From contig PDRZ01000021.1 of assembly GCA_002747035.1 (NCBI GenBank), positions 1 to 64,000 of the forward strand: a DNA stretch of 64,000 bases, read 5' to 3'. Source of the DNA: Rhodobacterales bacterium. Its GTDB lineage: Bacteria > Pseudomonadota > Alphaproteobacteria > Rhodobacterales > Rhodobacteraceae. The stretch's first letter is position 1. Each line of letters starts with the position of its first letter. The position numbers were made by a program, and so were the translations under genes. The notes under the pieces are model-generated. The model saw only the letters and a list, made by a program, of their open reading frames with translations, was not told the origin of the DNA and did no database searches. Of this stretch, positions 1-64,000 are shown piece by piece.

Positions 1-1
1 G

Positions 2-79
2 GAAGACGGCCTGCGTTTCGCCATCCGCGAAGGCGGCCGTACCGTCGGCGCCGGTGTCGTGTCGAAGATCGTGGAGTAA
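2..79 (+). CDS. tuf: Elongation factor Tu, C-terminal end (partial)
   Basis: The window opens inside a gene. The last 25 codons read through GLRFAIREGGRTVGAGVV to the terminal SKIVE and TAA, which is the C-terminus of EF-Tu domain III. EF-Tu delivers aminoacyl-tRNA to the ribosome as a GTP complex. Its place directly ahead of rpsJ is the usual str-S10 junction. The last codons and stop are copied downstream by a 51-bp tandem repeat, and the gene is closed by a strong terminator, so it probably ends its own transcript. Confidence 0.93.
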   Translation, partial: EDGLRFAIREGGRTVGAGVVSKIVE

Positions 80-176
80 CCCACGATCCCGAGACGCGCC
101 ACTTGGGCTGTGTCGAAGATCGTGGAGTAATCCACGATCCCGAGACGCGCCGCTTGGGCTGTGTCGAAGATCGTCG
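59..176. repeat. 51-bp tandem repeat carrying the 3' end of tuf
   Basis: Two full copies (59-109 and 110-160) and a third start (161 to about 174) have an exact 51-bp period. The copies differ at two sites, C/T after the TAA and A/G before CTTGGG. Each full copy contains the last tuf codons with the TAA and a hairpin around it. In copy two the arms GATCGTGGA and TCCACGATC flank a GTAA loop. The array looks like a slippage duplication of the stop-codon hairpin. Confidence 0.9.
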
Positions 177-237
177 TAAGGCGGCAGTGGGCTTGCCACA
201 GGCAAACCTGCGAGAGCCTCAACGGTGACAAACCAGA

Positions 238-266
238 AAGGCCGCTCCGAAAGGGGCGGCCTTTTT
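238..266 (+). terminator. Intrinsic terminator after tuf
   Basis: An 11-bp stem, AAGGCCGCTCC against GGGGCGGCCTT with one wobble, closes a GAAA tetraloop and runs into TTTTT. It separates tuf from the S10 block. Positions 267-497 hold no gene I can support. Confidence 0.9.
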
Positions 267-497
267 CGTTGCAAAGTAGATAGTTGGTCTGAAAATTAGT
301 GTAGAACAGAAATCTTGATCTGACGCCTCGTGGCCGCACCATGGACATATAACAACGAAAGACCAAATATGGGGATCGGTGGCCTGACCCCGATACAAAA
401 ACTGAAAGCAGCTTAGATTCTACTGAAGCGCCCCTCTGAAAATGGGGGGATTACCCCAGAGTGTGCTGTTGAACTTTCCAGCATTCAACATTCCCCC

Positions 498-526
498 TTG
501 CCACATCGCCCAACCCCCGATATATC
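498..526 (+). promoter_or_regulatory. Probable sigma-70 promoter of the rpsJ block
   Basis: The sequence has TTGCCA, a 17-bp spacer and TATATC. Transcription would start near 533 and give a leader of about 120 nt before rpsJ. The same layout occurs ahead of the other ribosomal blocks in the window. Confidence 0.6.
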
Positions 527-548
527 GCGCGAGTTCGCTATTGCGGAC

Positions 549-619
549 GACTCGAAAGCGGGATTCGGTCCCGCTTTCTGAGTTCGACGAGGGCAGGGGG
601 AATGAGCCTCCTGTCGTCC
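549..619 (+). promoter_or_regulatory. Structured leader of the rpsJ operon
   Basis: Positions 549-584 form a stem of 15 base pairs with one bulged U at 579. The inner ten pairs (554-563 with 569-578) are perfect and close a TTCGG loop. A second imperfect helix pairs 586-597 with about 607-618. No T-run follows, so this is not a simple terminator. By analogy with S10 leaders it may be an autoregulatory site, but the E. coli L4 target has a different sequence. Confidence 0.5.
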
Positions 620-653
620 TATCAACTCCAAGGCCTCTGAAAGGGCTGAAGAT

Positions 654-962
654 ATGCAAAGCCAAAACATCCGTATCCGGCTGAAGGCGTTTGACTATCG
701 CGTGCTGGATGCCAGCACCGCCGAGATCGTCAACACCGCCAAACGTACCGGTGCACAGGTGCGCGGGCCCATCCCGCTCCCCAACAAGATCGAAAAATTC
801 ACAGTTCTGCGTGGCCCCCACGTGAACAAAAAGTCCCGCGATCAGTTCGAGATCCGCACGCACAAGCGTCTGCTCGACATCGTGGATCCGACGCCTCAGA
901 CCGTGGACGCGCTGATGAAGCTCGACCTGGCGGCGGGCGTTGACGTTCAGATCTCGGTATAA
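654..962 (+). CDS. rpsJ: 30S ribosomal protein S10
   Basis: The 102-residue product has the full S10 pattern. It starts [16 protein letters not shown], has the central loop [20 protein letters not shown] and ends [18 protein letters not shown]10 sits in the 30S head and also pairs with NusB in antitermination. The ATG follows a GAAAGGG motif at a normal distance. It is the first gene of a four-gene block with rplC, rplD and rplW and is preceded by its own promoter and folded leader. Length is normal for the family. Confidence 0.98.
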
Positions 963-972
963 GGAGATCGTG

Positions 973-1707
973 ATGCGTTCTGGAATTATTGCAAAGAAAG
1001 TCGGCATGACCCGGCTTTTCATGGAAGACGGCAAGCAGATCCCTGTGACCGTTCTCCAACTCGAAGGTCTTCAGGTTGTGGACCAGCGCACCAGCGAGCG
1101 CGACGGCTATACCGCCGTTCAGCTGGGTGCCGGTGCGGCCAAGGCCAAGCGTACCTCCAAAGCCATGCGTGGCCACTTCGCAGCAGCGAAAGTGGAACCC
1201 AAGCGCAAGGTTGCCGAGTTCCGCGTCTCCGAAGACAACCTCATCGCCGTTGGCGAAGAGATTTCTGCCGAGCATTACATTGCCGGTCAGAAGGTCGACG
1301 TTGCGGGCACCTCGATCGGTAAAGGGTTTGCCGGTGCGATGAAGCGCCATAACTTTGGCGGTCTGCGTGCGTCGCACGGTGTGTCGATCAGCCACCGTTC
1401 GCACGGTTCGACCGGTCAGTGTCAGGACCCGGGCAAAGTCTTCAAAGGTAAGAAGATGGCCGGCCACATGGGTGCCGTTCGTGTGACAACCCAAAACCTG
1501 GAAGTGGTGAAAACCGATGCCGAGCGTGGCCTGGTGTTCATCAAGGGCGCCGTGCCCGGTTCCAAAGGTGGTTGGGTGACCGTCAAGGACGCTGTGAAAA
1601 AGAAACTTCCTGATGGCGTGCCGTTCCCGGCCGCTCTGAAATCGGCTGCGGCACCTGCTGCAGAAGCACCTGCGGAAGAAGCACCCGCGGAAGGTGGTGA
1701 AGCATGA
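973..1707 (+). CDS. rplC: 50S ribosomal protein L3
   Basis: The 244-residue protein starts [15 protein letters not shown] and contains the L3 signature around [14 protein letters not shown]3 nucleates 50S assembly near the peptidyl-transferase entrance. The ATG at 973 is chosen because AAGGAG lies five bases upstream, immediately after the rpsJ stop; an upstream in-frame start would overlap rpsJ. The C-terminus carries an extra Ala/Glu/Pro-rich tail of about 25 residues (from around residue 220) that E. coli L3 lacks. Its stop overlaps the rplD start by four bases. Confidence 0.98.
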
Positions 1708-2321
1708 AACTTGACGTGATCAAACTGGACGGCGGCAAGGCCGGGTCGGTGGACCTGTCCGAAGATCTGTTCGGCCTGGAACCCCGCGCGGATATCCTGC
1801 ACCGTGTCGTCCGCTGGCAGCGCAACAACGCGCAGCAGGGCACCCACAAGGTCAAAACCCGTTCGGAAACCTCCTATTCGACCAAAAAGATCTATCGCCA
1901 AAAAGGCACCGGTGGCGCACGTCACGGTGACCGTAACGCGCCGATCTTCCGCAAAGGTGGTATCTACAAGGGTCCGACCCCGCGTTCGCACGGTCATGAC
2001 CTGCCCAAGAAGTTCCGCAAGCTTGGTCTCAAGCACGCACTGTCGGCGAAAGCCAAGGCAGGCGAGCTGGTGATCATTGAAGACGCGGCATCCGAAGGCA
2101 AAACCTCGGCTCTGGCCAAACAGGTCAAGAACCTGGGCTGGAAACGCGCCCTGATCATTGATGGCGCTGCCGTCAACGAAGGGTTCGCCCAGGCCGCACG
2201 CAACATCGAGGGTCTGGATATCCTGCCGACGATGGGCGCAAACGTATATGACATCCTCAAGCGTGACACCCTGGTGATCACCAAAGCAGGTGTCGAAGCT
2301 CTGGAGGCTCGCCTGAAATGA
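1704..2321 (+). CDS. rplD: 50S ribosomal protein L4
   Basis: The 205-residue product has the L4 core with the exit-tunnel loop. Basic segments [12 protein letters not shown] and [19 protein letters not shown] lie near residues 50-75. L4 binds 23S rRNA and in enterobacteria also represses the S10 operon. The start overlaps the rplC stop as ATGA and the stop overlaps rplW in the same way, so translation of the three genes is probably coupled. Confidence 0.98.
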
Positions 2322-2614
2322 GTGCCGAAGCAAAACACTATGACGTGATCCGCAAGCCGGTTATCACCGAGAAGGCAACCATGGCCTCCGAGGCCAACGC
2401 GGTTGTGTTCGAAGTGGCAATCGACGCCAACAAACCCGCCATCAAAGAGGCCGTTGAGGCCCTGTTTGGTGTGAAGGTCAAGGCCGTGAACACCACCATC
2501 ACCAAAGGTAAGGTGAAACGGTTCCGTGGCCAGTTGGGTAAGCGCAAAGACGTGAAAAAGGCCTATGTCACCCTGGAAGAAGGCAACACGATCGACATTT
2601 CGACCGGGTTGTGA
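2318..2614 (+). CDS. rplW: 50S ribosomal protein L23
   Basis: The 98-residue protein begins [16 protein letters not shown], the L23 signature, and ends in the usual beta hairpin. L23 lies at the tunnel exit and docks trigger factor and SRP. It overlaps rplD by four bases and is the last gene of this block. Normally rplB would follow at once, but here a terminator and an oppositely oriented oxygenase gene intervene. Confidence 0.98.
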
Positions 2615-2651
2615 GTGGGTGCTGGGCAGGTTGCCCACCCTATGAGATTTG

Positions 2652-2684
2652 AAAAGCCCCCCGGTATGTGCCGGGGGGCTTTTT
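2652..2684 (+). terminator. Intrinsic terminator after rplW
   Basis: A perfect 13-bp stem, AAAAGCCCCCCGG against CCGGGGGGCTTTT, closes a TATGTG loop and ends in a T-run. It truncates the S10 operon after its fourth ribosomal gene. Confidence 0.92.
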
Positions 2685-2707
2685 ATGTGGCAGGGTGTCA
2701 GAGGGGA

Positions 2708-3487
2708 TTAGCCCGTCCGCCCGTAGAACGTCATCCGGGCCTCTTTTGAGAGCGACACCCCCGGCTCTGCGTTATAAGCCAGCACGGCGAGCATCCGCGT
2801 GCGTTCCCCCTCATTCGGGGCCACCCGGTGCATGGCATTACGGCCGCGGAAGAAAATCAGCGTCCCGGCCTCGGCCCGCTGGGTTTTGACCGGGGTTTTG
2901 CCATCAAGGATGTCATCCACCGCCGCGAAATTCATATCGCCCGCATCCGCATCCCGCACGTTTTCGACATATTCAAACTGCCCACCCTTTTCGGGGGGCT
3001 GAACCATGAGGGTGATCGAAAAGGACGAATTGTCAAAATGCCAGCCCAGTTCTTCGCCGGTGCGGGCAAAGTGCAGGTTGATCGACGAAAGCGGGTCCGC
3101 ATAGGGATAGAGCGCCTTTTCGCCGAGGACATGGCACAGGAAATCCCGGAATAGTTCGGAATTATAAAGCGTCCGCAGGGCCGAATCCCCGGGGATCAGA
3201 TCGTCGGTGATACAGCCCTTGGACGACACCACTATCCGATTGCGGGCATGGTCGCTCGGATAGGTCGGGTCCGGCGCGCTGAGATAGACCGTGTGCTCTT
3301 CGCGGTTGGCATAGACTTTGTCCTCATTCGCAATGCCCTCGGCCCGGATGGCCTCAATCGCGGAATCCAGAACAAAACCCGGCATGGCCAACGCTCCGGT
3401 CTTGTCAAACTCTGCCTTGCACGCGTCGCGAAACGCCGGATCGGCAATCGGATAGGTTTTGAGATCAACAATGTTTTCAAGCGTCAT
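2708..3487 (-). CDS. BesD/HalD-like Fe(II)/2-oxoglutarate oxygenase
   Basis: The 259-residue protein has a double-stranded beta-helix oxygenase core. The segment GWHFDNSSFSITLMVQPPE places metal ligands at about H150 and D152, the distal ligand is about H220 (FRGRNAMHRV), and R231 is a candidate 2-oxoglutarate anchor. The layout resembles BesD/HalD amino-acid halogenases. Those have Gly instead of Asp in the HxD triad, so retention of Asp predicts hydroxylation rather than chlorination. The substrate is unknown. The ATG at 3487 is favoured because the 15 residues of a longer start do not look like part of the fold. The gene sits alone on the minus strand between rplW and rplB. Confidence 0.8.
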   Translation of the reverse strand: MTLENIVDLKTYPIADPAFRDACKAEFDKTGALAMPGFVLDSAIEAIRAEGIANEDKVYANREEHTVYLSAPDPTYPSDHARNRIVVSSKGCITDDLIPGDSALRTLYNSELFRDFLCHVLGEKALYPYADPLSSINLHFARTGEELGWHFDNSSFSITLMVQPPEKGGQFEYVENVRDADAGDMNFAAVDDILDGKTPVKTQRAEAGTLIFFRGRNAMHRVAPNEGERTRMLAVLAYNAEPGVSLSKEARMTFYGRTG

Positions 3488-3730
3488 GGGCTTTCCAATC
3501 CTGGCTGGGTGGTTGCCAGCGCACGAAAGCAAGCTTGGCGCGCCTTTGCAAGTGGTGCCGGCTCAGGTGGGGGAATTGGCCGCAGGCCGCCATGCGCCGT
3601 TGATACAGGTCCGGGGTCAGGTCGGCAAAGGCCCAAAGAAATAAGACGCATCCTATAGACACCCCCCATCATCCCTGTTACATCCGCCCGGTCGCTGGCT
3701 TTGGGATTCGTCCTCAGGCCTGTTGATGTT

Positions 3731-3760
3731 TTGAATCGGGCACCTTCGGGGGCCTATACC
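3731..3760 (+). promoter_or_regulatory. Probable promoter of the rplB block
   Basis: TTGAAT and TATACC are separated by 18 bp, about 70 bp ahead of rplB. The -10 region lies at the end of the first copy of an 18-bp direct repeat. A short GGCGGGC/GCCCGCC hairpin at 3788-3804 falls in the leader. Confidence 0.55.
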
Positions 3761-3781
3761 TTTGGCACCTACGGGGGCCTA
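3739..3781. repeat. 18-bp direct repeat in the rplB promoter region
   Basis: Positions 3739-3756 and 3764-3781 match in 17 of 18 bases (GGCACCT, then T or A, then CGGGGGCCTA) with a 25-bp period. The repeat overlaps the -10 element. It could be a duplicated promoter segment or a paired regulator site. Confidence 0.7.
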
Positions 3782-3830
3782 ACTCATAGGCGGGCATGGC
3801 CCGCCGCTTGCTAAACGGAAGACAGAAAGC

Positions 3831-4673
3831 ATGGCACTCAAGTCGTATAAGCCGACGACGCCGGGCCAGCGCGGGCTGGTGCTGATTGACCGTTCGGAGC
3901 TTTGGAAAGGACGTCCTGTCAAATCCCTCACCGAGGGTTTGACCAAGTCGGGCGGTCGGAACAATACCGGACGTATCACATCGCGTCGTCGCGGTGGTGG
4001 GGCAAAACGCCTTTACCGGATCGTAGACTTCAAACGTAACAAATTTGATGTGGCGGCCACCGTCGAGCGGATCGAATACGATCCGAACCGGACCGCCTTC
4101 ATCGCGCTGGTCAAATACGAGGATGGCGAACAGGCCTATATCCTCGCGCCTCAGCGTCTGGCCGTTGGTGACCAGGTCATCGCAAGCGCCAAAGCCGACA
4201 TCAAGCCGGGCAACGCAATGCCGTTCAGCGGCCTGCCGATCGGGACCATTGTTCACAACATCGAACTGAAACCCGGCAAGGGTGGTCAGATTGCCCGCGC
4301 CGCAGGTACATATGCCCAGTTCGTTGGCCGTGACGGTGGGTATGCCCAGATCCGTCTGAGCTCGGGCGAGCTGCGCCTTGTGCGTCAGGAGTGCATGGCC
4401 ACCGTGGGTGCCGTGTCCAACCCCGACAATTCCAACCAGAACTTCGGTAAAGCCGGTCGTATGCGCCACAAGGGCATCCGTCCGTCGGTTCGTGGTGTTG
4501 TCATGAACCCGATCGACCACCCGCACGGTGGTGGTGAAGGCCGGACTTCGGGTGGTCGTCACCCGGTGACCCCGTGGGGCAAGCCGACCAAGGGTGCGCG
4601 CACTCGCAACAAGAACAAAGCGTCGCAAAAGCTGATCATCCGCTCGCGTCACGCCAAGAAGAAGGGGCGTTAA
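3831..4673 (+). CDS. rplB: 50S ribosomal protein L2
   Basis: The 280-residue product starts [14 protein letters not shown] and contains the C-terminal L2 signature [21 protein letters not shown]2 is a primary 23S rRNA binder needed for subunit association and peptidyl transfer. The start is preceded by a GGAAGA motif. It heads a block with rpsS, rplV, rpsC and rplP and has its own promoter because the upstream S10 genes are terminated. Confidence 0.98.
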
Positions 4674-4676
4674 TAT

Positions 4677-4955
4677 ATGTCTCGCTCTGTATGGAAAGGT
4701 CCTTTCGTCGATGCTTACGTGCTGAAAAAAGCCGAAGCAGCGCGCGAGTCGGGCCGCAACGAAGTTATCAAGATCTGGTCGCGCCGCTCGACGATCCTGC
4801 CCCAATTCGTGGGCCTGACGTTTGGCGTTTACAACGGTCAGAAACACATCACTGTCAACGTCACGGAAGACATGATTGGTCAGAAGTTCGGTGAATATTC
4901 GCCGACCCGTACCTATTATGGTCACGCCGCTGACAAAAAAGCGAAGCGGAAGTAA
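4677..4955 (+). CDS. rpsS: 30S ribosomal protein S19
   Basis: The 92-residue protein starts [19 protein letters not shown] and includes [13 protein letters not shown] and [13 protein letters not shown], diagnostic of S19. It binds the 30S head with S13. Only three bases separate it from rplB, and its ribosome site lies over the end of rplB. The gene is full length. Confidence 0.98.
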
Positions 4956-4958
4956 GTC

Positions 4959-5339
4959 ATGGGCAAGGCAAAGAATCCCCGCCGCGTGGCCGACAACGAA
5001 GCAATGGCGAAAACCCGCATGCTTCGTACAAGCCCGCAAAAACTGAACCTGGTGGCCGCGATGATCCGTGGCAAGAAGGTGGACAAGGCCCTCGTGGACC
5101 TGACCTTCTCGAAAAAGCGGATCGCCGAGGATGTGAAGAAATGTCTTCAGTCCGCGATTGCGAACGCCGAAAACAACCACAACCTGGACGTGGACGAGCT
5201 GATCGTGGCGGAAGCCTATGTCGGCAAGAACCTGACCATGAAACGCGGTCGCCCGCGCGCCCGTGGCCGGTTTGGCAAGATCATCAAGCCGTTTTCGGAA
5301 TTGACGATCAAGGTACGTCAGATTGAGGAGCAAGCCTAA
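4959..5339 (+). CDS. rplV: 50S ribosomal protein L22
   Basis: The 126-residue protein carries the L22 core ([25 protein letters not shown]) and the long tunnel hairpin with the basic segment [15 protein letters not shown]. It lines the nascent-peptide tunnel opposite L4; changes in this hairpin are a known route to macrolide resistance. It begins three bases after rpsS, and its stop shares a base with the rpsC start. Confidence 0.98.
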
Positions 5340-6046
5340 TGGGTAACAAAGTCAATCCGATCGGCATGCGCCTTCAGGTCAACCGTACCTGGGACAGCCG
5401 TTGGTACGCCAACACCAAGGATTTCGGTGATCTTCTGTTGGAAGACATCAAGATCCGCGAATTTATCGGTGTTGAGTGCAAGCAAGCGGGCGTGGCCCGT
5501 GTGATCATCGAACGCCCGCATAAAAAGTGCCGGGTGACGATCCACACCGCGCGCCCTGGCGTGATCATTGGCAAGAAAGGCGCGGATATCGAAACTCTGC
5601 GCAAGAAGATTGCCAACATGACTGACAGCGAACTGCACCTCAACATCGTTGAAGTGCGCAAGCCCGAACTGGACGCGGCCTTGGTCGCCGAAGGTATCGC
5701 GCAACAGCTTGAGCGTCGTGTTTCGTTCCGCCGCGCAATGAAGCGTTCGGTTCAAAGCGCAATGCGCATGGGTGCCCTGGGTATCCGGGTCAACGTTGCG
5801 GGCCGCCTTGGTGGTGCCGAGATCGCCCGGACCGAATGGTATCGTGAAGGCCGCGTGCCGCTTCACACCCTGCGGGCCGACATCGATTACGCACACGCCG
5901 AAGGCATGACCGCCTATGGTATCATTGGTATCAAGGTCTGGATCTTCAAAGGCGAGATCATGGAACATGATCCGCAGGCGCGTGACCGTAAAGCACAGGA
6001 ACTCCAGGATGGCCCTGCACCGCGTGGTGCTGGCGGTCGCCGCTAA
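5339..6046 (+). CDS. rpsC: 30S ribosomal protein S3
   Basis: The 235-residue product begins [21 protein letters not shown]. It has a type II KH domain with [20 protein letters not shown] near residues 75-95. S3 lines the mRNA entry channel and takes part in helicase activity. The C-terminal tail is short and basic. Translation probably re-initiates from rplV through the TAATG junction. Confidence 0.98.
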
Positions 6047-6058
6047 GGAGGTAAAGAG

Positions 6059-6472
6059 ATGCTTCAACCAAAGCGTACCAAATTCCGCAAAATGCACAAA
6101 GGCCGGATCAAAGGTCTTGCAAAAGGCGGTTCCGATCTGAACTTCGGCTCCTATGGTCTTAAGGCAACCACGCCCGAGCGTGTAACCGCCCGCCAGATCG
6201 AAGCAGCCCGTCGTGCCATGACGCGTCATATGAAACGTCAGGGCCGTGTATGGATCCGTATCTTCCCGGATACCCCCGTGACAGCCAAGCCCATCGAAGT
6301 GCGTATGGGTAAAGGTAAGGGGTCCGTAGACCGCTGGGTTTGCAAGGTAAAGCCGGGCCGCGTGATGTTTGAAATCGACGGCGTGAATGACGATGTCGCC
6401 CGCGAGGCGCTGCGTCTTGCTGCGATGAAACTGCCGGTGAAAACCCGCGTGATCGTGCGCGAAGACTGGTAA
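6059..6472 (+). CDS. rplP: 50S ribosomal protein L16
   Basis: The 137-residue protein begins [21 protein letters not shown]. It has the L16 motif [22 protein letters not shown] and the GKGKG loop. L16 organises the A-site tRNA elbow. The start has a strong AAGGAGG site at 6046-6052. It ends the second S10 sub-block, whereas in the classical order rpmC would follow directly. Confidence 0.98.
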
Positions 6473-6502
6473 ACCGGTTTCGCACCAAGCGACGAAAAGA
6501 TT

Positions 6503-6540
6503 ACCCCCGTGCGAGAAGTCGCGCGGGGGTGTTTGTTTTT
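6503..6540 (+). terminator. Intrinsic terminator after rplP
   Basis: The 11-bp stem ACCCCCGTGCG against CGCGCGGGGGT has one G-U pair and an AGAAGT loop. It is followed by GTTTGTTTTT. Confidence 0.9.
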
Positions 6541-6604
6541 GGGCGTGGATGAGATGATGATTGACAGGGGCACACGATTTCAACAGTGAGTGCCAAGGAT
6601 TTTA

Positions 6605-6715
6605 AAGCGTTTCCAGTTGTTGTTGGATCACAGCAAGAGCTGGAAACGTCCACATCCCTACTGTGTCGCGCAGCGTTTCCGCATCACGCAGAGTCAACGT
6701 GATGCGGAAACGCTT
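6605..6715. mobile_element. MITE-like palindromic element, 111 bp (A'-B composite)
   Basis: The terminal inverted repeats are AAGCGTTTCC and GGAAACGCTT, and both ends are flanked by TA (6603-6604 and 6716-6717). The left half is a palindrome with a GGATCACAGCAA core. A spacer starting CACATCCCTACTGTGT follows. The right half is the B palindrome with TTTCCGCATCACG...CGTGATGCGGAAA arms. There is no coding capacity. Relatives lie at seven other places in this window. Confidence 0.8.
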
Positions 6716-6744
6716 TAGATAAAATTCTTGGTCCAGCCGCGCCG

Positions 6745-7464
6745 TCAGAGCAGTGAAATTCGGGCGCGGGTTGATAGCGCCTGTTGCTCAATCCGCTTGG
6801 CCGCGCCGATATGCCAGCCCAATCCGGGTTGCCCGTTTTTGGCGGCAGCGCCGAGGTTTTGCGCTGAAAGGCGTGCTTTGTGCGCGCTGTCGGTTAGGGC
6901 CAGTGCCAGTTTCGCGCGCGCGTCGCGTATGGCAGCAACGCGCTTCTCGTAGCGCGCTTCGCTCATCGTTCCAGCTTCCTGCTCACGTTTGAGCTGTGCC
7001 AATTCCGCGTCTTGCTGGGCCAGGATGCCGGGTAGGGTCTGAGCCACTTCGTCAAGCGCGGAATTGTTGCGGCGGATGGATTTGACCATATCGCTGGCAT
7101 TCACCTGGGCGATCCGCTTTTCTAACTGCTTATTTCCATATGTCCGCCCCATCAACGCACCACTTATACCGCCTGCTGCCGCTCCGACGACGCAATCCTG
7201 AGCACTGCTGGCAGTCGCAATCGCCAACCCGCAGCCCACAGCGGCACCGATCATGGCACCTTTGCCTGTCGATTTGCGAACCATATCGTCGGCCAGCCGG
7301 GTCAGGCTTGTTGCCTGCTCATCCAGCAGCGCGGCGTCGAAACTGCCGCTTTGAAACAGGGCGGGGCCGGTATTCAGCCGTGTTGCGGTTGACTGAGTTT
7401 CGCCACAGGCCACGAGCGGGGCAAGAGCCAAGAGGGGGAGGATTCGGAAAATGCGGGGTGTCAT
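6745..7464 (-). CDS. Glycine-zipper lipoprotein
   Basis: The 239-residue protein begins with a lipoprotein signal, TPRIFRILPLLALAPLVAC, with lipobox LVAC at about residue 20, so it should be acylated and exported. Residues 67-110 form a Gly/Ala-rich hydrophobic double segment typical of glycine-zipper outer-membrane lipoproteins. The rest is helical and charged and probably coiled coil (around 110-190). The start is set by the signal sequence; a longer reading would bury it. The exact function is unknown. It is downstream of the TIGR02466 gene on the same strand and could share its transcript. Confidence 0.7.
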   Translation of the reverse strand: MTPRIFRILPLLALAPLVACGETQSTATRLNTGPALFQSGSFDAALLDEQATSLTRLADDMVRKSTGKGAMIGAAVGCGLAIATASSAQDCVVGAAAGGISGALMGRTYGNKQLEKRIAQVNASDMVKSIRRNNSALDEVAQTLPGILAQQDAELAQLKREQEAGTMSEARYEKRVAAIRDARAKLALALTDSAHKARLSAQNLGAAAKNGQPGLGWHIGAAKRIEQQALSTRARISLL

Positions 7465-7590
7465 GGGGTCAGTACCTGTCGTTGTAACAGAGACTGGATA
7501 TGAGGTCATTGTGGCCGATTTGGGGCCAATTGCAAAAAATGTCTGGAATTGTCGTGCGTTTCGCAACCACGACCTGAAAAGGTCGCGGTG

Positions 7591-8211
7591 TTATTCCCAT
7601 TTATAGTTGAAGCTGACCGAGATCCGTTCTTCTTCGGCTTCGTTCATCTGGACCTCGTGGCGCAGCCAGCTTTCCCAAAGCAGAACGTCACCGACTTCGG
7701 GCTGGTGATAGATGAAGCTTTGCAATTCGCGCCGGGCGTTTTTGACGCGGGGCGGGTGGGCCATCATCATGCCGTGGCGCGGGTCTTCGAACTTGATCGC
7801 CGAGGCACCTTTGGGCATGGCCACATAGGTGGTGCCGGAAATCACCGAATGGGGGTGGATATGGGCGGCGTGAAAGCCGCCATCGGGCAGGATGTTGATC
7901 CACAGATCCTCGAGCACCACGTTGCGTCCGTCCAGGTTAAATTCGAGATCGTTCAGGAACGCGGCCACGTGTTTGTCCAGTACCTTGACCAGATCGGCAA
8001 AGATCGGGAATCGCCAGGGCAGGTCGGTGAGCGAGGCATAAGAGGTATAGCCGGGATAGCCTTCGGTTTCGCACCATCTCTGGCCGGCCTCGTCATCCTG
8101 AGCGATGGACCAGCAGGAGGCTTCGAGTTCGGCGGGATCAATCGCGGGGCCGTGTTCGGACAGGCGGGCGCGGTAGAGGCGGGTAACAAAGAGGGATTCG
8201 ATCTGTGACAT
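7591..8211 (-). CDS. TIGR02466-type 2OG-Fe(II) oxygenase superfamily protein
   Basis: The 206-residue protein has the family pattern. A central histidine cluster (GGFHAAHIHPHSVISGTTYV, H114/H117/H119) and a distal DVLLWESWLRHEVQMN with H185 are followed by R196 in ERISVSFNY. Together these are consistent with an Fe(II)/2-oxoglutarate site. Its substrate is not known for the family. The start at 8211 gives MSQIESLFVTRLY, the usual N-terminus; a start 14 codons upstream lacks support. It is the second oxygenase of this fold lodged between ribosomal protein blocks. Confidence 0.75.
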   Translation of the reverse strand: MSQIESLFVTRLYRARLSEHGPAIDPAELEASCWSIAQDDEAGQRWCETEGYPGYTSYASLTDLPWRFPIFADLVKVLDKHVAAFLNDLEFNLDGRNVVLEDLWINILPDGGFHAAHIHPHSVISGTTYVAMPKGASAIKFEDPRHGMMMAHPPRVKNARRELQSFIYHQPEVGDVLLWESWLRHEVQMNEAEEERISVSFNYKWE

Positions 8212-8426
8212 GGGTATTGGGCCAAAGCGTTGCAAAGCCGGGTTGCGTTTCAACCCGATGTCGCAAGGGTTTAGCCCAGCATGGGGTGAATATCCAGAGC
8301 GGTTCGCGCGGGTCTGATCTGTGTTTTTGGGGGCGGTATGGGGCCGCAGGGAGATACCTGATTGAAATACTCATAATTCTATCCCGATAAAAACTGTCAA
8401 CTATTTGATTCTATTGAATTTTTTGC

Positions 8427-8455
8427 TTGCATGGGGAATCGTTGGGTGCTACACC
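8427..8455 (+). promoter_or_regulatory. Probable promoter of the small RNA
   Basis: TTGCAT, 17 bp and TACACC lie in an AT-rich stretch that stands out from its surroundings. Transcription would start near 8462. The T-rich run 8418-8424 lies just upstream. Confidence 0.55.
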
Positions 8456-8461
8456 CCAATC

Positions 8462-8685
8462 AACGACACAGCGGGCCCAAGCAAGAGCAAGCCCCTAGCC
8501 AGCAACAGCTAGGCACCCCGCAATGTCTCTCCCGTCAGGAAGCCACGCCGCAGCCATACGCCACGGATCGCAGCCACCCACGCGGGAAGCACATGCAGCA
8601 AGCGATACCCAGGAAGCCACAGAGCCACCCAGGTAATCAGCAAGCGACATGACAAAGGAAGCGGTCCGCCACGGGCCGCTTCTTT
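8462..8685 (+). ncRNA. Candidate small non-coding RNA, about 225 nt
   Basis: A compact unit with its own promoter and intrinsic terminator lies between rplP and rpmC. It contains a CCTAGC/GCTAGG hairpin near the 5' end and repeated AGCAAGC and GAAGCCAC/AGCCACC motifs along its length. An open frame (8431-8652) exists, but its composition is Gln/Pro/His-rich and unlike neighbouring genes, and its start falls inside the promoter. I do not recognise an Rfam family. It could be a trans-acting sRNA; alternatively it encodes a small peptide. Confidence 0.5.
8654..8685 (+). terminator. Intrinsic terminator of the small RNA
   Basis: AAAGGAAGCGG pairs with CCGCTTCTTT with one bulged G. The 3' arm itself ends in TTT. 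It has no protein gene upstream on this strand, which supports a non-coding transcript. Confidence 0.65.
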
Positions 8686-8765
8686 GCGTTTGGGGCGGAG
8701 CTGTGGAATTGGCCCGGTGGAGTGCGGTTTTGCTGCGCGGGCGAAAAAAGGCGCGGGCTTACCCC

Positions 8766-8794
8766 TTGCCTTGGTCGCGGCCCTCCCTTATAGA
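8766..8794 (+). promoter_or_regulatory. Probable promoter of the rpmC (spc) block
   Basis: TTGCCT, 17 bp and TATAGA lie about 135 bp ahead of rpmC. The TTGC start and TATA-rich -10 match the rpsJ and rplO promoters in this window. Confidence 0.6.
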
Positions 8795-8929
8795 GCGGCA
8801 TCTCGCGGATTCTGGATGGCTTGCCGAGTCGTCCGGAAATCGTGGTTTTGTCATTCATCCACCAGAGTTTGGGTGACCCTGAACCAAGTGACAGGGGCCT
8901 GCTGGTGTTGTGAGAAAGGAAAAGGCGCA

Positions 8930-9139
8930 ATGAACGCCAAAGAGCTTCGTGAGAAGACCCCGGACCAGCTTCGTGAAGATCTGGCCAACCTGAAGAAAGA
9001 GAGCTTTAACCTGCGCTTTCAACAGGCCACGGGTCAGATGGAAAACACCGCACGTATGCGCACCGTCAAGCGCGACGCCGCGCGCGTGCTGACCATCCTG
9101 AACGAAAAAGCTGCTGCTGCCGCAGCAGACGCAGAATAA
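8930..9139 (+). CDS. rpmC: 50S ribosomal protein L29
   Basis: The 69-residue protein begins [38 protein letters not shown], the L29 helical hairpin, and ends with a short Ala-rich tail. It sits at the tunnel exit next to L23. The ATG is placed by the GAAAGGA site at 8914-8920; longer readings start in the leader. It is the first gene of an eleven-gene block. Confidence 0.97.
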
Positions 9140-9154
9140 GGGGAGCCTTGAGAC

Positions 9155-9385
9155 ATGCCCAAACGTATCCTGCAAGGCACCGTGACAAGCGACGCCAACG
9201 AACAAACCGTAACCGTTTCGGTTGAACGTCGTTTCACACACCCGGTTCTGAAAAAGACCATTCGTAAGTCCAAGAAATACCGGGCTCACGATGAAAAGAA
9301 CGCTTTCAAGGTCGGCGATACTGTACGCATCATCGAATGCGCGCCGAAATCGAAAACGAAACGTTGGGAGGTTCTGGAGGCGTAA
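9155..9385 (+). CDS. rpsQ: 30S ribosomal protein S17
   Basis: The 76-residue protein begins [41 protein letters not shown], the S17 OB fold. It binds 16S rRNA early in assembly. It follows rpmC by 15 bases. An 82-bp gap then precedes rplN; that gap contains a hairpin (9421-9448, GGGGAG/GGCC arms) without a T-run. Confidence 0.97.
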
Positions 9386-9467
9386 GCCGACAGAGCCTTT
9401 TGGCATTATTCGAAACCCTGGGGGAGCAGGCCACGCATCGGCCTCCCCATAGGTCGGGAGAAACCAA

Positions 9468-9836
9468 ATGATCCAGATGCAGACCAACCTGGATGTTGCT
9501 GACAACAGCGGCGCACGCCGTGTTCAGTGCATCAAGGTGCTGGGTGGTTCCAAGCGTAAATACGCATCCGTGGGCGACATTATTGTCGTCTCGGTCAAGG
9601 AAGCCATTCCGCGCGGCCGTGTGAAAAAGGGTGACGTCCGCAAGGCCGTCGTCGTGCGCACCGCCAAGGAAGTACGCCGTGAAGATGGCACCGCGATCCG
9701 TTTTGATCGCAACGCCGCCGTGATCCTGAACAACAACAACGAGCCCATAGGTACACGTATCTTTGGCCCGGTTGTTCGCGAGCTGCGCGCCAAGAACTTC
9801 ATGAAAATCATCTCGCTCGCCCCGGAGGTGCTGTAA
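9468..9836 (+). CDS. rplN: 50S ribosomal protein L14
   Basis: The 122-residue protein begins [32 protein letters not shown] and has the L14 signature. It forms the inter-subunit bridge with L19 and is the silencing-factor RsfS partner. A GGGAG site precedes the ATG. It is separated from rplX by a single base. Confidence 0.98.
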
Positions 9837-9837
9837 G

Positions 9838-10149
9838 ATGGCTGCCAAGTTGAAAAAAGGCGACAAGGTCGTCGTTTTGGCCGGTAAGGACAAGGGCAAA
9901 GAGGGTACGATTTCCTCGATTGACCCCAAAGCCGGCAAAGCCGTGGTTGACGGGCTGAATATCGCCATCCGCCATACTCGTCAAAGCCAGACCTCGCAAG
10001 GTGGCCGCCTGCCCAAGGCCATGCCGATTGCGCTGAGCAACCTGGCTTTCCTTGACAAAAACGGCAAACCCACCCGCGTTGGCTTCAAGATGGAAGGCGA
10101 CAAGAAGGTACGTTTTGCCAAGACCACGGGGGACGTGATCGATGCTTGA
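9838..10149 (+). CDS. rplX: 50S ribosomal protein L24
   Basis: The 103-residue protein has the N-terminal KOW motif ([22 protein letters not shown]) and is full length. L24 initiates 50S assembly at the 5' domain of 23S rRNA. It starts one base after the rplN stop and overlaps rplE by eight bases, indicating coupled translation. Confidence 0.98.
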
Positions 10150-10705
10150 TACTGCAAACTATTCCCCGCGTCTGAAGGATCTCTACAAGGACACCATCCG
10201 CGGTGCCCTGAAAGAGGAATTCGGCTATAAGAACGACATGATGATCCCCAAGCTGGAGAAAATCGTTCTGAACATCGGCTGTGGCCGCGCGGCTGTCAAA
10301 GACAGCAAGAAGGCGAAATCGGCTCAGGAAGACCTGACCATCATCGCCGGTCAAAAGGCGCTGACCACGGTTGCCAAGAACTCGATCGCGGGTTTCCGTG
10401 TTCGCGAAGGTATGCCGATGGGTGCCAAGGTCACACTGCGTGGCGACCGCATGTTTGAATTCCTTGATCGTCTGATCACTATTGCGATGCCCCGTATCCG
10501 CGACTTCCGCGGCGTGTCGGGTAAAAGCTTTGATGGCCGTGGCAACTATGCCATGGGCCTGAAAGAGCATATCGTGTTCCCGGAAATCGATTTTGATAAG
10601 GTCGACGAAGCTTGGGGCATGGACATCGTGATTGCGACCAACGCGAAAACCGACGCTGAAGCCAAGGCATTGTTGAAAGCCTTCAACATGCCCTTCAACA
10701 GCTGA
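10142..10705 (+). CDS. rplE: 50S ribosomal protein L5
   Basis: The 187-residue protein carries the L5 signature [20 protein letters not shown] and the C-terminal [25 protein letters not shown]5 anchors 5S rRNA and contacts P-site tRNA. The start lies inside the end of rplX. It runs at its normal length in conserved order before rpsN. Confidence 0.98.
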
Positions 10706-10720
10706 TCGGGAGAGAGAGAC

Positions 10721-11026
10721 ATGGCTAAAAAATCTATGATTGCTCGCGAAGTGAAGCGTCAGAAGCTGGTGGAAAAGTATGCCGCCAAGCGTGCTGCACT
10801 CAAAGAGATCATCAACGACGAGAGCAAGCCGATGGAGGATCGCTTCCGCGCTTCTCTGAAGCTTGCAAAATTGCCGCGCAACAGCTCGGCCACCCGGCTG
10901 CATAACCGCTGTCAGCTGACTGGTCGTCCCCACGCTTACTATCGTAAGTTGAAGGTGTCGCGTATCGCGCTGCGGGAACTTGGCTCGAAAGGCCACATCC
11001 CCGGCATGGTGAAATCGAGCTGGTAA
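10721..11026 (+). CDS. rpsN: 30S ribosomal protein S14 (long, zinc-free form)
   Basis: The 101-residue protein is the long S14 type: [19 protein letters not shown] at the start, and [25 protein letters not shown] where zinc-ribbon S14 would have CxxC pairs. Only one cysteine is present. A GGGAGAGAGA stretch precedes the ATG. It binds the 30S head near S3 and S10. Confidence 0.97.
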
Positions 11027-11039
11027 GGGAGAGAACGAT

Positions 11040-11432
11040 ATGAACGATCCTATCGCAGACATGCTCACCCGCATCCGCAACTCCTCGATGCGTGGTAAGT
11101 CCACTGTTTCCACCCCGGCGTCCAAGCTGCGTGCCTGGGTTCTGGATGTGCTGGCCGACGAAGGCTACATCCGTGGTTACGAAAAAGGCACCGATGCCAA
11201 TGGTCACCCGACCCTTGAAATCGAGCTGAAATACTATGAAGGCACTCCTGTCATTCGCGAACTGAAGCGGGTTTCCAAGCCCGGTCGTCGCGTCTACATG
11301 GGCGTCAATGACATCCCGTCGGTCCGTCAGGGTCTGGGTGTGTCGATTGTCTCCACCCCCAAGGGTGTGATGTCGGACGCAAACGCTCGCTCCAACAATG
11401 TTGGCGGCGAAGTGCTTTGCACGGTCTTCTAA
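11040..11432 (+). CDS. rpsH: 30S ribosomal protein S8
   Basis: The 130-residue protein begins [22 protein letters not shown] and ends with the S8 signature [29 protein letters not shown]8 binds helix 21 of 16S rRNA and in E. coli represses the spc operon at the rplE site. The gene is full length and in the expected order. Confidence 0.98.
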
Positions 11433-11442
11433 GGAGTAAGAC

Positions 11443-11976
11443 ATGTCTCGTATTGGTAAGAAACCGGTCGAGCTGCCCAGCGGCGTAAGCGCCTCTGTCT
11501 CCGGCCAGACCATCGAAATCAAAGGGCCGAAGGACACCCAGTCCTTCACCGCCACCGACGATGTGACTCTCAGCGTGGAAGACAATGTCGTGAAGGTTGA
11601 ACCCCGCGGCAAATCCAAGCGCGCGCGCCAACAGTGGGGCATGAGCCGCACCATGGTCGCCAACATGGTCACGGGCTGTACCAACGGTTTCAAGAAAGAA
11701 CTTGAAATCAACGGTGTGGGCTACCGGGCACAGATGCAGGGCAATGTCCTCAAGCTGAACCTGGGCCTGAGCCACGAGGTGAATTTTGAAGTGCCGGCCG
11801 GCGTGACCGTGACCGCACCCAAACCCACCGAGATCATCATCGAGGGCACCGATGCCCAACTCGTCGGTCAGGTCGCGGCCAACATCCGCGAATGGCGCAA
11901 GCCCGAGCCCTATAAAGGCAAAGGCATCAAATACAAAGACGAGTATATCTTCCGCAAGGAAGGTAAGAAGAAGTAA
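11443..11976 (+). CDS. rplF: 50S ribosomal protein L6
   Basis: The 177-residue protein starts [20 protein letters not shown] and has the two L6 repeats, the second ending [23 protein letters not shown]. It lies near the factor-binding site on 23S rRNA. AAGGAG lies directly after the rpsH stop and sets the start. Confidence 0.98.
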
Positions 11977-11987
11977 GGACCAGACAA

Positions 11988-12347
11988 ATGGCAAACAGCA
12001 AAAGAACCCTGTTTCTGAAGCGCCGCCTGCGCGTCCGGAACAAACTTCGCAAGGTCAACATCGGCAAGATGCGTCTTTCCGTGCACCGTTCGAACAAGAA
12101 CATCAGCGCGCAGCTGATCGACGATGTGAACGGCGTGACTTTGGCCAGCGCTTCGACCCTGGAAAAGGATCTGGGCGTTGTCGGCAAAAACAACGTCGAG
12201 GCCGCCGCCAAGGTTGGCACCGCGATTGCCGAACGCGCCAAGAAGGCCGGCGTGAGCGAAGCGTATTTCGACCGCGGTGGATTTCTGTTCCACGGCAAGG
12301 TGAAGGCTCTGGCCGACGCCGCGCGTGAAGGCGGGTTGAAAGTCTAA
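11988..12347 (+). CDS. rplR: 50S ribosomal protein L18
   Basis: The 119-residue protein begins [34 protein letters not shown] and ends [14 protein letters not shown], as in L18. It binds 5S rRNA with L5. It is followed by a 111-bp gap before rpsE, with a GGGCGGC/GCCGCCC hairpin at 12356-12379 lacking a T-run. That hairpin may modulate downstream expression. Confidence 0.98.
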
Positions 12348-12458
12348 ACCCCTGAGGGCGGCGTTTTCGGATGCCGCCCCGATGATCCGGGGGTGCATGT
12401 CGCGCCCACCTGGATTGATAGAATTGGCCAAAGTGCCACCTTTGAAAGGATTTGCCAG

Positions 12459-13028
12459 ATGGCAGAACGTGAAAACCGTCGGGGTCGTGGTCGTAACCGC
12501 GAAGAAGAAGCCCCGGAATTTGCCGACCGTTTGGTCGCGATCAACCGTGTTTCGAAAACCGTGAAGGGTGGTAAGCGCTTTGGCTTTGCCGCGCTTGTCG
12601 TGGTTGGCGATCAGAAAGGTCGCGTCGGCTTTGGTAAAGGTAAAGCGAAAGAGGTCCCCGAGGCCATTCGCAAAGCCACCGAGCAAGCGAAGCGCCAGAT
12701 GATCCGCGTGCCGCTGCGTGAAGGCCGCACCCTGCACCACGACATGGAAGGCCGTCATGGTGCCGGTAAAGTGGTCATGCGCACAGCGCCGGAAGGGACC
12801 GGGATCATCGCCGGTGGTCCGATGCGTGCCGTGTTCGAAATGCTGGGCGTGAAAGATGTGGTTTCCAAGTCGATCGGCTCGCAAAACCCTTACAACATGA
12901 TCCGTGCGACCATCGACGGCCTGACCAAAGAGTCGAGCCCCCGCATGGTGGCCCAGCGTCGTGGCAAGAAGGTTGCTGACATCCTGAAAAAGGATGATGC
13001 ACCGGTTGCCGAAACGGCAGAAGGTTAA
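12459..13028 (+). CDS. rpsE: 30S ribosomal protein S5
   Basis: The 189-residue protein starts [20 protein letters not shown]. Residues 20-90 form the dsRNA-binding-like domain ([29 protein letters not shown]), followed by the [19 protein letters not shown] signature. The chosen ATG has GAAAGGA eight bases upstream; a longer frame begins within the upstream hairpin region. S5 governs accuracy and mRNA unwinding. Confidence 0.97.
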
Positions 13029-13040
13029 GGAGAACGTACC

Positions 13041-13229
13041 ATGGCAAAAACCATCGTCGTCAAACAGATCGGGTCTCCGATCCGCCGCCCCGCCAAGCAA
13101 CGCGCAACGCTTGTTGGTCTGGGCCTGAACAAGATGCACAAGACCCGCGAGTTGGAAGATACCCCTTCCGTGCGCGGCATGGTCAACAGCATTCCGCACC
13201 TTGTTGAGATCATCGAAGAGCGCGGCTGA
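13041..13229 (+). CDS. rpmD: 50S ribosomal protein L30
   Basis: The 62-residue protein is a typical short L30: [30 protein letters not shown] at the start and [16 protein letters not shown] at the end. An AAGGAG site lies between the rpsE stop and the ATG. It is the last gene of the rpmC block. In the standard order rplO comes next; here it is 5.8 kb away, beyond rpiB and the hpa genes. Confidence 0.97.
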
Positions 13230-13257
13230 AACGCCCTTCTCTGATCAGAAAAGTCGC

Positions 13258-13292
13258 AAAAACGCCTCTGCCCTTCCGGGTCGGGGCGTTTT
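13258..13292 (+). terminator. Intrinsic terminator after rpmD
   Basis: AAAAACGCC pairs with GGGGCGTTTT around an imperfect inner helix, then TTCGCTTTTC. It closes the spc block before rpiB. Confidence 0.75.
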
Positions 13293-13376
13293 CGCTTTTC
13301 AGGGCAAATCGTTTGACAACGCAGGGCGCAGGTGGTCCAAGGCGGCCAAGCGAAAACAGTCAATCGGGGCCCTGAC

Positions 13377-13835
13377 ATGACCGCCACCAGCAAACGTATC
13401 GTGCTTTCCAGCGACCACGCCGCCATTGACCTGCGCCAGGCGATTGCCGCGCATATCACGGCCAAGGGGTATGAGGCGGTCGATATCGGTCCCACGACGC
13501 CGGAAAGCACCGATTACCCCAAACATGGCGAGGCCGCCGCACGGGCAGTGGCGTCGGGCGATTGCGATCTGGGGATCATTCTCTGTGGCACGGGTCAGGG
13601 GATCATGATGGCGGCGAACAAGGTGGCCGGGGTACGCTGTGGCGTGTGTTCTGACACCTTCTCCTCGGCGATGATCCGTCAGCATAACGACGCCAATATT
13701 CTATCCCTTGGGGCGCGCGTGATTGGCGAGGGGCTGGCCCTTGCCATTGTTGATGCCTTTCTGGAAGCTGAATTCGAAGGCGGTCGCCATGGCCGACGTG
13801 TGGACATGATCAACGAAATCAACAGCACATCCTGA
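13377..13835 (+). CDS. rpiB: Ribose 5-phosphate isomerase B
   Basis: The 152-residue protein has the RpiB/LacAB fold. SSDHAAIDLRQAI carries the substrate-binding Asp/His, GTGQGIMMAANKVAGVRCGV contains the phosphate loop, and QHNDANILSLGARVIG is the family signature. It interconverts ribose 5-phosphate and ribulose 5-phosphate in the cytosol. The ATG at 13377 is taken because homologues start next to KRIVLSSDHA. It stands alone between the rpmD terminator and a block of repeats. Confidence 0.92.
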   Translation: MTATSKRIVLSSDHAAIDLRQAIAAHITAKGYEAVDIGPTTPESTDYPKHGEAAARAVASGDCDLGIILCGTGQGIMMAANKVAGVRCGVCSDTFSSAMIRQHNDANILSLGARVIGEGLALAIVDAFLEAEFEGGRHGRRVDMINEINSTS

Positions 13836-13841
13836 AGTTCA

Positions 13842-13873
13842 TAGCGTTTACAGCTATTTCTGTGATCCAACAA
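13842..13873. repeat. Degenerate half of an A-type palindromic element
   Basis: TAGCGTTTACAGCTATT followed by TGTGATCCAACAA matches the left arm and core of the intact A element at 24595 with several changes. The right arm is lost. It abuts the next element. Confidence 0.45.
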
Positions 13874-13897
13874 CGCGCCTGAGAAATACAGTTGCTA

Positions 13898-14122
13898 AAG
13901 CGTTCGACCTTTAAAGCGTTTCGACTTATTGTTGAAACACAACAATATGGCGAAACGCGCGGAACCTGTTGATGTTGTGGGCGTTTCTAGATGAAGTTTT
14001 GTGTCAACTTAATCTCGAAACGCTTTATCCTGAGACAGGGCAACGGGCGAACGCCGCGCGACATTTATGTGTTGCGCGCGTGCTGCCAAAATCCCGTGAG
14101 TTAGGTTTTTGGCAGCACGCTT
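13898..14122. mobile_element. C-type MITE-like element interrupted by another element
   Basis: It carries the same sequence as the uninterrupted copy at 43724-43833, starting AAGCGTTCGACCTT and ending TTTTTGGCAGCACGCTT. It is split after its first 14 bases by the E element (13914-14025). Outer flanks are TA on both sides (13896-13897 and 14123-14124). On the minus strand the right-hand TA plus the first element base form the hpaH stop codon. Confidence 0.75.
13914..14025. mobile_element. E-type MITE-like element nested inside the C element
   Basis: The 112-bp element is bounded by AAGCGTTTCGA and TCGAAACGCTT, an 11-bp perfect terminal inverted repeat. TA occurs on each side (13912-13913 and 14026-14027), while the uninterrupted C copy has a single TA at this point. 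That is what a TA target duplication would produce. Confidence 0.75.
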
Positions 14123-14928
14123 TAAGAAGCGGCGAAGTGGATATCCACAAATCCGAATGATCCGAAATCCGCGTGGATGTCGGTGCCGGGGGGGCATTCG
14201 ACGGGGCGTATAAAGCTGCCTGACAGGATCACCTGACCCGGTGAGATGCTTTGCCCATACTGGGCCATGCGGCGGGCCAGCCACACCACGCTTTCCACCG
14301 GATCGTTCAGAACCCCCGCACCAAGACCGGTTTCTTCGATCTCGTCATTGCGAAAAACCATGGCCCCAACCCAGCGCAGATCACAGGCATCGACCGGATG
14401 GCGCTGTTGCCCCAGGACGATCCCGGCATTCGCGGCGTTGTCGCTGATCGTGTCGAACACTGTGCGGGTCTGGCCGGTTTCGGGGTCGACCCGTTGGATA
14501 CGGGTGTCGAGAATTTCGATAGAAGGGGAAACATAGTCCGTCGCGGCGATAACGTCGTCCCGTGTGACCTCCGCCCCCCCCAGCGGGGATTTCATGACAA
14601 AGGCAATTTCGGCTTCGATCCGCGGCTGTATGAACCGGTCTGCGGGCACCGTCGCGCCGGTTGCGAACGCCATATCGTCAAACAGGATCCCGCTGTCGGG
14701 AATGTCGATGTTCAGCGCATTTTGCATCGCTTTCGAAGTCAGCCCGATTTTCCAGCCGATCACCCTGCGCCCCTGGGCCAGCTTGGCGCGATAGATTGCG
14801 TTTTGAACCTCATAGGCGTCGTTCATCCCCATTTCGGGATGGCGCCGGGTCAAAAGCCCGATTTGTGTGTGGGTTCTTTCGGCGGTCAACAGGTCGGCGG
14901 CGGCCTGGGCGTGATCCTCTGGGGTCAT
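14122..14928 (-). CDS. hpaH: 2-oxo-hept-4-ene-1,7-dioate hydratase
   Basis: The 268-residue protein belongs to the HpaH/MhpD hydratase family: RRVIGWKIGLTSKAMQ near residue 55, IEAEIAFVMK near 106, and the C-terminal GQVILSGSFIRPVECPPGTDIHADFGSFG. It adds water to 2-oxo-hept-4-ene-1,7-dioate in homoprotocatechuate breakdown, using Mg2+ or Mn2+. It starts within the hpaG stop (ATGA) and is last in the hpa operon. Its TAA stop lies exactly at the edge of a repeat element, so the element landed on the stop codon. Confidence 0.9.
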   Translation of the reverse strand: MTPEDHAQAAADLLTAERTHTQIGLLTRRHPEMGMNDAYEVQNAIYRAKLAQGRRVIGWKIGLTSKAMQNALNIDIPDSGILFDDMAFATGATVPADRFIQPRIEAEIAFVMKSPLGGAEVTRDDVIAATDYVSPSIEILDTRIQRVDPETGQTRTVFDTISDNAANAGIVLGQQRHPVDACDLRWVGAMVFRNDEIEETGLGAGVLNDPVESVVWLARRMAQYGQSISPGQVILSGSFIRPVECPPGTDIHADFGSFGFVDIHFAAS

Positions 14929-15779
14929 AGCTGTTCATCCTCGATGCCGTTGCGGAGCGTGCCGATACCCTCGACCGAGATTTCCACCACGTCGCCGGGC
15001 GCAAGGTATCTGGGCGGATCAAACCGCGCGCCCGCACCGGTGGGGGTGCCGGTTACGATCATGTCGCCCGGTTTCAGGGTCATGAAGGTCGAGATATACT
15101 CGATCTCCTGACGGATCGGGAACATCATCCGGTTTAGCATGTCGTCCTGGCGCACGTCGCCATTCACGCGTGTCACAATGCGCGCCTCGTCCAGCTGTGC
15201 GGCATCGGTAAAGGGCACCAGCCACGGGCCAATCGCACCGGAACGGTCCCAGTTCTTGCCTTGGGTGACATTGAACTTCGCATGGCGGACCCAGTCGCGG
15301 ATTGTGCCTTCGTTACACAGGGTCAGCGCGGCGATATGATCATAGGCGTTGTCCTGGCTGATCCGTCGGCCTTGCTTGCCGATCACGACCACCACTTCGC
15401 CTTCGTAGTCCAGCGTGTGGTTTTCCGGCGGCCGCACAAGGTTCTGGCCATGGCCGGTGAAGCTGGTCGAAAAACGTGGGAAAAGCGACATGTATTTCGG
15501 CTGGGCGCTGCCATCTTTGTATTCGGCATTCCGGTCGGGGAAATTCACCCCGACGCAAAGAATGCGCCGCGCGTCGGGCATGACCATTTCAAAGCTGTAT
15601 TCGGGATGGGTCACCGCGCGGGTCTCTGTGGCCTTGGCAAGCTGGTCGAATTCTCCCGCCTCGATCACCTCGAACAGGCTTTTGCGCGTGGGAAAGGCGC
15701 CGTTCAACGCGATGGCTCCGTCATCGGTGATCGCACCGAAAAAGGTTTCACCATCGGCGGAATAGGTTGCAAATCGCAT
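14925..15779 (-). CDS. hpaG: FAH-family decarboxylase/isomerase of the homoprotocatechuate pathway
   Basis: The 284-residue protein has the fumarylacetoacetate hydrolase fold: ILCVGVNFPDRNAEYK, DYEGEVVVVIGKQGR with metal ligands, GPWLVPF, and GDMIVTGTPTGAGARFDPPRYLAPGDVVEISVEG. In this operon it should decarboxylate and/or isomerise 5-oxopent-3-ene-1,2,5-tricarboxylate. E. coli HpaG is a two-domain protein of about 430 residues, and this is a single domain. AAGGAGG precedes the ATG. A related FAH hydrolase with another substrate remains possible; context favours HpaG. Confidence 0.82.
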   Translation of the reverse strand: MRFATYSADGETFFGAITDDGAIALNGAFPTRKSLFEVIEAGEFDQLAKATETRAVTHPEYSFEMVMPDARRILCVGVNFPDRNAEYKDGSAQPKYMSLFPRFSTSFTGHGQNLVRPPENHTLDYEGEVVVVIGKQGRRISQDNAYDHIAALTLCNEGTIRDWVRHAKFNVTQGKNWDRSGAIGPWLVPFTDAAQLDEARIVTRVNGDVRQDDMLNRMMFPIRQEIEYISTFMTLKPGDMIVTGTPTGAGARFDPPRYLAPGDVVEISVEGIGTLRNGIEDEQL

Positions 15780-15816
15780 CGTTCAATCCTCCTTGGCGGC
15801 ATTGATGCCACCTTTA

Positions 15817-15860
15817 AAGCGGTTCCACATCACGCTGAGTCAACGTAATGCGGAAACGCC
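15817..15860. repeat. B-type palindromic element, degenerate copy
   Basis: AAGCGGTTCCACATCACGCTGAG and its right arm TAATGCGGAAACGCC match the B copies at 39574 and 62062. A TA lies at the left edge (15815-15816), while the right end has drifted. It lies in the 199-bp gap between hpaD and hpaG. Confidence 0.65.
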
Positions 15861-15982
15861 TGAAACAGGTATTTCGGTTCCGTGACACCATTCAGCCAGC
15901 GGTGCCCCTCTTTGCCCCCCCGGATGTCCTGATCCCGGCGAACGGGGCCATGCGGGGTCGGCGCGCGCGGGAGAGTGTTCAT
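15830..15982 (-). CDS. Uncertain 50-residue ORF coupled to hpaD
   Basis: An ATG overlaps the hpaD stop as ATGA and opens a 50-codon frame beginning NTLPRAPTPHGPVRRDQDIRGG. Its last 11 codons (FPHYVDSA and the TGA) lie inside the B repeat element. I do not recognise the protein. It could be a short real gene in the operon, the stub of a longer gene cut by the repeat, or chance. The overlap of start and stop is the only positive sign. Confidence 0.25.
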   Translation of the reverse strand: MNTLPRAPTPHGPVRRDQDIRGGKEGHRWLNGVTEPKYLFQAFPHYVDSA

Positions 15983-16833
15983 TGAACGGGGAAGATCACG
16001 TTTGTCTGGCCCGTGCCGGAGGAGGGGAAATACTCGGTCACCACTTCGCACCTGGCATCGTATTTGTCCCAACCTAACGCACCATAGAGCATGGCGGTGT
16101 CATGCATCGACCCTTCGCCACAACAGAATTCGGCGTAGTCACCCAGCATCTTGAGAAAGGTGGCGTGATCGCCGTTTTTCCACATCTCAAGAACGTGCAG
16201 ATCCATCTGGCGATTGAATTCGCTGCTGATCGTGAAGGTGCCGTTGTTGGCGGCATAATCCTTGTTCGCCCAGATTTTGTGGGACAAAGACCCCGAGGCG
16301 ACGAGCAGGACCTTTTCGTCCGACGCCTCCACCGCTTCGCGGATGGCTTCGCCGATGATGCGGCTTTCATCATGATCATGCACCGTGGCCCAGGCGGCAA
16401 CCGAGACAACCTTCATATTGTGTTCCCGGCTCATGAACCGCATGGGCACAAGGGTGCCGTATTCCAGTTCAAGGCTGTCCAGATGGTGGCACAGCGTATA
16501 GGCACCCTTGTCCGATGCGATTTTCGCAATCGCATCCCCCATTTCGGGATTGCCTTCATAGGAGTAGGGCAGGTTCTGGATGAATTGCGGGAATTCGTTC
16601 GAGGTGAACAGCCCTTCGAACCGCGCGTTCGCATTAATGTGGAACCCGGCGTTGATCACCCAATGCGTGTCACAGATGATCACAGTGGTCGCGCCAAGCT
16701 CTCTCGCCCTCCGGGCGATCTCGCGGTGGCCGTCGATGGCCGGTTGGCGCTTGCCTTTGATGGGCCCCTCCTGTTCGGACATGAGCAGTGTTGGCACGTG
16801 GGTCATTTTGGCGGCGAGTACGATTTCACCCAT
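15979..16833 (-). CDS. hpaD: 3,4-dihydroxyphenylacetate 2,3-dioxygenase
   Basis: The 284-residue protein is a class III (LigB-type) extradiol dioxygenase. GEIVLAAKMTHVPTLLMSEQ holds an N-terminal metal-site histidine, ATTVIICDTHWVINAGFHIN is the central motif, and SHKIWA follows. It opens the ring of homoprotocatechuate to 5-carboxymethyl-2-hydroxymuconate semialdehyde with Fe(II) or Mn(II). The start at 16833 is set by AGGAGG; a start six codons upstream would lie on that site. It follows hpaE by 14 bases. Confidence 0.92.
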   Translation of the reverse strand: MGEIVLAAKMTHVPTLLMSEQEGPIKGKRQPAIDGHREIARRARELGATTVIICDTHWVINAGFHINANARFEGLFTSNEFPQFIQNLPYSYEGNPEMGDAIAKIASDKGAYTLCHHLDSLELEYGTLVPMRFMSREHNMKVVSVAAWATVHDHDESRIIGEAIREAVEASDEKVLLVASGSLSHKIWANKDYAANNGTFTISSEFNRQMDLHVLEMWKNGDHATFLKMLGDYAEFCCGEGSMHDTAMLYGALGWDKYDARCEVVTEYFPSSGTGQTNVIFPVQ

Positions 16834-16847
16834 TGGTTTTCCTCCTG

Positions 16848-18356
16848 TCAAACGCCCAGGCGCATGATCTTGTGTTGGCCGGTGGCGAAACCGACATGTT
16901 TCTGCTCCATGTAGAATTCGAACGACCAGTCGCCGCCATCACGGCCAATGCCGCTGGCCTTGACGCCGCCAAACGGCGTGGGCAGGTGGCGGACATTTTC
17001 GCTGTTGACCCAGATCATCCCGGCCTCGATCTGATCCGTCACCCGCAGGGCGCGGGTCAGGTCGTTGGTCCAGACATAGCCGGTCAGGCCATAGTCGGTG
17101 TCATTGGCCATCGCGATGGCCTCTTCTTCGGTCGAAAAGGGGATCGAGGTCAGCACGGGGCCAAAAATCTCTTCCCGGGCGATACGCATCGTGTTGTTGG
17201 CGTTGGTGAACAGGGTGGGGCGGATGAAATAGCCCTCGTCACCGACGGTTTCCCCGCCCGCCGCCACGGTTGCACCGTCTTCTCTGGCGATATCGAAATA
17301 AGAGATGACCTTGTTGTAATGCTCTTCACTCACCAGCGGGCCCACTTCGGTTGCCGGATCAAGAGGGTGCCCCACCTTGATGTTGTTCACACGCGCGATC
17401 AGCCGGGCTTCGAACTCTTCCCTGATCGTATCCTGCACCAGCAGGCGCGAGGACGAGGTGCAGCGTTCGCCGTTGATCGAATAGATCATGAAGATCACCG
17501 CATCTAGGGCCCGGTCGATATCGGCATCTTCGAATACGATGACGGGGTTTTTGCCCCCAAGCTCCAGATGCATCCGCTTTAGCGTATCTGCCCCCTGTTT
17601 GGTGATGATGCTGCCGGTGCGGCTTTCACCAACAAAGGCGATTGCCTTGATCGCCGGGTGTTCGGTCAGCCGTTTGCCAGCGTCATGGCCAAAGCCGTTC
17701 ACCGTGTTGAGAACGCCGGGCGGCAGGCCGGCCTCGTGGGCAATCTCAACCAGCAGGCGTGCGGTCAGGGGGCTGTCTTCCGCCGGTTTGTGGACAACCG
17801 TACAGCCCGCCGCCAGCGCCGGGGCGATTTTCCAGGTCGAGAGCATGAAGGGCGTGTTCCACGGCGTGATCACCCCGACCGGACCGATTGGTTTGCGGGT
17901 GGTGATGTTCATCAACGTGGGCGATTGCAGGTGCTGGCCGTCGCGGGCCTGTACCACCTGATCGGCGAAATAGCGGAAATTCTCGGCCCCGCGCAGCGCC
18001 GCCTTGGACATGAACCTCAGGGTCTGGCCGGTATCCCAGCATTCGCACAGGGCAATTTCCTCGGCACGGGCTTCGATCGCCTCGGCGACGTTGATCAGAA
18101 TCTTCTTGCGGTCCAGCGCGGGCATGTCGCGCCAGGCGGGAAAGGCCCGCGCTGCGGCCCGGGCCGCGTCGTCCACATCACTCTCTGTGCCGCGTGCCAC
18201 ATCACAGATCACGGATTTGTCGACGGGCGAGATGGATTGAAACACCCCACCCGCGCCGCCCCGATCCTGCCCCGCGATGCGGTTCTGAATGCCGGTGCTG
18301 CGAAAACGGGCGAGGTAGCCAGAGAGTTTTTCAAGGTTGTCGTTCAGTGCGGACAT
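16848..18356 (-). CDS. hpaE: 5-carboxymethyl-2-hydroxymuconate semialdehyde dehydrogenase
   Basis: The 502-residue aldehyde dehydrogenase has the cofactor loop TPWNTPFMLSTWKIAPALAAG, FVGESRTGS, the general base in LELGGKNP and catalytic Cys in GERCTSSSRLLV. It oxidises the ring-cleavage semialdehyde with NAD+. Length and sequence match HpaE, and position between hpaF and hpaD makes the assignment firm. The gap from hpaF is three bases. Confidence 0.93.
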   Translation of the reverse strand: MSALNDNLEKLSGYLARFRSTGIQNRIAGQDRGGAGGVFQSISPVDKSVICDVARGTESDVDDAARAAARAFPAWRDMPALDRKKILINVAEAIEARAEEIALCECWDTGQTLRFMSKAALRGAENFRYFADQVVQARDGQHLQSPTLMNITTRKPIGPVGVITPWNTPFMLSTWKIAPALAAGCTVVHKPAEDSPLTARLLVEIAHEAGLPPGVLNTVNGFGHDAGKRLTEHPAIKAIAFVGESRTGSIITKQGADTLKRMHLELGGKNPVIVFEDADIDRALDAVIFMIYSINGERCTSSSRLLVQDTIREEFEARLIARVNNIKVGHPLDPATEVGPLVSEEHYNKVISYFDIAREDGATVAAGGETVGDEGYFIRPTLFTNANNTMRIAREEIFGPVLTSIPFSTEEEAIAMANDTDYGLTGYVWTNDLTRALRVTDQIEAGMIWVNSENVRHLPTPFGGVKASGIGRDGGDWSFEFYMEQKHVGFATGQHKIMRLGV

Positions 18357-18359
18357 GGT

Positions 18360-18743
18360 TCAGCTCTCCAGATGGTCGCGAATGGTGCCTGTTTTCGGCG
18401 AAAGGGCGGGGTCGATGTCGCGCATTTCAAGCGACAGCGCGATCGGGTGCCGCGCCATGGCAGGCGCGATAAAATCACGCGCGGCGGCAAAGATACGCGC
18501 TGTGGCGTCCTGTTTCACGTCATCCGGTCGCCCGGCGCGCAACCGGATTGAAATGTCAATGAACCCGTGTTCGGGATTGCCATCGGCAATGGCATAGTGA
18601 TCCACCCGCGTGGCGCGTACCCGAACGCCGGGGAGGGGAAATGCGTCGATACCCACGGCAACGGCGCGGATATGGTCGCACAACCTGCCAATGTCGATAC
18701 GGTCTTCCAGATTGCCCGAATACTCGATGTGAAAATGCGGCAC
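18360..18743 (-). CDS. hpaF: 5-carboxymethyl-2-hydroxymuconate delta-isomerase
   Basis: The 127-residue tautomerase-superfamily protein begins PHFHIEYSGNLEDRIDI, with catalytic Pro as residue 2 (exposed after Met removal). It includes RATRVDHYAIADGNPEHGFIDISIRL, typical of HpaF. It isomerises 5-carboxymethyl-2-hydroxymuconate. The start codon is GTG with an AAGGA site eight bases upstream. It is the first gene of the minus-strand hpa operon. Confidence 0.9.
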   Translation of the reverse strand: MPHFHIEYSGNLEDRIDIGRLCDHIRAVAVGIDAFPLPGVRVRATRVDHYAIADGNPEHGFIDISIRLRAGRPDDVKQDATARIFAAARDFIAPAMARHPIALSLEMRDIDPALSPKTGTIRDHLES

Positions 18744-18771
18744 CGTTTTTCCTTCACATGTTAAGCAATAT

Positions 18772-18801
18772 CATCTAGCGGGTTTTGCGTTGCGCTGTCA
18801 A
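18772..18801 (-). promoter_or_regulatory. Probable promoter of the hpaFEDGH operon
   Basis: On the minus strand TTGACA (18796-18801) and TAGATG (18772-18777) are 18 bp apart. The start would be about 25 bp before the hpaF GTG. No HpaR-like regulator gene lies in the window. Confidence 0.45.
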
Positions 18802-18931
18802 GCGTGTTCGGCGTGCGCTCTCTTACGAAATCGCCCGCGCTCGCCGGGCAGGAGAGGCATGATGCAGACGGTCGCTATGCCTTGCCCGGTCCCCTTCCCG
18901 ATAGATGTGAGGATTGTACGGCGCGCGCGGC

Positions 18932-18960
18932 TTGCATCGTCGCATCTCTGGCGCTATACG
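18932..18960 (+). promoter_or_regulatory. Probable promoter of the rplO block
   Basis: TTGCAT, 17 bp and TATACG lie 98 bp ahead of rplO. It diverges from the hpa promoter within the same 314-bp gap. Confidence 0.6.
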
Positions 18961-19057
18961 CCCCCAGTGGCGCGTTGCGTCACGAGAATCAAAACCAAGA
19001 AACGCCGTGGTTGGCCCGTTACGCTTCGGGGGTCACATCCGGCAAAGGAGAAGCGAT

Positions 19058-19528
19058 ATGAAACTTCATGAATTGCGCGACAACGAAGGTGCCACCAAGA
19101 AACGCAAGCGCGTTGGCCGTGGCCCGGGTTCGGGTATGGGTAAAACCGCCGGTCGCGGTATCAAAGGTCAGAAATCCCGTTCGGGTGTGGCGATCAAGGG
19201 CTACGAAGGTGGCCAGATGCCATTGTACCAACGTCTGCCCAAGCGTGGCTTCAACAAGCCGAACGCCAAGAAATTCGCCGTCATCAACCTGGGCCTGATC
19301 CAGAAATTCGTTGATGCGGGCAAAATCGACGCCAAAGAGGCGCTGACCGAAGACGCGCTGGTCGCCTCGGGTCTGGTGCGTCGCAAACTGGACGGTATCC
19401 GCGTTCTGGCCAAGGGCGAAATCACCGCAAAGCTGAACATCGAAGTCACCGGCGCGTCCAAAGCCGCCGTTGAGGCCGTCGAAAAAGCAGGCGGTTCGTT
19501 GAAAACAGCATCCGCTGCGGCCGAATAA
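19058..19528 (+). CDS. rplO: 50S ribosomal protein L15
   Basis: The 156-residue protein begins [40 protein letters not shown], the glycine/lysine-rich L15 arm, and ends with an Ala-rich tail. It is a late 50S assembly protein. AAAGGAG at 19044-19050 fixes the start over longer readings. In the canonical layout it directly follows rpmD; here it begins a new transcript with secY and adk. Confidence 0.97.
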
Positions 19529-19637
19529 GAGGTTGTCGGGGGCGTCCGCGCCCCTTACATAACCCTCACGTTTTCCAAGAGCGCCGCCGAAGCTGGAGAA
19601 CAGCCTGGGCGGCGTTCTCACATGAAAGAGACCCCGC

Positions 19638-20999
19638 ATGGTATCTGCCGCAGAACAAATGGCCGCCAACACGTCTTGGGCCGCCCTTGGAAAAGCCACC
19701 GACCTTCGCAATCGCATCCTGTTCACTCTGGGCCTGCTGATCGTCTATCGCCTTGGCACCTTTATCCCGGTGCCCGGGATCGACGGTGTGGCGCTACGCC
19801 AGTTCATGGAAGACGCGGGGCAGGGGATCGGCGGGATCCTGACCATGTTCACCGGCGGCGCGCTGGGCCGTATGGGGATCTTTGCGCTGGGCATCATGCC
19901 CTATATTTCGGCCTCGATTATTGTTCAGCTTCTGGGCTCCATGGTGCCCGCACTTGAACAGATCAAGAAAGAGGGCGAACAGGGCCGCAAGAAATTGAAC
20001 CAGTATACACGGTATGGCACCGTGGCACTGGCAACCTTGCAGGCCTATGGGCTCGCCGTCAGCCTTGAGGCGGGCGACCTTGTCACCGATCCGGGCATGT
20101 TCTTTCGCATTTCTTGTCTGATCACCCTTGTCGGGGGCACCATGTTCCTGATGTGGCTGGGCGAACAGATCACCGCGCGCGGAATCGGCAACGGCATTTC
20201 ACTGATCATCTTTGTTGGCATCATTGCCGAAGTACCCGCCGCCATGGCGCAGTTCTTCAGCCAGGGCCGCAGTGGCGCAATTAGCCCGGCGGTGATCATC
20301 GGCGTGATTGTCATGGTCGTGGCCACCATCGCCTTTGTTGTGTTCATGGAACGCGCCCTTCGCAAGATTCACATCCAATACCCGCGTATGCAAAAGGGTA
20401 TGAAAATGTATGACCGTGGTGCCAGCCACCTGCCGGTCAAGGTCAACCCCGCGGGCGTGATCCCGGCGATTTTTGCCAGTTCGCTGTTGCTGTTGCCCAC
20501 CACGATCAGCACGTTCAGTGGCAATACAACGAACCCGTTCATGTCCTGGATGCTGGCCTATTTCGGGCCGGGTCAGCCGCTTTACCTGTTGTTCTTCGTG
20601 CTGATGATCGTGTTCTTTGCCTATTTCTATACGTTCAACGTCAGCTTCAAACCCGATGAGGTGGCCGAGAACCTGCAAAAACAGACCGGGTTCGTCCCCG
20701 GCATCCGCCCGGGCAAGAAAACCGCCGAATATCTGGAATTTGTTGTCAACCGCGTTCTGGTGCTTGGGTCGGCCTACCTTGCGGCAGTTTGTCTCCTCCC
20801 GGAAATTCTGCGTAGCCAGTTGGCGATTCCGTTCTACTTTGGCGGGACATCCGTGTTGATTGTTGTTTCTGTGACGATGGACACAATCCAACAGGTACAG
20901 TCGCACCTTCTGGCCCACCAATATGAAGGGCTGATCGAGAAATCACAGCTTTCGGGCAAGGGGCGCAAACGCAAACGCAAAGGACCCGCTCGTCGATGA
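19638..20999 (+). CDS. secY: Protein translocase subunit SecY
   Basis: The 453-residue protein has ten membrane spans. The first follows [29 protein letters not shown]. The plug region, [16 protein letters not shown] and [24 protein letters not shown] are all characteristic. It forms the SecYEG channel in the inner membrane. It ends in an unusually basic tail, [13 protein letters not shown]. The 109-bp leader contains a GCCGCC/GGCGGC hairpin; TTGTCG-N17-TACATA at about 19532 could give it an extra promoter. It overlaps adk by four bases. Confidence 0.97.
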
Positions 21000-21571
21000 A
21001 CATCATTCTTCTTGGACCGCCCGGCGCTGGCAAGGGCACTCAGGCCGGCCATCTGGTTGACACTCGTGACATGATCCAGCTTTCGACCGGCGACATGCTG
21101 CGCGAAGCCAAAAGTTCGGGCACCGAGATGGGCAAGAAAGTTGCCGCTATCATGGACCGGGGCGAATTGGTGACCGACGAGATCGTGATCGGGCTGATCC
21201 GGGAAAAGCTGGAAGGCGACAAGAAGGGCGGGTTCATCTTTGACGGTTTCCCGCGCACGCTGGCCCAGGCCGACGCGTTGGCCGAGTTGTTGGAGGATTG
21301 CGGCGAAACGCTGGACAAGGTGATCGAGCTTCAGGTGAATGACGAAGTTCTGGTGGACCGCATCGTCAACCGCGCCAAGGAATCCGTCGCTGCTGGTGGT
21401 GCCGCGCGGGCCGATGACAACGCGGAAAGCCTCAAGGTCCGTCTGATGGAATATTACAAGAAAACCTCGCCGCTGATCGGGTATTACTATGCCAAGGGTC
21501 AGCTTGAGGGTGTCGACGGCCTTGGCGAAATCGCCCAGGTCCAGGCGGACATCGCCAGGGTATTGGGGTAA
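20996..21571 (+). CDS. adk: Adenylate kinase (short-LID form)
   Basis: The 191-residue protein starts [19 protein letters not shown] with the P-loop at residues 7-14 and has the AMP-binding [14 protein letters not shown]. It converts ATP and AMP to two ADP. After the DRIVNRAKE helix the usual 30-residue zinc or His/Arg LID domain is missing. A short [18 protein letters not shown] replaces it, so this is the small variant. ATGA overlap with secY suggests coupling. Confidence 0.95.
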
Positions 21572-21596
21572 TACACCCGGTTCAGAATTGAAGAGG

Positions 21597-21630
21597 CGGC
21601 GAGTTGGGAGACCACTCGCCGTTTTTGTTT
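21597..21630 (+). terminator. Intrinsic terminator after adk
   Basis: CGGCGAGT pairs perfectly with ACTCGCCG around a nine-base loop, followed by TTTTTGTTTG. Beyond it, 21631-21861 contains no gene I can support. Confidence 0.88.
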
Positions 21631-21861
21631 GAAGACGCGGGGCAATGGGCGCGCCACTTGGTTCATTGGGTTTGATTGCGGGTCTGTGACCCTTTTGGGG
21701 CTTTTCCGCTCTGGCCGGGTCTGCCTCCTCGCGCGCCGATCACGTGGCCGGGGTGTGATCTCAAGGTCGATATTTGTCATGACAGCGCGGCCAGACGAAG
21801 AATGCAGCACCATGAAACGCGACGCGAAGTCTGTGAAATGCTCTGGCCCGGCTTAGCCCTC

Positions 21862-21890
21862 TTGACCCCTTCGGCAAATGCCTCTACTCA
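21862..21890 (+). promoter_or_regulatory. Possible promoter of the rpsM (alpha) block
   Basis: TTGACC, 17 bp and TACTCA lie about 155 bp before rpsM. The leader then holds an imperfect hairpin (21964-21987, GCCCGA/TCGGGC with an inner GCG/CGC). The -10 is weaker than in the other blocks. Confidence 0.45.
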
Positions 21891-22045
21891 GCACCATCTT
21901 GTAAGAGAACCGATTCCCGCGGGGTCGCACCCCAAGGGAAACATTACCTCGAATTCAGCTGCGGCCCGAAGCGAATGCGCCTCGGGCTTACGTTGTGAAA
22001 AAAGGGTCCGGCACTACGGACTCGCAACGAAAAGGAAAGTGACAC

Positions 22046-22414
22046 GTGGCACGTATCGCCGGCGTAAACATCCCGACCCATAAACGGGTCCCGATCGCCC
22101 TGACTTATATCACCGGAATTGGCAACACTTCGGCCAAAGCCATCTGCGAAGCCGTAGGCATTGACGCGGCCCGCCGTGTAAACGAGCTGTCGGACGCCGA
22201 AGTGTTGGCGGTTCGCGAACATATCGACGCCAACTATAGCGTCGAAGGTGATCTGCGCCGTGAAGTGCAGATGAACATCAAGCGCCTGATGGACCTTGGC
22301 TGCTATCGCGGTCTGCGCCATCGCCGCAACCTTCCCGTTCGCGGTCAGCGGACCCACACCAACGCTCGTACCCGCAAAGGCCCCGCAAAGGCCATTGCCG
22401 GTAAGAAGAAATAA
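22046..22414 (+). CDS. rpsM: 30S ribosomal protein S13
   Basis: The 122-residue protein reads [34 protein letters not shown] with the helix-two-turn-helix and the C-terminal [24 protein letters not shown] tail that touches P-site tRNA. The start is GTG, supported by AAAGGAAAG upstream and the absence of a nearer ATG. It opens the alpha block. Confidence 0.97.
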
Positions 22415-22429
22415 GGGAGGGCTGCACCA

Positions 22430-22822
22430 ATGGCACGTGATACCCGTCGTGGGGGCAAGAAAAAGGTCTCCAAGAATATCGCATCGGGCGTGGCCCATGT
22501 GAATTCGTCGTTCAACAACACCAAGATCCTGATTTCGGACGTTCAGGGCAACGCGATCTCGTGGTCGTCGGCTGGCACCATGGGTTTCAAGGGGTCGCGC
22601 AAGTCGACTCCTTATGCGGCCCAGATGGCTGCCGAAGACGCGGGCAAAAAGGCCCAGGATCACGGCGTGAAAACTCTGGAAGTCGAAGTTCAGGGCCCCG
22701 GTTCGGGCCGTGAATCGGCTCTGCGCGCGCTGGCCGCCATTGGGTTCAACATCACCTCGATCCGTGATGTGACCCCGATCGCGCATAACGGCTGCCGCCC
22801 GCCGAAACGTCGCCGGGTCTAA
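22430..22822 (+). CDS. rpsK: 30S ribosomal protein S11
   Basis: The 130-residue protein contains [22 protein letters not shown] and the C-terminal S11 signature [17 protein letters not shown]. It lies on the platform near the mRNA exit. GGGAGG precedes the start, 15 bases after rpsM. Confidence 0.98.
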
Positions 22823-22935
22823 CTCTGTAACACCCATTGGGGCCCTGCCATATGCACGGCCCCATTCCGTCATTTTAAACCTCGGGCGTTTTCGGCCTTT
22901 CGGACATGGGGCCGGGAACAGGAATGGAGGGACGC

Positions 22936-23952
22936 ATGATCCACAAAAACTGGGCAGAACTGATCAAACCCACGCAGCTTGACGTAAAACCGGGCAATGA
23001 CCCGACCCGTCAGGCCACCGTGGTGGCAGAGCCGCTGGAACGCGGTTTCGGCCTGACCTTGGGCAACGCCCTGCGTCGCGTGTTGATGAGCTCGCTGCAA
23101 GGCGCGGCCATCACCAGCGTTCAGATCGACAACGTTCTGCATGAATTCTCCAGCGTTGCCGGTGTGCGCGAAGACGTCACCGACATTATCCTGAATCTCA
23201 AAGGGGTTTCGGTGCGCATGGAAGTGGAAGGCCCCAAGCGCCTTTCGATCAACGCCAAGGGTCCCGGGGTTGTCACCGCCGGCGACATCAGCGACAGCGC
23301 CGGGATCGAGATACTGAACCGCGAACATGTGATCTGTCACCTAGACGATGGGGCCGATCTTTATGTTGAACTGACCGTCAACACGGGCAAAGGCTATGTT
23401 TCGGCAGACAAGAACAAGCCGGAAGATGCGCCCATCGGTCTGATCCCGATCGACGCGATCTATTCGCCGGTCAAACGCGTGTCCTATGACGTGCAGCCGA
23501 CCCGTGAAGGTCAGGTTCTGGATTATGACAAGCTGACCATGAAAATCGACACCGATGGATCGATCACCCCGGACGACGCCGTGGCCTTTGCCGCGCGTAT
23601 TCTCCAGGATCAGCTGTCGATCTTCGTGAACTTTGACGAGCCGGAAGCGGCAGGTCGTCAGGAAGAAGACGATGGTCTGGAATTCAACCCGCTGCTTCTC
23701 AAGAAAGTGGACGAGTTGGAACTGTCGGTCCGTTCGGCCAACTGCCTCAAGAACGACAACATCGTTTATATCGGCGATCTGATCCAGAAAACCGAAGCAG
23801 AAATGCTGCGTACGCCGAATTTCGGTCGCAAATCCTTGAATGAAATCAAGGAAGTGCTGTCGGGTATGGGTCTGCACCTCGGCATGGATGTCGAGGATTG
23901 GCCGCCCGATAACATCGAAGACCTGGCCAAGAAATTCGAAGACGCGTTCTAA
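22936..23952 (+). CDS. rpoA: RNA polymerase alpha subunit
   Basis: The 338-residue protein has the assembly domain ([31 protein letters not shown]) to about residue 230. A linker follows, then the C-terminal domain with [23 protein letters not shown] and [17 protein letters not shown] that binds UP elements and activators. The ATG at 22936 follows GGAGG and gives the normal N-terminus [14 protein letters not shown]. Confidence 0.98.
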
Positions 23953-23966
23953 GCGGTGCGTTTTCA

Positions 23967-23990
23967 CGGGACAGGTTCCGGCCTGTCCCG
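23967..23990 (+). promoter_or_regulatory. Intercistronic hairpin between rpoA and rplQ
   Basis: A perfect 9-bp stem CGGGACAGG/CCTGTCCCG with a TTCCGG loop follows the rpoA stop without a T-run. It may stabilise the rpoA message end or act as a processing signal. Confidence 0.5.
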
Positions 23991-24099
23991 CCAAATGCCC
24001 GGATCAGCCGGGGACAAACTGGGCAGATGCCCCAAGGAGAGTGGCCCGCCACGCATGGGTCGCCAGACAAAGCAAAATACGTGAATAAGGATTGAAATC

Positions 24100-24519
24100 A
24101 TGCGTCACGCAAAAGGCTATCGCCGCCTCAACCGTACCCACGAACACCGCAAGGCGCTGTTCTCGAATATGGCCGGCTCGTTGATCGAGCACGAGCAGAT
24201 CAAAACCACCCTGCCCAAGGCCAAGGAACTGCGTCCGATCATTGAAAAACTGGTCACGCTGGGCAAGCGCGGCGACCTGCACGCCCGTCGTCAGGCGGCT
24301 GCACAGTTGAAACAAGACAAAGATGTTGCCAAGCTGTTCGAAGTTCTGGGTCCGCGCTACAAGGACCGTCAGGGCGGTTATATCCGCATCCTGAAGGCCG
24401 GTTTCCGTTATGGTGACATGGCCCCGATGGCGATCATCGAATTTGTTGACCGCGACGTTGACGCAAAAGGCGCGGCTGACAAGGCCCGTTTGGCAGCGGA
24501 AGAAGCTGCCGAAGAGTAA
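24100..24519 (+). CDS. rplQ: 50S ribosomal protein L17
   Basis: The 139-residue protein begins [44 protein letters not shown], the L17 signature, and ends with an acidic/alanine tail after the family core. It sits near the tunnel exit. It is the last gene of the alpha block, 147 bases after rpoA, and is closed by a strong terminator. Confidence 0.97.
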
Positions 24520-24541
24520 TCTTTGCGTCCTCAACGAACAG

Positions 24542-24576
24542 AAGGCCCTGCCGAAATCCGGCGGGGCCTTTTTTTT
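24542..24576 (+). terminator. Intrinsic terminator after rplQ
   Basis: AAGGCCCTGCCG pairs with CGGCGGGGCCTT around a short AAATC loop and runs into eight T residues. It ends the ribosomal supercluster. Confidence 0.93.
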
Positions 24577-24594
24577 GCGGTGTCTTCGCCTCGT

Positions 24595-24643
24595 GAAGCG
24601 TTTCCAGCTATTGTTGTGATCCAACAATAGCTGGAAACGCTTC
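24595..24643. mobile_element. A-type palindromic element, intact 49-bp hairpin
   Basis: Arms of 22 bp (24595-24616 and 24622-24643) are perfectly complementary around a TGATC loop. They carry the AAGCGTTTCC terminus shared by the family. Flanking dinucleotides are TG and CA rather than TA. It follows the rplQ terminator and lies 27 bp from the truncated end of a DCC-family gene. Confidence 0.8.
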
Positions 24644-24670
24644 AATCTTGTATGCGGCGCTCCGGTGCCA

Positions 24671-24832
24671 TCAAACCGCGCACCTTGCGCCGCAGGTGGC
24701 GGCGAAATCCGTTTGGGTCAGGCCGTCACAGGCGACAGGCAAACCCGCCTCATCCGAATAGTGGCACCTCTTGGGCTTACAGATCGGGCAGTCACCGTTG
24801 TAAAGCGCACGCGTTCGGGGGTGCTCGGTCAT
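24671..24832 (-). pseudogene. Truncated DCC-family (DUF393) thiol-disulfide oxidoreductase
   Basis: The 53-codon frame begins TEHPRTRALYNGDCPIC. The NGDCPxC motif followed by the KPKRCHYSDEAGLPV stretch is the N-terminal signature of DCC proteins, normally about 110-140 residues. The frame stops at CGARCAV, where homologues continue with the helical second half. The missing part would run toward the palindromic element at 24595-24643, so the gene may have been shortened by an event there. A functional mini-protein is unlikely. Confidence 0.6.
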
Positions 24833-24962
24833 CTCAACGCCCTCCCGTGCCTTGAAGTCAGGTCCGACAGGCCCGGTTTCACAATGGCATTTGGTCACAG
24901 GTTCGCTTGCAATCCCCGGCGCGGCTCCGCATATCTTGGGAACTGGTTCAAGGAGATATGCC

Positions 24963-26348
24963 ATGCTGCGCGCGTTCACAGTTTTCCTCGCACTTATCGC
25001 GCCTCTGCCCGTTGCCCCGGCTTTTGCCGACACGCGGGTGCCGACAAGTCAGGCCGAAATCGCGCTTGGCTTTGCCCCCCTTGTGAAACAGGCGGCCCCC
25101 GCAGTGGTCAACATCTACGCCAAACGTGTGGTGCAGGTGTCCGACAGCCCCTTCATGGGCGACCCGTTTTTCCGCGATTTCTTTCAGGAAAGGACCCGAC
25201 CCAAGGTGCAGAATTCGCTGGGGTCCGGGGTGATCCTGACGGCTGGCGGGATTGTCGTGACCAACTATCACGTGGTCGGGCAGGCGACTGATATCCGGGT
25301 TGTCTTGAACGACCGACGCGAATTTTCCGCGCGGCTTGTAATGTCAGATCAGGAAAGCGATCTGGCAGTTTTGCAAATGCAAGACGCGGACGGGTTGCCC
25401 CATCTCGGGATGCGCGACAGCGATACGGTCTTGGTCGGTGAACTGGTGCTGGCTATTGGCAACCCGTTCGGTGTGGGGCAAACGGTGACAAGCGGGATCG
25501 TGTCGGGCCTTGCGCGCAGCGGCACCGCAACCGGGTCGTCGCGGGGCTATTTCATTCAGACCGACGCGCCGATCAACCCGGGCAATTCCGGGGGCGCGCT
25601 GGTGGACATCAATGGCGATCTGATTGGGATCAACACGCGTATCCTGACCCGTTCGGGCAGCTCGAACGGGATCGGGTTTGCCATTCCGGCCGCGCTGGTG
25701 GCTGAATTCGTTGATCAGGCCGAGGCCGGGTTTGACCGGTTCGTGCGCCCCTGGGCGGGGATGAGTGGCCAGCCCGTGGACAATGATCTGGCCGAAAGCC
25801 TCGGCTTGGCGATCCCTCAGGGGATCCTGATTTCACAGGTGCACGCGGTCAGCCCGTTTAACGAGGCGGGTTTTCGGGCCGGGGACGTGATCCGCGCGAT
25901 TGATGGCTATGCGGTCAATACCCCCGAAGAGATGGTGTTCCGGATGAGTGTGAGCGGGCTGGGCAATCGCGTGAATGTGCAACGATTCCGGGATGGCGAA
26001 ATCGACGAACTGCCCGTGCGTCTGATGCCCGCCCCCGAAGACCCGGCGCGCGCGGCGCAAACGGTTCCCGACGCGGTTGCGCTTGCTGGTGTGACCCTCG
26101 TCAATGTCAACCCGGCGGTGATGGCCGAATTTGGTCTGCCCCTGACCGTGCGCGGTGTGGTGGTGTCCGATCCGGGCCCGATCGGCGCGCGGGCCGGGTT
26201 GCGCAAGGGGGATGTCATCATGGCGATTGATGGGGCAAAGGTCGCCACAACCTCCGCTGCGCTCGCGGCTTTGAAGGACGCCCGCCGATCCCTGTCGCTC
26301 GAGGTTCAGCGCGGCGCGCAGCGTGTCCAGATGCGGTTCAGGTTCTGA
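24963..26348 (+). CDS. Periplasmic serine protease of the DegQ/HtrA family
   Basis: The 461-residue protein has a signal peptide ([21 protein letters not shown], cleavage near 22). A trypsin-like domain follows with catalytic H103 (TNYHVV), D133 (ESDLAVL) and S209 (NPGNSGGAL), then two PDZ domains (about 260-350 and 370-460). It degrades or refolds damaged exported proteins. The ATG at 24963 is set by AAGGAG and by the signal sequence. The short N-terminal LA loop is more like DegQ/DegS than DegP. It is followed by rarA after four bases. Confidence 0.9.
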
Positions 26349-26352
26349 CCCC

Positions 26353-27660
26353 ATGGCCGATCTTTTCGATACAGGCGCGAAAACAACGCAAAGCACGGCC
26401 CCGCGCCCGCTGGCTGATCGTCTGCGGCCCACAACGCTGGGCGAGGTGATCGGACAGGAACAGGTGCTGGGACCAGAGGCCCCGCTGGGGGTCATGCTGG
26501 CCTCGGGCAGCCTGGGGTCGCTGATCTTCTGGGGTCCCCCCGGAGTGGGCAAAACCACCATTGCGCGCCTGTTGGCGGATGAAACCGACCTGCATTTTGT
26601 TCAGATCAGTGCGATTTTCACCGGCGTGCCCGAATTGCGCAAGGTCTTTGAGGCCGCGCGCCACCGGCGGGCAAACGGGCAGGGGACCTTGTTGTTCGTG
26701 GACGAAATCCACCGGTTCAACAAGGCGCAACAGGACGGGTTTCTGCCTTATATGGAGGATGGGACCATCCTTCTTGTGGGGGCCACTACCGAAAATCCGT
26801 CCTTTGAATTGAACGCGGCGGTGCTGAGCCGGGCACAGGTTCTGGTGCTTGAGCGTCTGAGCCTCGCTGATCTGGAACGGTTGGCCCAGCGCGCGGAACA
26901 GGAGCTGGGTCGCGCCTTGCCCCTTGACGGCCCGGCGCGCGAAGTGCTGTTGGAGATGGCCGATGGGGATGGGCGTGCCCTGCTCAACCTGATTGAACAG
27001 GTGGCGGCGTGGAAGGTCGAAGGCAAGCTTGACACCGATGCGCTGACCACCCGGCTGATGCGCCGCGCGGCCAAGTATGACAAGGGCGGGGAAGAGCATT
27101 ACAACCTGATTTCCGCCCTGCATAAATCGGTGCGCGGCTCCGACCCGGATGCCGCGCTTTACTGGTTTGCGCGGATGCTGACCGGGGGCGAAGATCCGCG
27201 GTTTCTGGCCCGGCGTATGACCCGTATGGCCGTCGAGGACATCGGATTGGCAGATCCTCAGGCCCAGAGGGTGTGCCTTGATGCCTGGGAAACCTATGAA
27301 CGGCTGGGTAGCCCGGAGGGCGAACTGGCCTTGTCCCAGGCGGTGATCTATCTTGCCCTCGCGCCGAAATCCAACGCCAACTACGTGGCGTTCAAGGCGG
27401 CGATGAAAGCGGCGAAAAAGACCGGGTCAGAGCCGCCTCCCAAACACATCCTGAACGCGCCAACCCGTTTGATGAAGGAGCAGGGGTATGGCGAAGGCTA
27501 TGCCTATGACCACGATGCCGAAGACGGGTTTTCAGGCCAGAATTATTTCCCCGAAACCATGAAACGCCCGGTGCTTTATGCCCCGGTTGAACGTGGGTTC
27601 GAGCGTGAATTGAAAAAGCGGGTCGATTACTTTGCCCGGCTGCGGGCCAGGCGGCCTTAG
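26353..27660 (+). CDS. rarA: Replication-associated recombination protein A
   Basis: The 435-residue AAA+ ATPase has Walker [10 protein letters not shown] near residue 65, Walker [17 protein letters not shown], sensor [12 protein letters not shown] and the C-terminal tetramerisation domain with [14 protein letters not shown]. RarA/MgsA acts at stalled forks with SSB. The start at 26353 yields [25 protein letters not shown]; a reading ten codons longer overlaps the protease gene. Confidence 0.93.
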
Positions 27661-27850
27661 AGCACCGCGCAGACACGCCGCACCCGGAATATGGCCGGAG
27701 TCGTCGAAACGATTTCGACGGACGGTTTACGAACGTTGCAAGGGCGAAAACCCCGTGACGCCCATGATACCTGGGTGGACGCTGATCCGCAGGCGATAGA
27801 AACCGCGCTCTCCCTTGACATTACGGGGGCTGCACGGGCACTAGCACCCC

Positions 27851-28228
27851 ATGAACATGACCCTTCTTCACGTGGCGCTTGGCGGCGCAATCGGTGCCTC
27901 GGCGCGTTACCTGACCTCAATGGGGGCGATGCGGCTTATGGGGCCGGGTTTTCCGTGGGGGACGCTGGCCGTCAACGTGGCCGGGTCGTTCCTGATGGGG
28001 GTGCTGGTGGTGGTGCTGGCGCACAAGGACGCAACCCGCATGGCCCCGTTCCTGATGACCGGGGTCCTTGGCGGGTTCACCACCTTTTCGGCCTTTTCGC
28101 TGGATGCCATGGCGATTTACGAACGCGGGCAGGTGGCATTGGCGGCCTATTACGTGGTGGCGTCGGTTCTGTTATCGTTGGGGGCTGTGGTGATGTCCAT
28201 GTTCATTGCACGGGGGATGTTTCAATGA
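27851..28228 (+). CDS. crcB: Fluoride ion channel CrcB/Fluc
   Basis: The 125-residue protein has four membrane spans and the family motifs GGAIGASARYL, GTLAVNVAGSFLMG and the pore GVLGGFTTFSAFSLD. As a dual-topology dimer it exports fluoride. The 190-bp gap before it contains a CGTCGAAA/TTTCGACG hairpin (27702-27720) but no recognisable fluoride riboswitch. It overlaps the rluC start (ATGA). Confidence 0.9.
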   Translation: MNMTLLHVALGGAIGASARYLTSMGAMRLMGPGFPWGTLAVNVAGSFLMGVLVVVLAHKDATRMAPFLMTGVLGGFTTFSAFSLDAMAIYERGQVALAAYYVVASVLLSLGAVVMSMFIARGMFQ

Positions 28229-29268
28229 GCCGGGTTCAAACCGTCAGGGTCGAAGAGGGTGAAGGAGATCAACGGCTGGACCGCTGGTTCCGCCGCCGTT
28301 TTCCCCATGTGGCCCAGGGGCGTATCGAAAAGATGTGCCGCAAGGGTGAAATCCGCGTGGATGGCGGGCGGGCCAAACCTGCCACGCGCGTGGAAGACGG
28401 GCAGGAGGTGCGCATCCCCCCCCTTCCCGAACCGGGTCAGGTGGCCAGCCAGCCGCGTCCGAATATTTCCAGGGCAGATGCCGAAATGATCCGCGCCTGT
28501 GTCATCCACCGCGATGACGATGTGATCGTATTGAACAAACCCGCCGGGCTTGCGACCCAGGGGGGCAGCAAACAAACCCGCCACGTCGATGGGCTGGCCG
28601 AGGCGTTGAAATTCGGCCTTGAGGAAAAGCCCCGCCTGGTACATCGGTTGGACAAGGACACTTCGGGTGTTCTGGTGCTGGCGCGCAGCCGCAAGGCGGC
28701 AAGCGCGCTGACGGCGGCCTTTCGCCACCACGAAACGCGCAAGATTTACTGGGCCGTGGTGGCCGGGGTGCCCACACCCTATCTTGGTGAAATCAAATAT
28801 GGGCTGGTCAAGGCACCGGGTCATGGTCGGGGCGGTGAAGGTGAAAAGATGCTCGCCATTCACCCGCGTGAGGTTGAAAACACACCCGGGGCGAAACGGG
28901 CGATCACCCAATATGCCACGCTGTACCGCGTCGCCAGCCGCGCGGCGTGGGTTGCCATGGAGCCGATCACCGGCCGCACTCACCAGTTGCGCGCCCATAT
29001 GGCCGAAATCGGTCACCCGATCATCGGCGACGGCAAATATGGCGGCTCGGGTCAGGAAAACCTGGGCGATGGCTGGGGGGCCCAACTGGGCGGGATCATT
29101 TCCAAAAAACTGCACCTGCACGCCCGCACCATGCGGTTCGAACACCCGACCACCCGCGAACTCCTGACGGTGAATGCCGCGCTTCCGCCCCATATGGCCG
29201 ATACGTTCGAGACGCTCGGCTGGACCCCCGACCTTGCTGCGGATGATCCTTTCGAGTCGCTTAGATGA
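28225..29268 (+). CDS. rluC: Ribosomal large subunit pseudouridine synthase, RluC/RluD type
   Basis: The 347-residue protein has an N-terminal S4-like domain (DQRLDRWFRRRFPHVAQGRIEKMCRKGEIRVDG) and the RluA-family catalytic motif RLVHRLDKDTSGVLVLARS with the nucleophilic Asp. A GRTHQLRAHM motif follows. It isomerises uridines in 23S rRNA. The RluC versus RluD choice is uncertain from sequence alone. It overlaps genes on both sides by four bases. Confidence 0.88.
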   Translation: MSRVQTVRVEEGEGDQRLDRWFRRRFPHVAQGRIEKMCRKGEIRVDGGRAKPATRVEDGQEVRIPPLPEPGQVASQPRPNISRADAEMIRACVIHRDDDVIVLNKPAGLATQGGSKQTRHVDGLAEALKFGLEEKPRLVHRLDKDTSGVLVLARSRKAASALTAAFRHHETRKIYWAVVAGVPTPYLGEIKYGLVKAPGHGRGGEGEKMLAIHPREVENTPGAKRAITQYATLYRVASRAAWVAMEPITGRTHQLRAHMAEIGHPIIGDGKYGGSGQENLGDGWGAQLGGIISKKLHLHARTMRFEHPTTRELLTVNAALPPHMADTFETLGWTPDLAADDPFESLR

Positions 29269-29936
29269 GCCAGTTGAAGCTGGCGATATTTGACGTGGAT
29301 GGCACCTTGGCGGACAGTCAGGGCGAAATCATGGCCGCGATGGCCCGCGCGTTTGAGAGCCAGGGGCTGACCCCGCCCGCCCGCGACGACATCCTGTCGA
29401 TTGTCGGCCTTTCGCTGGAACAGGCCATGCCACGACTTCTGCCCAATGGCGATGCGCGCCAGCACGCGGCGCTGGCCGATGCCTATCGTCAGGCCTATTT
29501 CGAACTGCGTCAAAGCAACGGGGTATCTCCGCTCTATCCCGGCGCGCTGGCCTGTTTGCAAACCCTGTCCCGCGACCCGTGGACCCTGTTGGGCATCGCC
29601 ACAGGGAAATCCAAACGCGGGCTGGATGCGCTTTTGGCCGGGCACGGGATCGAGCCACTGTTTGTCACCCGGCAGGTGGCCGATTTTCATCCGTCCAAAC
29701 CGGACCCGTCGATGATTCGCGCCTGTCTGGATGAAACCGGGGTCGCGGCGGAACACGCGGTGATGATCGGCGATACCAGCTTTGACATGGATATGGCGCG
29801 AAACGCCGGGGTGGCCGGGATCGGGGTTTCCTGGGGCTATCACCCGCGTTCGGCGTTTGGGCAGGGCGCGCGGCTGGTCGAAAGCTTCGATGCCCTTTGC
29901 GGGGCACTGACCGACATATGGGGAACAAAGACATGA
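29265..29936 (+). CDS. HAD-superfamily hydrolase (phosphoglycolate phosphatase-like)
   Basis: The 223-residue protein has motif I DVDGTLADS, motif II GIATGKSKRGLD, a conserved Lys in HPSKPDPSM and motif IV MIGDTSFDMDMARNAG. An alpha-helical cap lies between motifs I and II. It is a subfamily IA phosphatase; the substrate is not shown by sequence. It lies in a tight operon between rluC and the ATP12 gene and overlaps both. Confidence 0.85.
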   Translation: MSQLKLAIFDVDGTLADSQGEIMAAMARAFESQGLTPPARDDILSIVGLSLEQAMPRLLPNGDARQHAALADAYRQAYFELRQSNGVSPLYPGALACLQTLSRDPWTLLGIATGKSKRGLDALLAGHGIEPLFVTRQVADFHPSKPDPSMIRACLDETGVAAEHAVMIGDTSFDMDMARNAGVAGIGVSWGYHPRSAFGQGARLVESFDALCGALTDIWGTKT

Positions 29937-30682
29937 GCGAATGGAAGGTGAAACGCTTCTGGACAGAGGCGACGGTGGAACCACAGGCGGAGGGCTTTGC
30001 GGTTCTTCTGGATGGCCGCCCGGTCAAAACGCCGGCCAAGGCCCAGCTGATTCTGCCCACCGAAGGGTTGGCGCGCGAGGTCGCGGCGGAATGGCAGGCG
30101 GTTGACGAAAATATCGACCCGCTGACCATGCCCTTTACCCGGTCGGCCAACGCCGCCATCGACAAGGTGTCCCTGCAACATGGCGAAGTTGCGGATATGA
30201 TTGCCGCCTATGGCGACAGCGATCTGACCTGTTATCGGGCAGATACACCCGAAGGGCTGGTCAAACGCCAGGCCGAAGCTTGGGATCCGGTGTTGGACTG
30301 GGCGCGTGTCGAACAGGGTATTTCCCTCACGCCGGTTCAGGGGGTCATGCACAGCCCCCAGGAGGCCAAATCGCTTGACCGCATGGCGGCCTTGACCCAT
30401 CAACTCGACCCGTTTGCGTTGACGGCCTTTCACGATCTGGTGAGCCTGTCCGGCTCTTTCCTCCTTGGATTGGCCGTGACCGAGGGGCTTTATCCGCCTG
30501 AAAAGGTCTGGCAATTGTCACGCATTGATGAAACCTGGCAGGAAGAGCAATGGGGCGAGGATGAAGAGGCAACCGAGCTTGCCCAAACCAAAAAGGCCGC
30601 ATTCCTGCACGCTGCACGCTTTTTCGAACTCAGCAAACAGGCCGGGAAATCATCGATGGGTTGTATCGCGGGGTTGACCTAA
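29933..30682 (+). CDS. ATP12 family F1-ATPase assembly chaperone
   Basis: The 249-residue protein starts SEWKVKRFWTEATVEPQAEGFAVLLDGRPVKTPAK and has the ATP12 core HDLVSLSGSFLLGLAVTEG. ATP12 binds F1 alpha before hexamer assembly in mitochondria and alphaproteobacteria, which supports the taxonomic placement. The ATG overlaps the HAD gene stop. An earlier ATG in frame exists but lies deep in the upstream gene. Confidence 0.9.
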   Translation: MSEWKVKRFWTEATVEPQAEGFAVLLDGRPVKTPAKAQLILPTEGLAREVAAEWQAVDENIDPLTMPFTRSANAAIDKVSLQHGEVADMIAAYGDSDLTCYRADTPEGLVKRQAEAWDPVLDWARVEQGISLTPVQGVMHSPQEAKSLDRMAALTHQLDPFALTAFHDLVSLSGSFLLGLAVTEGLYPPEKVWQLSRIDETWQEEQWGEDEEATELAQTKKAAFLHAARFFELSKQAGKSSMGCIAGLT

Positions 30683-30861
30683 GGTAAGGTCGAGGGGGCG
30701 AACAAGGGTTTTTCCCGACGAGTCCCTTGACGTTTTGACGTGAATCCGACCAAACTCACTTGCACTGAGGGGAGAGGACACTCCCCAATGTATAGCCCCC
30801 GGCTTTGCTCAAGCCGGAAAAACCGCCCCGCGAAGGGGTGGCACATCAGGAAGAGGTAAAC

Positions 30862-31881
30862 ATGAAAAAATCCGTATTTCTTGGCGCACTGACGGTCGCG
30901 GGCCTTGCGGCCGGCGCTGCTGCTGCTGGCACGCTGGATGACGTGAAAGCACGCGGCAAGCTGAACTGTGGTGTGACCACCGGCCTGGTCGGCTTTGCCG
31001 CTCCGGACGCCAATGGCGAATGGAATGGCTTTGACGTCGCCATTTGCCGCGCCGTAGCCGCCGCCGTTCTTGGCGATCCCAAGGCTGTTGAATTCGTGCC
31101 GACCACCGGCAAAACCCGCTTCACCGCGCTTGCGTCGGGCGAAGTTGATATGCTGGCCCGGAACACCACCTGGACCTTCAGCCGTGACGTGGACCTCAAG
31201 TTCACCTTCGTTGGCGTGAACTACTATGATGGTCAGGGCTTCATGGTTCCCAAGGAACTGGGTGTTTCGTCGGCCAAAGAGCTGGACGGTTCGACCGTAT
31301 GTATCCAGACGGGCACCACGACCGAGCTGAACCTGGCGGACTTCTTCCGTTCGAACAATATCAGCTACGAACCGGTTCCGATCGAAACCAACGCCGAAGC
31401 GCAACAGCAATACCTTGCCGGTGCCTGTGACGTTTTCACCACCGACGCTTCGGGTCTGGCCGCAACCCGCGCCACCTTCGAAAATCCGTCTGCACACGTG
31501 GTTCTGCCTGAAATCATTTCGAAAGAGCCGCTGGGTCCGCTGGTCCGCCACGGCGACAACGAATGGGGCGACGTGGTCCGCTGGACCCTGAACGCGCTGA
31601 TTTCTGCGGAAGAAATGGGTGTGACCTCGGCCAATGTCGGTGAAATGTCGGCCGCTGCGGGCAACAACCCGGAAATCAATCGTCTGCTCGGCACCGAAGG
31701 CAACCTGGGCGAAATGCTTGGCCTGTCGGCTGACTGGGCCAAGAACGCCATCATGGCGTCTGGCAACTATGGCGAAGTGTTCGAAAAGAACATCGGGGAA
31801 AACACTCCGATCGGTCTGTCGCGTGGTCTGAACGCACAATGGACCGAAGGTGGGCTGCTTTACTCGCCCCCCTTCCGCTAA
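30862..31881 (+). CDS. aapJ: General L-amino acid ABC transporter substrate-binding protein
   Basis: The 339-residue protein has a signal peptide (KKSVFLGALTVAGLAAGAAAA) and a type II periplasmic-binding fold starting GTLDDVKARGKLNCGVTTGLVGFAAPDANGEWNGFDVAICRAV. AapJ captures many L-amino acids for the AapQMP importer. An AAGAGG motif lies before the ATG. It heads the aap operon and is followed by a strong hairpin that would let its mRNA exceed the rest. Confidence 0.93.
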   Translation: MKKSVFLGALTVAGLAAGAAAAGTLDDVKARGKLNCGVTTGLVGFAAPDANGEWNGFDVAICRAVAAAVLGDPKAVEFVPTTGKTRFTALASGEVDMLARNTTWTFSRDVDLKFTFVGVNYYDGQGFMVPKELGVSSAKELDGSTVCIQTGTTTELNLADFFRSNNISYEPVPIETNAEAQQQYLAGACDVFTTDASGLAATRATFENPSAHVVLPEIISKEPLGPLVRHGDNEWGDVVRWTLNALISAEEMGVTSANVGEMSAAAGNNPEINRLLGTEGNLGEMLGLSADWAKNAIMASGNYGEVFEKNIGENTPIGLSRGLNAQWTEGGLLYSPPFR

Positions 31882-31889
31882 ATACACAC

Positions 31890-31923
31890 GGAAAAGGGCG
31901 CGGATCATTCCGCGCCCTTTTCC
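31890..31923 (+). terminator. Intercistronic hairpin or partial terminator after aapJ
   Basis: A perfect 15-bp stem (31890-31904 with 31909-31923) closes a TCAT loop. The arms contain AAAA/TTTT, so the 3' arm ends in a T-run. It lies between the binding-protein gene and the permease genes, a common place for attenuation and 3'-end protection. Confidence 0.8.
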
Positions 31924-31998
31924 CATTCAGACCTCATCACCTGAGCAACACAGAGCGGGTCCAACCCCGCCGGGAAGAGGGCTCAGAACCAGACAGGG

Positions 31999-33240
31999 AT
32001 GTCACTCATGACCACACTGACCGACCCTCCAAAGGAGTCGTTCCGGCTGAGTATGCTTTTCCAGGATACACGGTATCGCGGATTAACATTCCAGGCGATC
32101 GCAGCCATTTTGTTGGCCTTGGCCATCTGGTATCTTGGCAATAACCTGATTCAGAACCTTCGCGCCGCCGGTCTCAATATCTCCTATAGTTTCCTTGCCG
32201 ACCCGGCAGGGTACGATATCAACCAGCGCCTTGTTGAATATGACAGCCAGTCCTCTCATTTGAAGGCGGCGGTTGTCGGCATTCTGAACACGCTTCTCGT
32301 TGCGTTTCTGGCCTGTGTGACCGCCACGATCTTTGGTGTTGTCGCCGGTGTTCTGCGGCTGTCCAACAACTGGATCGTTTCCAAGTTGATGGCCGTTTAC
32401 GTGGAAATTTTCCGCAATATTCCGGTGCTGATCTGGATCATCATCATCTTTACCATCATGACCGCCGTGATGCCCGCGCCGCGCGCGTTCCGGGGCGATG
32501 CGGCGACGTCGAGCATGGTGTTCGATCTCTTCGCCTTTACCAACCGGGGCATTTATGCCCCCGCGCCGGTACTGACCAACCCGCTCATGGGGTCGGTGGG
32601 GCTAAGCTGGCTTGTCGTGCTTCTTGCCCTGGTCGGCAGCTTTTTTGGCGCGCGTGCCATTTCGGGCCGCGCCACGAAGGTGCAGGAAAACACCGGTGTG
32701 CGTCCGACCACCTGGTACAAGACACTGGCAGTCTGGGTTTTGCCCGTGGTGGTCGTGTTGACGGTCATGGGGCTTTCCTGGGATGTTCCGGCCCTCAAAG
32801 GGTTCAACTTCCGCGGCGGGATCAAGATTGGGGGACCGCTGATTGCTCTCTGGTTCGCCTTGTCGATCTATACCGGGGCCTTCATCGCAGAAAACGTGCG
32901 TGCAGGTATCCAGGCGATCAGCAAGGGACAGACCGAAGCCGCCAGCGCGCTGGGATTGCGTCCGCGTCGCACGATGAGCCTCGTGATCCTGCCGCAGGCG
33001 TTGCGCGTGATCATTCCGCCGCTCATCTCGCAGTATCTCAACATTACCAAGAACTCGTCACTGGCGATTGCAGTGGGCTATGCCGACGTGACCGCGACAC
33101 TGGGGGGCATCACGCTCAACCAGACGGGGCGCGCGATCGAATGCGTGATCCTTCTGATGCTGTTCTATCTCACCGTGTCGCTTCTGATTTCCATGGTGAT
33201 GAATGTCTATAACAACTCTGTAAAGCTGAAGGAGCGCTGA
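31999..33240 (+). CDS. aapQ: General L-amino acid ABC transporter permease
   Basis: The 413-residue membrane protein has a HisM-type permease domain: FRNIPVLIWIIIIFTIM, and the coupling motif EAASALGLRPRRTMSLVILPQALRVIIPPL near the C-terminus. The long N-terminal part with extra spans is typical of AapQ. It pairs with AapM in the inner membrane. Two nearby ATGs are possible; the first is listed. Confidence 0.93.
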   Translation: MSLMTTLTDPPKESFRLSMLFQDTRYRGLTFQAIAAILLALAIWYLGNNLIQNLRAAGLNISYSFLADPAGYDINQRLVEYDSQSSHLKAAVVGILNTLLVAFLACVTATIFGVVAGVLRLSNNWIVSKLMAVYVEIFRNIPVLIWIIIIFTIMTAVMPAPRAFRGDAATSSMVFDLFAFTNRGIYAPAPVLTNPLMGSVGLSWLVVLLALVGSFFGARAISGRATKVQENTGVRPTTWYKTLAVWVLPVVVVLTVMGLSWDVPALKGFNFRGGIKIGGPLIALWFALSIYTGAFIAENVRAGIQAISKGQTEAASALGLRPRRTMSLVILPQALRVIIPPLISQYLNITKNSSLAIAVGYADVTATLGGITLNQTGRAIECVILLMLFYLTVSLLISMVMNVYNNSVKLKER

Positions 33241-33241
33241 T

Positions 33242-34525
33242 ATGTCTGATGTGTTTTATGTCCGCTCCGAAATGTTGCCGGAACAGGCCCCGCCGGCGTC
33301 TTCGGTGGGAATTGTCGGCTGGCTGCGGGCGAACCTGTTCTCAACCTGGCTCAACTCGCTGCTGACTGTTGCGGCGGCCTATGTGATCTATCTGGTGCTG
33401 AGCGGCGTTTTGCCCTGGTTGTTTGGCGGTGTCTGGAACACCACAAGCCTGGCAGAATGTCGCGAGGTGTTGCAGGGCGAAGTTGGGGGCTGTTTCTCGG
33501 TTCTCACGGAACGCTGGAACCAGTTGCTTTACGGGTTCAAATACCCCGACGAGCATTACTGGCGTCCCAACCTCGCGTTGTTGCTGCTGGCCTTTGCTGT
33601 GGCACCGGTGCTTTTTTTCGACCTGCCCCGCAAGATGCTGTTGTTCACGGCCATCTACCCCTTCATCGCCTATTCGCTGATCTGGGGCGGCCCCATCGGT
33701 GTTCCGGTCACGGCGCTTCTGGGCTTTGTTGGTGCCTACGCGGTGTTCCAGAAGTTCAATGTATCAAGCTTTGTCGCGGCCGGAATCGGGGCCGTTGTCA
33801 CGGCGCTGGCGATCTGGATGATCGGCGGCTATCTCGTCGAGCAGTTCTCCGGGGAAACCTTCTGGTTTGAACCGGTGGTGTCGCGTGACCTTGGCGGGTT
33901 CATGTTGAACCTGATGCTGGGCGTGACCTGTGTGTCATTGTCGCTGCCTGTGGGCATCGCTCTGGCGCTTGGTCGTCAATCGAACCTGCCGCTGATCAAA
34001 GGCATCTGCGTGGTCTTCATCGAGTTCGTTCGCGGTGTGCCATTGATCACGCTGTTGTTCGTGGCATCGGTTATGCTGGCCTATTTCTTCCCACCAGAGG
34101 CGACGGTGGACCTGTTCCTGCGGGTTGTCATCATGATCACGCTGTTCTCGGCGGCCTATATTGCCGAGGTGATCCGGGGCGGGCTCGCTGCCTTGCCCAC
34201 GGGACAGTATGAGGCGGCGGACAGTCTGGGATTGGACTATCCTCAGGCGATGCGGTTCATCATTCTGCCGCAGGCGTTGAAAATCTCGATCCCGGGGATC
34301 GTGAACGTGGCGGTGGGGCTGTTCAAGGATACCACGCTGGTGTCGGTCATCTCGATGTTCGACCTCGTGGGCATGATCCGTGGTCCGATCCTTGCGTCAA
34401 CCGAATGGAACGGTGTCTATTGGGAACTTCTGGGCTTTGCCGCCTTCCTGTTCTTCATCGTCTGTTATGGAATCTCTCAATACTCGCAATGGCTGGAACG
34501 CCGTCTTGCGACCGGCCATCGTTAA
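33242..34525 (+). CDS. aapM: General L-amino acid ABC transporter permease
   Basis: The 427-residue permease has FVRGVPLITLLFVASVMLAYFFPPE and the EAA loop YEAADSLGLDYPQAMRFIILPQALKI. It forms the heterodimer with AapQ. It starts one base after the aapQ stop, with an AAGGAG site inside the end of aapQ. Confidence 0.93.
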   Translation: MSDVFYVRSEMLPEQAPPASSVGIVGWLRANLFSTWLNSLLTVAAAYVIYLVLSGVLPWLFGGVWNTTSLAECREVLQGEVGGCFSVLTERWNQLLYGFKYPDEHYWRPNLALLLLAFAVAPVLFFDLPRKMLLFTAIYPFIAYSLIWGGPIGVPVTALLGFVGAYAVFQKFNVSSFVAAGIGAVVTALAIWMIGGYLVEQFSGETFWFEPVVSRDLGGFMLNLMLGVTCVSLSLPVGIALALGRQSNLPLIKGICVVFIEFVRGVPLITLLFVASVMLAYFFPPEATVDLFLRVVIMITLFSAAYIAEVIRGGLAALPTGQYEAADSLGLDYPQAMRFIILPQALKISIPGIVNVAVGLFKDTTLVSVISMFDLVGMIRGPILASTEWNGVYWELLGFAAFLFFIVCYGISQYSQWLERRLATGHR

Positions 34526-34540
34526 GGAGGGCCTTGCACA

Positions 34541-35332
34541 ATGTCTCAAATCGTAACCGAACGAGAAATCGACCGCTCGAAAATGCAGGTCAGCGACGAG
34601 GTCGCCATTGAAATCAGCGGCATGAACAAATGGTACGGATCGTTCCATGTGCTGCGTGATATCAACCTGACCGTGAACCAGGGCGAGCGCATCGTCATCG
34701 CCGGGCCTTCGGGCTCGGGGAAATCGACGCTGATCCGCTGTCTGAACGCGTTGGAAGAGCACCAGCAGGGCAGGATTGTCGTGGATGGGACCGAACTTAG
34801 CAACGATCTCAAGAATATCGACAAGATACGCTCTGAGGTTGGGATGGTGTTCCAGCATTTCAACCTGTTCCCCCATCTGACCATTCTGGAAAACTGTACC
34901 CTCGCGCCGATCTGGGTGCGCAAAACGCCGAAGAAAGAGGCGGAAGAGCGGGCGATGCATTTTCTGGAAAAAGTCAAGATCCCCGATCAGGCGCTGAAAT
35001 ATCCCGGCCAGTTGTCGGGCGGTCAGCAGCAGCGGGTGGCGATTGCGCGCTCGCTCTGCATGATGCCGCGGATCATGTTGTTTGACGAACCCACCTCGGC
35101 GCTTGACCCTGAAATGATCAAAGAGGTGCTCGACACCATGATCGAACTGGCAGAAGAAGGCATGACCATGCTCTGCGTGACCCACGAAATGGGGTTTGCC
35201 CGTCAGGTGGCCAACCGCGTGATCTTTATGGATGCGGGACAGATCGTGGAACAGAACGAACCGGAAGAGTTCTTCAACAACCCGCAGAGTGATCGGACCA
35301 AACTGTTCCTGAGCCAGATCCTGGGGCACTGA
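34541..35332 (+). CDS. aapP: General L-amino acid ABC transporter ATP-binding protein
   Basis: The 263-residue ATPase has Walker [10 protein letters not shown], signature [15 protein letters not shown], Walker [15 protein letters not shown] and the switch histidine in CVTHEMGFA. It powers AapJQM uptake on the cytosolic face. The first 25 residues precede the ABC core. AAGGAGG upstream supports the start. It closes the operon. Confidence 0.95.
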
Positions 35333-35429
35333 TCCCAATGCGTTCTCCGGGGTGCGCTCTTTCCGGGGTGTCCCACCCGGCGGAAGGGTGATCCAAATGT
35401 GCGCTACCGCGCGCTCTTATGAACGAAAG

Positions 35430-35462
35430 CGGCGAGGCAACGTTCTGCCTCGCCGTTTTTTT
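35430..35462 (+). terminator. Terminator between aapP and purK
   Basis: A perfect 10-bp stem CGGCGAGGCA/TGCCTCGCCG with an ACGTTC loop is followed by seven T residues. These run into the reversed purK stop codon. It serves aapP and may also help end the opposing purEK transcript. Confidence 0.9.
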
Positions 35463-36552
35463 AGCCGCCGGTTTTTACCCGGTTCACATGACCCATCTTG
35501 CGGCCCGGCTTGGCCTCGGTCTTGCCATAAAGGTGCAGGGCCGTGCCCGGCTCTTGGGCCAACTCCGGCACCCGGTCCATGTCGTCGCCGATCAGGTTTT
35601 CCATCACCACGTCCGAGTGGCGTTGCCCATCACCCAACGGCCACCCGGCCACGGCGCGGATATGCTGTTCAAACTGGTCCACGGTGCATCCGTTCTGGGT
35701 CCAGTGGCCCGAATTATGCACACGTGGGGCGATTTCGTTGACGATCAACCCCTGTGGGGTGACGAAAAGCTCGACGCCCATGACCCCGACATAGTCCAGC
35801 GCATTCAGGATGTTGGCCGTGATCAACACCGCGTCCATCCGTTGGCCTGCGGACAGACGGGCCGGAACGGTGGTGGTGTCCAGAATGCCGTTCTTGTGGA
35901 CGTTTTCACCGGGATCAAAACACGCGACCGCGCCATCTGCGCCCCGCGCGCCGATCACGGATACTTCGTGAGAGAACTCCACAAACCCTTCCAGAACGCT
36001 GGGCGCGCCCTGCATTTCCGCCCATGCGTTCCCCGCATCGGCGGCGTCGCGCAACCGGGCCTGACCCTTGCCGTCATAGCCGAAGCGGCAGGTTTTCAGG
36101 ATGGCAGGAGCGCCGATTTCGGCCACGGCGCGATCCATGTCCTCGGCCGAGCTTACGGCCATGTAGGGCGCGGTTTTCAACCCCAGAGAGGTCAGGAAAT
36201 CCTTTTCGATGATCCGGTCCTGGCTGATCCGCAACGCTTCCCGCCCCGGTCGGATGGGGCGCAGGGCTTCCAGAACGTCCAGCGCCGAGGTCGGGATATT
36301 TTCGAATTCATAGGTGATTACGTCCACGGCACCGGCAAAGGCGCGCAGGGCGTCGTCGTCTTCGTAAGCGGCGGTGACAACGCGGTCGGCCACGTGGCCG
36401 GCGGGCGGGTTGGCCCCGGGTTCAAAAATATGGGTGCGAAATCCAAGCCGTGCGGCGGCGACCGACAACATGCGGCCCAACTGGCCACCGCCCAGAATGC
36501 CGATCACAGCGCCCTGGGGAAGCGGAGAGGAAAGGACGGGCAGATCACTCAT
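35461..36552 (-). CDS. purK: N5-carboxyaminoimidazole ribonucleotide synthase
   Basis: The 363-residue ATP-grasp enzyme has [24 protein letters not shown], the ATP-grasp core [14 protein letters not shown], and [19 protein letters not shown]. It makes N5-CAIR from AIR, bicarbonate and ATP in purine synthesis. The ATG at 36552 overlaps the end of purE by eight bases, which fixes the operon order purE-purK. Confidence 0.94.
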
Positions 36553-37033
36553 CAACCGGTTCCTCGGGGATCGACGCTGATAAAGCGGTGCGCCACGCGT
36601 CCAGCCGTTCGGCCAGTTCTGGATCGCTGATCGCCAGGATCCCGGCGGCCATCAGCCCGCCATTGGCCGCGCCCGCCGCGCCAATGGCCATGGTGGCAAC
36701 AGGAAAGCCCCGGGGCATTTGCACGATGGAATAAAGGCTGTCGACGCCGGACAGGGCCCGGGTCTGGACCGGAATGCCGATCACGGGCACGCGGGTTTTA
36801 GAGGCCATCATCCCGGGCAGATGCGCCGCACCGCCCGCGCCCGCGATGATGACATGCAAACCGCGTTCCACGGCGGTTTTGCCATAGTCCCACAACCGGT
36901 CTGGTGTGCGGTGGGCCGAGACGATTTTCGTTTCATAGGCCACCCCCAGTTCGTCCAGAATATCGGCCGCCCCCTTCATCGTGGGCCAATCGCTTTGGCT
37001 GCCCATGATGATCCCAACTTTCACGTCTGTCAT
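36545..37033 (-). CDS. purE: N5-carboxyaminoimidazole ribonucleotide mutase
   Basis: The 162-residue protein has the class I PurE signature [29 protein letters not shown] and the [14 protein letters not shown] loop. It converts N5-CAIR to CAIR. It is upstream of purK on the minus strand with a probable promoter 144 bp ahead. Confidence 0.95.
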
Positions 37034-37176
37034 GCTCTGTCCCCGGATGATCTGTCAAACTCTTCCCCTCCCCAAAAGAAGGGGGCGGGACAGGCGCATC
37101 ACTACGCCTCATTGGTAAACTATGCTCTGCCGACCTAAGGCGCCCATCGCCTTGCAGAACGGTCTTGGAAGCGCGC

Positions 37177-37204
37177 AATATACAATCACACCCCTGCCAG
37201 ACAA
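37177..37204 (-). promoter_or_regulatory. Probable promoter of purEK
   Basis: On the minus strand TTGTCT (37199-37204) and TATATT (37177-37182) are 16 bp apart. The leader to purE would be about 135 nt. Nothing else that I can identify lies in the 335-bp gap between purE and the DUF465 gene. Confidence 0.5.
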
Positions 37205-37368
37205 GGGTTTTTGGCGTCGCAGCTTGGGGAGAATGCCGAAGCCTGTGATGTTTTGTGCCGGATTGGTTTGAGGTCTGATGGCGGGTGGAGCCCTGACCGA
37301 TGCTTTATCATCAATAGGACCCGCACAGTTCGCCTTGTTGCTCGGCCTCAACAATACGCCGAGACGCT

Positions 37369-37593
37369 TCAGGCAATGATATCCGGGGTCAGGCGGTCTT
37401 CGATGAGCGCGATCTTGTCTTTCAACATCAGCTTCTGCTTTTTCAGGCGCTTGATGGTAAGCTGATCGGATGTGCCCTTGTCCTGCAACGCATGGATGGC
37501 TTCATCAAGGTCGCGGTGTTCGCGGCGGAAAACCTCCAATTCGACCCGAAGCACGTCATCGGTTTTCATCGACAGGTCCGAGGGGGCGTTCAT
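37369..37593 (-). CDS. YdcH/DUF465 family small coiled-coil protein
   Basis: The 74-residue protein is almost wholly helical, ending in RLKKQKLMLKDKIALIEDRLTP, the DUF465 hallmark. The family's function is unknown. It lies alone, convergent with no gene, and faces away from the Hsp20 gene. Confidence 0.85.
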   Translation of the reverse strand: MNAPSDLSMKTDDVLRVELEVFRREHRDLDEAIHALQDKGTSDQLTIKRLKKQKLMLKDKIALIEDRLTPDIIA

Positions 37594-37658
37594 GGGTGTG
37601 TGATTCCTTCATGGTCTTATGGATCCAAGATACTGAAATCCTGCGATTTCGCAAAGCC

Positions 37659-37688
37659 CTTGCAGCGGCTCACAGGACTTCCCATATT
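37659..37688 (+). promoter_or_regulatory. RpoH (sigma-32) type promoter of the Hsp20 gene
   Basis: CTTGCAG, 15 bp and CCCATATT fit the heat-shock promoter pattern CTTGAAA-N13-15-CCCATNT. Transcription would start about 60 bp before the Hsp20 ATG. This agrees with the gene's function. Confidence 0.65.
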
Positions 37689-37756
37689 CGTATCAGCAGG
37701 GATTGCCGTTCAGGGATTCCGGTCCAATCGTCGCTTAATTTGCAAGGACGTGTCGT

Positions 37757-38170
37757 ATGACAAAGCTTACCTTGGGGTCACACCCTTATCTTCTGGGATT
37801 TGAACAGCTTGAGAGGCTGTTGGAGCGTAATGCCAAATCGGGCAATGACGGCTATCCCCCATTCAATATCGAACAGACTTCGGAAACGTCGTATCGCATC
37901 ACCCTGGCTGTGGCCGGGTTTGGTGAGGATGATCTGGCGATCACGATCGAGGATCGTCAGCTGGTTATTCGCGGGCGGCAACGGGATGACAGCGAAGGGC
38001 GGATTTTCCTTCATCGCGGGATCGCGGCACGTCAGTTCCAGAGGTCTTTTGTGTTGGCCGATGGGGTCGAAGTGGGCGAGGCGGTGATGGAAAACGGGTT
38101 GTTGCACGTGGACCTGACCCGGGCCGAGCCCGAGATGGTGGTGCAGACCGTGAAAATCAAAAGGGGGTAA
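37757..38170 (+). CDS. Hsp20/alpha-crystallin family small heat-shock protein
   Basis: The 137-residue protein has the alpha-crystallin domain from about residue 35: PPFNIEQTSETSYRITLAVAGF, LVIRGRQ, RGIAARQFQRSFVLADGVEV and NGLLHVDL. It resembles IbpA and holds denatured proteins for refolding. An AAGGA site precedes the ATG. The C-terminal IxI-like segment is VKIKRG. It is followed after four bases by DUF1150, a pairing usual in Rhodobacterales. Confidence 0.92.
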   Translation: MTKLTLGSHPYLLGFEQLERLLERNAKSGNDGYPPFNIEQTSETSYRITLAVAGFGEDDLAITIEDRQLVIRGRQRDDSEGRIFLHRGIAARQFQRSFVLADGVEVGEAVMENGLLHVDLTRAEPEMVVQTVKIKRG

Positions 38171-38174
38171 GAAG

Positions 38175-38402
38175 ATGCAGAGCAAGTATGATTTCGCCTT
38201 GAATGATGAAAATCGGGTCGTGTATGTGCGGCCTGTGGCTGTGTCGGACCTGCCAAGAGATGTGCAGGATCAGGCAGAGGGGCGCGACACGCTTTATTCC
38301 ATTCACAGGGCGGATGGAGAACAGCTTGCGCTTGTTGCGGATCGTGCCATGGCGTTTGTTTTGGCGCGACAGAATGATTTTGCGCCGGTGACAGTGCACT
38401 GA
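38175..38402 (+). CDS. DUF1150 family protein
   Basis: The 75-residue protein contains VVYVRPVAVSDLPRDVQ and LYSIHRADGEQLALVADRAMAF, the DUF1150 pattern. Its role is unknown; constant linkage to Hsp20 suggests a stress function. It should be co-transcribed from the RpoH-type promoter. Confidence 0.85.
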   Translation: MQSKYDFALNDENRVVYVRPVAVSDLPRDVQDQAEGRDTLYSIHRADGEQLALVADRAMAFVLARQNDFAPVTVH

Positions 38403-38453
38403 CCGGCCTGCTCGCCCGCCCTTACAGGCGGTCTCGCTCCGGAGGAGGGGTGT

Positions 38454-39422
38454 ATGTTTACACGTGATGACCTGGAAGCCGCGGCGCGGCTGGTATCGAC
38501 GCAGATGGTGCCGACCCCTGCGATTGACTGGCCCTTGCTGGGTCAGGCATTGGGGGCGCAGGTCATTGTAAAACACGAAAACCATGCGCCGACCGGGGCG
38601 TTCAAGGTGCGTGGTGGGATTACTTTCATCGACTGGGTGCGGCGCGCTCATCCGGACAAACCCGGTATCATCACCGCCACGCGGGGCAATCATGGCCAAT
38701 CCCAGGCCCGTGCGGCCACCGCAGCCGGGCTTGCCGCCAAGGTTCTGGTGCCGCACGGCAATTCGGTGGAAAAGAACGCCGCCATGCGGGCCTTCGGGGC
38801 CGAGTTGATCGAACATGGCCGCGATTTTGACGAGGCGCGGACCGAGGCCATGCGTTTGGCCGAGGTGGAGAACCTGTTGCCCGTGCCGCCCTTTCATCGC
38901 GAATTGGTGCGAGGGGTGGCGACCTATGCGTTCGAACTTTTTACCGCCCATCCTGATCTGGACGTGGTTTATGTGCCGATCGGCTGTGGGTCTGGCATTT
39001 GCGGGACCATTGCCGCGCGGGATGCCCTTGGGGTTCAAACCGAAATCGTCGGCGTGGTCTCGGATCGCGCCCAAACCGCCAGGCTGTCGTTTGAACAGGG
39101 TGCGCCGGTGGAAACCAGGTCTGCCAACACCTTTGCTGACGGGATAGCGGTCCGTGTGCCGGTGGTCGAGGCGTTGGATATCTATGGCCGCGGGGCTGCG
39201 CGGATCGACATGGTCAGCGATGACCAGATCGCCGACGCCATCCGTCTTTTCTATCGCGCCACTCACAACCTTGCCGAAGGGGCAGGGGCCGCGTCCCTGG
39301 CCGCCGCGATACAGGACAAGGACCGCAATGCGGGGCGCAAAGTGGGCGTGATCCTGTCGGGCGGCAATATCGATGTCGGCGCCTACCAAACCATCCTGAA
39401 CGGCGCGACGCCCCAGGTTTAG
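38454..39422 (+). CDS. Threonine dehydratase-like PLP enzyme (fold type II)
   Basis: The 322-residue protein has the PLP lysine at K51 in HAPTGAFKVRGG, TATRGNHGQSQARAA for the cofactor phosphate side, the glycine loop PIGCGSGICGTIAARD and the C-terminal SGGNIDV. It most likely deaminates threonine or serine, or a hydroxy-aspartate. It lacks the ACT regulatory domain of biosynthetic IlvA, so a catabolic or racemase-type role is also possible. Confidence 0.8.
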   Translation: MFTRDDLEAAARLVSTQMVPTPAIDWPLLGQALGAQVIVKHENHAPTGAFKVRGGITFIDWVRRAHPDKPGIITATRGNHGQSQARAATAAGLAAKVLVPHGNSVEKNAAMRAFGAELIEHGRDFDEARTEAMRLAEVENLLPVPPFHRELVRGVATYAFELFTAHPDLDVVYVPIGCGSGICGTIAARDALGVQTEIVGVVSDRAQTARLSFEQGAPVETRSANTFADGIAVRVPVVEALDIYGRGAARIDMVSDDQIADAIRLFYRATHNLAEGAGAASLAAAIQDKDRNAGRKVGVILSGGNIDVGAYQTILNGATPQV

Positions 39423-39537
39423 GGCCGTTGGCACCTCTTCAAAACGATGAGGTCACCTTTCCTGATGCGAGGGTGACTTATAGTCAAAAGGTACAATCCG
39501 AATTGTGTCGTTTGGCTGTATCAACCAGCATATCAAC

Positions 39538-39572
39538 CAAAAAACACCCCCGCAGCTTCCTGCGAGGGTGTT
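39538..39572 (-). terminator. Terminator of the sat/cysC transcript
   Basis: AACACCCTCGCAG pairs with CTGCGGGGGTGTT around a GAAG loop. On the minus strand the stem is followed by a run of T. It lies about 100 bp past the sat/cysC stop, on the far side of a palindromic element. Confidence 0.75.
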
Positions 39573-39573
39573 A

Positions 39574-39618
39574 AAGCGTTTCCGCATCACGCTGAGTCAA
39601 CGTAATGCGGAAATGCTT
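39574..39618. mobile_element. B-type palindromic element, 45 bp
   Basis: AAGCGTTTCCGCATCACG pairs with its inverse CGTAATGCGGAAATGCTT around CTGAGTCAA. TA lies on the left (39572-39573) and TG on the right. It matches the right half of the 111-bp element at 6605. Confidence 0.75.
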
Positions 39619-39670
39619 TGGAATGCAGGAGCCGCGTCCTGCGCGGCTCCAAACGATGTCCCGCTGCGGC

Positions 39671-41383
39671 TTATTGCGCGGCGATCAGCCCCATGGCTTC
39701 CAGCTTCAGAATGACCTGATGGGCACAGTTGTCCACATCCACATTCTCGGTTTCAACCGACAGCTCGGGGTTCACGGGCACGTCATAGGGATCGGAAATT
39801 CCGGTGAACTCCTTGATCTTGCCTTCGCGGGCCAGTTTATAAAGACCCTTGCGGTCGCGGCGTTCGCATTCCTCGATGCTGGTGGCAACGTGAACCTCGA
39901 TAAAGGCACCGAATTGTTCGATGTCTTCACGTACCGCGCGGCGGGTTGTGGCGTAGGGCGCGATGGGCGCACAGATCGCGATCCCACCGTTTTTGGTGAT
40001 CTCGGACGCCACATAGCCGATCCGGCGGATGTTCAGGTCACGGTGCTCTTTGCTGAAACCCAGCTCGGAGCTGAGGTTTTTGCGCACAATATCACCATCC
40101 AGAAGGGTCACGGGCCGACCGCCCATTTCCATCAGCTTGACCATCAACGCGTTGGCGATGGTGGATTTTCCTGAACCGGAGAACCCGGTGAAGAACACGG
40201 TAAAGCCCTGTTTGGAGCGCGGCGGCTTGGTGCGGCGCAGTTCCTTGACCACTTCGGGGAAAGAGAACCATTCGGGGATTTCCAGACCTTCGGCCAGACG
40301 GCGGCGCAGCTCGGTGCCCGAGATGTTCAGGATGGTAACGTCATCCTTGTCCTTGATCTCGTCCATGGGTTCGTATTGCGCGCGTTCCTGCACCCAAACC
40401 ATGTGTTTGAAGTCAATCATTTCCACGCCGATCTCGGATTCATGTTCGCGGAACAGTTCCTGAGCGTCATAGGGGCCATAGAAATCTTCACCGGCCGAGT
40501 TTTTGCCGGGTCCGGCATGGTCGCGGCCAACGATGAAGTGGGTGCAGCCGTGATTGGCGCGGATCAGGCCGTGCCAAACCGCTTCGCGCGGACCGGCCAT
40601 ACGCATGGCAAGGTTCAGCAGCGACATGGTGGTGGTCGATGCCGGGTATTTGTCCAGAACCGCCTCATAGCAGCGCACACGGGTAAAGTGATCCACATCG
40701 CCCGGCTTGGTCATGCCGACCACCGGATGGATCAACAGGTTGGCCTGGGCTTCCCTGGCGGCGCGGAAGGTCAGCTCCTGATGGGCACGGTGCAGCGGGT
40801 TCCGGGTTTGGAACGCAACCACCTTGCGCCAGCCCAGCTTGCGGAAATAGGCGCGCAGTTCGTTCGGGGTGTCGCGACGGGCGCGGAAGTCATAGTGGAC
40901 GGGCTGTTGGATGCCCACGACCGGACCGCCCAGATAAATCTTGCCGGCCTGATTGTGCAGATAGTTGACGGCGGGATGCGCGTCGTCATCGGCACCAAAT
41001 ACCTTTTCCGCTTCCCGCGCCTTGTTGGGTTCCCAACGGTCGGTCACTGTCATGGTGGCAAGGATCACGCCTTCCTGATCGCGCAGGGCAATATCCTGAC
41101 CGATTTCCAGAGAGCTGGCGAAGTCTTCGCTGACATCCAGGGTGATTGGCATCGGCCACAATTGACCATTCGCCAGACGCATGTTTTCCACGACGCCATT
41201 GTAATCTTCTTCGCTCAGAAACCCTTTGAGCGGGTTGAAACCGCCATTCATCAGAAGTTCCAGATCACAGATCTGGCGCGGGGTCAGGTCGTGGCTGACC
41301 AGATCGGCCGCTTCGACCTTGAGCTTTTGCGCGCTTTCGTGGCTGACATACAGCTCGGGAATGGGGGAGAGATTGTTTTCCAT
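39671..41383 (-). CDS. sat/cysC: Bifunctional sulfate adenylyltransferase / adenylylsulfate kinase
   Basis: Counted from the internal Met (ENNLSPIPELYVSHESAQKLK) the enzyme has 570 residues. The ATP sulfurylase domain (1-390) has QTRNPLHRAHQEL and VGRDHAGPG. The APS kinase domain (about 395-570) has P-loop GFSGSGKST and DIVRKNLSSELGFSKEHRD. Together they make APS and PAPS from sulfate. An AGGA motif lies eight bases before this ATG. The reading frame stays open upstream into a MarR-type regulator with no stop, so a longer fused product is also expected. Confidence 0.92.
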   Translation of the reverse strand: MENNLSPIPELYVSHESAQKLKVEAADLVSHDLTPRQICDLELLMNGGFNPLKGFLSEEDYNGVVENMRLANGQLWPMPITLDVSEDFASSLEIGQDIALRDQEGVILATMTVTDRWEPNKAREAEKVFGADDDAHPAVNYLHNQAGKIYLGGPVVGIQQPVHYDFRARRDTPNELRAYFRKLGWRKVVAFQTRNPLHRAHQELTFRAAREAQANLLIHPVVGMTKPGDVDHFTRVRCYEAVLDKYPASTTTMSLLNLAMRMAGPREAVWHGLIRANHGCTHFIVGRDHAGPGKNSAGEDFYGPYDAQELFREHESEIGVEMIDFKHMVWVQERAQYEPMDEIKDKDDVTILNISGTELRRRLAEGLEIPEWFSFPEVVKELRRTKPPRSKQGFTVFFTGFSGSGKSTIANALMVKLMEMGGRPVTLLDGDIVRKNLSSELGFSKEHRDLNIRRIGYVASEITKNGGIAICAPIAPYATTRRAVREDIEQFGAFIEVHVATSIEECERRDRKGLYKLAREGKIKEFTGISDPYDVPVNPELSVETENVDVDNCAHQVILKLEAMGLIAAQ

Positions 41384-41749
41384 AAGATTGGTCCTGTGAT
41401 TAAGCGGAACCAGGCCGCTGGTGGTACCGGTAAGTTCCGCGTGCAAGGCATTATATTCAGCCAGCTTGCGGGCGAGAAATCTATCTGTGAGCCGCACCTT
41501 TTCGACTCCGCCCCGGGACGTCAGCGAATAGGCAAACCGCTGGCGTTTGTCCGGGCCCGCCCGATTGCTGATGCGGATCAACCCGTCATCGGCGGCGGTG
41601 CGAAGCAACGCATTCAACCGACCAAGTGATACCCCGATGGCAGACGCGATCACGCGCTGGGACGCCTCGGGCGCCAGATCCACCTGACGCAAAAGGCGGA
41701 AGAGCTGATCTTCCTCTGCCGGGTTGGGGTTGTCGACCTGGTTGGTCAT
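39671..41749 (-). CDS. Fused EPS-type MarR regulator-Sat-CysC reading frame
   Basis: From the ATG at 41749 one frame of 692 codons runs without a stop. Residues 1-105 form a winged-helix domain (EEDQLFRLLRQVDLAPEAS, VIASAIGVSLGRLNALLR, RAGPDKRQRFAYSLTSRGG) ending in a helix FLARKLAEYNALHAEL. This is the pattern of MarR-family EPS-associated regulators. A linker of about 15 residues (GTTSGLVPLNHRTNL) leads into Sat. The regulator has no stop of its own, so anything started there is a regulator-enzyme fusion. Loss of a stop by mutation or a sequence error is the alternative. Confidence 0.6.
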   Translation of the reverse strand: MTNQVDNPNPAEEDQLFRLLRQVDLAPEASQRVIASAIGVSLGRLNALLRTAADDGLIRISNRAGPDKRQRFAYSLTSRGGVEKVRLTDRFLARKLAEYNALHAELTGTTSGLVPLNHRTNLMENNLSPIPELYVSHESAQKLKVEAADLVSHDLTPRQICDLELLMNGGFNPLKGFLSEEDYNGVVENMRLANGQLWPMPITLDVSEDFASSLEIGQDIALRDQEGVILATMTVTDRWEPNKAREAEKVFGADDDAHPAVNYLHNQAGKIYLGGPVVGIQQPVHYDFRARRDTPNELRAYFRKLGWRKVVAFQTRNPLHRAHQELTFRAAREAQANLLIHPVVGMTKPGDVDHFTRVRCYEAVLDKYPASTTTMSLLNLAMRMAGPREAVWHGLIRANHGCTHFIVGRDHAGPGKNSAGEDFYGPYDAQELFREHESEIGVEMIDFKHMVWVQERAQYEPMDEIKDKDDVTILNISGTELRRRLAEGLEIPEWFSFPEVVKELRRTKPPRSKQGFTVFFTGFSGSGKSTIANALMVKLMEMGGRPVTLLDGDIVRKNLSSELGFSKEHRDLNIRRIGYVASEITKNGGIAICAPIAPYATTRRAVREDIEQFGAFIEVHVATSIEECERRDRKGLYKLAREGKIKEFTGISDPYDVPVNPELSVETENVDVDNCAHQVILKLEAMGLIAAQ

Positions 41750-41768
41750 GAAATGCGACTCGATCAAA

Positions 41769-41790
41769 ATGTGTTCACGCGTGAACACAT
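41769..41790. promoter_or_regulatory. 22-bp perfect palindrome, probable operator
   Basis: The half-sites are ATGTGTTCACG and CGTGAACACAT with no spacer. It lies 19 bp upstream of the regulator-sat start codon, where a repressor bound to it would block the start of transcription. The obvious candidate ligand is the MarR-type domain encoded next to it. Confidence 0.65.
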
Positions 41791-41985
41791 CGCATGTGTC
41801 GGTGAAATTTCCAAACGCTTTTTGCGCGGGAAATATCCGAAAACGGCGGATTTTGGCCGCCGTGGCATTGCTGCAACGCAGCGCGCGCTGGTGGGGCTTG
41901 GCCTGGCGGCCTGGTATGGTGGCTTGACCTGCCGACCTAATACAGCGGGGCGTCTTTCGACACGCAGGATGGTTTGCGTTCAGGC

Positions 41986-42037
41986 CACAAATTCGGGTCA
42001 CAAATTCGGGCCACAAAGACGGTCCACAAACCGTTTG
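41986..42037. repeat. Four 13-bp iteron-like tandem repeats
   Basis: Units start at 41986, 41999, 42012 and 42025. The first two are CACAAATTCGGG plus T or C, the third is CACAAAGACGGTC and the fourth begins CACAAACCG. The period is exactly 13 bp. The array lies between trxB and the sat regulator promoter. Confidence 0.75.
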
Positions 42038-42064
42038 ACAGGCTCCGGGAACCGCCCGCCCGCC

Positions 42065-43006
42065 TTACTCCTGTTCGGCCAAAAACCGTTCCGCTTCCAG
42101 CGCGGCCATACACCCCATGCCCGCAGAGGTCACGGCCTGACGGTATTTGTGGTCGGTCAGGTCGCCCGCAGCGAACACGCCGGGGATGCTGGTTTCGGTG
42201 CTGTCGGGTTTGGTCACGACATAGCCACCCATATGGGTGTCCAGCACGTCCCTGACCAGTTCGTTCGCCGGGGCGTGGCCGATGGCGATGAACACGCCCT
42301 TGCACGGGATTTCGGTGATCTCGCCGGTTTTGGTGTGCTTGACCTTCACGCCTTCGACGCCCTTGGGCATATCGGTTCCAACCACTTCGGCCAGTTCATG
42401 GAACCACAGCGGTTCGATCTTGTCGTTCTTCATCAACCGGTCGATCAGAATCTTTTCCGCGCGCAGTTCGTCGCGGCGGTGGATCAATGTGACCTTGCTG
42501 GCGAAATTGGTGAGGAAAAGCGCCTCTTCCACCGCCGTGTTGCCACCGCCGACCACCACGATTTCCTGATCGCGGTAAAAGAACCCGTCACAGGTGGCAC
42601 AGGCCGAAACGCCAAATCCCTTGAACGCGTCTTCGCTGTCCAGCCCCAGCCATTTGGCACGTGCGCCCGTGGCAAGGATCACGGCGTCGGCCGTGTATAC
42701 GGTGCCGCTATCGCCCGTGGCCGTGAACGGGCGCTGTGACAGGTCAAGATCGGTGATGATGTCGCCGATCACCTCTGTGCCCATGGCGCGGGCGTGCTCT
42801 TCCATCTTCATCATCAACTCGGGACCCTGAATGTCGACGAAGCCGGGATAGTTTTCGACCTCGGTCGTGGTGGTCAGCTGTCCGCCCGGTTCGATCCCCT
42901 GAACAAGGATCGGGTTCAACATGGCGCGGCTGGCATAGACCCCCGCCGTATAACCGGCAGGGCCGGAGCCGATGATCAAAACCTTGGTGTGGCGGGTGTC
43001 GGACAT
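42065..43006 (-). CDS. trxB: Thioredoxin reductase
   Basis: The 313-residue flavoprotein has the FAD site [21 protein letters not shown], the redox centre [11 protein letters not shown] (CATC), the NADPH loop [16 protein letters not shown] and the C-terminal [26 protein letters not shown]. It reduces thioredoxin with NADPH. The start at 43006 gives [12 protein letters not shown]; a start six codons earlier is less likely. It is divergent from the Lrp gene and downstream-adjacent to the sulfate activation gene, a sensible neighbour since PAPS reduction uses thioredoxin. Confidence 0.93.
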
Positions 43007-43150
43007 TTTGGCAGCTCCGGGCATGAATTGGCGTTGGTCATCGCATATAATGGGCGTGGCCGGGGTTTGAAACCCTGTCTGTCCAGAACATGAAACCCGA
43101 CCCGTCTCAGGTTCAATAGCGAAATTATTTTTCCGGCTCTTGAAATATTA

Positions 43151-43178
43151 TTGCGTGCAACTTTGGTGGTGCTATAAC
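43151..43178 (+). promoter_or_regulatory. Probable promoter of the Lrp/AsnC gene
   Basis: TTGCGT, 16 bp and TATAAC lie about 30 bp before the ATG. The preceding 43120-43150 is AT-rich (AATTATTTTT and AAATATTATT), the kind of sequence Lrp-type proteins bend around, so autoregulation is plausible. Confidence 0.55.
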
Positions 43179-43209
43179 ATGCGCAATTCTTCCAAGGGGT
43201 GTTCGTAAC

Positions 43210-43710
43210 ATGGCCGGTTCCCGTCTCGATCCGATTGACCGCATGATTCTGGCCGAGCTTCAGGCGGATGGCCGTATGACGAATGTGGAACTGGCCAAGC
43301 GGGTGGGGATTTCGGCTCCGCCCTGTCTGCGCCGGGTGCGCACCTTGGAGGAGCAGGGCTTTATCCGTGGCTATCACGCTGATGTGGACGCCCGCGAACT
43401 GGGCTTCGAGGTGCAGGTATTTGCCATGGTCGGTCTGCAAAGCCAGGCCGAAGCGGACCTGTCGCAATTCGAAGAGCGGTGCCGCGATTGGCCGCTGGTG
43501 CGTGAATGTCATATGTTGAATGGCGAGGTGGATTTCATCCTGAAATGCGTCGCCCCTGACCTCTCGACGTTCCAGAGTTTCCTGACCGAAGAACTGACCG
43601 CCGCCGAAAACGTGGCCAGCGTGAAAACCTCGCTTGTCATTCGCGGGGCCAAGGATGAGCCGGGCGTTCCTTTTGATATTCTGGAAGAGCGGCTGAACCG
43701 CACGGCCTAA
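43210..43710 (+). CDS. Lrp/AsnC family transcriptional regulator
   Basis: The 166-residue protein has an N-terminal helix-turn-helix (LDPIDRMILAELQADGRMTNVELAKRVGISAPPCLRRVRTLEEQGFI) and a C-terminal RAM domain (about 70-150) for effector binding and oligomerisation. The effector is not evident. An AAGGGG site precedes the ATG. It is divergent from trxB and may control it. Confidence 0.88.
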   Translation: MAGSRLDPIDRMILAELQADGRMTNVELAKRVGISAPPCLRRVRTLEEQGFIRGYHADVDARELGFEVQVFAMVGLQSQAEADLSQFEERCRDWPLVRECHMLNGEVDFILKCVAPDLSTFQSFLTEELTAAENVASVKTSLVIRGAKDEPGVPFDILEERLNRTA

Positions 43711-43723
43711 AGCCGGGCATCTA

Positions 43724-43833
43724 AAGCGTTCGACCTTTAACCTGAGACAGGGAAAGGGCGAACGCAGCGCGACATTTATGTGTTGCGCGCGTCCTGCCAA
43801 AATTCCGTGATTCAGGTTTTTGGCAGCACGCTT
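43724..43833. mobile_element. C-type MITE-like element, uninterrupted 110-bp copy
   Basis: It starts AAGCGTTCGACCTTTAACC and ends GGCAGCACGCTT. The flanks are TA (43722-43723) and TG. It contains two internal hairpins: a GCGCGACA/TGTTGCGCGC one and a CTGCCAAAA/TTTTGGCAG one. It is the reference for the broken copy at 13898-14122. The last 22 bp encode the C-terminus and stop of truA on the minus strand. Confidence 0.78.
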
Positions 43834-44603
43834 TGGTCCGCGAACGGATCGTCCGGATACCCCACTCCGGCCAGATACAGCCCCCCCGGCGGGCAAACCG
43901 GGCCACAGGCGGCGCGATTCCGCGCGGCCAGGGCCGTGCCCACATCTTCCGGTGCCCAGCTTCCGGCCCCCACGCGTTCCAGCGTGCCAACGATGGACCG
44001 CACCTGATTGTGCAGGAAAGACCGCGCGCGGATATGGAACCGGAATTCCCGGCCGCCCTGCGCCTCGACCTCCTTGATGGTGATCTCGTCCAGCGTTTTC
44101 ACCGGGCTTTGGGCCTGGCACATGGTGGATCGAAAGGTGGTGAAGTCATGATTGCCGATCAAAAAGGCGGCCCCGTCGCGCATCGCGTCGATGGAAAGGG
44201 GGGTCCTGACCTGCCACACCAGCCCCGCGTCATGGGTGGCTGGCGCGCGCCGGGCCAGAAGCCGGAACAGGTAACGCCGCTCGATCGCAGAAAACCGGGC
44301 GTGCCAGTCCGGGTCCACCCCGACCGCCGCCAATATGGCCACGGGCAGGGGTTTGAGGTGGTAATTCAACGCTTCAGACAGCCGGAAAGGGTCCCAGTCC
44401 CGGGTCAGGTCGCAATGGCACACCTGCGCCAGCCCATGCACCCCGGCATCCGTGCGCCCGGCGGCGGCAATCGTGTGCGCCCCCGGTTCCAGCCGCGCCA
44501 ACGCCATTTCAATCGCCCCCTGCACCGACGGCTGGTCGGCCTGACGCTGCCACCCGGCAAAGGGCGCGCCGTGATATTCAACCTTGAGAGCATAACGTGG
44601 CAT
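43812..44603 (-). CDS. truA: tRNA pseudouridine synthase A
   Basis: The 263-residue protein begins [20 protein letters not shown] and has the catalytic Asp in [15 protein letters not shown], plus [21 protein letters not shown]. It modifies U38-U40 in the anticodon stem-loop. The start at 44603 is the conserved family start. The last residues, SVLPKT and the stop, are encoded by the inverted end of a palindromic element, so the native C-terminus has been replaced or extended. Confidence 0.93.
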
Positions 44604-44729
44604 GACCCGTCTGTTATCCCGCCACATGCCGCCCCGCAAGAGGGGAGCGTTTCGGATAATCTCCCCTCTGGTATCCCTGTGCCGGGCTGACTATTCTTGT
44701 GCTATCTGACGAATGGAAAAGGGCATCGG

Positions 44730-46145
44730 GTGGTTATTACAGCTCTTGCAGATGGCATTGCGCGCAGCGTGGAAAACGCCAGTGACGCGGTGTCCCAGGC
44801 GTTTTTTGAACCGGTCATCCGTCTGGGCGTGACCGGGTTGTCGCGGTCGGGCAAGACCGTGTTTATCACGTCGTTGATTGCCAACCTGATGGATCGCGGG
44901 CGTATGCCCGGGTTGCTTGCCGCGTCACAGGGCCGGGTTGAGGCGGCCTATCTGCAACCTCAACCCGACGATACCGTGCCACGGTTCGAATATGAAACCC
45001 ATCTGGGCGCGCTGACCTCGCAGACGCCACACTGGCCCGACTCCACGCGCACGATCAGCGAATTGCGCCTGTCATTACGGGTGCGCCCCTCCGGGCTTTT
45101 GTCCGGACTGACAGGGCCGCGTACCATCCACCTTGATATCGTGGATTACCCCGGTGAATGGCTTCTCGATCTCGGGCTGCTGGACAAATCCTATACCCAA
45201 TGGGCCGCAGAAAGCCTTGACCTTGCCCGCGCCCGACCGGGTGCGGTGTCGTTTCTTGAGATGGCCGATCAAACCGATGGGCAGGCCAGACATGACGAAA
45301 TGACCGCCAAGGGGTTGGCCGACCGCTTTGCCGCCTATCTTCAGCAGGCCCGCAGCGAAGGGTATTCCGACTGCACGCCCGGGCGGTTCCTTCTGCCCGG
45401 CGATCTGACCGGGTCCCCGGCGCTGACCTTTGCGCCGTTGCCATTTGAGGGCAGCACCCGGCGCGGCACCCTGCTGCGCGAAATGGAACGGCGGTTCGAG
45501 GCGTATAAATCCAAGGTGGTCAAACCGTTCTTTCGGGATCACTTTGCACGGCTGGATCGACAGATCGTTCTGGTCGACGCGCTGGGCGCGATCCATGCCG
45601 GGCCGCGCGCGGTCGAGGACCTGCGCCGTACCATGGCCGACATCCTTGGGGCGTTTCGTCCCGGGCGCAATGCCTTTCTGTCGCAACTGTTGATGGGGCG
45701 GCGGGTGGAACGGATCCTCTTTGCCGCGACCAAGGCAGACCATCTGCACCACACCCAGCATGGCCGCCTGTCCGCGATCATGCAGGCCCTGACCCGCGAG
45801 GCGGCGGACCGCGCCGATTTCGCCGGGGCCAGGACGCGGGCCATGGCCATCGCTGCCCTGCGTGCGACGGTGGAACAGACGATTTCCCACGATGGGCGTG
45901 ATCTGGACTGCGTGCGTGGCACCCTGCTGGACACCGGCAAACAGGCGGCGTTCTATCCCGGTGAACTGCCCGAAGACCCCGCCCGCCTGCTGGGTCCGGC
46001 GCGGGACGGGGCCGATAAATGGCTGGATGCGGATTACGAGGTGATGCGCTTTGCCCCGTCCCGGCTGACCCTGAAACCCGGCGACGGCCCGCCTCATATC
46101 CGGCTGGACCGCGCCGCCGAGTTCCTGATCGGAGACCGGCTGTGA
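44730..46145 (+). CDS. ycjX: YcjX family GTP-binding protein
   Basis: The 471-residue protein has the P-loop GLSRSGKTVFITSLIANLMDRGRMPGL and the family sequences LDIVDYPGEWLLDLGLLDKSYTQWA and RQIVLVDALGAIHAGP. YcjX is a cytosolic P-loop NTPase linked to stress; its target is unknown. A GTG at 44730 is chosen because GGAAAAGGG lies upstream and homologues begin near there; a TTG 11 codons earlier is possible. It overlaps the next gene. Confidence 0.88.
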   Translation: MVITALADGIARSVENASDAVSQAFFEPVIRLGVTGLSRSGKTVFITSLIANLMDRGRMPGLLAASQGRVEAAYLQPQPDDTVPRFEYETHLGALTSQTPHWPDSTRTISELRLSLRVRPSGLLSGLTGPRTIHLDIVDYPGEWLLDLGLLDKSYTQWAAESLDLARARPGAVSFLEMADQTDGQARHDEMTAKGLADRFAAYLQQARSEGYSDCTPGRFLLPGDLTGSPALTFAPLPFEGSTRRGTLLREMERRFEAYKSKVVKPFFRDHFARLDRQIVLVDALGAIHAGPRAVEDLRRTMADILGAFRPGRNAFLSQLLMGRRVERILFAATKADHLHHTQHGRLSAIMQALTREAADRADFAGARTRAMAIAALRATVEQTISHDGRDLDCVRGTLLDTGKQAAFYPGELPEDPARLLGPARDGADKWLDADYEVMRFAPSRLTLKPGDGPPHIRLDRAAEFLIGDRL

Positions 46146-46561
46146 CCCTCTCCAACGCCCGCCTGTGGCATGTCCCCTTTCTGCTGCGGATCCTGTGGCA
46201 GGCCATGGGCGCGCAAGAGCCGTTCAGGGACGCGGGCGTCCTGTTTCGCCTGATCCTTGGGGGGCGGATCCGGGTGATCACACACCGTCTGCGCCCTGTG
46301 GCCTTCCTTGTGCGGGATGGCGACCGTATCCACGCGCTTTACGTGCATCGGGGCAAACAGGGTCGCGGGGTCGCTTCGACCCTGTTGCAAGACGCCAAAC
46401 AGCGCAGCGCCCGGTTGGAACTCTGGACGGCGCAGGACAATCTGCGCGCGCGCCGTCTTTATGAACGCCACGGGTTTTATAACGCGCGGCTCAGCAACGG
46501 GCTTGGCAATGATCACGCCATCCCCGACGTGCAACTGGTTTGGGAAGGGGATGCGGCATGA
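46142..46561 (+). CDS. GNAT family N-acetyltransferase
   Basis: The 139-residue protein has the acetyl-CoA loop VHRGKQGRGVASTLLQDAKQRS and the final strand RLYERHGFYNARLSNG. The GTG start overlaps the ycjX stop (GTGA) and the stop overlaps the following gene (ATGA). It is therefore embedded in the ycjX-ycjF-like operon. The acceptor is unknown. Confidence 0.85.
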   Translation: MTLSNARLWHVPFLLRILWQAMGAQEPFRDAGVLFRLILGGRIRVITHRLRPVAFLVRDGDRIHALYVHRGKQGRGVASTLLQDAKQRSARLELWTAQDNLRARRLYERHGFYNARLSNGLGNDHAIPDVQLVWEGDAA

Positions 46562-47634
46562 CCAACGGTCCGGTTCTGATCGACCTTGAAGGCAAAACGG
46601 GCAACAAAACCGCCGCCCCGGAAGAAACACCCGCCACCGCCCCGCCAGTCCCCGATCCGGCGCCCGATGCGGCCACCCGCCCCGAAGGGCGTGCGATGCA
46701 GAGGGTGGCCCAGATCACAACCCGGCGGCCTTCGCCCCTGATGCGGTGGTTCTGGGCGCTTCTGGCGGCGCTGTTGGGGGCGATACTGTCGGTGTCCGCC
46801 TGGGATTTCGCTACCGGGCTGATCGCGCGGATGCCGGTTTTGGGCTATGCGGTCACGGCGCTTATTGCCCTGTTCCTGTTGGTGCTTCTGGCAATCGGAT
46901 TGCGCGAATTGGCCGGGTTCGCCCGCCTGCGCCGCATGGACCGGGTGCATCGCGCCGCAGCCGAGGCGCTGGAAAACGAAGACCTGACCAGCGCCAAATC
47001 CGTGGCGGCCCGGATCGACGGGCTTTACCGGGGCCGGGACGAGCTGAACTGGGCCCGTGCCCGGGTCAGGGAGCGCGCGGGCGAACAGTTTGATGCGGCC
47101 ACCCTGCTTGGACTGGTCGAGGCCGAACTGATCGCCCCATTGGACAAGGCTGCGATAGCCGAGGTCGAAACCGCGGCGCGGCAGGTGGCGACCGTCACCG
47201 CGCTTGTCCCGCTGGCGCTGGCCGATGTGGTGGCCGCGCTGACTTCGAACCTGCGCATGATCCGGCGGATTGCCGAGGTCTATGGCGGTCGGTCGGGAAG
47301 CCTTGGAAGCTGGCGGCTGGTGCGCGCGGTGATGACCCACCTTGTGGCAACCGGGGCCGTGGCGGTGGGCGATGACATGCTCGGGTCCCTTGCCGGGGGC
47401 GGGGTGCTGGGCAAGATTTCGCGCCGCTTTGGCGAAGGCGTGGTAAACGGTGCCCTGACCGCGCGCGTCGGGGTTGCCGCCATCGAGGTCTGTCGCCCCC
47501 TGCCATTCAACCAGGTTGAAAAACCGTCGGTTACGGCGCTTGTGGGCCGGGCCCTGTCGGGCCTCTTTGGTGGCAGTTTTGGCGGCGGCAAAGACGCCAG
47601 GAATGACAAGGGCGGCGAGGCACAGCAGGGATGA
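46558..47634 (+). CDS. YcjF/TIGR01620 family membrane protein
   Basis: The 358-residue protein has a Pro/Ala-rich cytosolic N-terminus (about 1-55) and two spans (MRWFWALLAALLGAILSVSAWDF and YAVTALIALFLLVLLAIGLREL). A cytosolic domain of the YcjF type follows, with LVPLALADVVAALTSNLRMIRRIAEVYGGRSG and the final CRPLPFNQ. YcjF partners YcjX in many proteobacteria. The ATG overlaps the GNAT stop. Confidence 0.82.
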   Translation: MTNGPVLIDLEGKTGNKTAAPEETPATAPPVPDPAPDAATRPEGRAMQRVAQITTRRPSPLMRWFWALLAALLGAILSVSAWDFATGLIARMPVLGYAVTALIALFLLVLLAIGLRELAGFARLRRMDRVHRAAAEALENEDLTSAKSVAARIDGLYRGRDELNWARARVRERAGEQFDAATLLGLVEAELIAPLDKAAIAEVETAARQVATVTALVPLALADVVAALTSNLRMIRRIAEVYGGRSGSLGSWRLVRAVMTHLVATGAVAVGDDMLGSLAGGGVLGKISRRFGEGVVNGALTARVGVAAIEVCRPLPFNQVEKPSVTALVGRALSGLFGGSFGGGKDARNDKGGEAQQG

Positions 47635-48929
47635 GCCGCGTTCTCGTCCTTGGGGCCTATGGGCTGATCGGGGCCGGGGTGGCACAGGCGCTCGCCCGCG
47701 CGGGGCATCACGTCACCGGCTTTGGACGCTCGGCGGTTTCGGCCGCGGCTGTGGCCGGGGTTGCGACCTGGCGGCTGGGTGATCTGCGCGACATGACCGC
47801 GCCGGAACGCTGGCAAACGGTGCTCGCGGGGGTGGATATCGTGGTGAACTGTGCCGGTGCCCTTCAGGACGGCCCCGAGGATGACCTGACCCTTGTGCAT
47901 GACACGGCGATTGACGCGCTGGCCCGCGCCTGTGCGGCGGCGGGTGTCGGAGTGGTGCAGGTCTCTGCCGCCGGGGCCTCCGCTGATGCATCCACCCTGT
48001 TCATGCGCTCCAAGTTCGCGGGGGATCAGGCCGTGATCCGATCGGGCGCGCCGCATTGGATTTTACGCCCCGGTCTTGTGATCGCACCCACCGCCTATGG
48101 CGGCACGGCGTTGCTTAGAATGCTGGCGGCTGTGCCGCTGGTGCAACCCGTGGCGCTGGGCGATACCCGGATTCAGACCATCGGGCTTGGCGATCTTGCC
48201 GATGCAGTGGTGCAATGTGTTGCGGGGTATATCCCTTCGGGAACCGTGGCCGATCTGGTCGCGGATGAGGTGCTGACCCTTCGCGAATTGCTGCGCGACA
48301 TCCGGGGTTGGCTGGGCTTTGCGCCTGCCCGGGCCGAGGTGAACCTGCCGGGCTGGCTCCTCTCTTCGGTGGCAACCTGTGCCGACTTTCTGGGGCGGCT
48401 GGGGTGGCGTTCCCCGCTGCGTCGCACCGCGCTGGACGTGCTGAAACAGGGCGTGACGGCTGAGTCCGGCCAATGGCGCGCCGCCGGAGGGGCGGCATTG
48501 GCCCCCCTGCGGGATACCCTGCATAGCTGCCCGGCGCGCGCCGAAGACCGGCTTGCCGCACGTATGTCGCTGCTTATGCCTGTGGTGGTGGCCACGCTCG
48601 TGGTGTTCTGGCTGACCTCAGGGGTCATCGGGCTGGTTTCCCTTGGGGGAGCGAGCCGCGTTCTGACCGAAACCGGCTGGCCCTTTGCCCTCGCCGCCCT
48701 GTCGGTCGGGGTCTGGAGCCTTGTTGACATTGCGCTCGCCCTCCTTCTGGCGTGGCGTAAAACCGCACGGCTGGCGGTGCCTGGCATGATCGCCACGGCG
48801 CTGTTCTATCTGGTCGCGGCCACGCTGTTTACCCCGGCGCTCTGGCTTGATCCCCTTGGCCCGCTGGTCAAGATCCTGCCTGCGGCTGTTCTGGCGCTTG
48901 TGGCCCTGCCGATGCTGGCGAAACGGTGA
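47631..48929 (+). CDS. NAD(P)-binding SDR protein with DoxX-like membrane domain
   Basis: The 432-residue protein has an N-terminal Rossmann fold of the atypical SDR type (VLVLGAYGLIGAGVAQALARAGHHVTGFGRS; VVQVSAAGASADASTLFMRSKFAGD with a YxxxK-like region). From about residue 305 there are four membrane spans resembling DoxX-like domains. It may be a membrane-linked epimerase or oxidoreductase; the substrate is unknown. ATGA overlaps join it to genes on both sides. Confidence 0.75.
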   Translation: MSRVLVLGAYGLIGAGVAQALARAGHHVTGFGRSAVSAAAVAGVATWRLGDLRDMTAPERWQTVLAGVDIVVNCAGALQDGPEDDLTLVHDTAIDALARACAAAGVGVVQVSAAGASADASTLFMRSKFAGDQAVIRSGAPHWILRPGLVIAPTAYGGTALLRMLAAVPLVQPVALGDTRIQTIGLGDLADAVVQCVAGYIPSGTVADLVADEVLTLRELLRDIRGWLGFAPARAEVNLPGWLLSSVATCADFLGRLGWRSPLRRTALDVLKQGVTAESGQWRAAGGAALAPLRDTLHSCPARAEDRLAARMSLLMPVVVATLVVFWLTSGVIGLVSLGGASRVLTETGWPFALAALSVGVWSLVDIALALLLAWRKTARLAVPGMIATALFYLVAATLFTPALWLDPLGPLVKILPAAVLALVALPMLAKR

Positions 48930-49408
48930 TGTATCTGGTTGATATCCTGCGTTGGTTGCACGTGATCGGCGCGACGGTGTTGTTTGGCACCGGGGCGGGC
49001 ATCGCTTTTTTCATGCTGATGGCCCATCGCACCCGCGACGCGGCGCTGATTGCGCATACGGCGGGGGTGGTGGTGCTGGCCGATACCGTGTTTACCGCCA
49101 CGGCGGTGGTGGCCCAGCCACTCACCGGGTGGGCGCTGGCGCATCATCTGGGCTGGGACCTGACCGAGGGCTGGATTCTCCTGTCGCTGCTGCTTTACGG
49201 GGTGGCGGGCATGTTCTGGTTGCCTGTGGTGTGGCTCCAACTGCGGATGCGCGATCTGGCCCGTCAGGCGGCGGATGCGGGCACGCCGTTGCCGCGCCGC
49301 TATGACCGGCTGTTCCGGGTCTGGTTCGCCTTTGGTTTTCCGGCCTTTTTTGCGGTGATGACGATCCTGTGGCTGATGCTGGTGCGGCCCGATATTACGC
49401 TTTGGTAG
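48929..49408 (+). CDS. DUF2269 family integral membrane protein
   Basis: The 159-residue protein has four hydrophobic spans. Its first segment, YLVDILRWLHVIGATVLFGTGAGIAFFMLMAH, is typical of DUF2269. Function is unknown. The ATG is inside the preceding TGA junction; a GTG three bases earlier is an alternative. It ends the ycjX operon and probably works with the DoxX-like protein. Confidence 0.78.
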   Translation: MYLVDILRWLHVIGATVLFGTGAGIAFFMLMAHRTRDAALIAHTAGVVVLADTVFTATAVVAQPLTGWALAHHLGWDLTEGWILLSLLLYGVAGMFWLPVVWLQLRMRDLARQAADAGTPLPRRYDRLFRVWFAFGFPAFFAVMTILWLMLVRPDITLW

Positions 49409-49477
49409 GGGCGCGGCGGCAGGGGCGCGGCCCTGATTACCTTGCGCTGGGTCGGTCCGACCCCCTAATGTTCCCCC

Positions 49478-50344
49478 ATGGATTCGGCTTTGACATGGCA
49501 TGACGCACGTTCCCTTCTGCAATGGCAGATCGAACTGGGAGTCATAGAGGCGATCGGGGAAGACCCGATCAACCGCTATGATTTGCCCACGGAGGACCCG
49601 TGGAAACCGGGAAAAGCCGCCGGGGCGGGGCGTTCGCCCAGATCGGCCTCCAGATCGCTCGCCGGGGCAACCATGGCGCCGGGGTCCGCCAAACCGACCG
49701 CTCCTGTCGGCACGGTACAGGCCAAACCCGACACCCCCAACAGGGACGCCATAGATTCGGCCAGAATGCTGGCAAAACAGGCGAGCAGCCTGGCGTCGCT
49801 GCGCACGGCGCTTGAATCCTATGAACATTGCGACCTGAAACGCGGCGCGCGCAGCCTTGTCTTTGCCGATGGACAGCCCCGGGCCCGGGTCATGATCATC
49901 GGCGAAGCGCCGGGACGGGACGAAGACCGCATGGGCAAACCTTTCGTGGGCCTCGCCGGACAGCTTCTGGACAAGATGTTTGCGGCCATTGGAATGGGGC
50001 GCGATCATGAAACCGCGCCGGTTTATATCACCAACGTCCTGCCCTGGCGTCCGCCGCAAAACCGAGACCCCCGGCCCGATGAAATTGCCATGCTGTTGCC
50101 GTTTCTTGAACGGCATGTCGAGCTTGTGGCACCGGAGTTGATCGTGCTGATGGGCAATTCCGCCTGCCGCGCGGCGCTGGGTAAACAGGGGATCACCCGG
50201 TTGCGGGGCCAATGGGGCACGGCCTTTGGTCGCCCTGCCTTGCCCATGTTCCACCCGGCTTTCCTGCTGCGTACACCTCTGGCGAAACGCGACGCCTGGG
50301 CGGATTTGCTAAGCCTCCGGGCCAAGCTGGACGCGCCCGGATGA
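49478..50344 (+). CDS. Family 4/5-like uracil-DNA glycosylase
   Basis: The 288-residue protein has the UDG motif 1 GEAPGRDEDRMGKPFVGLAGQLLD (142-165), ITNVLPWRPPQNR, and motif 2 FHPAFLLR with H259. It removes uracil from DNA. Family 4 enzymes hold a 4Fe-4S cluster through four cysteines. Only C118 and C230 are present here, and the usual KCRPP is PWRPP, so the cluster is probably absent. Residues 45-95 form a low-complexity Ala/Pro/Ser linker after a short N-terminal helix. Confidence 0.82.
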   Translation: MDSALTWHDARSLLQWQIELGVIEAIGEDPINRYDLPTEDPWKPGKAAGAGRSPRSASRSLAGATMAPGSAKPTAPVGTVQAKPDTPNRDAIDSARMLAKQASSLASLRTALESYEHCDLKRGARSLVFADGQPRARVMIIGEAPGRDEDRMGKPFVGLAGQLLDKMFAAIGMGRDHETAPVYITNVLPWRPPQNRDPRPDEIAMLLPFLERHVELVAPELIVLMGNSACRAALGKQGITRLRGQWGTAFGRPALPMFHPAFLLRTPLAKRDAWADLLSLRAKLDAPG

Positions 50345-50940
50345 GCCGGGCGTTGTCTGCCCTCGCGCTTGCCCTGCCGCTTGGCCGGGCCGTTGCTTTT
50401 GCTGTGGCTTTTGTCCTCCCGGCGACCGCCAATGATTATGGCGCGCTGTTTCGGGATCACGCGGCCCAGGTGCAACAGCCCACCCCCGACACCCGCGTGC
50501 TTGAGCTGCCCGGCCCGGTGGTTGTGACCGAACACCGCCGGAATGGAACGCAGACCTATACCGCGGCGGATCAAACCGGGCTGGGGGCCGTGGCGTGCTA
50601 TTATCACGTGCTGGTTGACGCGGTGGTGGCCGCCGGGCTGTGCGACACCCTTCTGACCGGCGAGGAACAACACCTGCTGGATCAACGCCTGTTGCGCGTC
50701 TCGGGCTTTATCGCTGATAATTCCTATCCGCCGATGCCGGAGCAGGCGATGTTCGACCGGCTCCTGCAAGACATTGAAAACAAACGTCAGGCATGGAAGA
50801 CCTGCCCCTTGTCCGGCACCTCGGGGCAAGACGCGATGCGCATTGAATTCATGCGCAACCTGTCCCGGCCTGCGGTCGGTGCGGCGCTGGAACGTGCCTT
50901 GTCAAAACCGCGCTTGCCGGTGATGAACCCCTGTCTCTGA
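50341..50940 (+). CDS. Exported protein of unknown function
   Basis: I do not recognise this 199-residue protein. It has a likely signal peptide (LALALPLGRAVAFAVAFVLPATA), then ALFRDHAAQVQQP, VVVTEHRRNGTQTYTAADQTGLGAVACYYHVLV and four cysteines in the mature part that could form disulfides. It overlaps the glycosylase stop (ATGA). Its stop lies in a 12-bp tandem repeat. Confidence 0.6.
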   Translation: MSRALSALALALPLGRAVAFAVAFVLPATANDYGALFRDHAAQVQQPTPDTRVLELPGPVVVTEHRRNGTQTYTAADQTGLGAVACYYHVLVDAVVAAGLCDTLLTGEEQHLLDQRLLRVSGFIADNSYPPMPEQAMFDRLLQDIENKRQAWKTCPLSGTSGQDAMRIEFMRNLSRPAVGAALERALSKPRLPVMNPCL

Positions 50941-50965
50941 ACCTGTCTCTGAACCTGTTTTTGAA
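50930..50965. repeat. Three 12-bp tandem repeats over a stop codon
   Basis: Copies 50930-50941 and 50942-50953 are identical (CCTGTCTCTGAA); the third (50954-50965) has TTTTTG. Each copy contains an in-frame TGA, so the stop is repeated. Confidence 0.85.
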
Positions 50966-50983
50966 TATGCAAAGGACCCTGTC

Positions 50984-51526
50984 GTGACCCGCCTGGATGA
51001 AACCAAAACCTTCCTGCCCGTTCGGATTGCCGTGCTGACCGTCAGCGACAGCCGAACCCTGTCCGAAGACCGTTCCGGCGACACGCTTGTCGCGCGGATT
51101 CGGGCGGCGGGGCATATTCTGGCGGATCGCCGGATCGTGACCGATGACCGCGCCGATATTGCCGCGCATCTGCGCGACTGGATCGCGAACCAGGAGGTGG
51201 ACGTGGTGATTTCAACCGGGGGCACTGGGTTGACCGGGCGGGACGTCACCGTCGAGGCCCATCGCGATGTCTATGAAAAGGAAATCGAAGCCTTTTCGAC
51301 CGTTTTCACCATTGTCAGCATGAAGAAAATCGGCACCAGCGCAGTGCAAAGCCGCGCCACGGGCGGGGTGGCGGGCGGCACCTATCTTTTCGCGCTTCCG
51401 GGAAGCCCGGGGGCGTGCAAGGATGCCTGGGATGAGATCCTCGTGCATCAGTTGGATTACCGTCACAACCCCTGTAACTTTGTCGAAATCATGCCGCGGC
51501 TTGATGAGCATCTGAGGCGGAAATGA
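50984..51526 (+). CDS. moaB: Molybdenum cofactor biosynthesis protein B
   Basis: The 180-residue protein has the MoaB/MogA fold: VRIAVLTVSDSRTLSEDRSGD, the adenylation motif VVISTGGTGLTGRDVT and ALPGSPGACKDAWDEIL. It adenylates molybdopterin before metal insertion. The start is GTG with AAAGGA upstream. It overlaps the NUDIX gene by four bases. Confidence 0.9.
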   Translation: MTRLDETKTFLPVRIAVLTVSDSRTLSEDRSGDTLVARIRAAGHILADRRIVTDDRADIAAHLRDWIANQEVDVVISTGGTGLTGRDVTVEAHRDVYEKEIEAFSTVFTIVSMKKIGTSAVQSRATGGVAGGTYLFALPGSPGACKDAWDEILVHQLDYRHNPCNFVEIMPRLDEHLRRK

Positions 51527-51963
51527 CCACCGCGTTTCATCCTCTGGACCCGCTGCCCGGCACGATCCGCTGGCGCGGGGCCTGCGTATTGGTACGCGAT
51601 GCACAGGGCCGTGCCCTGATGCAGCTGCGCGACGACATCCCCGGTATTGCCGCGCCGGGCCAATGGTCGCTGTTTGGCGGCGGGGTGGAGCCGGGCGAGG
51701 ACCTGCTTGATGGGGCGCTGCGCGAGTTTCACGAAGAAACCGGGATTGCGCTGGCCCCCTCTGATCTGACCCCTTTGTGTTGTTTTCCAAGTCAGGCCAG
51801 ACCGGACGGGGCGATCTATGTCTTTCGCTGTGCCCGGCTGTTGGTGCCCGGTGATATGCGCCTGTCCGAAGGGGCCGGTTTTGCCTTCCTGACCGCGCGG
51901 CAGCTTGAACATTTCAACCTTATTCCTAACTTTCAAAGAATGTTCACCTCATTCCTGTCGTGA
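51523..51963 (+). CDS. NUDIX hydrolase
   Basis: The 146-residue protein has a complete NUDIX box, GGGVEPGEDLLDGALREF followed by HEETGI, matching GX5EX7REUXEEXGU. It hydrolyses a nucleoside diphosphate-linked compound; the substrate is open. It is coupled to moaB through ATGA. Confidence 0.87.
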   Translation: MTTAFHPLDPLPGTIRWRGACVLVRDAQGRALMQLRDDIPGIAAPGQWSLFGGGVEPGEDLLDGALREFHEETGIALAPSDLTPLCCFPSQARPDGAIYVFRCARLLVPGDMRLSEGAGFAFLTARQLEHFNLIPNFQRMFTSFLS

Positions 51964-51973
51964 TCGGTGTCTG

Positions 51974-52049
51974 GACAAAAAACGAGACAAAAAACGAGAC
52001 AGAAAACGAGAAAGAAAAACAGCGACGGAAAAAACAGCGACGGAAACCG
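51974..52049. repeat. Two adjacent short tandem arrays before the RND operon
   Basis: GACAAAAAACGA repeats with a 12-bp period at 51974, 51986 and 51998 (third copy has one G). CAGCGACGGAAAAAA then repeats with a 15-bp period at 52020 and 52035. The stretch is strongly purine-rich. Confidence 0.8.
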
Positions 52050-52100
52050 GCGACTGATGCGTATCGGGTCTGTGTCGGCCCTGATGGAAAAGGAAGTTGA

Positions 52101-53567
52101 ATGCGTTTTTTACGGCAAAGTCTGACGGGCTTGTTTCTGCTTGCGGTGACCGTGGCAGTGCTCGCCTATGCCGGACTGACCATCAAGAGCGCGGTGCAGG
52201 ATCGAATGGCACGCGAAGCCCGTGCCGTTGCGCCGAAAGAACGGGTTTTTGTTGTCAACGTGGTCGCGGCGCACCCGGGGGATCAAACCCCGGTGCTTGA
52301 GGCGTTTGGCGAGGTTTCAAGCCGCCGCATTCTGGATATCCGCGCCGCCAGCGGGGGCGAGGTGGTCTTCCTGTCGCCAAACTTCGTGGACGGTGGACAG
52401 GTGCGCGCCGGGGATCTTTTGGTGGGTATTGACCCGGCGGATGCAAAATCCGCATTGGACCGCGCCCAGAGCGAGCTTCTGGACGCTGAAAATGAAACCC
52501 GCGATGCCGGACGTGCGCTGGGCCTTGCCCGGGACGAACTGACGGCAGCCCAGGAACAGGCAGACCTGCGCGAACGCGCCTTCCAGCGCCAGATGGATCT
52601 GAAAAAACGCGGCGTGGGCACCGAGGCGGCTGTGGAAACGGCCGAACTCGCGGCCTCGACCGCGCGCGGTGCGGTGTTGTCGCGGCGTCAGGCCATTGCC
52701 CAGGGTCAGACCCGGCAGGATCAGGCGGATACCCGGCTGAGGCGCGCGAGAATCGCGCTGGCCGAGGCACAGCGGCGATTGGAAGACACCGAAATCCGGG
52801 CCGAATTCGACGGGACGCTGACCGAGGTGGCGGTGGTCGAAGGGGGCCTTGTCTCTGCTGGTGAACGGCTTGGACAGGTGGTGGATGGCAATTCGCTTGA
52901 GGTGGCGTTCCGCGTCTCGACCCATGCCTATGTGCGTCTGTTGGACGAGAACGGCGACCTGACCTCTGCGCCGGTTCGGGTGGTGCTGGATGCGCTGGGG
53001 TTGGAACTGGTCTCTTCCGGGCAACTGGATCGGGCCAGCGCGGCGGTGGGCGAAGGTCAGTCAGGGCGACTTGTCTTTGCCACGCTGGACCGGGTGCGGG
53101 GCCTGAAGCCCGGCGATTTCGTGAAGGTGGAAATCGAGGAAAGCCCGATTGCCAACGCCTTCCGCCTGCCGGCCTCTGCGTTGGGCGCGGATGGCGAGGT
53201 GCTGGTGCTGGGCGATCAGGACCGGCTGGAACGCAAATCGGTCAACCTGCTGCGCCGTCAGGGGAACGAGGTGCTGGTGCGCGCCACCGACCTGGCAGGG
53301 CGCGAGGTGGTTGCGTCCCGCTCGCCCTTGCTGGGCACCGGGATCAGGGTGAAACCCGTGCGCACATCCGCCAACACCTTGGCCAGCGCCGGACAGGGCG
53401 CACAGATGATTGAACTGACCCCCGAACGACGTGCCCGGCTGATCGCCTTTATCGAGAAGAACAGAAACCTGCCCGATGCGGCCCGAAATCGTATCCTGAA
53501 ATCTCTGGAAAACCCCAAGGTGCCCGCGCGGCTGATCTCCCGGATCGAAAGCCGAATGGGAGGGTGA
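52101..53567 (+). CDS. RND efflux periplasmic adaptor (membrane fusion protein)
   Basis: The 488-residue protein has one N-terminal span (FLRQSLTGLFLLAVTVAVLAYAGL). Split lipoyl halves (around 75-105 and 235-265) flank a long coiled coil (about 110-215). Beta-barrel and membrane-proximal domains follow (LPASALGADGEVLVLGDQDRLERKSVNLL). The extra C-terminal 60 residues are helical. AAGGAAG precedes the ATG. It partners the RND gene that follows. Confidence 0.85.
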   Translation: MRFLRQSLTGLFLLAVTVAVLAYAGLTIKSAVQDRMAREARAVAPKERVFVVNVVAAHPGDQTPVLEAFGEVSSRRILDIRAASGGEVVFLSPNFVDGGQVRAGDLLVGIDPADAKSALDRAQSELLDAENETRDAGRALGLARDELTAAQEQADLRERAFQRQMDLKKRGVGTEAAVETAELAASTARGAVLSRRQAIAQGQTRQDQADTRLRRARIALAEAQRRLEDTEIRAEFDGTLTEVAVVEGGLVSAGERLGQVVDGNSLEVAFRVSTHAYVRLLDENGDLTSAPVRVVLDALGLELVSSGQLDRASAAVGEGQSGRLVFATLDRVRGLKPGDFVKVEIEESPIANAFRLPASALGADGEVLVLGDQDRLERKSVNLLRRQGNEVLVRATDLAGREVVASRSPLLGTGIRVKPVRTSANTLASAGQGAQMIELTPERRARLIAFIEKNRNLPDAARNRILKSLENPKVPARLISRIESRMGG

Positions 53568-56500
53568 CGGCCATGCGCAACCTTGGACCCGGTGGGGTGC
53601 TTTCCTATTTCACGCGCCACGCAACAGCGGCAAACCTGCTGCTGGTCGTGCTCTTGATCCTTGGCCTTGCCGCCACGCCCGGAATGCGGGCCCAGTTTTT
53701 TCCGGATGTCATTGTCGACAATGTCAGCGTGACGGTGCTTTGGGACGGGGCAGGGGCCGAAGACGTGGATGCCGCGATTGTTCAGGTGCTGGAACCTGCA
53801 TTGCTGGCGGTCGAAGGCGTAGAGCAAAGCAACAGCACGTCCCGCGAAGGGCGGGCCTCGATCAAACTTGATTTCGAACCGGGGTGGGACATGGCGCGCG
53901 CCGCCGATGATGTGCAATCCGCCGTGGATGCCGTCACCACCCTGCCCGAGGACAGCAAAGACCCCACGGTCCGGCGCGGCGCATGGCGTGATCGGGTCAC
54001 TGACGTGGTGCTGACCGGACCCACGGATGTGGCGCAGCTTGGCCTTTTTGCGGATGAATTCGTCACCCGGCTGTTTGCTGCGGGGGTGACCCGCACCACC
54101 ATCCGCGGCGTTGCCGCACCCCGCACCGTGATCGAAGTGCCCAGCCTTGGCTTGATTGCCCATGACATCAGTTTTGCCCAGATCGCAGCGGCCATTGCCG
54201 CCGAGGTGGACGCCGATCCGGCGGGGGATGTCGAAGGGGCCAACAGCCGCGTGCGCACGGGGGGTGAAAAACGCAGCCCGGATCAGATTGCCCGGATCGC
54301 CCTGCGCTTCAACGCGGATGGAAGCAAGCTGACGGTTGGCGATGTGGCCGTGGTGCGCCAAGAGGGGCCGGACCGCGATCGCAGCTACTTTGTCGGGACC
54401 GATCATGCCGTGTCGATCCGGGTTGACCGGTCGGCCCAGGGCGATGCGATTGATGTTCAGCACACGGTCGAAAACGTTGCCCGCGATATGCAGCTCACCC
54501 TGCCGGCGGGCACCGGGATCGAACTGATCCGCACCCGGGCCGAGGCGATCTCGGACCGGCTCAACATCCTGCTCGACAACGGGCTGATGGGGCTTGGGCT
54601 TGTCCTTCTGCTGTTGTTTCTGTTTCTCAATGCGCGCACGGCGTTCTGGGTGGCTGCCGGTATTCCCGTCGCCATGCTTTCAACCATTGCGCTGATGTAT
54701 GCCTTTGGCCTGACCATCAACATGATCTCACTTTTTGCGCTGATCATCACCCTTGGGATCGTGGTGGATGACGCCATCGTGGTCGGGGAACATGCCGATG
54801 CGCGCCACCGCAAGTTTCGCGAAAGCCCGACGGTTGCGGCGGAAATGGCGGCGCGGCGCATGGCCCTGCCGGTGTTTTCGGCGACCCTGACCACCGTGAT
54901 TGCATTCTTTGGGCTGACCGTGATTTCCGGGCGGTTCGGGGACCTGATCGCCGATATCCCCTTTACCGTGATTGCGGTGCTGACCGCGTCGCTGGTGGAA
55001 TGTTTCCTGATCCTGCCCAACCACATGGCGCATTCCCTGCGCCATTCGATGAAGGAACACTGGTATGATCTGCCCAGCCGCGTTGTAAACCGTGGCTTTG
55101 TCTGGCTGCGCGAAACCCTGTTTCGCCCGTTTGTGGGGTTTGTCATCCGGGCGCGCTACCCGGTGCTTGCGCTGGCGGTGCTGGTCCTGGCGGGGCAACT
55201 GTCGTTGTTTATCAGTGGCGAAGTCAAATGGCGCTTTTTCAACGCCCCGGAACGGGGCAGCGTGACCGGCAATTTCATCATGGCCCCAACTGCCACGCGC
55301 GCCGATTCGCTGGCGCAGATGCAGGAGATGCAGCGCGCCATCGAAGAGCTGGGCCGCGAATATGAAAAACGGTACGGGCGCAGCCCGATCAGCTATGTGA
55401 TCGCTGAAATCGGGGGCAATACGGGCCGTGCGCTGGCCGGGGCCGATACCCGGGATGGGGATCAGCTTGGCGGGATCGCCATCGAACTGATCGACGCCGA
55501 TCTGCGCCCATATTCAAGCTTTGCCTTCGTGGCCGATCTTCAGGATCGCGTGGGCCATCACCCGCTGGTTGAAACGCTCAGCTTCCGGGGCTGGCGTTCC
55601 GGGCCGGGGGGGGATGCGCTGGATGTGCAATTCTTCGGCGCTGACTCCGCCACGCTGAAAGCCGCTGCCGAAGCTTTGAAAACCGCCGTGTCCCGCTATC
55701 CCGAGGTCAGCGCGGTTGAGGATAACCTGAGCTACGACAAGGAAGAAATCCTGTTGGACCTGACCCCCCAGGGCAAGGCGCTGGGCTTTGTCATCGACGA
55801 GGTGGGGCGCGTGCTGCGACACCGGCTGAACGGGCTTGAGGCGGCGACCTATCCCGACGGCCCGCGCACGGCGGAAATCCGGGTGGAACTGCCCGCCGGT
55901 GAAATGACTGCGAATTTCCTGGAACACAGCCAGATGCGGACGCCGGGCGGCCAATATGTCCCGCTGGCGGATATCGTCAGCGTGACGAGGCGCGACGGGT
56001 TCTCCACCGTGCGGCGCGAAAACGGGCTGCGCGTGGTGTCGGTCACCGGCGACCTGTCCGAAGACGATCCGGCCCGCGCCGAAGAAATCACCCGCACATT
56101 GCGCACTGAAATCCTGCCCGAAATCGCCTCGGTTCATCAGGTCGACTGGCGCATGGCCGGGCTGGCGGAACAGGAGGAAAGCTTCCTCGCCGATGCGCGC
56201 CTGGGGCTGATGCTGTGCCTGAGCGGGATCTACCTTGTGCTGGCCTGGGTGTTTTCAAGCTGGACCCGCCCCATCGTGGTCATGGCGATCATTCCCTTCG
56301 GGCTGGTGGGCACGATCTATGGCCACTGGGTTTGGAATGTGCCGCTGAGCATGTTCACCGTTGTGGGGCTATTGGGCATGATCGGGATCATCATCAATGA
56401 CAGCATCGTTCTGGTGACCACGATCGACGAATATTCCGAAACCCGCGGGCTGATCCCGTCGATCATCGACGGCACCGTGGACCGGTTGCGTCCCGTCATG

Positions 56501-56968
56501 CTGACCACCCTGACCACGGTCATGGGGCTTGCGCCGCTGTTGTTTGAAACATCGCGACAGGCGCTGTTTCTTAAACCCACGGTGATTACGCTGGTCTATG
56601 GCCTTGGCTTTGGCTTTCTGCTTGTGCTGTTTGTCGTGCCTGCGATCATCGCGATGCAGGCCGATGTCGGGCAGCAGATCGCGTCGCTCAAACGGGCATT
56701 GCGCGCACCAAAGGCGGGGCCTGTCCACGCCGCGTCCGCGCTTGCCATCGCTTTCGTCGTGGTTCTCTTCGCGCTGACCTTTGGTCACGCGGCGATATAT
56801 GGCGTGACAAATCCCGCGCTTGAGCCCCTTTTGCCCGGCAGATTTACCGCCTTCGGGGTGGGGGAACTGGCGCTGTTCCTGTTCCTTGCCGGGCTGGCGC
56901 TGGCCCTGCCGCTGTTTTACGCCCTGACCGCGTTTCTGGTCGCCCTGCATCGGCGAAAGGCCGCGTGA
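53564..56968 (+). CDS. RND family efflux transporter permease
   Basis: The 1134-residue inner-membrane protein has two homologous halves, each with a large periplasmic loop. The proton-relay pair is in LGIVVDDAIVVGEHAD. Features such as DVIVDNVSVTVLWDGAGAEDVD and GIIINDSIVLVTTIDEY are typical. It is about 90 residues longer than AcrB because of a C-terminal extension with two more spans. The GTG at 53564 overlaps the adaptor stop; an ATG three codons later is possible. No outer-membrane channel gene is adjacent. Confidence 0.87.
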   Translation: MTAMRNLGPGGVLSYFTRHATAANLLLVVLLILGLAATPGMRAQFFPDVIVDNVSVTVLWDGAGAEDVDAAIVQVLEPALLAVEGVEQSNSTSREGRASIKLDFEPGWDMARAADDVQSAVDAVTTLPEDSKDPTVRRGAWRDRVTDVVLTGPTDVAQLGLFADEFVTRLFAAGVTRTTIRGVAAPRTVIEVPSLGLIAHDISFAQIAAAIAAEVDADPAGDVEGANSRVRTGGEKRSPDQIARIALRFNADGSKLTVGDVAVVRQEGPDRDRSYFVGTDHAVSIRVDRSAQGDAIDVQHTVENVARDMQLTLPAGTGIELIRTRAEAISDRLNILLDNGLMGLGLVLLLLFLFLNARTAFWVAAGIPVAMLSTIALMYAFGLTINMISLFALIITLGIVVDDAIVVGEHADARHRKFRESPTVAAEMAARRMALPVFSATLTTVIAFFGLTVISGRFGDLIADIPFTVIAVLTASLVECFLILPNHMAHSLRHSMKEHWYDLPSRVVNRGFVWLRETLFRPFVGFVIRARYPVLALAVLVLAGQLSLFISGEVKWRFFNAPERGSVTGNFIMAPTATRADSLAQMQEMQRAIEELGREYEKRYGRSPISYVIAEIGGNTGRALAGADTRDGDQLGGIAIELIDADLRPYSSFAFVADLQDRVGHHPLVETLSFRGWRSGPGGDALDVQFFGADSATLKAAAEALKTAVSRYPEVSAVEDNLSYDKEEILLDLTPQGKALGFVIDEVGRVLRHRLNGLEAATYPDGPRTAEIRVELPAGEMTANFLEHSQMRTPGGQYVPLADIVSVTRRDGFSTVRRENGLRVVSVTGDLSEDDPARAEEITRTLRTEILPEIASVHQVDWRMAGLAEQEESFLADARLGLMLCLSGIYLVLAWVFSSWTRPIVVMAIIPFGLVGTIYGHWVWNVPLSMFTVVGLLGMIGIIINDSIVLVTTIDEYSETRGLIPSIIDGTVDRLRPVMLTTLTTVMGLAPLLFETSRQALFLKPTVITLVYGLGFGFLLVLFVVPAIIAMQADVGQQIASLKRALRAPKAGPVHAASALAIAFVVVLFALTFGHAAIYGVTNPALEPLLPGRFTAFGVGELALFLFLAGLALALPLFYALTAFLVALHRRKAA

Positions 56969-57054
56969 GTATCACAACTGCTGACTGGACCTCGGCCAAT
57001 GGCATGGGGTAAGACGCGTCCTACATGTCTCATTTCGGGTCTGGGGGACTCTTG

Positions 57055-58176
57055 GTGCAACGCGTTTTCTTGGGTTTGAGCTTTGTGGGTCTGTTGTCGG
57101 CCTGTGGCGATCCGTTGGCCCAGATTCCGCGTCTGGACGAGGTTGAGCTAAGCGAAGAGTCCACGGTGGTCGAAGCCGTCGCCGCCCCCGCCGAGCTGAA
57201 CGAAGATCAGGGCTTTTTAAGCCGTATTCTGAGAAAACGCGAAGTTGCGCCAAAGCTGGCCGAAACGCCGCCCGCACCGCCCTCCACAGAGGGGCAGGCC
57301 GAGGGGGAAGACGTGGCATCCGCCGCCACCGCACCGGCCAACAACACGGCCACTCTCCCCGCCATCCAACCGGAAACGGTGCCAGCCCCCGCGCCGGACC
57401 CCGCCAAGGCCAACCCGGGCAAACGCCGCTGGCCCTTTGGCAAGCGCGCAGCGGCCAAGCGGGACAAGGGGGCCACGCCCGCCAACTCCGGCACACCATC
57501 GGACACGGCCTCCAACGTCCCCCCCGCCAGCGACCTTGCCGTTGACCCCAACAAGCTGCCAAAGGAACAGGTCACCCTGGCCTCTCTTCCCAAAACGGAC
57601 GACGGCACCACCCTGCGGGATACGGAACGTCAGGCGCGCAAGGGGCTGTTTTCCAACCGCAAGGCCGCGCGGCTGACCGGCCCGGACGCGGCGTCGGTTG
57701 ACCCCGGCACCGTTCTGCCCTTTGGCCAGATCGCCCGCGCCTGTGGCACGCCCAAACGCGACCTTGGCAAAGAGGTGGCGCGCTATCCCGACAAAGGCGG
57801 GCGCTATCGTCTTCATGACAGCCAGCCGGGCCACACGGGGCAACACACCTTTTATGTGACCGGGTTCAAGGATGGCTGCCCCCGGCAGGTCACCGGCGCG
57901 TTGGTGATGTTTGGCAGGGCCAGCATTCATGAAACCCTGCGTTATGGCCTGCCCAGCGCGGCAAAACCCTATAGCAAAACCGACCTAGCCTATGAAAAGA
58001 TCAAACGCCGTGTGTGCAAAAGCGGGAACAGGAAGCCCTGTGGCAAGTCGATTTCCAAGCTTGAAAAAGGCACCGTGTTCCTGACCGTCTATGACCGTTT
58101 CACGGGGGCGCAGGGCTGGAAAAACATCCTGCTCAGCGATGGCAAGGTGATCGCGGTGGATCGGCAAGGGGGCTAA
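57055..58176 (+). CDS. Lipoprotein of unknown function
   Basis: From the GTG at 57055 the 373-residue product has a lipoprotein signal QRVFLGLSFVGLLSAC with lipobox LSAC. An ATG at 57025 would add ten residues but lacks a ribosome site, whereas GGGGGA lies before the GTG. Residues 30-210 are low-complexity Pro/Ala/Lys. A conserved-looking C-terminal domain (about 220-370) has paired cysteines in RRVCKSGNRKPCGKS. The TAA stop is completed by a repeat element. Confidence 0.6.
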   Translation: MQRVFLGLSFVGLLSACGDPLAQIPRLDEVELSEESTVVEAVAAPAELNEDQGFLSRILRKREVAPKLAETPPAPPSTEGQAEGEDVASAATAPANNTATLPAIQPETVPAPAPDPAKANPGKRRWPFGKRAAAKRDKGATPANSGTPSDTASNVPPASDLAVDPNKLPKEQVTLASLPKTDDGTTLRDTERQARKGLFSNRKAARLTGPDAASVDPGTVLPFGQIARACGTPKRDLGKEVARYPDKGGRYRLHDSQPGHTGQHTFYVTGFKDGCPRQVTGALVMFGRASIHETLRYGLPSAAKPYSKTDLAYEKIKRRVCKSGNRKPCGKSISKLEKGTVFLTVYDRFTGAQGWKNILLSDGKVIAVDRQGG

Positions 58177-58245
58177 AGCGTTTCCAGTTACTGTTGGATC
58201 ACAGCAATAGCCGGAAACGCCCACATCCCTACTGTGTTGCGCAAC
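58176..58245. mobile_element. Truncated copy of the A'-B composite element
   Basis: AAGCGTTTCCAGTTACTGTTGG and the spacer CACATCCCTACTGTGT match the first 70 bp of the 111-bp element at 6605 with few changes. The B half is missing. The left flank TA (58174-58175) is part of the upstream gene's stop codon. Confidence 0.7.
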
Positions 58246-58355
58246 GGCCCGCGGTCTTGATTTCGCGACTCCGTGCCCCGTGGGCGACCTGTTTGGGCAA
58301 ACCCTCTCTGCCGATCCAGCCCCGGTTCGGCCCCCGGTTCAACCCCGGTCCAGCC

Positions 58356-58550
58356 TCAGTAATGCGGCGGACGTTCATCCCCAAGGAAAACCTGCCCGCC
58401 GCCTTCGGCCTGTCGTTCGGCTTCGCGCCGCATCAACATTTCGATCCGTCGTTGCAATACGTCGATTTCATTGGCCTGTCGTGCGACCACGTCCGACATT
58501 TCGTCGACCGTGCGGGTCAGGTGGGCGATTTTTTCTTCAAGTTCCTGCAT
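58356..58550 (-). CDS. slyX: SlyX family protein
   Basis: The 64-residue coiled-coil protein reads [38 protein letters not shown] and ends in PPHY, the SlyX hallmark. Function is not established. The ATG at 58550 is the family start. It is convergent with the lipoprotein gene and divergent from hisS. Confidence 0.85.
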
Positions 58551-58710
58551 GATCCTGCGCCTAACCCGTCCGGGGGACACAGGTCAAGCGGTGCCGTGCA
58601 TGGCGGTCTTCCGCCCCGGGTCTCGGCGATTTCAGGAAAACGCCGCCTTGCCCCCTCTGGTCCCATCCGCTAATCCCTGCGGCGACACATACCTGCAAGG
58701 ACCCCGACCC

Positions 58711-60195
58711 ATGGCCAAGCAAAAAAAGGCTCCCCGTCCCAAGGCGACCACGCCAAAGGGGTTCCGCGACTATTTCGGATCCGAAGTGACGGAACGCGCG
58801 AAGATGCTGACGCAGATTGCCGGGGTTTATCATCGCTATGGATTTGACGCGCTGGAAAGCAGCGCGGTGGAAACGGTCGAGGCGCTGGGCAAGTTTCTGC
58901 CCGATGTGGACCGCCCCAACGAAGGGGTGTTCGCCTGGCAGGAATTTGACGACAACGGCCATGGCGACTGGATGGCGCTGCGCTATGATCTGACCGCGCC
59001 GCTGGCGCGGGTCTATGCCCAGCACCGCAATGACCTTCCCACCCCCTATCGGCGCTATGCCATGGGGCCAGTCTGGCGCAATGAAAAACCGGGGCCGGGG
59101 CGGTATCGACAGTTTTACCAATGCGATGCGGATACGGTGGGCACCGCGTCGGTGGCGGCGGATGCGGAAATCTGTGCCATGCTGGCCGATTGCCTGGAAC
59201 AGGTGGGCATTCCGCGCGGCGACTATCTTGTGCGGGTCAATAACCGCAAGGTGTTGAATGGGGTGTTGGAGGCCATGGGCCTTGGTGCCGATGATGATCG
59301 CGACGCGGTTCTGCGCACCATCGACAAATTCGACAAGGTGGGCGAACAGGGCGTGCGCGACTTGCTGGGCAAGGGGCGTCTTGATGCCTCGGGGGCCTAT
59401 ATCGACGGTGTGGGCCTGCGTGATGATCAGGCCGCGCCGGTGGTGGCTTTCCTGACCTCCAAAGGGGACAGCGCCGAAGAAACGCTCGCCAACCTGCGCG
59501 CCGCCGTGGGCAACAGTGCCGTTGGGGCCGAAGGCATTGCCGAACTGGAACAGATTTCCGAACTGCTGATGGCCCAGGGTTATGGTCCCGACCGGATCGA
59601 GATCGACCCCAGCGTGGTGCGCGGGCTTGGCTACTATACCGGTCCCGTGTTCGAGGCCGAGCTGACCTTTGAAATCCTCGATGAAAAGGGCCGCAAACGC
59701 CAATTTGGGTCGGTTGCGGGCGGGGGGCGCTATGACGATCTTGTGAAACGCTTTACCGGGCAACCGGTTCCGGCGACGGGCGTGTCCATCGGTGTGGACC
59801 GGCTTCTGGCTGCGCTGCGCGAAAAGGGTCGGATCAAAAGCGTGGATCAGGGGCCCGTTGTGGTCACGGTCATGGACCGCGACCGGATGGCGGACTACCA
59901 GGCGATGGTGGGCGAATTACGCGCCGCCGGAATCCGGGCCGAGGTCTATCTGGGCAATCCCAGGAATTTCGGCAACCAGCTCAAATACGCGGACAAGCGG
60001 AACGCGCCGATCGCGGTGATCGAAGGCGGCGATGAAAAGGACAAGGGGATTGTTCAAATCAAGGACCTGATCCTTGGTGCGGAAATTGCCAGGAACGCAA
60101 CGCTGGAAGAATGGAAGGAACGCCCCAGCCAGTTCGAGGTGCCCCGTGACCAGTTGGTGGAGCGGGTGCGCGCCCTTCTGGCGGGTGAGGGCTGA
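58711..60195 (+). CDS. hisS: Histidyl-tRNA synthetase
   Basis: The 494-residue class II synthetase has motif 2 in [24 protein letters not shown], the histidine A loop [11 protein letters not shown] and the C-terminal anticodon-binding domain from about 385 ([33 protein letters not shown]). The start at 58711 follows an AAGGA motif and gives [21 protein letters not shown]. It shares a base with hisZ (TGATG). Confidence 0.95.
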
Positions 60196-61283
60196 TGCCG
60201 ATCCGCGCGCAAATCCGCGCCGAAGCCGCGCGGGTCCGGGCCCTGTTCGAAGCGGCAGGGGCCACGCCGGTCGAAGCGGCGATTCTCCAACCCGCCGACA
60301 CGCTGCTTGACCTTTACGGCGAAGATATTCGCGGACGGGCCTATGTCACCGACGATGCGCTGCGCGGGGAACAGATGCTGCGCCCGGATTTCACCGTGCC
60401 GGTGGTCCAGATGCACATGGAACACGGGGACGAGCCCGCGCGCTATACCTATGCTGGCGAAGTGTTTCGCCGTCAGGATGACGATGCGGGCCGCGCCAAT
60501 GAATACCTGCAGGTGGGGTATGAGGTGTTTGACCGCGACAACGCCGCCATGGCCGATGCCGAGGTGTTTGCCCTGATCCGCTCGGTTCTGACCGGTCTGC
60601 CGCTGCGGGCAGCAACGGGGGATATGGGGATCCTCAAATCGGCCATTGACGGGTTGAAGACCACCGACCGGCGCAAAGCGGCGCTGCTGCGCCATATCTG
60701 GCACCCGCGCCGGTTCCGCGCCCTTCTGGATGCTTTTGCCGGTCGCGTACCCATGACGTCCCGCCGGGCCGCGCGGCTGATCATGGACGACCCGTTCCTG
60801 CCCGGTGTGCCGATGATCGGGTTGCGCAGCCGGGCCGAAATCGAAACCCGCCTTGAAACCCTGCGTCAGGACGCAGTGGCAGCACCCATCGGCGCGGGCG
60901 AGGTCGAACTGATCGACGCCATCGTCGGTGTGCGTGAAACCGTTCCCAACGCGTTGGAACACCTGCGTGACATTGCCGTGGACCTGCCGGGCATCGCCCC
61001 TGCCGTTGAGCGGCTCGAGGCGCGCAGCGGTGCCATGGCCGCGCGGGGCATCGACGTGCAATCCCTTGAATTCGAAGCGTCTTATGGGCGGACCTCGATG
61101 GAATATTACGACGGGTTCGTGTTCGGCTTCCAGGTCGAAGCCCGCCCGGCCCTGCCCCCCGTCGCCACCGGCGGGCGCTATGATGCGCTGACCCGGGTGC
61201 TGGGCAAGGGTCGGTCGATCCCTGCTGTGGGGGGGGTGGTGCGCCCCGACCTGATGCTGGATTTGCGGGAGGGTCGCACATGA
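60195..61283 (+). CDS. hisZ: ATP phosphoribosyltransferase regulatory subunit
   Basis: The 362-residue protein resembles the catalytic core of HisRS without the anticodon domain: LRPDFTVPVVQMHMEHGDEPARYTYAGEVFRRQDDD, and ATGGRYDALTRVLGKGRSIPAVGGVV near the end. It activates short-form HisG and carries feedback control by histidine. It lies between hisS and hisG with overlaps on both sides. Confidence 0.92.
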   Translation: MPIRAQIRAEAARVRALFEAAGATPVEAAILQPADTLLDLYGEDIRGRAYVTDDALRGEQMLRPDFTVPVVQMHMEHGDEPARYTYAGEVFRRQDDDAGRANEYLQVGYEVFDRDNAAMADAEVFALIRSVLTGLPLRAATGDMGILKSAIDGLKTTDRRKAALLRHIWHPRRFRALLDAFAGRVPMTSRRAARLIMDDPFLPGVPMIGLRSRAEIETRLETLRQDAVAAPIGAGEVELIDAIVGVRETVPNALEHLRDIAVDLPGIAPAVERLEARSGAMAARGIDVQSLEFEASYGRTSMEYYDGFVFGFQVEARPALPPVATGGRYDALTRVLGKGRSIPAVGGVVRPDLMLDLREGRT

Positions 61284-61975
61284 CGATCAAGCTGGGTGTG
61301 CCGTCCAAGGGGCGGTTGATGGAAAAAACCTTCGGCTGGTTCGGCGCGCGGGGCATCGCGCTTAGCCGCACGGGATCAGACCGTGAATATGCCGGTGTGG
61401 TCGAAGGCATCGACGGGGTCGAACTGGTGCTGCTATCTGCCGGTGAAATCCCCCGCGAACTGGCTGCGGGTCGTGTCCATCTTGGGGTCACCGGCACCGA
61501 CCTGATCCGCGAAAAGCTGGCCAGCTGGGACAGCCGGGTCGAAGAACTGGCCCCCATGGGGTTTGGCCATGCCGATCTGATTATCGCTGTGCCCAATGCC
61601 TGGGTTGATGTGGATACGCTGGACGATCTGGATGCCGTGGCGGCCGATTTCCGCGCTCATCACGGGTTCCGCCTGCGGATCGCGACGAAATATCACCGCC
61701 TCGTGCGGGACTTCCTGCGCGAACAGGGGGTGGCCGATTACCAACTTGTGGACAGTCAGGGCGCAACCGAAGGCACGGTCAAGAATGAAACCGCCGAGGC
61801 CATTGCCGACATCACCTCAACCGGGGACACGCTGCGCGCCAACCATCTCAAGATCCTTGACGATGGGCTGATGCTGAAATCCCAGGCCACGCTGTTCCGC
61901 GCCCGGCGCTGTAAACTGGATGACGGCGAACGCGCTGTTCTGGCCGACCTGTTGGCCAAACTGGGCGTGAACTGA
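61280..61975 (+). CDS. hisG: ATP phosphoribosyltransferase (short form)
   Basis: The 231-residue protein is HisG-S: KLGVPSKGRLMEKTFGWF, VHLGVTGTDLIREKL and LVDSQGATEGTVKNETAEAIADITSTGDTLRANHLKIL. It condenses ATP with PRPP to start histidine synthesis. The absence of the C-terminal regulatory domain agrees with the adjacent hisZ. It ends the hisS-hisZ-hisG operon; no obvious terminator follows. Confidence 0.95.
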   Translation: MTIKLGVPSKGRLMEKTFGWFGARGIALSRTGSDREYAGVVEGIDGVELVLLSAGEIPRELAAGRVHLGVTGTDLIREKLASWDSRVEELAPMGFGHADLIIAVPNAWVDVDTLDDLDAVAADFRAHHGFRLRIATKYHRLVRDFLREQGVADYQLVDSQGATEGTVKNETAEAIADITSTGDTLRANHLKILDDGLMLKSQATLFRARRCKLDDGERAVLADLLAKLGVN

Positions 61976-62061
61976 CCGGACATGTCCCGCGATCGCCAAA
62001 GCCGTGGCAGGGTATTCCCGACTGGGTCCGTTCGAAAACGCCTGCACTCCTGATTTGTTGT

Positions 62062-62113
62062 GCGGCGTTTCCACATCACGCTGTGTCAACGTCAACGTAA
62101 TGCGAAAATGCTT
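62062..62113. mobile_element. B-type palindromic element, degenerate copy
   Basis: GCGTTTCCACATCACGCTG and TAATGCGAAAATGCTT match the B element. A GTCAAC duplication sits in the loop. TA follows on the right (62114-62115) and, with the last element base, makes the TAA stop of the minus-strand regulator gene. Confidence 0.68.
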
Positions 62114-63093
62114 TAGATACGCGCTTTGCGCAAATCGCGCACCGATTGGCCGTATTTGCCCCGAAAGGCGCGGGAAAAGCTGGCTTGTGATGAAAATCCC
62201 ACCGCAAGGGCAAGCTCCTGAACCGGTTGGTTGGTTTCAAGAGCAAGCCGGTGCGCCTCGCTCAGCCGGATGTCCATATAGGTCGCTTTCGGGGATTGCC
62301 CGAGGGCCGAGGCGAACTGCAACTCCAAACGGCGCACGGACAGGCGCAGCCCCTCTGCGATCTGCGTGACCGACAGTGGTGTGTCGATATGGGTCTCCAT
62401 CCGCGCCAGCGCCCGTGCGACCACGGGAAACCGTTTTGCAAGGGATGCGTGGGACAGGCGGAATTGCGGCAGGTCGCCCGATTGGAACGGGTCGTGGATA
62501 AAGGCCGAGGCGACACTGCGCGCCAGCCCGGTCCCAAACCGATCCCGGATCAGGTGCAGCATCATGTCGATGGACGGAATCGCCCCGCCCGAGGTCAGGA
62601 ATCGCCCCGAGACCGCGAACCGGTTGGACACCGTGTTGACCCGTGGAAACCGGGTGGCAAAGTTTTCCAGATCCTCCCAATGGGTCGTGGCGGTTTGCCC
62701 GTCCAGCAACCCGGCCCGGGCCAGAATCCAGCTACCCCCATCCACCCCCGCGATCCGGTCACAATGCGGGGCCAGCCGGCGCAGGGTGGCCAACAGGCGC
62801 GGCGTGGCATGAGTTTCAAGGTTGAACCCGGCAATCAGCAGCAGAAGGTCACAGCGGTCCAGCGTGGCAATCGCCGCGCCCTGGACCTCTAACCCCGAGG
62901 TTAGCGTCACCGCGCCGCCCTCAGGGGTGTAAAAGGACCAGTTGAACACGGTTTTGCCCGACCGCCGGTTCGCGGCCCGCATGGGATCGACCGAGGCGGC
63001 AAGCGACAGGGTGTTGCTCTCGTCCAGAACCAGTACGGCCGCGTTGATCGGATTTTGTGGTTCTGCGAGGGAAGTATTTTCGTGTTTGGACAT
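62113..63093 (-). CDS. GlxA family transcriptional regulator (PfpI-like plus AraC HTH)
   Basis: The 326-residue protein has an N-terminal DJ-1/PfpI-like domain (NAAVLVLDESNTLSLAASVDPMRAANR to about 190). A C-terminal AraC-type DNA-binding domain (about 220-320) follows, with LSVTQIAEGLRLSVRRLELQF and ELALAVGFSSQASFSRAFRGKYGQS. Homologues such as CdhR and GbdR control carnitine or betaine catabolism. The start at 63093 precedes SKHENTSLAEPQN; longer readings run into the divergent gene. Its stop is made by a repeat element. Confidence 0.85.
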   Translation of the reverse strand: MSKHENTSLAEPQNPINAAVLVLDESNTLSLAASVDPMRAANRRSGKTVFNWSFYTPEGGAVTLTSGLEVQGAAIATLDRCDLLLLIAGFNLETHATPRLLATLRRLAPHCDRIAGVDGGSWILARAGLLDGQTATTHWEDLENFATRFPRVNTVSNRFAVSGRFLTSGGAIPSIDMMLHLIRDRFGTGLARSVASAFIHDPFQSGDLPQFRLSHASLAKRFPVVARALARMETHIDTPLSVTQIAEGLRLSVRRLELQFASALGQSPKATYMDIRLSEAHRLALETNQPVQELALAVGFSSQASFSRAFRGKYGQSVRDLRKARI

Positions 63094-63175
63094 AAAGCAT
63101 TCGTAATTTGCAAAAATAATCCGCGCAAGTCGGAGAATACTTTCCCTGAACACGCCACAACAAAGGATTCGCCCG

Positions 63176-64000
63176 ATGCCGCTTGCCATGACCCAAGAGG
63201 TCTTCATCACCGCCGCTGTCACTGGATCGGGCAGCACGCAGGATCGAAGCCCCCACGTGCCCCGCAGCCCCGAACAAATCGCCAACAGCGCAATTGACGC
63301 GGCCCGCGCGGGGGCGGCGATTGTCCATTGCCATGTGCGCGACCCGGAAACGGGGGTGCCCTCGCGGCGGTTGGACCTGTATCGGGAACTGACCGACCGG
63401 ATTCGGGAATCGGACGTGGACGTGGTGTTGAACCTGACCGCGGGCATGGGCGGCGACATCGTGTTCGGCCCCACGGAATCGCCCTTGCCGGTGAATGAAC
63501 AGGGGACCGACATGATCGGTGCCGCCGCGCGGGTTGAGCATGTCAAACAATGCCTGCCCGAAATCTGTACGCTGGATTGCGGCACCATGAACTTTGCCGA
63601 AGCCGATTATGTCATGACCAACACGCCGGGCATGTTGACGGCAATGGGGCGGATGATGACCCATCTGGGTGTGAAGCCCGAAATCGAAGCCTTTGACACC
63701 GGGCACCTGTGGTATGCCAAACACCTTGTGGAACAGGGCGTACTCGACTCGCCCGCGCTTGTGCAGCTGTGCATGGGGGTGTCCTGGGGCGCGCCTGACG
63801 ATCTCAATACCTTTATGGCGATGGTGAACAACGTGCCTGATGACTGGACGTTCAGCGCCTTTGCTCTGGGGCGCAACCAGATGGCTTATGCCGCGGCGGC
63901 CGTTCTGGCGGGGGGCAACGTGCGCGTGGGGCTGGAGGATAACCTGTGGCTCGACAAGGGGGTGCAGGCGACCAATGCCCAGCTTGTTGAGCGGGCCGCG
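63176..64000 (+). CDS. BKACE (DUF849) beta-keto acid cleavage enzyme, partial
   Basis: The 275 codons to the window end encode a TIM-barrel protein with the zinc motif AIVHCHVRDPETG. LDCGTMNFAEADYVMTNTPG, EAFDTGHLWYAKHL and GGNVRVGLEDNLWLDKG also match the family. Such enzymes split a beta-keto acid with acetyl-CoA. Divergence from a CdhR-like regulator suggests dehydrocarnitine as substrate, which is inference. ATGs at 63176 and 63188 are both possible. The C-terminus lies outside the window. Confidence 0.82.
   Translation, partial: MPLAMTQEVFITAAVTGSGSTQDRSPHVPRSPEQIANSAIDAARAGAAIVHCHVRDPETGVPSRRLDLYRELTDRIRESDVDVVLNLTAGMGGDIVFGPTESPLPVNEQGTDMIGAAARVEHVKQCLPEICTLDCGTMNFAEADYVMTNTPGMLTAMGRMMTHLGVKPEIEAFDTGHLWYAKHLVEQGVLDSPALVQLCMGVSWGAPDDLNTFMAMVNNVPDDWTFSAFALGRNQMAYAAAAVLAGGNVRVGLEDNLWLDKGVQATNAQLVERAA

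Follow-up and report, generated by a model that had tools for sequence, protein, structure and literature searches.

Two-hairpin repeats of CIR-type anatomy in a Rhodobacterales genome: very probably TA-inserting MITEs of an alphaproteobacterial IS630 lineage

The closest described repeats are the CcrM-associated intergenic repeats (CIR) of Caulobacter, Brucella and other alphaproteobacteria (Chen and Shapiro, 2003), as presented in the review of Delihas (PMC2229807). In the description given there they are about 110 bp long, consist of two arms and a linker, carry a GANTC motif at the loop of one arm and have TA termini, and it is the architecture of two arms and a linker that sets them apart from other bacterial repeats. 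At the time of this 2007 review, CIR were described as repeats without terminal repeats that never occur in genes, with target duplication listed as unknown and mobility as unresolved; the text also contains speculation on regulation (PMC2229807). The same review describes the RUP element of Streptococcus pneumoniae, which is 107 bp long, has TA as target and IS630-like ends, is found in IS genes, and was proposed to be a miniature inverted-repeat element (MITE) of IS630-Spn1.

The window analyzed here is a stretch of 64,000 nucleotides (G000:C3:1-64000) of a Rhodobacterales genome, the assembly of which comprises 2.52 Mb and is 77.7% complete. A first-pass annotation had listed places in the window with shared ends, and these were indeed found: TAAAGCGTT was present at 24 sites (at most one mismatch), compared to 6.75 expected and a maximum of 18 in 100 shuffled sequences. 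The three long forms of 111, 112 and 110 bp proved to be exact (6605-6715, 13914-14025 and 43724-43833). The other listed places were real, but several had to be reinterpreted, i.e., 13842 is a fragment, the elements at 58174 and 62036 are full copies with a truncation, the solo hairpin at 15817 is degenerate, and at 13898 a long form is interrupted by another one. The elements of the window are the following:

6603-6717, plus strand: full type I element, 111 bp core at 6605-6715 with TA on each side; hairpin B at 6607-6648, followed by the linker and by hairpin A at 6672-6714; GANTC (as GAGTC) at 6691-6695 in the hairpin A loop
13843-13873, minus strand: fragment of a type I hairpin B
13896-14124, plus strand: type III element with a type II insert, TA-flanked core at 13898-14122, defined by alignment to the intact copy at 43722
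13912-14027, plus strand: type II element, 112 bp core at 13914-14025 with TA on each side, nested inside the type III copy
15815-15861, plus strand: degenerate solo hairpin A
24594-24644, minus strand: solo hairpin B, core at 24596-24642, flanks TG and CA
39572-39620, plus strand: solo hairpin A, flanks TA and TG
43722-43835, plus strand: type III element, 110 bp core at 43724-43833, flanks TA and TG, GATTC in the loop of the right hairpin
58174-58246, plus strand: truncated type I copy, positions 1-73 of 115
62036-62115, plus strand: truncated type I copy, positions 42-115

The gene for ribosomal protein L16 ends at 6472, just ahead of the element at 6603, and the stretch 3763-3828 matches the L2-Alphaproteobacteria ribosomal protein leader of Rfam (67.4 bits).

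The interiors of the long forms had been regarded as unrelated, but types I, II and III were found to be built on one plan, in which two hairpins, each about 45 bp long and inverted relative to each other, are joined by a linker of about 20 bp. The elements are short, have terminal inverted repeats and do not contain a transposase gene, in agreement with the earlier view that they have no coding capacity. Folding of the type I copy at 6603 yielded -60 kcal/mol (z -9.6) and of the type III copy at 43722 -59.8 kcal/mol (z -8.2); for the type II copy the fold of lowest energy was a single long hairpin and not two arms. The arms were compared in 27 elements (54 halves) from the window and ten other sources. 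Between the inner arm and the outer arm of the same hairpin 10.6 of 13 positions paired, compared to 8.7 of 13 with the arms of other elements, and the own outer arm was the best or a tied partner in 33 of the 54 halves. Therefore, each hairpin consists of a terminal repeat and its own reverse complement. An inner arm of this kind was missing from the 12 ends of IS630 elements described below, which reached 5-8 of 13 pairings. In many MITEs, including type III, one end is of the left type (TTGAATC) and the other of the right type (CTGAGAC).

The first-pass annotation had known of no named family with such ends; CIR is a described kind with this anatomy. By anatomy the elements are CIR-type repeats, the comparison having been made with the description in the review (PMC2229807). 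Like CIR, they are about 110 bp long, have inverted-repeat arms, a linker and TA ends, and reside in an alphaproteobacterium. Types I and III of the window also carry GANTC at the loop of one arm, while it is absent from type II. In contrast to CIR as reviewed, the elements have terminal repeats, a TA duplication and a match to IS630, and one copy lies inside an IS630 gene remnant. With RUP they share a similar size, the TA target, IS630-like ends and the occurrence in IS genes, but the host group is a different one. ERIC and Correia elements, as described in the same review, are likewise small and foldable, have TA termini and lack a transposase gene; however, they form one stem-loop from their two ends instead of two arms. 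MITEPye1 of Paracoccus yeei is also a MITE of Rhodobacterales, but its ends match the IS1182 family, as stated in its description (PMC11578231), and not IS630. A literature search, the coverage of which excluded most subscription journals, retrieved neither a link between CIR and IS630 nor IS630 MITEs of Rhodobacterales.

The genome was searched for further copies. The paired-end pattern AGCGTTTCC-N5..35-GGAAACGCT matched 41 places, and the reversed-pattern control matched none. Together with the 24 sites of TAAAGCGTT versus 6.75 expected in the window, this excluded chance as the origin of the shared ends. A blastn search with 6603-6717 as query gave a lower bound of the copy number, as 40 of 132 candidates were scored, and 38 of these 40 covered at least 110 of the 115 positions. 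In the stretches examined there were 82 distinct hits. Forty of them were full type I copies, each at a different place, and the other 42 were mostly solo hairpins and for the remainder truncated copies. It had been claimed that most elements are bordered by TA, and this held for 33 of the 40 aligned full type I copies, which had TA on both sides, but not for the elements at 24596 (TG/CA) and 43724 (TA/TG). The length including both TAs was 115 bp in 33 of the 40 full copies.

The elements duplicate TA upon insertion and are polymorphic between strains. Within the window, the type II element has split the type III copy at 13898. The insertion point is a TA which occurs once in the intact copy at 43722; TA is present on both sides of the insert (13912 and 14026), and the next base differs (T versus A). 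Elsewhere in the genome a type I copy is located at a TA within a remnant of an IS630 transposase gene (G000:C6:70139-70253), and two homologous genes lack the insert; the upstream part of this alignment is weak. Two polymorphic sites were found on plasmids of eight Aliiroseovarius crassostreae strains. Site 1 was filled in five of the eight records and 113-114 bp shorter in the other three; in an alignment of two filled and three empty records the pre-insertion TA was not clean in every empty strain. Site 2, the target of which is an older element as judged by eye, was by length filled in three and unfilled in five of the eight records. The three filled records read CAAAT-TA-element-TA-ATTTTG, while three aligned unfilled records had a single TA, i.e., CAAAT-TA followed by ATTTTG, ATTTCG or AATTTG. 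On the plasmid of strain S202, which carries these elements, the start of a gene (L081:38370-40077) is annotated as SpvB/TcaC N-terminal domain-containing protein, i.e., Tc-toxin-like.

The strong folding of the arms would also fit a conserved structured RNA or a bidirectional terminator that is held in place by selection, as would the observation that, across lineages, inner arms show a closer match to the outer arm of the same hairpin than to the arms of other lineages. The first-pass annotation had named fixed places in related genomes, covarying hairpins and a lack of empty TA sites as signs of such a feature, and the opposite was observed. Empty sites with a single TA exist at the nested pair in the window and on the A. 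crassostreae plasmids. Among the 33 own copies of equal length no excess of compensatory changes was detected in either hairpin, i.e., one of 18 pairs in hairpin B versus a shuffle mean of 0.7, and one of 17 pairs in hairpin A versus a mean of 2.2; a predicted structure mainly covering hairpin B gave 3 versus 1.1 in all 40 own copies. Full elements occurred in nine of 394 genomes of the same family with a strict pattern (control 0). The surroundings of relatives of one window gene (80 stretches, 1.51 Mb) did not yield any full element in a scan that requires TA on both sides and recovers two of the window's three long forms, those at 6605 and 13914; the third, at 43724, has TG as its right flank and is missed. 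A stricter scan of the same stretches, which missed the copy at 6605, also found none. These stretches belong to the best 80 of 245 relatives of this gene, among which the top identity was 84%, in Pelagimonas and Ruegeria, and no locus was labelled as a congener. A conserved RNA at fixed places is contradicted by the empty sites, the nested insertion and the missing compensatory excess, and the wider reading, including the terminator, is highly unlikely. The element is a patchy mobile repeat, which possibly gained an extra function after insertion.

In line with the IS630-type mobilization proposed in the first-pass annotation, elements of the IS630 family that have these ends and are flanked by TA were found in related bacteria. 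Five of six plasmid-borne IS630-family loci, from Octadecabacter, Paracoccus, Roseovarius, Pseudosulfitobacter and Sulfitobacter, were TA-flanked elements of 1053-1058 bp, the ends of which were determined by matching each element's own two ends; for the sixth locus (L106) no paired ends were found. A further genome (G268) contained an internally deleted IS630 element of 637 bp with AAGCGTTTCGCG ends and TA flanks. All 12 ends of these six elements matched a MITE end at 18-23 of 25 positions, while only five of 70,703 TA sites in relatives reached 18 of 25. For example, the ends of type III of the window matched the left end of the Octadecabacter element at 23 of 25 and the right end of the Pseudosulfitobacter element at 21 of 25 positions. 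In the genome under study itself, 77.7% of which is represented in the assembly, no intact IS630 transposase but only remnants were found. One relic (L069) has a type I-like right end and lacks the transposase C-terminus; possibly, a piece of a MITE has here become joined to a truncated transposase gene, and for this reason the relic was dropped as proof of an autonomous copy.

Matches to the DDE_3 domain were present in four of the eight other element-bearing genomes, and in four of all nine no match was found. IS5-type DUF4096 matches occurred in five of eight genomes searched, this one among them, so that a different TA-duplicating enzyme, e.g., a transposase of the IS427 group of IS5, might be considered as the mobilizing activity; with IS630 ends that already match over 25 bp, this is a most improbable explanation. 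Two inverted short hairpins with a linker also resemble the REPIN form. REP and REPIN sequences are moved by a RAYT enzyme, which is of the IS200/IS605 type, and are not known to duplicate TA. The present elements do duplicate TA and have the same ends as IS630 elements, and a REPIN-like origin is highly improbable. Taken together, the nested TA duplication, the filled and empty plasmid sites and the 12 matching IS630 ends support the earlier proposal, and the elements are very probably non-autonomous transposons of an alphaproteobacterial IS630 lineage, with two hairpins and CIR-type anatomy, which insert at TA and would be moved in trans. An IS630 transposase supplied in trans would bind the ends of about 25 bp (AAGCGTTTC...TTGAnnC), move the 110-bp element and insert it at a TA, which would thereby be duplicated.

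The IS630 elements also offered a source of the GANTC in the loop. To compare their ends, 43 of 75 IS630 loci were used, for which the ends could be set by their own repeat and TA alone; the other 32, including L072, were left out (contig ends, weak repeats or no match). In 41 of the 43 elements the left end had GANTC at exactly position 21 (GAATC 32, GATTC 5, GAGTC 4), and none of the 43 right ends had it at this position; the two exceptions at the left end were L247, the ends of which look spurious, and L266, which has GAACC. A second GANTC was present at positions 48-60 in 35 of 43. With L247 dropped (n=42), the left positions 21, 22, 24 and 25 had 2.0, 2.0, 1.8 and 2.0 bits, position 23 had 1.0, and the remaining positions from 5 to 32 had at most 0.8 bits, except for position 26 with 1.3. 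The right end also kept G at position 21 (1.4 bits) and C at position 25 (1.7 bits), with 0.4 and 0.3 bits for the A and T in between. Possibly the transposase makes use of G....C at both ends, or these bases may be preserved at the right end by its coding role. The transposase stop codon lies inside or adjoining the right terminal repeat, e.g., in L104 and L107, and this repeat is thus partly coding. G and C are kept at both ends, but the full GANTC with its free N only at the left one, for which selection on the methylation site is the most likely interpretation. The sole usable control from a host without CcrM, an IS630 element of Piscirickettsia, lacked GANTC in the outermost 70 bp of both ends; the ends of Deinococcus and Azotobacter copies, sought as further controls of this kind, were not found.

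The MITEs of Rhodobacterales have retained the site less well: 28 of the 40 own type I copies had GANTC at position 21 of one end. In the mixed-lineage set of 27 elements, 11 had any GANTC and eight had it at position 21 of an end. A pattern of GANTC at position 21 combined with TA-GAGC ends matched 40 of 385 genomes, compared to four with the reversed control. Of 30 such loci that were folded, 28 formed two or three loops, in 15 the site was at or near the first apical loop, and a few (L302, L304 and L309) were not two-arm elements. When GANTC was not required, the pattern gave 126, 140 and 132 hits in the genomes G1092, G1104 and G504, compared to 11, 12 and 5 in the control; it says nothing in 11 of 19 genomes, in which the reversed control outnumbers the pattern. 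With this pattern, 32 of 35 listed elements of G1092 had GANTC at position 21 of one end by hand count, these copies being closely alike, and in G443 it was found in just 2 of 11 listed elements. From this sequence comparison, the GANTC in the MITE loop is best read as derived from the IS left end, from which it would have been inherited. An IS630 element with a fixed left-end GANTC would thus provide a simple origin for CIR repeats and explain their CcrM site.

The fixed left-end GANTC suggests, by analogy with Dam methylation, which ties IS10 to the passage of the replication fork, that methylation could time transposition. Tentatively, and as a possibility to which we give somewhat less than even weight, it can be proposed that an alphaproteobacterial IS630 clade carries a CcrM site at left-end position 21 and, as a rule, a second one just before the transposase start, that methylation couples transposition or transposase expression to the passage of the replication fork, and that this clade gave rise to CIRs as its MITEs, here and probably throughout the class, and passed the site on to them. 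The methylation part was weighted lower because the right IS end partly keeps G21 and C25 and because the rarity of GANTC in the window is not special: it occurred 78 times versus 256 expected, and palindromes of the same composition were rarer still (AGNCT 59, CTNAG 70). The RAMA domain (PF18755), sought as a sign of CcrM, was not found in this assembly of 77.7% completeness. A link between CIR and IS630 elements with a fixed left-end GANTC would make a replication-coupled control of transposons by CcrM directly testable in Caulobacter.

The solo hairpins probably originated by deletion between the repeated arms of full elements, and some may have multiplied on their own; the mutual likeness of 20 solo hairpins was 0.61 versus 0.32 by chance (p 0.017), which is a weak signal. 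Full copies also border on open reading frames. At 32 full-copy loci (64 sides), 15 open frames of at least 120 codons run into the element, and seven of these 15, at six elements, end exactly at the border TA plus A. This is accounted for by the elements starting with A, so that an insertion at the TA of a stop codon restores TAA. The same arrangement is present in the window, where TA plus A of the truncated copy at 58174 forms the stop codon of the open frame 57025-58176.
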